Shown here: piece after piece, positions 1 through 20,695 of the stretch
Layout: each line of letters starts with the position of its first letter
How positions within the stretch are numbered: position 1 is the stretch's first letter
Source: a virus
DNA length: 20,695 bases
Strand: one strand, 5' to 3'
IMG/VR virus record: IMGVR_UViG_3300023301_000143
Coordinates: 1-20,695 of that record
The notes under the pieces: model-generated
Database searches by the model: none
The model's input: only the letters and a program-made list of their open reading frames with translations
What the model was told of the DNA's origin: nothing
Made by a program: the position numbers and the translations under genes

Positions 1-113
1 TCGTACGCCTCATATGCTGTTATCTCTATTGCTTCGTACGCCTCATATGCTGGGTTTTGTATTGCTTCGTATTCTCGCTCTGCTTCGTACCTTTGTTGTT
101 GTGGTGTTTTCAT
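1..113 (-). CDS. Tyr-Glu-Ala repeat protein, 5' part only
   Basis: Leftward gene whose 3' part lies outside the window; 37 codons are visible from the ATG at 113. The peptide begins MKTPQQQRYEAEREYEAIQN and continues with repeated AYEAYEAI units. The repeat is also visible in DNA, where the same 18-mer occurs at 2-19 and 34-51. Composition is Ala/Glu/Tyr-rich and probably helical. Similar 'PAYAEYEAI' repeat proteins occur in phages (recalled, not searched) with no known function. The leader TTAAATAACATAT before the ATG is copied exactly before the next gene. Confidence 0.6.
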   Translation of the reverse strand, partial: MKTPQQQRYEAEREYEAIQNPAYEAYEAIEITAYEAY

Positions 114-127
114 ATATGTTATTTAAT
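107..127. repeat. 21-bp leader repeat, copy 1 of 2
   Basis: The 21 bases at 107-127 are identical to 236-256. Each spans the start codon and A/T-only leader of a leftward gene (starts at 113 and 242). This is probably a duplicated SD-less translation-initiation segment carried by modular genes. Confidence 0.75.
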
Positions 128-242
128 CTTTTAATTGCTTTGCACTCCCATGTTTTTCGCATATTGGTATAGTCTGTCCTCTTTTTTTATGTGCGTACAG
201 TTCAGGTGTGCAGTATGCACAATCTATTATTTCTTTTTTCAT
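123..242 (-). CDS. 39-aa zinc-ribbon-like protein
   Basis: Small leftward ORF of 39 codons starting at 242 with the duplicated A/T leader. The peptide has CAYC near residue 8 and ICEKH near residue 28, giving C-x2-C-x17-C-x2-H, a plausible single zinc site. It is basic and lysine-rich outside the site. It sits between short genes with gaps of 5-9 nt, typical of this operon. Function unknown; nucleic-acid binding is possible from the zinc site alone. Confidence 0.6.
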   Translation of the reverse strand: MKKEIIDCAYCTPELYAHKKRGQTIPICEKHGSAKQLKD

Positions 243-256
243 ATATGTTATTTAAT
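236..256. repeat. 21-bp leader repeat, copy 2 of 2
   Basis: Exact second copy of 107-127, spanning the ATG at 242 and its upstream A/T-rich leader. Confidence 0.75.
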
Positions 257-457
257 TATTTTTTTGTCTTGGATTGAATTTAATTTATGTACCAATCCGT
301 GAACACAATTTTTTACATAAACTAGTTTGTACTGTGTAAGGTCTGTATTGTAATCTTGTCTTTTTAATATTTCATAAACCCTAATTCCTGCTCTAAAATC
401 TTCTACAAATGCTACATGTTTATAAGGACTCCATTTTCTTTTGGTAAATATATTCAT
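248..457 (-). CDS. Hypothetical protein, 69 aa
   Basis: Leftward ORF starting at 457 (MNIFTKRKWSPYKHVAFVED). Basic overall, with no signal peptide, membrane segment or cysteine cluster (one Cys). It ends 5 nt before the start of the 39-aa zinc-ribbon gene and lies 18 nt after the preceding gene. I recognise no family. The compact operon spacing and lack of an overlapping competitor support it as real. Confidence 0.6.
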   Translation of the reverse strand: MNIFTKRKWSPYKHVAFVEDFRAGIRVYEILKRQDYNTDLTQYKLVYVKNCVHGLVHKLNSIQDKKIIK

Positions 458-475
458 TTTTTAAGTAGTAAGTTA

Positions 476-898
476 CTAGCTGTTTATTTTAATTAGTTCT
501 CCAATAAATGTTTTTGTTTCTTCTGATTGGTCGTTAAAGTTGTCTTTGGTTAAGTTCCAATCCATACATATTTGTCCAGTATTTTTAAGACACCAACAAG
601 TCCAGTTTTCTGTGCTATTATTTTCTTCACATCTATTTTTTAGGTCTAATGCCAATAACACCACTGATAGTGTTATAGGGTGTCCGAGGATTGTCTTTAT
701 GTTGTAGCTTCTTCCATCTTCATTTTGCCCATATAAACTAATCTCTCCAGTTTCTGGTGTGTAAGTTTCGACACATTGAACATTGCCATAACCTTGTATT
801 CCAAAGTCTGCATTTACAAATACAGCCATTCCTTTTCCTAAAGCCATAACACTCGGCACTAATTCCTTTATTCTTTTGATTGTTGTTTCGTGGTTCAT
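476..898 (-). CDS. Conserved phage protein with GHPITL motif, 140 aa
   Basis: Leftward gene starting at 898. The N-terminus has IKRIKELVPSVMALGKG and the middle has ILGHPITLSVVLLAL. That pairing ('lvPs-m-l--G' followed by 'iLGrPITL-DVL-A') is a pattern I recall in many phage proteins of unknown function. Residues 90-115 contain several Cys and Trp (NRCEE, WTCWC, ICMDW), less usual for the family. No membrane segment. It follows the 48-aa membrane peptide by 2 nt and belongs to the leftward early operon. Family membership is from recall; the function is unknown. Confidence 0.7.
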   Translation of the reverse strand: MNHETTIKRIKELVPSVMALGKGMAVFVNADFGIQGYGNVQCVETYTPETGEISLYGQNEDGRSYNIKTILGHPITLSVVLLALDLKNRCEENNSTENWTCWCLKNTGQICMDWNLTKDNFNDQSEETKTFIGELIKINS

Positions 899-900
899 AT

Positions 901-1047
901 TTATTTAATTAAGTAAACAAGAAAGTGAGCTAGGAAGTACCCAAAAGCAAATCCTAAGAATATGTATGTGAATGCTACTGCTCGTTTGTCGTTTCGTCTT
1001 TGTTTTAAATATCCTTTTATTTCTGATTCTCTGTTAAAGTTTTTCAT
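901..1047 (-). CDS. 48-aa membrane peptide
   Basis: Leftward ORF starting at 1047 (MKNFNRESEIKGYLKQRRND). A basic N-terminal half is followed by one hydrophobic helix at residues 26-46 (AFTYIFLGFAFGYFLAHFLVY) and a short IK tail. It is predicted to be a single-pass inner-membrane protein with N-in by the positive-inside rule. It ends 2 nt before the 140-aa gene start. Its first 10 codons and leader are duplicated at 1285-1323, where a broken copy remains. Confidence 0.65.
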   Translation of the reverse strand: MKNFNRESEIKGYLKQRRNDKRAVAFTYIFLGFAFGYFLAHFLVYLIK

Positions 1048-1057
1048 GTTTGTTTAT

Positions 1058-1273
1058 TTAATTAATTTCTACCTTATCTTCAATATAGCCAATAATTTTA
1101 CCAAAAGATAAAACCTCACTATTAACAGCAATTGCAGTTGCTTCTAGCTTTTGACCACTTTGTGCCAACTTTGCATTTTCTAAAGTTTGAAAAACCAAAC
1201 TAATTGTGTTACTTTCTTCACTTACTAAATAAACTGTTGATTTATTAAGCTTTGCTTCGTATATTTTTTTCAT
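1058..1273 (-). CDS. Hypothetical protein, 71 aa
   Basis: Leftward ORF starting at 1273 (MKKIYEAKLNKSTVYLVSEE), with a leader of TTAAAAAATAT before the ATG and no Shine-Dalgarno. The protein is soluble, beta-rich in appearance, and lacks cysteines. It may be a small single-domain protein, but I recognise no family. It lies 10 nt before the membrane-peptide gene and follows the broken duplicate of that gene's start. Confidence 0.6.
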   Translation of the reverse strand: MKKIYEAKLNKSTVYLVSEESNTISLVFQTLENAKLAQSGQKLEATAIAVNSEVLSFGKIIGYIEDKVEIN

Positions 1274-1284
1274 ATATTTTTTAA

Positions 1285-1323
1285 TTAGTTTTTAATTTCT
1301 GATTCTCTGTTAAAGTTTTTCAT
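1285..1323 (-). pseudogene. Truncated duplicate of the 48-aa membrane-peptide gene start
   Basis: Reads MKNFNRESEIKN then stop. The first 11 residues equal those of the gene starting at 1047, and the DNA matches over about 28 bases (1020-1047 vs 1296-1323). The membrane helix is absent. It looks like a leftover of a tandem duplication or recombination at the gene start. It could instead be a genuine 12-residue peptide, but nothing favours that. Confidence 0.6.
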
Positions 1324-1329
1324 ATTTAT

Positions 1330-1521
1330 TTATTTTAATGGTAATTCTATTCCCTCCCTTTTAAAGTTTCTTCTTATGTTATTCCAAACATTCCTCTCAT
1401 CACCTTTGCTGAACGATATGGTTGTCATTCCCCCGTTCTTGAGTTTACAAACATAATGGCTATTTGATTGTCTGATTTCAGTACAAAACTCTTCTAGCTT
1501 TTTAAGTACCTTTCTTTTCAT
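1330..1521 (-). CDS. Small HicA-like / dsRBD-fold phage protein
   Basis: Leftward 63-aa ORF from 1521. Residues 18-50 read SNSHYVCKLKNGGMTTISFS and then RNVWNNIRRNFKREGI. The order 'S-x-H-y ... GG .. t-i-s ... N---diRR--r--GI' resembles a phage family related to HicA-type mRNA interferases, in which the His in the SHY motif would be the candidate active residue. HicA proteins are usually 60-80 aa, so the length fits. No HicB-like antitoxin follows: the upstream neighbour (1518-1709) lacks the HicB pattern. Its start overlaps that neighbour's stop by 4 bp (ATGA), implying translational coupling. The RNase assignment is tentative. Confidence 0.5.
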   Translation of the reverse strand: MKRKVLKKLEEFCTEIRQSNSHYVCKLKNGGMTTISFSKGDERNVWNNIRRNFKREGIELPLK

Positions 1522-1709
1522 ATATTCATATGTATTCTAGGATACTTTTGTCTATTTGTTTGTGATGTTGTGTATCCTTTCTCTAATAAAACTTTTTCAA
1601 TGCTCTCTATCACTTCTTCTATCTCCATGACAAATCTCTCTTCGCCTATATGCACTTCACACTTAACTCCTCCCCCTGCATACCCATTATAAAATGTCAG
1701 TTTTGTCAT
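1518..1709 (-). CDS. Hypothetical protein, 63 aa
   Basis: Leftward ORF from 1709 (MTKLTFYNGYAGGGVKCEVH). A short beta-rich N-terminus with an AGGG turn is followed by a helical, acidic EEVIESIEKVLLEKG segment. No recognised family. It overlaps the HicA-like gene by 4 bp, so the two are probably made together. A pairing with the downstream protein is possible, but no antitoxin DNA-binding motif is visible. Confidence 0.55.
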   Translation of the reverse strand: MTKLTFYNGYAGGGVKCEVHIGEERFVMEIEEVIESIEKVLLEKGYTTSQTNRQKYPRIHMNI

Positions 1710-1720
1710 ACATTTTTTAT

Positions 1721-1996
1721 TTATTTAATTAATTCTCCTTGCATTTCTTTGTAAGCCCAAAACTTTCCATTGATATACATGTCTGTTAGGCACTCTTTGT
1801 GATATTCTTTTACTTTTTCATTAACAACCTCCCTCACTCTTTTCATCTCATCTGCTCGAATATCCTCTTCAAATTTTCTTAGTTTATCAACATTTATAGC
1901 ATTGATTGTCCTACCTCTTTCTCCAATCGTGAAGAAAGAAAACTCTTTAACGATTCTTGCTCCTAGTTTTGTAAGTGGTATTTTTTGATGTAGCAT
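1721..1996 (-). CDS. Hypothetical helical protein, 91 aa
   Basis: Leftward ORF from 1996 (MLHQKIPLTKLGARIVKEFS). The first 45 residues are basic with a GERGR turn; residues 45-80 form a charged helix (KLRKFEEDIRADEMKRVREV) that could be a short coiled coil. No membrane segment. It begins 6 nt after the preceding gene, consistent with coupled expression from the promoter at 2291-2318. Family unknown. Confidence 0.6.
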   Translation of the reverse strand: MLHQKIPLTKLGARIVKEFSFFTIGERGRTINAINVDKLRKFEEDIRADEMKRVREVVNEKVKEYHKECLTDMYINGKFWAYKEMQGELIK

Positions 1997-2002
1997 AAAT
2001 AT

Positions 2003-2263
2003 TTATATCGAAAATGTGTCAGTGATTAAATCGTAATACTGGTCAAAAATATCCCTTTCGTAAATTGTGTAATTCTCTTCGTCAGAAAATACTTTTCCTT
2101 TTGTCGCTAACTCTTTTAACATTAATTTATGTGCAAGTTCGCACACTTCATTCATGTAAATCATGTAGTTTCCTGTTTCCAATTTGATAAACTCATGTAA
2201 TTCTCCTGTGCCTGCTAGCTTTTCAATCTCCTTTCGTAGTAGTGTTGTTCCTTTTTTTTCCAT
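2003..2263 (-). CDS. Hypothetical protein, 86 aa, first gene behind early promoter P2
   Basis: Leftward ORF from 2263 (MEKKGTTLLRKEIEKLAGTG). Mostly helical and acidic at the C-terminus (DIFDQYYDLITDTFSI). The predicted transcript start of the promoter at 2291-2318 lies about 20 nt before the ATG, so it is the first gene of the second early leftward unit. The leader is A/U only and lacks a Shine-Dalgarno. Family not recognised. Confidence 0.6.
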   Translation of the reverse strand: MEKKGTTLLRKEIEKLAGTGELHEFIKLETGNYMIYMNEVCELAHKLMLKELATKGKVFSDEENYTIYERDIFDQYYDLITDTFSI

Positions 2264-2290
2264 ACATTTTTTATTTATTTAATAAGTATA

Positions 2291-2318
2291 AGTATATCAG
2301 CGGTGTCGGTGCTGTCAA
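2291..2318 (-). promoter_or_regulatory. Early leftward promoter P2 (sigma70, extended -10)
   Basis: On the minus strand TTGACA (2318-2313), a 16-nt spacer and TATACT (2296-2291), with TGA immediately before the -10 (extended -10). The architecture and much of the sequence match the promoter at 5915-5942 (shared CGACAC in the spacer, TGATATACTTATA at the end). The -35 overlaps the last codons of the 25-aa membrane-peptide gene. Confidence 0.8.
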
Positions 2319-2396
2319 TCAAAAGTTTCGATGATATAGTATCGTCGCTCCGATTAAGATTGCTATAACTATATAGAATATGATGTTGTCAATCAT
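2319..2396 (-). CDS. 25-aa membrane peptide
   Basis: Leftward ORF starting at 2396: MIDNIIFYIVIAILIGATIL plus YHRNF. Almost the whole peptide is one hydrophobic helix with a basic C-terminus, as in tiny phage membrane peptides. Its ATG shares a base with the upstream gene's stop (TAATG), so translation is probably coupled. The stop lies just inside the -35 region of the promoter at 2291-2318. Confidence 0.55.
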   Translation of the reverse strand: MIDNIIFYIVIAILIGATILYHRNF

Positions 2397-2569
2397 TAGT
2401 CGGCAATGTTTAACTCTGCGTCTTTAGTAATATCTCCGTCAATCCTAACGACATACTTTGCTCCTCTTATAACTCCCTCTCTTCCACTCTTCCCGTTATG
2501 CTCCCAATCAATATATGTATCTGTTAAATACTCTGCTCCTCCGCTTGTTTTGTGATGATAAAGTTTCAT
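2396..2569 (-). CDS. Conserved small phage protein (KLYxHKTxGGAEYLTD family)
   Basis: Leftward 57-aa ORF from 2569. It reads MKLYHHKTSGGAEYLTDTYI, then HNGKSGREG and RYVV-type RIDGDITKDAEL. This is a pattern I recall from many gut and environmental phages; no function is known. It is charged and soluble, with no cysteines. It overlaps the next gene by one base (TAATG). Family identity is from recall, but the conserved segments are distinctive. Confidence 0.65.
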   Translation of the reverse strand: MKLYHHKTSGGAEYLTDTYIDWEHNGKSGREGVIRGAKYVVRIDGDITKDAELNIAD

Positions 2570-2581
2570 ATTATTTTTAAG

Positions 2582-2716
2582 TTAGATTCTATCCATGTAA
2601 AATTTATAAAGTGTATCTGCGTACTCGCTCTCTCCGATATAGCTATACGATTCTAAAAATTCTTTTTTTGTAAGTATTAAGAAGTCCTGCATTTTTTCCT
2701 TGTCGTTTATAAACAT
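2582..2716 (-). CDS. Hypothetical protein, 44 aa
   Basis: Leftward ORF from 2716 (MFINDKEKMQDFLILTKKEF) ending YADTLYKFYMDRI. Highly charged and helical, no cysteines. It has the SD-less AAATAAAAAATGTATG start context shared by its neighbours and lies 12 nt before the next gene. It is the last gene with a tandem-hairpin cassette (2741-2793) in its leader. Family unknown. Confidence 0.55.
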   Translation of the reverse strand: MFINDKEKMQDFLILTKKEFLESYSYIGESEYADTLYKFYMDRI

Positions 2717-2740
2717 ACATTTTTTATTTTAATTATTAAA

Positions 2741-2793
2741 CTGTTTTTTCAAACAGTATAGAAAGCATAAAACTTTTATGCTCTCTAACTGGT
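2741..2793 (-). repeat. Tandem-hairpin leader cassette, copy 1
   Basis: On the minus-strand RNA: hairpin 1 GAGAGCAUAA-(AAGUU)-UUAUGCUUUC, then hairpin 2 CUGUUU-GAAA-AAACAG capped by a GNRA tetraloop. It lacks the CTTTATAA flank seen in the other copies. It lies between the stop of the 181-aa gene and the start of the 44-aa gene. Confidence 0.85.
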
Positions 2794-2798
2794 TAAAC

Positions 2799-3344
2799 CT
2801 ACCAACTAGAATGATAAGAATAATCATCACCCTCTTCTTCTAATATTTTTGTAAGCACTTCCACTGTTTCTTCTAAATCTTGTATATAATATTCATCGTA
2901 TTCAGTACCTCCGAAAAAGAAACCGCTCGCTGTTGGTAACAGTTTTACAATTTCTTCTATGTTCAGAATTTTACGAAAGTCAATCTCTCTTGTTTCAAAT
3001 CCATTTTCTCCCATGTGTTCAACTTCTTTCTTGACTGTTACAAAATCCATTTTCTCTAAAATGCTTTTACATGTATCCCTCAATTCAGTTAGCTGTTTAT
3101 GATTGACATCATAATCACCGCAGTCATCTTCTCCGTCTTGTACATTTTGCACAAACCAATTGTGTATCTGATTCGCTTTTCTCCAATAAGCAACCTCCTC
3201 AACTATGTATTTGATTCGCTCTACTTTAATTTTTTCTACTTTTTCACCTCCTTTTAAAATTGTAATATCATGTAACGATTCTTTCGTCATGTGTTCCCAA
3301 TTTTTTACATAACTTTTTTTACTCAAGTACATATCTAATCCCAT
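2799..3344 (-). CDS. Conserved phage protein, MGLDMYL family
   Basis: Leftward 181-aa gene from 3344. It begins MGLDMYLSKKSYVKNWEH, then has AYWRKANQIHNWFVQNVQDG, DDCGDYDV, SGFFFGGTEYDEYYIQD, and ends YSYHSSW. Every one of these blocks is a hallmark of a widespread phage/plasmid hypothetical family that starts MGLDMYL and ends in -SSW (recalled). The conserved WRKANxIHxWFV block suggests a folded enzyme-like core, but no activity is known. The length is typical. A tandem-hairpin cassette precedes it (3362-3421) and another follows its stop. Confidence 0.85.
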   Translation of the reverse strand: MGLDMYLSKKSYVKNWEHMTKESLHDITILKGGEKVEKIKVERIKYIVEEVAYWRKANQIHNWFVQNVQDGEDDCGDYDVNHKQLTELRDTCKSILEKMDFVTVKKEVEHMGENGFETREIDFRKILNIEEIVKLLPTASGFFFGGTEYDEYYIQDLEETVEVLTKILEEEGDDYSYHSSW

Positions 3345-3361
3345 ACATTTTTTATTTTAAT

Positions 3362-3421
3362 TATAAAGCTGTTATTTCTAACAGTATAGAAAGCATAAAA
3401 CTTTTATGCTCTCTAACTGGT
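3362..3421 (-). repeat. Tandem-hairpin leader cassette, copy 2
   Basis: Minus-strand RNA: hairpin 1 as in copy 1; hairpin 2 is CUGUUA-GAAA-UAACAG, so a stem base pair differs from copies 1 and 3 (U-A to A-U) while pairing and the GAAA loop are kept. The cassette begins at the stop codon of the 61-aa gene and ends 17 nt before the ATG at 3344. Confidence 0.85.
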
Positions 3422-3606
3422 TAAAATTTAATCGTCTTCATCTTCCAAAATTCAATAGCTTCCTTAAACTTTGCACGCTCGTAATTTATATCTGCATTCA
3501 GTGAAAATATATCTCCGACTGTGTTTATAAAATTATCTTCTGCTCCTCCTATCTTCACAAACTGAAAATATTCAGTTCCGTTGATTGTAATTGTTTCTAA
3601 TTTCAT
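3421..3606 (-). CDS. Hypothetical protein, 61 aa
   Basis: Leftward ORF; I place the start at 3606 (MKLETITINGTEYFQFVKIG) because it has the A-rich AGGAAAAACAAA context. The longer in-frame reading would begin inside the hairpin at 3621-3655. It ends FKEAIEFWKMKTIKF. It appears beta-rich then helical, with no cysteines in the chosen form. Family not recognised. The leader is unusual: a tandem-hairpin cassette plus a third, longer hairpin. Confidence 0.6.
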   Translation of the reverse strand: MKLETITINGTEYFQFVKIGGAEDNFINTVGDIFSLNADINYERAKFKEAIEFWKMKTIKF

Positions 3607-3620
3607 TTTGTTTTTCCTAA

Positions 3621-3655
3621 CTTGTCCGCACCGCTTTATAAAAAATGCGGACAAG
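3621..3655 (-). promoter_or_regulatory. 10-bp leader hairpin before the 61-aa gene
   Basis: CTTGTCCGCA (3621-3630) and TGCGGACAAG (3646-3655) are perfectly complementary, with a 15-nt A/T-rich loop. It sits between cassette copy 3 and the ATG at 3606. There is no U-run after it on either strand, so it is not a classic terminator; a leader or mRNA-processing role is more likely. Confidence 0.6.
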
Positions 3656-3661
3656 ACAAGA

Positions 3662-3729
3662 TATAAAGCTGTTAAACTGTTTTTTCAAACAGTATAGAAA
3701 GCATAATCTAGTTATGCTCTCTAACTGGT
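3662..3729 (-). repeat. Tandem-hairpin leader cassette, copy 3
   Basis: Minus-strand RNA: hairpin 1 with loop CUAGA, hairpin 2 CUGUUU-GAAA-AAACAG. It carries an extra 9 bases between hairpin 2 and the CTTTATA flank, looking like a partial duplication of the CAG arm. It lies between the stop of the 193-aa gene and the hairpin at 3621-3655. Confidence 0.85.
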
Positions 3730-3733
3730 TAAA

Positions 3734-4315
3734 TTATTTTAAGTATTTTGTTAAGTCTTCATTCTTCCATTCTTCCGGCAGGTATCCGCGTATGTCTTCA
3801 ATGTCATAAAATCCGCAACAACTGTCTTCAACTCCTCCGTCTTCGTCGTATAGTGTAAATCGGTACACTTCACCATTTGCATATTGATTGTATGTATCAA
3901 TCTCGCTTTTTATAACCGCTTCAAAATCTTTTTCTTCTGTTCCTAATTCTTTCCTGCTCTCTTCTGTTACTATATAAAATCCATTGTTAGAATAATCAAA
4001 GCCGTGCCGTTGTCCTAAGCTGTAAGACACTCCGCCATGCTCATATTTTACAACTGGATATATTGCTAAAACTTTTTCCTGTACTTGGTCTTCTACTTCT
4101 TTTTTGATAATCTCCATGTGATTGTCGCAACTCGTTGCTTCTTGTCCTGATTCTCTCACTATGTTTATCAATGTATCGTGGTCATCTGGACTTCTATATT
4201 TATTATCAACTGTGATGAAGTAACCTAAATTGCTCCACTCTCGTGGGCTGTCGATTCCCTCATCGTATTCAATCACTAATTTATTTACTTCTATTTGTTT
4301 CTTAATTGTTTTCAT
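3734..4315 (-). CDS. Conserved phage protein with PREWxNLG ... DSCxGFY pattern, 193 aa
   Basis: Leftward gene from 4315. Residues 20-35 read GIDSPREWSNLGYFITV; the middle has YPVVKYEHGGVSYSLG and NNGFYIVTEESRKELG; the C-terminus has YNQYANGEVYRFTLYDEDGG and EDSCCGFYDIEDI. This ordered set matches a family I know as frequent in phages and plasmids (PREW-NLG, Y-hGG, GfIYV, YdQYl-GdVY-f, DSC-GFyg), always of unknown function. It is soluble and very acidic. Flanked on both sides by tandem-hairpin cassettes. Confidence 0.8.
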   Translation of the reverse strand: MKTIKKQIEVNKLVIEYDEGIDSPREWSNLGYFITVDNKYRSPDDHDTLINIVRESGQEATSCDNHMEIIKKEVEDQVQEKVLAIYPVVKYEHGGVSYSLGQRHGFDYSNNGFYIVTEESRKELGTEEKDFEAVIKSEIDTYNQYANGEVYRFTLYDEDGGVEDSCCGFYDIEDIRGYLPEEWKNEDLTKYLK

Positions 4316-4330
4316 ACATTTGTATTATTT

Positions 4331-4389
4331 TATAAAGCTGATTGTCAATCAGTATTGAAAGCATAATCTAGTTATGCTCTCTAACTGGT
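4331..4389 (-). repeat. Tandem-hairpin leader cassette, copy 4
   Basis: Minus-strand RNA: hairpin 1 GAGAGCAUAA-(CUAGA)-UUAUGCUUUC (10 bp including one G-U), hairpin 2 CUGAUU-GAC-AAUCAG. Flanks are ACCAGUUA at the 5' side and CUUUAUAA at the 3' side. Identical to copies 5 and 7 over 59 bases. Confidence 0.9.
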
Positions 4390-4394
4390 TATAA

Positions 4395-4781
4395 CTAGTA
4401 ACTAGAAACTTTTTTTGTCAATTTGTATTCTTCTTCGTGGTCTTTTACTTCTAAATTTTCCACTAGCTCTGCGATAAATTTAAGTATCTCTCCTTTATTT
4501 GCATAGTATTCTTTTTGGTCGCCTTTGCTAAAATAGGGGTCTTCTAGGTATCGGCTAGGGTTTTTAACATCCATACTATTTTGTAAATCTCTTACAAAAT
4601 CGGCAACATTTTGATACTCGTATTTGAATCCATTAATATCATAATGTGCAATAAATCCGCTCGCTATATTTATAAATTGATATGCTTCCATTGATAAATT
4701 ATCAATGTTTTTTGTTTTTACTACTTTTTCAATGCTCTTGATTATTCCACTCTTGTTTGTCTTCCATTTTTTTACTTCCAT
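4395..4781 (-). CDS. Hypothetical phage protein, 128 aa
   Basis: Leftward gene from 4781 (MEVKKWKTNKSGIIKSIEKV). It has NIDNLSMEAYQFI, GFIAHYDINGFKYEY and NPSRYLEDPYFSKGDQKEYY. The 'NLSm-qynFi--~GGFIAHYni-GF' and 'NP-RY---~F--G-Q--YY' blocks resemble phage proteins I have seen without function. Mostly helical, acidic C-terminus, no membrane segment. It sits between cassette copies 4 and 5. Confidence 0.65.
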   Translation of the reverse strand: MEVKKWKTNKSGIIKSIEKVVKTKNIDNLSMEAYQFINIASGFIAHYDINGFKYEYQNVADFVRDLQNSMDVKNPSRYLEDPYFSKGDQKEYYANKGEILKFIAELVENLEVKDHEEEYKLTKKVSSY

Positions 4782-4797
4782 ACATTTGTAATTATTT

Positions 4798-4856
4798 TAT
4801 AAAGCTGATTGTCAATCAGTATTGAAAGCATAATCTAGTTATGCTCTCTAACTGGT
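4798..4856 (-). repeat. Tandem-hairpin leader cassette, copy 5
   Basis: Same 59-base sequence and fold as copy 4. It sits between the stop of the 96-aa gene and the ATG at 4781. Confidence 0.9.
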
Positions 4857-4861
4857 TATAG

Positions 4862-5152
4862 CTAGCAGTCGCAGTCACGAATGTCATCCTCGCACAACTC
4901 GCAAATTTCTATCTCATAAGCTACGCTCTCTTCTACTTCTTGGTAGTGTCCAAAATCGTGATTATTCCACTTTGACAGTCTAAAATCCTTGTCTTGATAC
5001 TTATCTTTTAAAATTGCAAGCACTTTTTTGTTTTGTGTTTCCATTTTTTCGAGATAGTCTAAGTTTTTTGAAACTGAAACTATTTCACCAACGTTGCAAT
5101 CTTCGAACATTTTGTCATCTATTGACTGCCACTCGTGTATTGTTTTAAACAT
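4862..5152 (-). CDS. Hypothetical protein with Cys-rich C-terminus, 96 aa
   Basis: Leftward gene from 5152 (MFKTIHEWQSIDDKMFEDCN). It contains KWNNHDFGHYQEVEESV, an 'NNHDFG-Y--v' block common in small phage proteins. It ends ICELCEDDIRDCDC: four cysteines in the last 13 residues could bind a metal. Acidic, soluble. No recognised function. Cassette copies 5 and 6 flank it. Confidence 0.65.
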   Translation of the reverse strand: MFKTIHEWQSIDDKMFEDCNVGEIVSVSKNLDYLEKMETQNKKVLAILKDKYQDKDFRLSKWNNHDFGHYQEVEESVAYEIEICELCEDDIRDCDC

Positions 5153-5167
5153 ACATTTGTATTATTT

Positions 5168-5226
5168 TATAAAGCTGATTGTCAATCAGTATTGAAAGCA
5201 TAATCGAGTTATGCTTTCTAACTGGT
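5168..5226 (-). repeat. Tandem-hairpin leader cassette, copy 6
   Basis: Differs from copy 4 at two positions: the loop base (CUCGA instead of CUAGA) and the G of the G-U pair, which is an A here. Hairpin 1 therefore becomes a perfect GAAAGCAUAA / UUAUGCUUUC stem. It starts at the stop of the 52-aa gene and lies 15 nt before the ATG at 5152. Confidence 0.9.
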
Positions 5227-5384
5227 CACTTAATTTCTGTAACTGTAATCCCTAAACCTCTCATAAAATCTACTGCTTTAACTTCTTTTGTAAATTGCAC
5301 TTCTTTGAAAAATCTCATTTCCATAATTGGGACTTGTGTAACTATTTCACCTGTACGAGTGTCTTGATATTGTTTTGATTGCAT
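5226..5384 (-). CDS. Hypothetical protein, 52 aa
   Basis: Leftward ORF from 5384 (MQSKQYQDTRTGEIVTQVPI) continuing MEMRFFKEVQFTKEVKAVDF. The opening 'YqDtrTGEiVtqvpi' suggests a small beta hairpin at the N-terminus. Stop 5226-5228 is immediately followed by cassette copy 6. It starts 2 nt after the end of the 50-aa gene, with no cassette at this junction. Family not recognised. Confidence 0.6.
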   Translation of the reverse strand: MQSKQYQDTRTGEIVTQVPIMEMRFFKEVQFTKEVKAVDFMRGLGITVTEIK

Positions 5385-5386
5385 AT

Positions 5387-5539
5387 TTATTTATTATTAC
5401 TCATCCATTCTGCTAAAATTGCTCTTGCTTCTTTTTTATCAATACCAAATTCTGCCACTAGATAAGGACTTGCACCGAACATGTTGCATTCTCCTGATTC
5501 TCTTAGGTCATTTAAATATTGGTTATGGTCTTCTTCCAT
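5387..5539 (-). CDS. Conserved small phage protein (YLNxLRESGxxNMFGAxPYL)
   Basis: Leftward 50-aa gene from 5539. It reads YLNDLRESGECNMFGASPYL, then AEFGIDKKEARAILAEWM. This is a very widespread small phage family ('YL--LReSG-tNMFGA-pYL--eFgl-~-eAr-iL--WM', recalled). No function is established; its helix-turn pattern could suit a small DNA- or protein-binding fold. Cassette copy 7 forms its leader. Confidence 0.8.
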   Translation of the reverse strand: MEEDHNQYLNDLRESGECNMFGASPYLVAEFGIDKKEARAILAEWMSNNK

Positions 5540-5555
5540 ACATTTGTAATTATTT

Positions 5556-5614
5556 TATAAAGCTGATTGTCAATCAGTATTGAAAGCATAATCTAGTTAT
5601 GCTCTCTAACTGGT
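5556..5614 (-). repeat. Tandem-hairpin leader cassette, copy 7
   Basis: Same 59 bases as copies 4 and 5. Its 5' end begins at the stop codon (TGA, then CCAGTTAG) of the 35-aa membrane-peptide gene and it ends 16 nt before the ATG at 5539. Confidence 0.9.
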
Positions 5615-5721
5615 CACGAGATGATTATTATAAATAAGATGATTAAGATGATATGCAGTCTTCTGATTCTTGCATTCTTATTCTTCTCTTTAAGCCACTC
5701 GCTTTGTGTTGGTTGATACAT
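5614..5721 (-). CDS. 35-aa membrane peptide
   Basis: Leftward ORF from 5721: MYQPTQSEWLKEKNKNARIR, then RLHII and an Ile/Leu-only helix ending IIS. A basic N-terminal half plus one C-terminal hydrophobic helix predicts a tail-anchored inner-membrane peptide. It starts 1 nt after the end of the zinc-finger gene. Small membrane peptides are common in phage early operons; the function is unknown. Confidence 0.55.
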   Translation of the reverse strand: MYQPTQSEWLKEKNKNARIRRLHIILIILFIIIIS

Positions 5722-5722
5722 A

Positions 5723-5878
5723 TTATTTATTGTAAGGACTGCTAAAGTGGTCTTGAAGTGCTTCTTGTACACCGCAGTCATTGCATATGTATAGTGAGCT
5801 ATCTCTTCTGGACATACTATTCATCGCCTTGTTTTCATCCAATAAGTTTGAACAACTTGTTTGTGGGCATTGTGTCAT
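5723..5878 (-). CDS. 51-aa zinc-ribbon-like phage protein, first early gene
   Basis: Leftward ORF from 5878 (MTQCPQTSCSNLLDENKAMN), then MSRRDSSLYICNDCGVQEAL. C4-x4-C9 and C36-x2-C39 can form one zinc site. The 'lSR-d---yiC-dCG-qEAL' block is a recurrent small phage family without assigned function (recalled). It is the first gene behind the early promoter at 5915-5942, with an SD-less leader of about 30 nt. Confidence 0.7.
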   Translation of the reverse strand: MTQCPQTSCSNLLDENKAMNSMSRRDSSLYICNDCGVQEALQDHFSSPYNK

Positions 5879-5914
5879 TGTATTTTATTTAATTATAAAG
5901 CTTGGTCATTTATA

Positions 5915-5942
5915 AGTATATCAAAAGTGTCGACATTGTCAA
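5915..5942 (-). promoter_or_regulatory. Early leftward promoter P1 (sigma70, extended -10)
   Basis: Minus strand TTGACA (5942-5937), 16-nt spacer, TATACT (5920-5915) preceded by TGA. The -35 is consensus, the -10 is 5/6. Predicted start is near 5908. The resulting leader begins UGACCA-AGCUUUAUAAUU, i.e. the two flanks of the tandem-hairpin cassette without its hairpins. Confidence 0.8.
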
Positions 5943-5951
5943 CTGGTCTTG

Positions 5952-5970
5952 TGTGGATAAGTGGGGATAA
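5952..5970 (+). other. Two tandem DnaA-box-like sites
   Basis: TGTGGATAA (5952-5960) is the exact reverse complement of the DnaA consensus TTATCCACA. TGGGGATAA (5962-5970) differs at one base, with one base between them. A third near match, TTATCCACT, is at 6358-6366. They flank the repeat-rich non-coding region, which suggests a replication origin. Confidence 0.5.
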
Positions 5971-5991
5971 GTCGGCTGGGCTTAGGTGCTT

Positions 5992-6028
5992 GGGTGGGGG
6001 TGGATATGCAGGCGGTAGGGGTTGGGGG
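5992..6028 (+). other. G-rich tract with quadruplex potential
   Basis: Contains G3, G5, G4 and G5 runs (5992-5994, 5996-6000, 6018-6021, 6024-6028) in an otherwise AT-rich genome. A four-run quadruplex with one long loop is possible. It lies just upstream of the leftward early promoter. Confidence 0.4.
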
Positions 6029-6036
6029 TGTGTTGT

Positions 6037-6072
6037 GTCGCACAATATATCCGCCATTACGTCGCACAATAT
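6037..6072. repeat. 12-bp direct repeat, period 24
   Basis: GTCGCACAATAT occurs at 6037-6048 and 6061-6072. The spacing of 24 bp puts both on roughly the same helix face, consistent with paired protein-binding sites. Confidence 0.6.
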
Positions 6073-6180
6073 TTTCGGTCATAAGCTATGCGTAGCATAG
6101 TCAATAGGTTTTGTTGTGTTGTGTTTATAGTGATTCAATTATAGTGGTTGTGTTTAAAATGTTTGTACTGATATAGGTTG

Positions 6181-6194
6181 AGGGGGTAACCCCT
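6181..6194 (+). other. GNRA-capped hairpin
   Basis: AGGGG-GTAA-CCCCT is a 5-bp GC-rich stem with a GUAA tetraloop if transcribed rightward. No U-run follows, so it is not an obvious terminator. Confidence 0.45.
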
Positions 6195-6247
6195 TCCAAT
6201 GGGTACGGTATGTATATATAGAAAAAAGAAGTATCACCCACATGGCG

Positions 6248-6306
6248 TGTGTAAAAAACCCCTGTGTAAAAAACCCCTGTGTAAAAAACCCCTGTGTAAA
6301 AAAAAC
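6248..6306. repeat. 15-bp tandem repeat, three perfect copies plus a partial
   Basis: Unit TGTGTAAAAAACCCC at 6248-6262, 6263-6277 and 6278-6292, then a degenerate fourth unit. Unit length excludes CRISPR. Iteron-like binding sites for a replication or regulatory protein are the best guess. Confidence 0.8.
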
Positions 6307-6382
6307 TTTGTAAAAACCTGTAGAAAAAAGTCCCTATATTTATTTTTTTTTATATTTTTATCCACTGATTCCCACATAGACA

Positions 6383-6567
6383 AACCAACATATCAAATAT
6401 ATCCCTATTTTTTATATGTTGGTTCATTATAAGGCTATAACAAAGGCTAAAACATATACAACCAACATATAAACGTAACTATCTCTAAAAAGAAAGTAAT
6501 GGATTGAATAATCCATTTTACATATACTAATAAGGTTTATGCCTAAAATGGCTTTTATATGTTGGTT
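6383..6567. repeat. Four AACCAACATAT motifs in alternating orientation
   Basis: AACCAACATAT at 6383-6393 (+), 6414-6424 (-), 6460-6470 (+) and 6557-6567 (-). The first pair forms a perfect 11-bp inverted repeat with a 20-bp spacer; the second pair is wider. This arrangement suggests an operator or origin-binding protein acting as a dimer. Confidence 0.75.
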
Positions 6568-6630
6568 CTATATTCATAGCCCTATAAAGTGTGTTGCCTC
6601 TATTTGGTTTGGCTAAGAATAAGGCTTTGA

Positions 6631-6666
6631 AACCTACCTACTAAAAAAAAGATTAGTAGGTGGGTT
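6631..6666. other. 14-bp hairpin next to the rightward promoter
   Basis: AACCTACCTACTAA (6631-6644) pairs with TTAGTAGGTGGGTT (6653-6666) with one wobble around an A-rich 8-nt loop. It ends 7 bp before the -35 of the promoter at 6674-6701, so it could be an operator or a stop for transcription entering from the left. Confidence 0.6.
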
Positions 6667-6673
6667 GTCTTAA

Positions 6674-6701
6674 TTGACATAGAACCTACCTGTGATAAAC
6701 T
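6674..6701 (+). promoter_or_regulatory. Rightward promoter, predicted leaderless start
   Basis: TTGACA (6674-6679), 16-nt spacer, TAAACT (6696-6701), with TGA before the -10 as in the two leftward promoters. The ATG at 6709 begins 8 bases after the end of the -10, where transcription should start, so the mRNA is predicted to have no leader. Confidence 0.75.
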
Positions 6702-6708
6702 TACATAC

Positions 6709-6978
6709 ATGACTAAAACAGATAAAGACACAAAAAAATGTATGCACGAAGCTCACGGGTTTTATTGTGTAAATAGTTCCTTCGGAGGAGCGAGAGGATT
6801 ATGTATGACCCACTATGTAGGTTACCGATATCACGTGCGAAAGAAACATAAAACTTGGGAAGAGTTAGAGCAAGCTGGAAAGTGTGCGAAGAAAATGACT
6901 CAATTAGAAAAAAATTTGATTCAATCGCATACGCACAAGAGTTATAAAAAGAAAAGCCCAGGTGCTTATGATTTTTGA
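6709..6978 (+). CDS. Small Cys/His zinc-finger protein, 89 aa
   Basis: Rightward gene. Residues 11-40 hold KCMHEAHGFYC and ARGLCMTHYVGYRYH. The 'C-x7-C ... rGLC--HY--~r' arrangement is a frequent small phage zinc-binding module, sometimes seen with HNH or transcription-regulator-like proteins (recalled). A TWEELEQAGKC segment follows and may add a ligand. The C-terminus is basic. First gene of a two-gene operon with a predicted leaderless start; probably nucleic-acid binding, role unknown. Confidence 0.65.
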   Translation: MTKTDKDTKKCMHEAHGFYCVNSSFGGARGLCMTHYVGYRYHVRKKHKTWEELEQAGKCAKKMTQLEKNLIQSHTHKSYKKKSPGAYDF

Positions 6979-6979
6979 T

Positions 6980-7201
6980 ATGAGCAAAGTCAACGATGAT
7001 AAAATAAGAAACAGCACACTATACAATGGTTACTACCTGAGAAAGTGCAGCTGTCTTAGAGGATTCTTGACTAAAGATAAAAGAGGACAAAAGTGTATGT
7101 CTTGTGTATCATGTCGCAACAGAAAGCAATATCACAAATTTAATTTCCGGAACCCGGAACAACGTAACTCTTATTCTAGTGAATATATTCTTATAGACTA
7201 A
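6980..7201 (+). CDS. Cys-rich zinc-binding-like protein, 73 aa
   Basis: I choose the ATG at 6980, one base after the TGA of the previous gene, which favours re-initiation; in-frame GTG 6962 and ATG 6968 are alternatives. The chosen protein starts MSKVNDDKIRNSTLYNGYYL and has RKCSCLRG followed by GQKCMSCVSCRNRKQYH. C-x-C plus C-x2-C-x2-C gives enough ligands for a zinc site, and the basic flanks suggest nucleic-acid binding. It could be a small regulator. The gene ends 7 nt before a hairpin terminator. Confidence 0.6.
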   Translation: MSKVNDDKIRNSTLYNGYYLRKCSCLRGFLTKDKRGQKCMSCVSCRNRKQYHKFNFRNPEQRNSYSSEYILID

Positions 7202-7207
7202 ACACAA

Positions 7208-7236
7208 AAACACCCCGGCGTTTCAGTGGGGTGTTT
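7208..7236 (+). terminator. Terminator-like hairpin after the two-gene operon
   Basis: AAACACCCC (7208-7216) pairs perfectly with GGGGTGTTT (7228-7236), 11-nt loop, directly after the stop at 7201. The U-tract is short (TTTAAAA), so efficiency is uncertain. Confidence 0.65.
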
Positions 7237-7259
7237 AAAAGCTATGTGTTGTTTCCTGT

Positions 7260-7307
7260 AAAAAAGTAGCTGTGGCAGGTGTAAACAGTAAATACACCTA
7301 CTTTTTT
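7260..7307. terminator. Large bidirectional terminator-like stem
   Basis: AAAAAAGT (7260-7267) pairs with ACTTTTTT (7300-7307) and AGGTGT (7277-7282) with ACACCT (7294-7299), leaving a 9-nt bulge. The A-run on one side and T-run on the other allow termination in both directions. The tail TTTTTTATTGTATCA recurs after the hairpin at 7448-7471. Confidence 0.6.
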
Positions 7308-7352
7308 ATTGTATCATGTAATGTTCTGTACAATCTAACGGCATATATAATA

Positions 7353-7471
7353 CGCCGAACTAACGACTAATTGGTTCAGGCGATTTGATAAAATCTTTCC
7401 TTAAAGGGAATTAAGCGTTACTAGTAATCGTATAATAATACTGGCGTAAAAGGCGTGTGATAGCGTCTTTT
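7353..7471 (+). ncRNA. Candidate small structured RNA
   Basis: Between two terminators with the same tail lies a gene-free stretch. It has a TATAAT at 7346-7351 (no good -35), a 30-nt hairpin (CGCC 7353-7356 with GGCG 7379-7382 enclosing AACTAA/TTGGTT), a second hairpin at 7382-7395, and finally AAAAGGCG/CGTCTTTT (7448-7455/7464-7471) followed by T-rich sequence. This looks like a transcribed sRNA ending in an intrinsic terminator. No known RNA family recognised. Confidence 0.35.
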
Positions 7472-7580
7472 ATTGTATCAGAGAAACGAAAAAAGGTGGG
7501 AGGATTGGACTCCACACCCTTGCTATGAGTATCTCTACACACATCGGAACAGTTACGAACATATAGAACATAACTTCCAC
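7470..7580 (-). CDS. Possible 36-aa hydrophobic peptide with GTG start
   Basis: A GTG at 7580 sits 9 nt after a strong AAAGGAGG Shine-Dalgarno (GGAGG at 7594-7590). The peptide (VEVMFYMFVTVPMCVEILIA, then RVWSPILPPFFVSLIQ) is hydrophobic. An opposite-strand 64-codon ORF (7473-7667) covers the same DNA but has no ribosome site. The Shine-Dalgarno and the structured leader upstream argue for this strand; peptide length and odd composition argue for caution. Confidence 0.25.
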   Translation of the reverse strand: MEVMFYMFVTVPMCVEILIARVWSPILPPFFVSLIQ

Positions 7581-7589
7581 TTGGATTGT

Positions 7590-7663
7590 CCTCCTTTCGT
7601 TAAGTTACTACCCAACTCAACTTGCCTTTTTGGTAGCGACCAGTCGGCACTTCCTTTCGGAAA
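7590..7663 (-). promoter_or_regulatory. Structured leader with Shine-Dalgarno
   Basis: On the minus strand, UUUCC-GAAA-GGAA (GNRA loop, 7663-7651), then a CGAC/GTCG palindrome, then GUUGAGUU/AACUUAAC (7621-7599, 8 bp with one G-U), then GAAAGGAGG. Hairpins directly before a ribosome site suggest translational control of the small ORF at 7470-7580. Confidence 0.4.
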
Positions 7664-7715
7664 TTAGTTTACATAAATAAGTCAATGTAAACAAAACTTG
7701 TGGATTAGTTTACAC
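7663..7715. promoter_or_regulatory. Operator-like palindrome plus third half-site
   Basis: GTTTACAT (7667-7674) and ATGTAAAC (7685-7692) form a perfect 8-bp inverted repeat with a 10-bp spacer. A further half-site GTTTACAC is at 7708-7715. ATTAGTTTACA occurs twice as a direct repeat (7663-7673, 7704-7714). Probably binding sites for a dimeric repressor controlling leftward transcription. Confidence 0.55.
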
Positions 7716-7898
7716 AAAACCTTCCTCGAAGTCTTCTTGGAACTTCGGTTTGCGATAAACGCTACCGACCTCGGTGCTTTCCTCGATGAGTTTCTGTTGA
7801 ACAGCTTCCCATTGCAACCCTCCAAACTGGTGGTTAGGTGGATAGACTGGGTCGTTGCCCCACAGGTCGCTTTGATAAGTTCTTTCTTCTATGCTCAT
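7710..7898 (-). CDS. Hypothetical protein, 62 aa, with true Shine-Dalgarno
   Basis: Leftward ORF from 7898 (MSIEERTYQSDLWGNDPVYP) with AAAGGAG 9 nt before the ATG and a consensus TATAAT upstream. It is one of very few genes here with a Shine-Dalgarno. Rich in Gln, Glu, Trp and Pro; no known domain. A 69-codon ORF exists on the opposite strand (7698-7907) without ribosome site or promoter, so I prefer this one. The different initiation signal suggests a different origin from the surrounding phage genes. Confidence 0.5.
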   Translation of the reverse strand: MSIEERTYQSDLWGNDPVYPPNHQFGGLQWEAVQQKLIEESTEVGSVYRKPKFQEDFEEGFV

Positions 7899-7922
7899 AA
7901 TAAATAACTCCTTTCTCTTTTT

Positions 7923-7950
7923 ATTATACTCCCTAAATACTACTATGCAA
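7923..7950 (-). promoter_or_regulatory. Leftward promoter for the 62-aa gene
   Basis: TATAAT (7928-7923) with TTGCAT (7950-7945) at 16-nt spacing on the minus strand. The -10 is consensus, the -35 weak. The -35 overlaps the last codons of the methyltransferase-like gene. Confidence 0.5.
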
Positions 7951-8470
7951 TCTTCATTTCTTGCAAAATGATTTGGCTTTTAAATATATTCACACCAAAA
8001 TAAGAAGCTTTAAAAGTTGGACTTTTACCTGTTTCTCCTGTCATTTTATTAAAAAATCTCATTCTTCTGCTAGGTATTAGTAATTGAAAATCTTTCTCCC
8101 TTTCTTTCATTGTTGTGTTAATCATAGAATCAGAAAGTATGTTTAATGGCAGTAGTAATGCAAATGGTTTACCTAAATTAAGTGCTCTTTCCCAGTACAC
8201 TCTTTTATTTTTGTAAGGTGGGTTGCTTAATAAAACATCCCAATGCTGAGGCTCGTAATTTAAAAAATCTTGTCCTGTTTCTAAGTGAGAAAAAACAACA
8301 TTAAAACCATTTTCTTTTAGCACAGACACAAAATAACTATCTTCTTTATCAAAAGGACACCATATTGTTTTATCTTTTAAATGTTGTATGTGTGGCAATA
8401 AAACTTCTACACCATATTTTGGAGTATACTGCTCATCTCCTCCACCTTGTGTGTAATAAACTTGACTCAT
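7943..8470 (-). CDS. Phage adenine-methyltransferase-like protein with NPPY motif
   Basis: I start this gene at 8470 (MSQVYYTQGGGDEQYTPKYG), with an A-rich leader, rather than further upstream, where codons would run through a terminator. 175 aa. YTPKYGVEVLLPHI and TIWCPFDKEDSYFVSVLKEN fit the AdoMet-binding half, and WDVLLSNPPYKNK carries the NPPY catalytic motif of amino-MTases (N6-adenine type). GKPFALLLPLNIL matches the following strand. This compact form is common in phages and could methylate DNA to evade restriction. The glycine-rich motif I is weak, so activity is uncertain. Confidence 0.75.
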   Translation of the reverse strand: MSQVYYTQGGGDEQYTPKYGVEVLLPHIQHLKDKTIWCPFDKEDSYFVSVLKENGFNVVFSHLETGQDFLNYEPQHWDVLLSNPPYKNKRVYWERALNLGKPFALLLPLNILSDSMINTTMKEREKDFQLLIPSRRMRFFNKMTGETGKSPTFKASYFGVNIFKSQIILQEMKIA

Positions 8471-8493
8471 TTTTATTTTAAATTGTTTATCAT

Positions 8494-8520
8494 AAATAAA
8501 AAGCATCAATTAAGATGCTA
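8494..8520 (-). terminator. Intrinsic terminator after the acidic peptide gene
   Basis: On the minus strand AGCATC-(TTAATT)-GATGCT followed by TTTTTATTT. It lies 8 nt after the stop of the 24-aa acidic peptide gene and ends the SPFH-pilin transcription unit. Confidence 0.75.
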
Positions 8521-8527
8521 GTGAAAA

Positions 8528-8602
8528 CTATTCTGTTTCTTCTGCAACAACTTCTTCTACAACTACATCTTCTGCTACTTCTACATTTAATTCTTCTGAC
8601 AT
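8528..8602 (-). CDS. 24-aa acidic peptide
   Basis: Leftward ORF from 8602: MSEELNVEVAEDVVVEEVVA plus EETE. Eleven acidic residues and no basic ones. Start context is A/T-only. A TATAAT lies at 8634-8629 but without a recognisable -35. It is the last gene of the leftward SPFH-pilin unit, before the terminator at 8494-8520. A DNA-mimic or membrane-surface role is conceivable, but nothing in the sequence establishes one. Confidence 0.45.
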   Translation of the reverse strand: MSEELNVEVAEDVVVEEVVAEETE

Positions 8603-8638
8603 AAATTTAAAGTTAAGCTGTTAAGTTTTAATTATACC

Positions 8639-8803
8639 TTAGTTCCTGTAATTAGAAATATCTACTTCTTGTGTATCACAATTGCTTACTGATTCTTTGC
8701 ATTTTGCTACTTTTATACTTACCAAAACAACTGAAGAAAGAATACCGATGATTGCAATCACAACCAGCAACTCAATCAATGTAAAACCTTTGTTATTTTT
8801 CAT
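8639..8803 (-). CDS. Type IV prepilin-like protein, 54 aa
   Basis: Leftward ORF from 8803. It begins MKNN-KGFTLIELLVVIAIIGIL, the class III signal of type IV pilins and pseudopilins: cleavage after Gly6, N-methylated Phe7, Glu at mature position 5, then a hydrophobic helix to about residue 32. Only 22 residues follow, with Cys35 and Cys42 that could form a disulfide. Normal pilins carry about 100 more residues, so the globular head is missing. It starts 4 nt after the SPFH gene stop, so it is co-transcribed. The N-terminus resembles CPR pseudopilins. It could be processed by the host prepilin peptidase and block or join pili. Confidence 0.85.
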   Translation of the reverse strand: MKNNKGFTLIELLVVIAIIGILSSVVLVSIKVAKCKESVSNCDTQEVDISNYRN

Positions 8804-8807
8804 ATTA

Positions 8808-9620
8808 CTATAAGTTTATAAAAGGAACTGTTGCGTTTGGAATCATTTGTACTGGTAGCACTCCATTCCATTTCTCAACGGCTTTTAAATTGACATACTC
8901 TTTACCTCCTTGATTTTGAATAGCTTGAGCTTGTATTCTAATTGTTTCTGCCTCTGCTTTTGCTCTTTCAACTTGTTGTTCTGCTTCAAATTTAATTCTG
9001 TCTAAATCTCTTTCGGCTGTGAAGGCTCTTTGTTCTGCTGTTACTTTGGCTTCGATAGCTTCGTTAAAAGACTTTGAAAATTGTAAGTCTGTAACATTGA
9101 CTGCTTCAACAATCACAAATTTACCTGTAAATCTTTTTTGTAGTTCTGTTTGGATTGCATCTGTAAATTCAGAACGCTTTGTTACCAATTCTTCGGCAGT
9201 ATATTTCGCTGATGAAGTTTTAACAGCATCACGAACAGCAGGTCTGATTACATTTTCTTCAAACACTCTTTGACTTCCAAATTGTCCATAAATATCACCT
9301 ACGGCATTCGCTTCCAATCTGTAATTTACAACAGATGAAATAACTACATCTTGCAAATCTTTAGATGCAGAAGTAAGTGGATTTTCTTTTTCGTAAATAA
9401 CATTATTTGTTTGAACATTAAACTTTTTTATTTTATCAATAAAAGGGAATTTAAATGCCAGTCCAGAGTCCTTAACTCCAACAACTTTTCCTAATCTTAT
9501 ATACACACCCATTTCTCCTTCGTCAACAACCCTAACTGTTGAAAATACAACAATGATAATTAACAAAAGAATTGCACCTATACCTATTAACTTCCCTGCT
9601 ACATTATTTTTTTCTTCCAT
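8808..9620 (-). CDS. SPFH/prohibitin-like membrane protein, 270 aa
   Basis: I start this gene at 9620 (MEEKNNVAGK); an in-frame GTG at 9647 is less likely. Residues 10-35 form one membrane helix (LIGIGAILLLIIIVV). Then comes the SPFH domain: VVDEGEMGVYIRLGKV, LAFKFPFID, KDLQDVVISSVVNYRLE, and ENVIRPAVRDAVK. A long helical segment rich in Ala/Glu (TAEQRAFTAERDLDRIKFEA, VERAKAEAETIRIQAQA) follows, as in prohibitin/HflC oligomer rings. These proteins scaffold membrane microdomains and regulate proteases such as FtsH. It heads an operon with the pilin-like and acidic peptides. Confidence 0.9.
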   Translation of the reverse strand: MEEKNNVAGKLIGIGAILLLIIIVVFSTVRVVDEGEMGVYIRLGKVVGVKDSGLAFKFPFIDKIKKFNVQTNNVIYEKENPLTSASKDLQDVVISSVVNYRLEANAVGDIYGQFGSQRVFEENVIRPAVRDAVKTSSAKYTAEELVTKRSEFTDAIQTELQKRFTGKFVIVEAVNVTDLQFSKSFNEAIEAKVTAEQRAFTAERDLDRIKFEAEQQVERAKAEAETIRIQAQAIQNQGGKEYVNLKAVEKWNGVLPVQMIPNATVPFINL

Positions 9621-9650
9621 ATTATTTTGCTTAGGTATAAAGCCCACATC

Positions 9651-9705
9651 ATAGTCTAACTAACGCCCATTGTAAGTGCATTAGCTAGACTATAATTACA
9701 ATGGG
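9651..9705 (-). promoter_or_regulatory. Leader with two interleaved, mutually exclusive hairpins
   Basis: In the minus-strand RNA, CCCAUUGUAA (9705-9696) pairs perfectly with UUACAAUGGG (9675-9666). AUAGUCUAGCUAA (9693-9681) pairs with UUAGUUAGACUAU (9663-9651) over 13 bp with one G-U. The arms are interleaved and the links are too short (2, 5 and 2 nt) for both full stems to coexist, so the RNA should switch between two folds. It begins at the predicted transcript start of the SPFH operon. Confidence 0.7.
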
Positions 9706-9713
9706 TACTGGGA

Positions 9714-9741
9714 ATTATAACAGAAAAACACCTCTTGTAAA
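9714..9741 (-). promoter_or_regulatory. Promoter of the SPFH-pilin operon
   Basis: TTTACA (9741-9736), 16-nt spacer, TATAAT (9719-9714), preceded by TGT (extended -10), on the minus strand. The -35 and spacer overlap the terminator hairpin of the lysozyme-like gene. Predicted start is near 9707, at the edge of the interleaved hairpins. Confidence 0.75.
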
Positions 9742-9749
9742 AGGTGTTT
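9719..9749 (-). terminator. Terminator of the lysozyme-like gene
   Basis: Minus strand AAACACCT (9749-9742), 8-nt loop, AGGTGTTT (9733-9726), then TTCTGTTAT. An 8-bp stem with a moderate U-run, 15 nt after the stop of the lysozyme-like gene. Confidence 0.7.
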
Positions 9750-9764
9750 ATCTACATCTAAGTT

Positions 9765-10184
9765 TTAATAGTAGCCATTCCTTAAATGAAAAGAATAGGC
9801 TTGTGTAGGTGTTTTGTATCTTGCTTCAATGTATTTAATCGTGCAGTCTATTTGCATTTTAACTTCATCTGTTTTGATACACCCTACTGTTGCCCAAGTA
9901 GCATTTAAAAAACCTCCTAACCCATAAGCAGTAGAAAGATTTAAATTATGGTCGGTTGTAACTTCCCAATATCTACTTTCTTGATTGATTATTTTGTTAA
10001 AAGATTCCCATTCATACTCACTCCATTTTTCTGTGACTTTTTCTTTTGCGTATTCTTGTATTGTCTGTGGTGCTTTGACTTCTACTATTTCTACTTCCTC
10101 TACAATCGCAGTAGGCGTTTGTGCATATACTGGAATCGCAAGAAGTAAGAGTGCGAGTATTATAAATATTATTATTCGTTTTAT
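9765..10184 (-). CDS. Secreted lysozyme/SLT-like protein with an apparent ATA start
   Basis: The reading frame is open from a TAA at about 10195 to the stop at 9765 and contains no ATG, GTG or TTG until near its C-terminus. Starting at ATA (10184) gives a perfect signal peptide: basic IKR, hydrophobic core, PVYA-Q cleavage near residue 21. The mature domain has FNKIINQESRY with candidate catalytic Glu69, AYGLGGFLNATWATVG, and IKYIEARYKTPTQAYSF ending in NGYY, the order found in SLT/goose-type lysozyme folds. 139 aa. It would cut peptidoglycan outside the membrane, for lysis or entry. The missing start could be a true non-canonical codon, a mutation, or an assembly error. Confidence 0.7.
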   Translation of the reverse strand: MKRIIIFIILALLLLAIPVYAQTPTAIVEEVEIVEVKAPQTIQEYAKEKVTEKWSEYEWESFNKIINQESRYWEVTTDHNLNLSTAYGLGGFLNATWATVGCIKTDEVKMQIDCTIKYIEARYKTPTQAYSFHLRNGYY

Positions 10185-10232
10185 AAGCGTAAGTTATTCC
10201 TTTCAGTAAATTCTCTAAATATAAAGTAAATT

Positions 10233-10314
10233 GATATACCTAACTCCCAATCCAATTAAATTAGATTCGGAGACCTGGTCATTGCCCCACCTTTCGGTGA
10301 GAGTTAGATATACC
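10233..10314 (-). ncRNA. 82-nt structured leader RNA of the lysozyme-like gene
   Basis: On the minus strand GGUAUAUCUAACUC (10314-10301) pairs with GAGUUAGGUAUAUC (10246-10233): 14 bp, two G-U. Inside lie CACC-GAAA-GGUG (GNRA cap) and AAUCUAAU-UUA-AUUGGAUU (8 bp, one G-U that would be a C-A mismatch on the other strand). The inner linker GGGCAAUGACCAGGUCUCCG is unpaired or weakly paired. This is a three-way-junction layout like a riboswitch, 48 nt before the gene. No known class recognised. Confidence 0.65.
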
Positions 10315-10323
10315 AACAGCCGA

Positions 10324-10365
10324 CTAAACAGCTTTATATTTTGCCAAATCGGTAACAAAGTACAT
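10324..10365 (-). CDS. Possible 13-aa leader peptide
   Basis: ATG at 10365 to TAG at 10324: MYFVTDLAKYKAV. The ATG lies 9 nt after the -10 of the promoter at 10374-10401, so the mRNA would start almost at the ATG. The stop lies 9 nt before the 82-nt structured RNA. This placement is like an attenuator peptide; it could also be chance. Confidence 0.35.
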   Translation of the reverse strand: MYFVTDLAKYKAV

Positions 10366-10373
10366 CTGCGTTT

Positions 10374-10401
10374 ATTATAAACTATTGTTCCTTCAACACA
10401 A
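10374..10401 (-). promoter_or_regulatory. Leftward promoter of the lysozyme-like gene
   Basis: TATAAT (10379-10374) with TTGTGT (10401-10396) at 16-nt spacing on the minus strand. Perfect -10, weak -35. Predicted start near 10367 gives a leader of about 180 nt. It diverges from the late promoter at 10443-10471. Confidence 0.55.
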
Positions 10402-10442
10402 CCAACCTATCCCCACTCTAATTTATTTTTAGCACTCAAGTT

Positions 10443-10471
10443 TTGACATACTAGAAATGACTCTGTAATAT
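10443..10471 (+). promoter_or_regulatory. Late rightward promoter, predicted leaderless start
   Basis: TTGACA (10443-10448), 17-nt spacer, TAATAT (10466-10471). The ATG of the small terminase follows after 6 bases, so the transcript would start at the ATG itself, as predicted for the promoter at 6674-6701. Confidence 0.65.
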
Positions 10472-10477
10472 TAAAGA

Positions 10478-10972
10478 ATGACTTACATAAAAAGAAATGG
10501 TTCTACTATAAAACAAATGGCTTATGCAAGAAAATTATTCGGAGGGCAAGGAAGTTCTAAAAAACAAATTGCTTTAGACTCAGGATATTCAGCTGCAGTC
10601 TCTAATTCTGTTTCTTCTCACATTGAGAATAAACCAGGATTTAATAATGCGATGTCTGCTTTGGCAATTGATTCTAATAACCTAGCACTCGCGGCTATGC
10701 ACGAATTTAAAGCTAGAGGATTCGAAGATTTTTCTAATAAAGATTTAGTAGGTGCACTTAATGCTATCGGAGGTGCGTGGGCGAAGTTCAATGCAGTGAC
10801 TCCTAAGAAGGACCCAGACAATAATAACGGTACGAATAAACTTCGAACAATTATTCTTCAACAGATTGAAAACCAAACTGTTATGCCCGGAAACAATCCT
10901 CCGGTAGATGTAAAAGAGGATGCAGGTATCCACTCAATTAGGGATGCGGAAGTAACAGAATCAGATTTCTAA
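10478..10972 (+). CDS. Terminase small subunit (TerS)
   Basis: 164 aa, first gene of the late module and directly before the large terminase (17-nt gap). The N-terminal third (KQMAYARKLFGGQGSSKKQI, then ALDSGYSAAVSNSVSSHIEN) reads as a helix-turn-helix DNA-binding region typical of small terminases, with KPGFNNAMSALA next. The middle is helical and probably forms the oligomer. The C-terminus is polar and acidic and would contact TerL. Role: recognising phage DNA to start packaging. No Shine-Dalgarno; the start is set by the adjacent promoter. Assignment rests on HTH, size and position. Confidence 0.8.
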   Translation: MTYIKRNGSTIKQMAYARKLFGGQGSSKKQIALDSGYSAAVSNSVSSHIENKPGFNNAMSALAIDSNNLALAAMHEFKARGFEDFSNKDLVGALNAIGGAWAKFNAVTPKKDPDNNNGTNKLRTIILQQIENQTVMPGNNPPVDVKEDAGIHSIRDAEVTESDF

Positions 10973-10989
10973 CATGAAACTACAAAAGC

Positions 10990-12723
10990 ATGCCAACAGC
11001 ACAAACTAATCACAATGACGAAATAGTAGAGTTGCTTACAAAAAATCCGGAGTTGATTAAAAATCAAGACTGGAGACTTAGTAATTTATATTGGATTATT
11101 ACAAAGGATGGGGATAAGTCGGTTTTTAAAATGAACCGAGCTCAGAAACATTTCTTTGATACATATTTAGATATCCCGCGACCATATCACAGACATTGTA
11201 TTCTTAAATCTCGTCAACTAGGTTTCACTACTTTTATTGATATTTATATATTGGATTCTATTTTATTCCAACCCAACAAAGAAGGAATTGTTATTGCTCA
11301 CAAAGTTGAAGATGCTACACAGATTTTCGATAAGAAAATTGAGTTTGCTATTCGTAACATGGCACCAGATATTAAAGATGCGTTCTTTCGAATCAACCAA
11401 AAGTCTTCGAGAAAAATTCAAATTGTTTTGGATTATGGTCCGGAGAAAGGTTCCACTTCATCCATTGCTGTTTCAACATCGGGTCGTTCTGGAACATATC
11501 ACTTGGTTCATATCTCAGAGTTTGCAAAGTTGTGTGCTCAATATCCGAAACGTGCGGAGGAGGTGGAGAGAGGAACATTTCCAACAGTCCCGTTCGATGG
11601 ATTTATTTTTATTGAATCAACTGCGGAGGGTATGGCTGGAAGATTCTACGAAATATTCCAAGAGAACTGGCTGACGCGTGACAAAATTACCCCGCAACTT
11701 TCACAGGTGCAGTTTCTTCCTCACTTCTATAACTGGCAATACGATGACATGGAGATGAAGAAAATTTACGAAAACGTACCGGTGAAAGATATGTTTATTT
11801 GCGAAATTGATTGGGGGTCTTACCAGATTGAACATAATTTAACTGATAAAGAAATCACATACTACTATATGAAGTGGTTGCAGTTTGGAGGAAAGAACTC
11901 CCCGGAGGCTATCAAATCTCTGATGCAGGAATACCCAACTACTCAAGAAGAAGCTTTCCTTTCTACAGGTCAGACTTATTTTTCTACCGCGAAAGTGGCG
12001 AAGCTTCTTGAAACAGCAACAAAAGGAGAAAGAGGTGAGCTTGGGAATAATGAAAAAGGAGAAGTTATTTTTAATCAAGTATCCTCGGGGTCTTTGGAGA
12101 TTTTTAAAATGCCGGAACCTGGGACCCGATATATTGTAGGAGGAGATACCTCTGAAGGACTCGCTCACGGAGATGCACAAGTTCTTTATGTGATTAATTG
12201 CAAGACTGAAGAGTGTGATGCTTTGTACAGGTCTCAAGTTGCACCTGATGAATTAGCAACAGAGGCATACAAGTGCGGGAAGTTCTACAACTGGGCTCTT
12301 CTTGGAATTGAGGTCAACAAAGATGGACTGTGGGTGAACGATGCTCTTGAAAAAATGGGATACATTAATTTGTATTACAGAAAACAGTTCGATGACATTA
12401 CTCAAAAAGTGACGAAGTTCTTCGGGTGGAAGACGACATCAGCAACAAGACCTTTTGCATTGGCAGCTTTGAAAGCTGTCGTGTTCCGAAAAGATAAAGG
12501 TTTTCCAGCTGCAATTCTAAATGAAATGTTTACTTTCATTCGAAACATAAAAGGAAAACCGGAAGCAATGGATAAAAAACATGACGATTGCATCATGGCA
12601 GCCTCTATTGGATACGCGATTCTTCAAGAACAAGGTCAATACGAAGGAGATACACCTGCGGAAGAGGGATTTTCTCATATGAAAGCGATGTTTGGAGAGC
12701 AAAGTGGACAAATAAATCACTAA
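10990..12723 (+). CDS. Terminase large subunit (TerL)
   Basis: 577 aa. N-terminal ATPase: RAQKHFFDTYLDIPRPYHRH precedes CILKSRQLGFTT (Walker A-like), then TYHLVHISEFAKL (Walker B with Glu) and FIFIESTAEGMAGRFYE (coupling motif). C-terminal RNase H-like nuclease: RYIVGGDTSEGLAHGD (first Asp), LLGIEVNKDG (Glu), and MDKKHDDCIMAASIGYA (last Asp). All key acidic residues are present, so it should be active. It translocates and cuts DNA at the portal during packaging. Length is typical. It follows TerS and precedes the portal, the normal order. Confidence 0.95.
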   Translation: MPTAQTNHNDEIVELLTKNPELIKNQDWRLSNLYWIITKDGDKSVFKMNRAQKHFFDTYLDIPRPYHRHCILKSRQLGFTTFIDIYILDSILFQPNKEGIVIAHKVEDATQIFDKKIEFAIRNMAPDIKDAFFRINQKSSRKIQIVLDYGPEKGSTSSIAVSTSGRSGTYHLVHISEFAKLCAQYPKRAEEVERGTFPTVPFDGFIFIESTAEGMAGRFYEIFQENWLTRDKITPQLSQVQFLPHFYNWQYDDMEMKKIYENVPVKDMFICEIDWGSYQIEHNLTDKEITYYYMKWLQFGGKNSPEAIKSLMQEYPTTQEEAFLSTGQTYFSTAKVAKLLETATKGERGELGNNEKGEVIFNQVSSGSLEIFKMPEPGTRYIVGGDTSEGLAHGDAQVLYVINCKTEECDALYRSQVAPDELATEAYKCGKFYNWALLGIEVNKDGLWVNDALEKMGYINLYYRKQFDDITQKVTKFFGWKTTSATRPFALAALKAVVFRKDKGFPAAILNEMFTFIRNIKGKPEAMDKKHDDCIMAASIGYAILQEQGQYEGDTPAEEGFSHMKAMFGEQSGQINH

Positions 12724-12766
12724 AGTCGTAAAAAAAAGTGTTATCAAAATAAAAAATGTTATTTTA

Positions 12767-12806
12767 ATTGCTTTTTAAAATTAAAAGTTACATAATTAAA
12801 AGCAAT
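12767..12806. other. Inverted repeat in the TerL-portal gap
   Basis: The 112-nt gap (12724-12835) is extremely AT-rich. ATTGCTTTT (12767-12775) and AAAAGCAAT (12798-12806) form a 9-bp inverted repeat. The stem is weak and the loop long, so a terminator is unlikely; a processing site or binding site is possible. I see no convincing promoter. Confidence 0.4.
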
Positions 12807-12835
12807 AGATATCTTTATTCGTAATTTTTATATAA

Positions 12836-15013
12836 ATGGCAAAAGAAAACAACCCAGAGGATGTATACGATACAGCTGCTCCTCTTAAAAACAAGAAAGA
12901 CAAAACAACTGACGTTGAAACAATAAAATTTCTTGAACAAAAAAAGAAAGAGATGAAGAAGAGTCAGTACCGGGAAAAGTTCGACCTTCTTGCTATAGAA
13001 ATAAATCAAAACTTGGTTGCGACATCAGTTTCTTATGGTCAAAAACTTTATGAGAAATCTGGGTGGGGTTCAATGGTTCTTTACAACAAACAAGCGAATG
13101 GTTCGTACGATATAAATGTGTATCCACAAAAACTTACTGATAGAGACCAGAACCAATCGGGTGTTCCTTGTTCTCAAGAACCAATTGCGTTCTCTAAGAT
13201 TATGATTGCAACATCAGTTCTTGCAGGAAAACTTCCAGACGCATCAGTTGTATGTGATGACAAAGTATATGGAAAAGCAATGTACGAATTATGGAAAAGA
13301 AACTGGTCAATGACTGGAGGTAATGGAGCTAACACTTTGATGCTTGTATACCAAAACCTATTTACATATGGATGGGCTGCTTGGCGAGTTTACCCGAGAC
13401 GAGTTCAAGTAAAAAGAAATGGAGTTGATAAAATTCTATTCGATGACATTTATCGAGAGCCTTTGGAGTGTACGAGAACATGGCTTGGAGTTGGATTTAA
13501 CAACGGAGATATTTGGTCTCAAACAGAAGTCTATTACGAGAAGGATGTAACGAAGGATTTATTTTACGAAATGTATCCGGAAGCGAAGACTGCAAAAAAT
13601 CGAAAAAAACTTGATTACTGTGTTGCAAGTGAAGAGGCAAAAGATGAAAACAGTGAGAAAGCTCATACGAGTGTAACCATGGGTTACTACGAGAATGTTC
13701 TGATGAACAGATATATTGTCGCTTGTGGAAAATTGGTTATTTACGATGGAGAACTTCCTAATGATGGCTCACATGGGTCCGTTGTTGCCGCAAGATGTTT
13801 TCAGAAAAATATGAATGACCCTCATGGAGTTGGACTCTATGAAATGATGAGAGGAAATACAGCTATCTACACATACATTAACTCTTTGAATGCACAACAA
13901 GTTGAAGCTGAAATATTCCCTCTACTATTTGGAACTCAAATTCAAAATGGTTCTAATACATATAAGAGAGGACCGAATGTTGTTAATCCAAAAAACCCAG
14001 GAACAGATATTGATGTTATAAAAACTTCAGGAAACGTACAACAAGGAATGATGTTTGCTGATAAACAAAAAGAAAATATTGATTCCAATACGGGGGTGAA
14101 CAACATTGTTGCAGGAGCTCAATCTGAAAACACTCTTGGCTCAACAGTTATTATGAAAGAAGCTGCCTACAACCGATTGACTCCACCAAAAAACTCTGTA
14201 GTTACAGGACTTGAGTTAGATGCACACATTGCTAATACTTGGATGACACAAATCTATCCAGTAGATAAAATATTTATGATTGATTCTGAAGACCAGCTTG
14301 CAGAATTTGCAAAACAAAATCCTGATTACTTTGTGGAGTCTCAAGATGTTCTTAATGATGAAGGGATTCCTGTAGGAATGGTTGCTGCGGCTTCTCCAAA
14401 CCTACGACTTAATTTTGACTTTACAAAAGAAGGTAAAGTCATGGACAAAGTTGATACACGACAGATTTCTGCTAAGGGATTATTTGATGAGATGAAAAAA
14501 GCTGGTCACAAGTCTGACTACATCGAATTCATCATTGACCCAGATTCAATGCTTCTTCCATCACTTGAAATTCAGAAGCAAACCTACATGGCACTATTCC
14601 CTGTGATTACAAATCAAATTACTTTGATTTACTCAATGAGAAACCAAGACCCGGAAGCTTCAGCTTCTCAACTGATGGCATTAGAAAAAATGCTTGATAT
14701 TCAACATGGAGATATCTTTGATTACATTTCAAAAGCTGACTACGATTCAATCATGGCTTTGGAACCTTCGAATAAACAAAAACAAATGCAACAAGAACAA
14801 ATGGAGCAAGAAGCTAGAAATACTGCGATGCAAAGTATGGCGGGGGGAACTGGAGCTGGAGCCGGCGGGGATTCATTGCCAATGGGACAACAAATGTCTG
14901 GGGATGGGTCGGACCCAATGCAACCACAGAATCCAAATGAAGTTCCACGACCTCAATCACCAATGGGTTCTGCAATAGACGCAAGTGTTGGAAGAGCAGC
15001 TAATCAAGGATAA
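12836..15013 (+). CDS. Portal protein
   Basis: 725 aa, directly after TerL and before the head genes. It contains KFDLLAIEINQNLVATSVSY, a GWAAWRVYPRRVQVKRNG segment and a FDDIYREPLECTRTWLG segment, typical of the large podovirus/SU10-like portal type. The C-terminus is a Gln/Met/Gly/Pro-rich tail (NKQKQMQQEQMEQEARN, GGTGAGAGG) that is probably disordered. The portal forms the dodecameric ring at the capsid vertex through which DNA passes. The start at 12836 has an A/T leader without Shine-Dalgarno. The specific portal subfamily is inferred from size and context. Confidence 0.85.
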   Translation: MAKENNPEDVYDTAAPLKNKKDKTTDVETIKFLEQKKKEMKKSQYREKFDLLAIEINQNLVATSVSYGQKLYEKSGWGSMVLYNKQANGSYDINVYPQKLTDRDQNQSGVPCSQEPIAFSKIMIATSVLAGKLPDASVVCDDKVYGKAMYELWKRNWSMTGGNGANTLMLVYQNLFTYGWAAWRVYPRRVQVKRNGVDKILFDDIYREPLECTRTWLGVGFNNGDIWSQTEVYYEKDVTKDLFYEMYPEAKTAKNRKKLDYCVASEEAKDENSEKAHTSVTMGYYENVLMNRYIVACGKLVIYDGELPNDGSHGSVVAARCFQKNMNDPHGVGLYEMMRGNTAIYTYINSLNAQQVEAEIFPLLFGTQIQNGSNTYKRGPNVVNPKNPGTDIDVIKTSGNVQQGMMFADKQKENIDSNTGVNNIVAGAQSENTLGSTVIMKEAAYNRLTPPKNSVVTGLELDAHIANTWMTQIYPVDKIFMIDSEDQLAEFAKQNPDYFVESQDVLNDEGIPVGMVAAASPNLRLNFDFTKEGKVMDKVDTRQISAKGLFDEMKKAGHKSDYIEFIIDPDSMLLPSLEIQKQTYMALFPVITNQITLIYSMRNQDPEASASQLMALEKMLDIQHGDIFDYISKADYDSIMALEPSNKQKQMQQEQMEQEARNTAMQSMAGGTGAGAGGDSLPMGQQMSGDGSDPMQPQNPNEVPRPQSPMGSAIDASVGRAANQG

Positions 15014-15015
15014 TT

Positions 15016-15255
15016 ATGGAAAACGAACAAAGCTTAAAGCAAAAAAAAATAGGATTAGCCACAAGTGAGCATGCACCTGTAATTATAGAATTAATGAAAG
15101 ATTGCATGCAACAAGTGTCATCTCTCATTGGGGAAACTCAATGGGAAACAAGTGTTAATGCAATTACATTAGATGTACAAGGTAAGATGCTTACAACGAT
15201 GGTGGACCATTTGGAAAATATTCGAAAAGGTTCACTACATAACGCTCAAAAATAA
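15016..15255 (+). CDS. Hypothetical protein between portal and scaffold, 79 aa
   Basis: MENEQSLKQKKIGLATSEHA onwards, helical and polar, no cysteine cluster (one Cys) and no membrane segment. It begins 2 nt after the portal stop and overlaps the next gene by one base (TAATG), so it is translated with them. Probably a small virion or assembly protein by position. Family not recognised. Confidence 0.6.
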   Translation: MENEQSLKQKKIGLATSEHAPVIIELMKDCMQQVSSLIGETQWETSVNAITLDVQGKMLTTMVDHLENIRKGSLHNAQK

Positions 15256-15731
15256 TGTCAAAAAAAGCAATAGAATTAAAAAAGAAAGATTATACTATCC
15301 AAGTCGGATATTCTCCAGATGCAATTAAAAACAAAATGATGAAATTTATTTCCAAAAGTGGAGATGAGTTTGAAATTAGTGCAGATGAGATGTCTTCAAT
15401 TTTAATTAGTCAGGTAAATTCTAATACATTGGAGGCGACATTCGTAGAATCTGATAGAATTAATGTGGTAGAGGTTGGTCGCCAATTGGAATGTGTTCTT
15501 GATGAAGACATGAAGAAAGGAGAAAAGATAAGAATAAATTACACCCACCCCTACCCAATTGAGTTTGCGTTGATAGAAGAGGCTTACAAAATTGCGAAGA
15601 TAGACATGAGTATTCCAAAAGTCACTTTGACTATGAAATATATTGAAGAAGTAAAAGCAAAACTTAAACCGGAACAGGCAGAGTATATTGATAACTTTTA
15701 CAAGTCGTTTAAAAACATTAAAAAAAATTAA
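15255..15731 (+). CDS. Hypothetical late protein, 158 aa
   Basis: MSKKAIELKKKDYTIQVGYS onwards. The first half looks beta-rich (FISKSGDEFEISADEMSSIL, LECVLDEDMKKGEKIRINY), the second helical and basic. No recognised domain. It overlaps the previous gene by one base, and its stop codon falls inside the first 47-bp repeat. It could be a head-assembly or accessory protein, judged only from its position between portal and scaffold. Confidence 0.6.
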   Translation: MSKKAIELKKKDYTIQVGYSPDAIKNKMMKFISKSGDEFEISADEMSSILISQVNSNTLEATFVESDRINVVEVGRQLECVLDEDMKKGEKIRINYTHPYPIEFALIEEAYKIAKIDMSIPKVTLTMKYIEEVKAKLKPEQAEYIDNFYKSFKNIKKN

Positions 15732-15772
15732 CCATCGTCACCACCCACGATACGGGTAGGATAAAAATATGG
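15726..15772 (+). repeat. 47-bp late leader repeat, copy 1
   Basis: Identical to 16257-16303 over 47 bases. It runs from just before the upstream stop to the ATGG of the next gene. GC content is higher than its surroundings. It holds ATCGT / ACGAT (5-bp stem) and CACC-CGGGT segments, then TAGGAT 6 bases before the ATG, where a leaderless -10 would lie. No -35 match is visible. Confidence 0.85.
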
Positions 15773-16224
15773 CAACAAAAGCAAAAGAAGTAGTAAAACC
15801 AGAAGTAAAAGAAATAGCAAAATCAGAAAAAGTAATTGAGGAAAGAAAAAACATATCTGCTAATTTAAAAAATACATCAGGACAAGATGTTAAAGATGAG
15901 GATTATTTCTTCGGAGGTGTGACACCTCCCGGATTCAAAGGAACATGTGGAAATCCTGTGGATAGAGAAGATTTAGTAGCAGTTTTTAATAAAGTATTTA
16001 AGCCATCAGATAATATCTTGTTTTATAAACAAGCAGATAAGGAGGTTTACATCGTAATCATTCCAATTAAAAATTCAAATGAAATTGGAGAAAACAATAA
16101 TTCAATTATTGGAGATTTTCAAAAACACGCAATCTCATTTTTAAATGAAGGGTCTGTTAATGAAGGTACTTTAAAAGGAAAACTAGAAAGAATAAAAAAA
16201 TTTGTAAAATACGAAGATAGGTAG
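15769..16224 (+). CDS. Hypothetical late protein, 151 aa
   Basis: The N-terminal 30 residues are a Lys/Glu/Val low-complexity stretch (ATKAKEVVKPEVKEIAKSEK). Then YFFGGVTPPGFKGTCGNPVD and a mixed alpha/beta domain with EVYIVIIPIKNSNEIG and a basic C-terminus. No recognised family. It lies exactly between the two 47-bp repeats, as if inserted as a cassette. A virion or assembly role is inferred from position only. Confidence 0.6.
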   Translation: MATKAKEVVKPEVKEIAKSEKVIEERKNISANLKNTSGQDVKDEDYFFGGVTPPGFKGTCGNPVDREDLVAVFNKVFKPSDNILFYKQADKEVYIVIIPIKNSNEIGENNNSIIGDFQKHAISFLNEGSVNEGTLKGKLERIKKFVKYEDR

Positions 16225-16256
16225 ATTGCAATTAATAAAAAAGTATTATAAAATTT

Positions 16257-16303
16257 AATTAACCATCGTCACCACCCACGATACGGGTAGGATAAAAATA
16301 TGG
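16257..16303 (+). repeat. 47-bp late leader repeat, copy 2
   Basis: Exact second copy of 15726-15772, ending at the ATGG of the scaffold-like gene. In both copies TAGGAT is followed by AAAAAT and the ATG. Confidence 0.85.
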
Positions 16304-17202
16304 AACCTGAAAAAACAGATGAAAAAGTGATAAATCCCGTAGAGAATGATGAAGCAGAGTTAGACATTGCTCTTGCAGCTTCAATCGAAGCGGTAAAAGC
16401 TGGAAACGAACTTGCTCCAAAAGAGGAAGTCAAGGCAGAAGATGATTCAACAAATCTAACGCCGGAGGACCCCAGCACCCCTCCAATTGACGAAGCGAAA
16501 CCTGAATACGATTATCGTATTCCAAACAAAGGAAAATTTGAGTCAGATGAATCTTTCGAGAAACGTACTGAACTTATGGACTTAGTTAAAAGGAAAAAAC
16601 TCGCTGGTTCTGACGAACAACGTCAAAAAATATCAGAAGAAATTAAAGCGACAAAAGGACAACTAAAATCGCTTAATGGTTCTGATAGACTTATCAACCC
16701 ACTCCTTGAAAAGAGTGAAGTAGAAACTGAAAAGAAAGAAGAAGTTTTAGATGAAGGTTTAGAAGCTGACAAAGCACGCTTAAAAGCACTTGGTGGAGCG
16801 ACTAGGGAGGATATCCAAGATATCATCCAACAAGAACGTCAATCTGCTGAAGTAAAAAGCACGCTAGACACATTCGTTAATCGACACAATGAGCTTAAAG
16901 ATGAAGATGCACGAGAAGTATTCTTTGACTTCGTTGATTCAAACTACAATTGGCAAAACAAGAGTGGTAAAGAATTAATGACAGTCCTAGAACTTGCCCG
17001 AGAAAGCATGTTTAAGCCAGACGAAACTATTCAAGAAAGAGTCTTGAAAGGTGCGGATGTCCAGAATAAAGTAAACGCAATGCAATTCCCTGGTGGAACC
17101 ATCGCGAAGACTGCTTATTCTCCAGAAGTTAAAAATTCTCTTGATGAATTGACAGCCACTGGAATGTCAGAAGAAAAAGCCCTAGAACTTTTATCTGATT
17201 AG
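16300..17202 (+). CDS. Scaffold-like protein, 300 aa
   Basis: Very acidic and helical: EAELDIALAASIEAVKAGNE, a Pro/Asp-rich segment (NLTPEDPSTPPIDEAKPEYD), then charged helices (ELMDLVKRKKLAGSDEQRQK) and a C-terminal ELTATGMSEEKALELLSD. This composition and the position between the portal and the major capsid gene are typical of scaffolding proteins, which template capsid assembly and leave before packaging. There is no protease motif. Sequence similarity to a known scaffold is not evident, so the call rests on composition and gene order. Confidence 0.7.
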   Translation: MEPEKTDEKVINPVENDEAELDIALAASIEAVKAGNELAPKEEVKAEDDSTNLTPEDPSTPPIDEAKPEYDYRIPNKGKFESDESFEKRTELMDLVKRKKLAGSDEQRQKISEEIKATKGQLKSLNGSDRLINPLLEKSEVETEKKEEVLDEGLEADKARLKALGGATREDIQDIIQQERQSAEVKSTLDTFVNRHNELKDEDAREVFFDFVDSNYNWQNKSGKELMTVLELARESMFKPDETIQERVLKGADVQNKVNAMQFPGGTIAKTAYSPEVKNSLDELTATGMSEEKALELLSD

Positions 17203-17213
17203 TAGGTAACTAC
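17202..17213 (+). other. GTAG-GTAA-CTAC hairpin in a late leader
   Basis: A 4-bp stem with GNRA-type GUAA loop directly after the scaffold gene stop. A near copy, GTAG-GGTAA-CTAC, occurs at 18770-18782 before the 107-aa gene. The shared motif suggests a common late-gene leader signal. Confidence 0.35.
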
Positions 17214-17240
17214 ACAATCTAATAAAAAACGTAAAAATTT

Positions 17241-17657
17241 ATGGCAACTGTAAAACAGGCTACTATAAAGAACACACGTCAATTAGCAGAAGCTAACAAA
17301 GCAACTGGAACAGTAACAACTCTAGGAGAAATCCTTATGAGGACTGCTGGTCTAGCTGTACCAGCTACCAGTGCAACTGTAAGAGCTGATTTGTTAGGGG
17401 TATGTAATCAAACGATTGCAGCCGCTGATGCTTTACTTCGGGTTTCTTATATCGTGCCAAGTGACGAAGATACATTTATATTCTCAACAACCAACAACAC
17501 TAACGTAGTTCATAATGGACAAGCGATGGTTCTTGGTGCAACTTCAACTCTTGTGAACAACACAGGAACTACCAGTGCAACTGGTATCGTACAACAGGTC
17601 GACGTATACGGAGCAGCCGCTGATAGACTTATTATCGGTCGGTTTGTGACTTTGTAA
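17241..17657 (+). CDS. Capsid decoration-like protein, 138 aa
   Basis: Located between scaffold and major capsid genes, the usual place for head-decoration proteins. ATVKQATIKNTRQLAEANKA then TLGEILMRTAGLAVPATSAT, rich in Ala, Thr, Val and Asn with many predicted strands (FIFSTTNNTNVVHNGQAMVL). No Cys-rich or membrane segment. The C-terminal VYGAAADRLIIGRFVTL looks like a closing beta strand. It probably binds or stabilises the capsid surface; this is inferred from composition and order. Confidence 0.55.
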   Translation: MATVKQATIKNTRQLAEANKATGTVTTLGEILMRTAGLAVPATSATVRADLLGVCNQTIAAADALLRVSYIVPSDEDTFIFSTTNNTNVVHNGQAMVLGATSTLVNNTGTTSATGIVQQVDVYGAAADRLIIGRFVTL

Positions 17658-17689
17658 TCAATTATTAAACTTAACTATTAACTACTAAT

Positions 17690-18727
17690 ATGACAGGAAC
17701 AATTAATGATTATGCAGTCATTGTAAACAACGTGATAAAACACGTTGCTCCAAAAGTTTCACCTACTGTTAGAGCCGAATACCTCGACTTTATGCACAAG
17801 GTTGACAACAACGAACGTATTTATACTGACGTTGGTGTTACAGGACTTGGAATGGCTGAAATAATCCCAGACGGAGGAATCGGAGCATCTGATGCACCAA
17901 TTCAAGGATATTCAAAAAACTATACTCAAATGCACTTCACTAAAAAAGTACGTTTGACATTTCAAACTAACTTCTTCCTATTCGAATCAGCAGCAGCAAA
18001 AATTAAAGGCTCTGTTAAAGCGAAGGTTCTTGAAGGTAAAAACGCAATTGAACATGCAAAGAACTACCTTTCACAGTCACTTCTTTCGCAAGGTTTCACA
18101 ACTTCATTCTCATGGACTCCTATCAACAACGTAGGAACAACCCAAACAATTTCAACAATTGGAGCGGATGCTGTTGAATACTGGTCACAAGCTCACCCTC
18201 GTGAAGACGGAGGAACAGCTTGGTCTAATGTTATTGTGGATGGTGCCACAGCTTCACCGCAATTCACTTATTCAGCTTTGCTTGCCACAAGACAATTGCA
18301 CTCTATAAAGAAAGATGGTAGAGGTCTACCACTTATTTCTGAACTAGACACGCTTATCTGTCGAAGAGGTTCAGCTACAGCTCAATTTGCCAAAACTATT
18401 AAAGGTACTATTGATAAAGGTCTAGCTCCTGCACAAACAAATATATTCAACAACGCTCCGGCGACTGATACATTTAAAGTTATAGAGCTATCTCCGTACC
18501 AAAACTTAGCAATGGATGGACTTATGTGGGGTATGATGGATTCAAGCATGATGAATGCAGATTTCGGATTCCTGTATATTGAAGCTCTTCCAACAAGAGC
18601 GGAACCAGCAGTCATTGACTTGCTAGGAAACCAAGACTTAGTTTTGAACTTTAACTCACTTGCAGTTATGGGTGCATCAGACCTTAGAGGTTGGATGTGG
18701 TCAGCTGGTGATGGGACAACAGTTTAA
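17690..18727 (+). CDS. Major capsid protein (HK97-like)
   Basis: 345 aa. N-terminal helix (DYAVIVNNVIKHVAPKVSPT), then RAEYLDFMHKVDNNERIYTD, TKKVRLTFQTNFFLFESAAA and a large insertion with beta strands. The C-terminal part (DTLICRRGSATAQFAKTIKG, PTRAEPAVIDLLGNQDLVLN, DLRGWMWSAG) matches the order of strands and spine helix in HK97-fold capsid proteins. Size and position after scaffold and decoration genes agree. It self-assembles into the icosahedral head. No processing site is visible, consistent with a separate scaffold. Confidence 0.8.
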   Translation: MTGTINDYAVIVNNVIKHVAPKVSPTVRAEYLDFMHKVDNNERIYTDVGVTGLGMAEIIPDGGIGASDAPIQGYSKNYTQMHFTKKVRLTFQTNFFLFESAAAKIKGSVKAKVLEGKNAIEHAKNYLSQSLLSQGFTTSFSWTPINNVGTTQTISTIGADAVEYWSQAHPREDGGTAWSNVIVDGATASPQFTYSALLATRQLHSIKKDGRGLPLISELDTLICRRGSATAQFAKTIKGTIDKGLAPAQTNIFNNAPATDTFKVIELSPYQNLAMDGLMWGMMDSSMMNADFGFLYIEALPTRAEPAVIDLLGNQDLVLNFNSLAVMGASDLRGWMWSAGDGTTV

Positions 18728-18743
18728 AGTTAATCTATCTTTC

Positions 18744-18763
18744 AAGTGCCCTTCCGGGCATTT
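18744..18763 (+). terminator. Hairpin after the major capsid gene
   Basis: AAGTGCCC-TTCC-GGGCATTT forms an 8-bp stem (one G-U) 16 nt after the stop. It is followed by GGGTGGG instead of a U-run, so it may attenuate or protect the very abundant capsid mRNA rather than fully terminate. Confidence 0.55.
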
Positions 18764-18810
18764 GGGTGGGTAGGGTAACTACTCTTATTTATTAGATAAT
18801 TACAACAATC

Positions 18811-19134
18811 ATGTTACAAGATGTACATTCGAGAAAAATCTCAATTCCGGTATCAGCATCTGTGGGTACAACATCTATCATCACAGCAGTAGAAGGAGCA
18901 TGGATTTATGTTCACGAAATTATTGGTGATTTGGCTTCAGCTGGGAACCTGACAATCAAAACAGGAGCAACAACTGTTGCAACTTTCACTTTGGATGCAG
19001 GTCAAGGTATTACTTTGCAAGCAGATGACACAAATAATGTTCCACGATTTCAATGCAAACCTGGAGATGATTTCATTTTAGAAGTCACAGGAGGGACATT
19101 CACAGGAGCGTGTCATTATTCTTTAAGATACTAA
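18811..19134 (+). CDS. Small beta-sandwich virion protein, 107 aa
   Basis: VHSRKISIPVSASVGTTSII, WIYVHEIIGDLASAGNLTIK and a C-terminal FILEVTGGTFTGACHYSLRY. Dense beta-strand pattern with GASN-rich turns, like small head-stabilisation, decoration or fibre-associated proteins found after phage capsid genes. Two cysteines (FQCKPG, GACHY) could pair. The capsid-gene hairpin and a GTAG-GGTAA-CTAC motif lie upstream. Structural role inferred. Confidence 0.6.
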   Translation: MLQDVHSRKISIPVSASVGTTSIITAVEGAWIYVHEIIGDLASAGNLTIKTGATTVATFTLDAGQGITLQADDTNNVPRFQCKPGDDFILEVTGGTFTGACHYSLRY

Positions 19135-19141
19135 AACATAT

Positions 19142-19756
19142 ATGAACCCAGAAATTACTATGGAGCAACAAGCACAACTGAACACTTGGGCTAGTCAAAG
19201 GGATGCGATTCTTTTGGAAATTTCTGGTCTTGAAAATATTAAAGGTGTCTTATTGAAAACTAATAGAGAAATCGCTGAATCTAATAAAGACATTGCAGAT
19301 AGAGAGAATGTCATTCGAGGAAGAATTGAAGAACTAAAAATAAATGAGTTAGAGTTACCTAAACTTTTAAGGAAAGAAATACTTCCTTTAGAAAAAGAAA
19401 AAACATTACTTGAATCTAAAGTAACATCGCTTCAAAAAGAAGCGAGTCTTCTTGAAGAGCAAAAAATGTCACTGAGAAAAGACATTGTTGCATCTCTTGA
19501 AATATTTGATTCTTTACATGAAAAATCAGGGACTTTAGAAAAAGTAATTGGTTGTGCAGTAAAAGTAAGTGAACAAAATGAAAAAGACATTAAAAAACTT
19601 GTTGATGGCATTATATCCGGAATGGAAGAACTTGTTAGTAAAAATAATGAGGCAATATTAACAACCAATAATGTAATAGAACAACTTCCAAAGGTTTTTT
19701 TGGAAGTACAAAGAAAAAGCTTGATTAGAAATGTCATTAACCCTAAAAAAATATGA
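19142..19756 (+). CDS. Coiled-coil protein, 204 aa
   Basis: MNPEITMEQQAQLNTWASQR, then long heptad-like runs (KGVLLKTNREIAESNKDIAD, ESKVTSLQKEASLLEEQKMS) through most of the protein. Almost entirely alpha-helical, one Cys. A long trimeric or dimeric coiled coil is likely, perhaps a tail, neck or fibre-shaft or chaperone component. Its stop overlaps the next gene's ATG (ATGA), so the two are coupled. Confidence 0.6.
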   Translation: MNPEITMEQQAQLNTWASQRDAILLEISGLENIKGVLLKTNREIAESNKDIADRENVIRGRIEELKINELELPKLLRKEILPLEKEKTLLESKVTSLQKEASLLEEQKMSLRKDIVASLEIFDSLHEKSGTLEKVIGCAVKVSEQNEKDIKKLVDGIISGMEELVSKNNEAILTTNNVIEQLPKVFLEVQRKSLIRNVINPKKI

Positions 19757-20118
19757 GTCAAATAGGAAAAACAAAAATAGATTCAATTCTTCCAGAAGAT
19801 ATTGAAAATAAAATAAGAGAAGCTCAAAGCTCTATGTTTGCACTTGAAGCAAAGCTTGAAGAATTACATCAAGATATTGAAAGTAAGACAAAAGATTTAG
19901 AATTAATAAAAAATTCAATAAGTAACGCAACAAAAGAGCTAGAAGAAACTCAAAGTAATTTAGATAAAAAAAATATTGAGTTGGAAGGAAGAGAGCTTGG
20001 GGTTGCTCAAAAAGAATCTGCATTAAACGTATACGCTAATGCCCTTAAAGAAAAAGAAGATAAGTTAAATAGATACTTAGCAGTATTCGAAAAGATGAAA
20101 GATGTAATAATAAAGTAA
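19753..20118 (+). CDS. Coiled-coil protein, 121 aa
   Basis: MSQIGKTKIDSILPEDIENK, then FALEAKLEELHQDIESKTKD and KELEETQSNLDKKNIELEGR: continuous heptads with Leu/Ile at a/d positions, no Cys. It overlaps the preceding coiled-coil gene by 4 bp and lies 6 nt before the fibre-like gene. A paired assembly or fibre-shaft role with its neighbour is likely. No specific family recognised. Confidence 0.6.
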   Translation: MSQIGKTKIDSILPEDIENKIREAQSSMFALEAKLEELHQDIESKTKDLELIKNSISNATKELEETQSNLDKKNIELEGRELGVAQKESALNVYANALKEKEDKLNRYLAVFEKMKDVIIK

Positions 20119-20124
20119 AAAAAT

Positions 20125-20695
20125 ATGGGTTATCTTTCTAACAAACCCGGAGAAATATTACCACTAGATGAACAAGTCGCACTTGAGCAATTAGCTAATT
20201 TAGGTACGCCTTTGCAATACCTTAGAGTTAATGCACTAGGATTAGGATTAGAGTACGCAACTTTATTAGGTGGTGGCTCATGGGGTTCTATTACAGGATT
20301 GCTAGCAAACCAGACAGACCTGCAAACAGCATTAGACGGAAAATACTCAACATCAAATCCTGCTGGATATATTACAGGTTACACAGAAACAGACACATTA
20401 GCCACAGTCACAGGTCGTGGAAACGCTACGACAAATGACATAGACACAGGAAAAGTAACAGCTACTAAAAATGCACTTGGTGTTACAACAGTAGACGCTT
20501 TTGTTGCAGTAAACACTACACCTGCTACTGTTAGTCTTTCTCAAGTATCCCCTGCTGTTCGTTGGTCTGGTAGAGGTTGGAAAACATCAACAACCGCAGC
20601 TTCTCAGGTTGTTGATTTCTTTACAGATGTTTTGCCTGTACAAGGGCTAAACAATCCTCTTGGTCTTTGGAAATTAAAATCTCAAATCAATGGAG
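20125..20695 (+). CDS. Tail-fibre-like protein, N-terminal part
   Basis: Open from the ATG at 20125 to the window edge (190 codons). MGYLSNKPGEILPLDEQVAL, then LEYATLLGGGSWGSITGLLA and QTDLQTALDGKYSTSNPAGY. The 'WGsItG-l-nQtDLqtALdgKy' block is a hallmark of phage fibre/appendage proteins (recalled). Thr/Ala/Asn-rich repeats follow, as expected for a beta-helical fibre. It probably makes a receptor-binding appendage; the C-terminal, receptor-specific part is outside the window. Confidence 0.75.
   Translation, partial: MGYLSNKPGEILPLDEQVALEQLANLGTPLQYLRVNALGLGLEYATLLGGGSWGSITGLLANQTDLQTALDGKYSTSNPAGYITGYTETDTLATVTGRGNATTNDIDTGKVTATKNALGVTTVDAFVAVNTTPATVSLSQVSPAVRWSGRGWKTSTTAASQVVDFFTDVLPVQGLNNPLGLWKLKSQING

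Follow-up and report, generated by a model that had tools for sequence, protein, structure and literature searches.

The early operon of an uncultured phage contains seven copies of a two-hairpin RNA linker, each of which bridges the gap between one gene's stop codon and the start codon of the following gene; in other phages, compensating mutations preserve the stems of the linker. We consider this linker to be a putative cis-acting punctuation of the mRNA, serving processing, protection or insulation, and put the probability of this reading at roughly 0.55. The element was studied in IMG/VR virus record IMGVR_UViG_3300023301_000143, positions 1-20,695, and this whole stretch of 20,695 nucleotides is referred to here as the window.

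Seven linkers in one early operon

An independent repeat search of the window returned the linker as its top repeat family and recovered all seven copies of the original prediction, which had placed them at 2741-2793, 3362-3421, 3662-3729, 4331-4389, 4798-4856, 5168-5226 and 5556-5614; the window record holds no copies beyond these seven. All of them lie on the minus strand, which is the coding strand of the flanking genes, within a single leftward early operon and at a spacing of 308-660 bp (Table 1). Copies 4, 5 and 7 have the same core sequence except for the first base, so that the window by itself offers few distinct sequences as a basis for covariation. Between copies 5 and 7 the identity extends across 82 nt, reaching into the ORF. 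Gene duplication was rejected as the origin of the seven copies, as the early proteins flanking the linkers are mutually unrelated.

From stop to start, the linker consists of UAA/UGA-CCAGUUAG, hairpin 1 (10-12 bp), AUACUG, hairpin 2, an AU-rich stretch and AUG. Its first description as a leader RNA captured the structured element on the mRNA strand, and was too narrow in that the unit is an intercistronic linker running from stop to start. A stop codon indeed lies 0-6 nt before every copy (7/7). The linker's own first triplet (UAA or UGA, preceding CCAG) is the gene stop in copies 2, 6 and 7, and in copies 1, 4 and 5 it is a second in-frame stop, two codons past UAG; reading this UAG as a sense codon was discarded, because a linker-borne stop explains the short extension better. 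The predicted end just before the ATG applies to six of the seven copies, which reach AUG directly, and fails for copy 3, where an extra strong hairpin intervenes. Directly before the ATG the letters are AAATAA(T)TACAAATGT or AAAATAAAAAATGT, and the start codons that follow the linkers are without a Shine-Dalgarno sequence.

Hairpin 2 takes the three forms that had been described, CUGAUU-GAC-AAUCAG in copies 4-7, CUGUUU-GAAA-AAACAG in copies 1 and 3, and CUGUUA-GAAA-UAACAG in copy 2, and the reported change of a G-U to an A-U pair in hairpin 1 of copy 6 is correct. The GNRA caps proposed for the element are limited to the GAAA loops of copies 1-3 (3/7); copies 4-7 are capped by a GAC triloop, and neither loop occurs in the relatives. 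A duplex of about 19 bp, instead of the 10-12 bp of hairpin 1, is reached only if the hairpins stack (copies 1-3) or in the outer-stem fold described below.

Table 1. Linker copies and promoter-like sites in the window.
Feature	Position	Strand	Details
Copy 1 linker	2717..2794	-	hairpin 1 2785-2761; hairpin 2 2756-2741; 44-codon ORF from ATG 2716 next
Copy 2 linker	3345..3422	-	hairpin 1 3413-3389; hairpin 2 3384-3369; next ATG 3344
Copy 3 linker	3607..3730	-	hairpin 1 3721-3697; hairpin 2 3692-3677; then extra strong hairpin (CUUGUCCGCA...UGCGGACAAG) before next ATG
Copy 4 linker	4316..4390	-	hairpin 1 4381-4357; hairpin 2 4352-4338; next ATG 4315
Copy 5 linker	4782..4857	-	hairpin 1 4848-4824; hairpin 2 4819-4805; next ATG 4781
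Copy 6 linker	5153..5227	-	hairpin 1 5218-5194 (A-U replaces G-U); hairpin 2 5189-5175; next ATG 5152
Copy 7 linker	5540..5615	-	hairpin 1 5606-5582; hairpin 2 5577-5563; upstream stop TGA 5616-5614; next ATG 5539
Early promoter P1 (candidate)	5915..5942	-	TTGACA-16-TATACT, TG upstream of -10; 11/12 matches, consensus match only
Promoter-like P2	2291..2318	-	TTGACA-16-TATACT; repeat copy, assigned by eye; past the last linker, no linker after it

Covariation and folding

The same linker RNA was found once each in four further contigs, two of which are phages with an unrelated terminase. In the combined alignment of the window and these relatives, hairpin 1 is paired to 100% in all copies, 96% of all cells are paired, and 12 cells are changed on both sides as compared to at most 2 in slid controls, which supports the covariation that had been claimed for the stems and extends it to the relatives. 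Five pairs are changed on both sides, e.g. U-A/U-G/C-G in columns 17-31, A-U/U-A in 18-30 and U-A/U-G/C-G in 50-70, every wobble pair reads G-U on the mRNA strand, and among the relatives there are no stem changes that break the pairing of hairpin 1. Judged by this pattern of substitutions, the hairpins are real RNA structures, since compensating mutations in other phages keep them.

Other searches delimit the distribution of the linker. An exact search of IMG/VR with its 18-nt core returned unrelated coding sequence only, in 8 contigs, and pattern matches in L186 and L187 were dropped, as these lie in other contexts and are without hairpin 2. In 80 contigs with the protein encoded at 2799-3344, the linker model R1 gave no convincing match, and thus the linker does not follow this gene. 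A similarity search against sequenced phages yielded short chance matches only, the best terminase matches among these phages being about 33% identical, and none of the 4227 models in Rfam exceeded its gathering threshold for the linker.

On the minus strand, the copies fold much more stably than shuffled sequence (z -2.8 to -6.4). The claim that only this strand gives good RNA did not hold, as by raw energy the plus strand is equal or better in copies 5 (-16.1 vs -14.9) and 6 (-19.1 vs -15.9); a strand preference emerges only from the G-U pairs and from scores that are corrected by shuffling and taken across many phages. In 24 records (the window and 23 related contigs) with 107 early gene gaps, the mRNA strand folds more strongly against shuffles than the complementary strand does (mean z -1.77 against -1.23, Wilcoxon p 6e-5), also when the window is removed (p 1.7e-4). 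Early and late gaps do not differ significantly in folding across all gaps (p 0.34), and pairing of the start region is about 0.3 in structured early gaps versus about 0.4 in other gaps.

The linker can adopt an alternative fold, as the conserved ACUG has two possible partners: CAGU at the 5' end, in which case the stop codon is buried, and CAG of hairpin 2. In the window copies both folds have almost the same energy (P of the outer stem 0.25-0.91). Furthermore, ACCAGUUA and AUACUG, although unpaired-looking, are invariant in 11/11 sequences while the stems vary, and the linker stops at the AUG and leaves it open. These features would fit translational control, in which the linker regulates or isolates downstream initiation. 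It would then act either as an RNA operator bound by a phage or host protein, or as a bistable switch whose fold would depend on a ribosome completing translation of the upstream gene. We nevertheless regard such control as unlikely. The hairpin 2 fold dominates in the four relatives (P 0.95-1.00), so that bistability is not conserved, there is no conserved loop for a protein to read, and the early proteins of the window are unrelated to one another.

Unrelated linkers and gene exchange

Several terminase relatives carry hairpin linkers of unrelated sequence at equivalent early junctions, where these seem to serve the same purpose. Structured gaps (z<-2) are concentrated in some genomes, namely L020 (6/8), L055 (6/7), L054 (3/3) and L096 (4/4); in some relatives one long hairpin replaces the two-hairpin linker, and some other relatives' linkers measure 20 bp and more. 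A shared sequence family of the window linker and the CCGCUUANACUUUAAU linkers of L020, L096 and L024 was considered and dropped, the layout alone being alike. At the orthologous junctions in L018, L056 and L100-L102, no structured linker was found, and with many relatives in this situation the linker is not essential in the group.

Gene content switches precisely at the linker's stop or start end. Between L210 and L213 the upstream gene and the linker match, and divergence sets in at the start codon; between L211 and L212 the linker and the downstream gene match, and divergence sets in at the stop codon. The gene at 3734-4315, which lies between two window linkers here, has quite different hairpin linkers on both sides in L099. 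Together with the 82-nt identity of copies 5 and 7, this would suit a site that acts as DNA and gathers at gene boundaries, either as a palindromic operator or by joining cassettes in an integron-like manner or through short homology. The 17-bp dyads of Cluster O mycobacteriophages offer a precedent, as they occur in many copies, many of them intergenic, and are linked to recombinational gene loss and gain (PMC4351075). While the window linkers are likewise multi-copy, intergenic and located at gene gain/loss boundaries, the dyads differ in being DNA palindromes whose arms do not vary and whose orientation follows no clear rule, and roughly a third of them lie in coding regions (PMC4351075). 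We hold a DNA-level role to be improbable. The compensatory stem substitutions pass through G-U intermediates on the mRNA strand only, the linkers are always oriented one way relative to the genes, and boundary shuffling is expected of any intergenic element; against an integron attC array in particular, no tyrosine recombinase (integrase) was found in 19 records, these records being fragments.

Promoters and terminators

No strong promoter-like site other than P1 lies upstream of the seven-linker operon, and we infer co-transcription of the linker genes from gene order and this single site. A promoter in each copy (sigma-70, TTGACA-16/18-TATAAT) was rejected, as the scan matched 0/7 copies and gave its one strong match at 5942-5915. 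As had been proposed, the linkers are not ordinary terminators: neither hairpin is followed by a U-run, the tail being UACUGUUUGA or AAUACUGAUUGA. The put RNA of phage HK022 has two stem-loops with one unpaired base between them, lies near early promoters and acts on RNA polymerase. The window linker resembles it in its two tandem stem-loops, but these are 1-4 nt apart and repeated seven times.

This resemblance, and two marginal terminator-like matches at hairpin 1 of copies 1 and 3, would speak for a transcription element of two tandem stem-loops, be it an attenuator, a weak terminator or a put-like RNA antiterminator. Such a role is very unlikely, given the missing U-runs and a terminator scan that counted scattered T; moreover, processive antitermination needs no seven copies at so close a spacing, and some relatives make do with a single long hairpin. 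Least probable of all is a functionless selfish or neutral repeat spread within the genome by gene conversion, as might be read from seven copies in the window versus one per relative and from the three copies with a common core, since pairing is kept across distant phages, the repeat is restricted to stop-start gaps of one operon, and unrelated linkers occupy the equivalent position in other phages.

Linkers as putative mRNA punctuation

If the linker is mRNA punctuation, it would separate the cistrons of the polycistronic early mRNA, where its double-stranded part would, most likely, be cut (by host RNase III or similar) or block an exonuclease. Each gene would gain a protected 3' end of its own together with a short open 5' leader, and the AU-rich unstructured end of the linker would provide the place to land at a start codon that lacks a Shine-Dalgarno sequence. 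Expression of each gene would as such become independent of its neighbours, which would allow gene swaps at linker junctions. That the linker is specifically an endonucleolytic processing site is a tentative proposal. A classical RNase III substrate is longer than hairpin 1 alone, T7-type sites having duplexes of about 20 bp or more, which counts against processing, and a phage RNase III was sought in 19 records and not found, so that a host enzyme must be assumed for the cutting.

A further variant, which we consider a long shot, is a ribosome-sensing, interchangeable RNA connector at which unrelated phages of one host community swap genes, each genome having its own standard connector sequence. 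With the stop codon in the 5' arm of the outer stem, and a 4-nt ACUG common to two exclusive folds, translation of the upstream gene would set the processing of the next gene or access to its start site.

Comparison with known elements

The early RNase III sites of phage T7 (R0.3, R0.5, R1, R1.1 and R1.3) are hairpins between successive early genes of one transcript, having longer duplexes with internal loops, proven cleavage and Shine-Dalgarno sequences on the following genes. The window linkers also lie, in one orientation, between stop and start of early genes that are probably co-transcribed; they differ in consisting of two shorter hairpins, in that their cleavage is putative, and in having no Shine-Dalgarno sequence. 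By this analogy, the linkers are most likely functionally similar to the T7 sites, with processing being putative.

Cluster K mycobacteriophages carry the SAS, a 13-bp linear motif (GGGATAGGAGCCC) at the start codon, and the ESAS, two imperfect inverted repeats of 17 bp with a consensus that varies from subcluster to subcluster (PMC3203893). Like the window linker, these elements are repeated, lie upstream of the starts of some non-structural genes and nearly always point in the gene direction (PMC3203893). The linker differs in that it has no sequence similarity to them, starts at the stop codon and has covarying stems, and the GGGATAGGAGCCC motif is absent from the window start codons. The (X)CUUCGG(Y) hairpins of T4 and other phages are likewise stable and intergenic, and one was shown to stabilise an mRNA (PMC8948821); their defining CUUCGG loop is absent from the window linkers.

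Broader relevance and further observations

Early regions of phages hold many small unknown genes that are gained and lost. A stop-to-start RNA connector would explain how newly acquired genes can be expressed immediately without fitting neighbours. This view concerns phages that have no Shine-Dalgarno sites there, and in which the structure is kept while the sequence differs from phage to phage. The linker alignment also yields covariance models with which other uncultured phages can be searched for such linkers.

As for the host, Dehalococcoidia were considered on the basis of one matching genome contig, a 5.7-kb binned piece too weak for naming a host, and Patescibacteria were suggested by a prepilin gene, with nothing confirming this. 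Separately from the early linkers, a leader with a strongly covarying pseudoknot occurs in the late operon; it is absent from Rfam and present in 37 of 44 relatives.

Results

The window is the entire IMG/VR record (20,695 bases, linear, GC 35%), with small leftward (minus-strand) genes, mostly of unknown function, from about 250 to 5,880, and rightward genes, among them the terminase and structural genes, in its right part. The strongest repeat family of the window is the linker, a two-hairpin RNA element between a stop codon and the next AUG, with seven copies in the leftward region (copy 7 being nearest the early promoter) and none further in the record. Since the two promoter-like sites lie before the first gene and after the last linker, and none of the seven copies has a promoter of its own, all seven appear to lie within a single operon; the operon downstream of the second promoter is without linkers. 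The palindrome TGTCGACA between the hexamers of the promoter-like site at 5942 is a possible operator. At many gene starts (e.g. 2263, 3344 and 5539 on the minus strand, and also in L020, L023 and L096, three of the viral contigs, denoted by L-numbers, used for comparison) the context AAAA(A)AUGUAUG recurs, placing an out-of-frame AUG four bases ahead of the start codon.

Features of the window
Feature	Position	Strand	Remark
Promoter-like site	2318-2291	-	after last linker; near copy of the site at 5942-5915 (TTGACA-N16-TATACT); assigned by eye
Promoter-like site	5942-5915	-	TTGACA-16-TATACT, strong; upstream of first gene
15-mer TGTGTAAAAAACCCC	6248-6303	+	tandem copies; region separating divergent operons
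Small gene	8639-8803	-	prepilin N-terminal methylation motif (PF07963)
Gene	8808-9620		matches phrog_200; adjoins the prepilin-motif gene
Terminase	10990-12723	rightward	PHROG terminase matches
H-type pseudoknot leader (predicted)	15734-15760	+	before ATG at 15769
H-type pseudoknot leader (predicted)	16265-16291	+	before ATG at 16300

On the mRNA strand, the linker begins with (U)UAA or UGA followed by CCAGUUA, and continues with hairpin 1 (GAGAGCAUAA-loop-UUAUGCUUUC, with a stem of 12 bp in copies 1-3 and 10 bp in copies 4-7), the spacer (A/U)AUA, hairpin 2 (CUG...CAG, stem of 6-7 bp) and an AU-rich stretch of about 20-27 nt that leads to the AUG. In six of the seven copies the triplet preceding CCAG continues the reading frame of the upstream gene, being either the stop codon itself (copies 2, 6 and 7) or a second stop behind a UAG (copies 1, 4 and 5). 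No Shine-Dalgarno sequence is present in the seven copies, and the proteins flanking them are unrelated to one another, even though the repeated unit also includes the flanking stop codon (copies 4 and 5) and the opening bases of the ORF (copies 5 and 7).

The copies within the window are too alike to prove much about RNA structure, and the search was therefore extended outward. With a covariance model built from the seven copies, L095 matched convincingly (E 6e-5), and a gapped pattern search, confirmed with a looser pattern, placed the linker in four contigs in all outside the window; as the collection was searched with exact patterns, these counts apply to pattern matches, and the record and most of its relatives may be fragments. 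When all 11 sequences (10 distinct) are aligned together, 96% of cells are paired, hairpin 1 is paired throughout (11/11), and five pairs have changed on both sides. This amounts to 12 double-changed cells, against at most two when the partners are slid, a control that ignores relatedness; because the four outside sequences fall into close groups, the independent lineages number about three. The original prediction held that only the minus strand folds well, an argument that fails in its simple form, since raw plus-strand folds of single copies equal the minus-strand ones. Wobble pairs of the linker are G-U on the mRNA strand and would be A-C mismatches on the opposite one. Across 107 early gene gaps in 24 records (the window plus 23 related contigs), the mRNA strand folds more strongly than its complement after correction by shuffling (p 6e-5; 1.7e-4 with the window left out).

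Discussion

If the linker acted solely as DNA, the compensatory changes, the G-U pairs and the orientation would have no explanation, and the terminator and promoter readings fail on the defining features of such elements, so that a role in the mRNA is what remains. We favour the reading that the linker serves as punctuation of the early message, in which cleavage, or a block to exonucleases, at the hairpins would leave every cistron with ends of its own and with an open, AU-rich leader. The early RNase III sites of T7 are a proven system and the closest proven parallel, whereas for the linker itself we infer cleavage. As the main rival, the linker might be a translational switch with two alternative folds, given that its ACUG can pair with either the 5' CAGU or hairpin 2, and that both folds are almost equal in the window copies; in the relatives, however, the hairpin 2 fold dominates.

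Gene content changes at the boundaries of the linker. L210 and L213 have the upstream genes and linker in common and diverge at the AUG. For L211 and L212, the common part is the linker with the downstream gene, and they part ways at the stop codon, at which point L211 carries two additional genes. L212 and L213 were recovered from one and the same metagenome. Since no window protein matches L211 or L212, and their terminase differs from that of the window, the linker is evidently common to unrelated phages.

The terminase relatives were also read for their own early junctions, with ORFs called mechanically. Stop-to-start hairpin linkers of unrelated sequence occur in L055, L054, L077, L023, L026 and the group L020/L096/L024. 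In this last group the linker is UAGACGCCG-hairpin-CCGCUUANACUUUAAU with a variable inner stem, and its outer stem includes the last codons of the upstream gene, whose UAG stop usually falls within the 5' arm. Window gene 3734-4315 is flanked by two of the present linkers, its ortholog in L099 by two unrelated hairpin linkers, and its orthologs in L018, L056, L100, L101 and L102 by none; by this comparison, linkers are genome-specific, and neither gene-specific nor obligatory. Because some relatives have no linkers, early gaps show no significant overall excess of structure over late ones (p 0.34). On the minus strand of L055, around 3581, 4673, 4949 and 5216-6941, two or three hairpin linker families occur in one phage; in two copies of one family, complementarity between AACACC in the apical loop and a downstream GGUGU makes a pseudoknot possible. 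Another recurrent leader, AUGGUGGUAnUCCAC(C), precedes one early gene on the minus strand of L017 (about 4860-4790), L018, L026, L083 and L095.

This kind of element is already known, as intergenic hairpins and start-linked repeats have been described in phages (PMC8948821, PMC3203893, PMC4351075). No Rfam family matches the linker, and what is new is its stop-to-start extent, its covarying stems, its genome-specific replacement and its occurrence in unrelated phages.

A side finding that merits separate study is the leader of late genes 15769 and 16300, AUCGU-CACC-ACC-CACGAU-ACG-GGU-AGG-AUAAAAAUAUG, with the general form AUCGU CACC NNN CACGAU ACG NNN NGG AUAAAA AUG. It is a conserved predicted H-type pseudoknot whose second stem covaries strongly, because the loop triplet and the triplet behind the stem change together in relatives (ACC/GGU, AGC/GCU, AUC/GAU, GGC/GCC, UCC/GGA, GUC/GAC, UUU/AAA); in the second stem 99% of cells pair, with eight double-changed cells. 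The leader is absent from Rfam and is found in 37 of the 44 terminase relatives with enough sequence (window counted), mostly as two copies per genome with about 490-750 bases between them. That its 3' strand covers the Shine-Dalgarno-like GG(A) suggests a candidate translational control of head-region genes; according to a remark in PMC3014915 (2010), viruses may offer no pseudoknot used in translational autoregulation other than that of T4-type gene 32.
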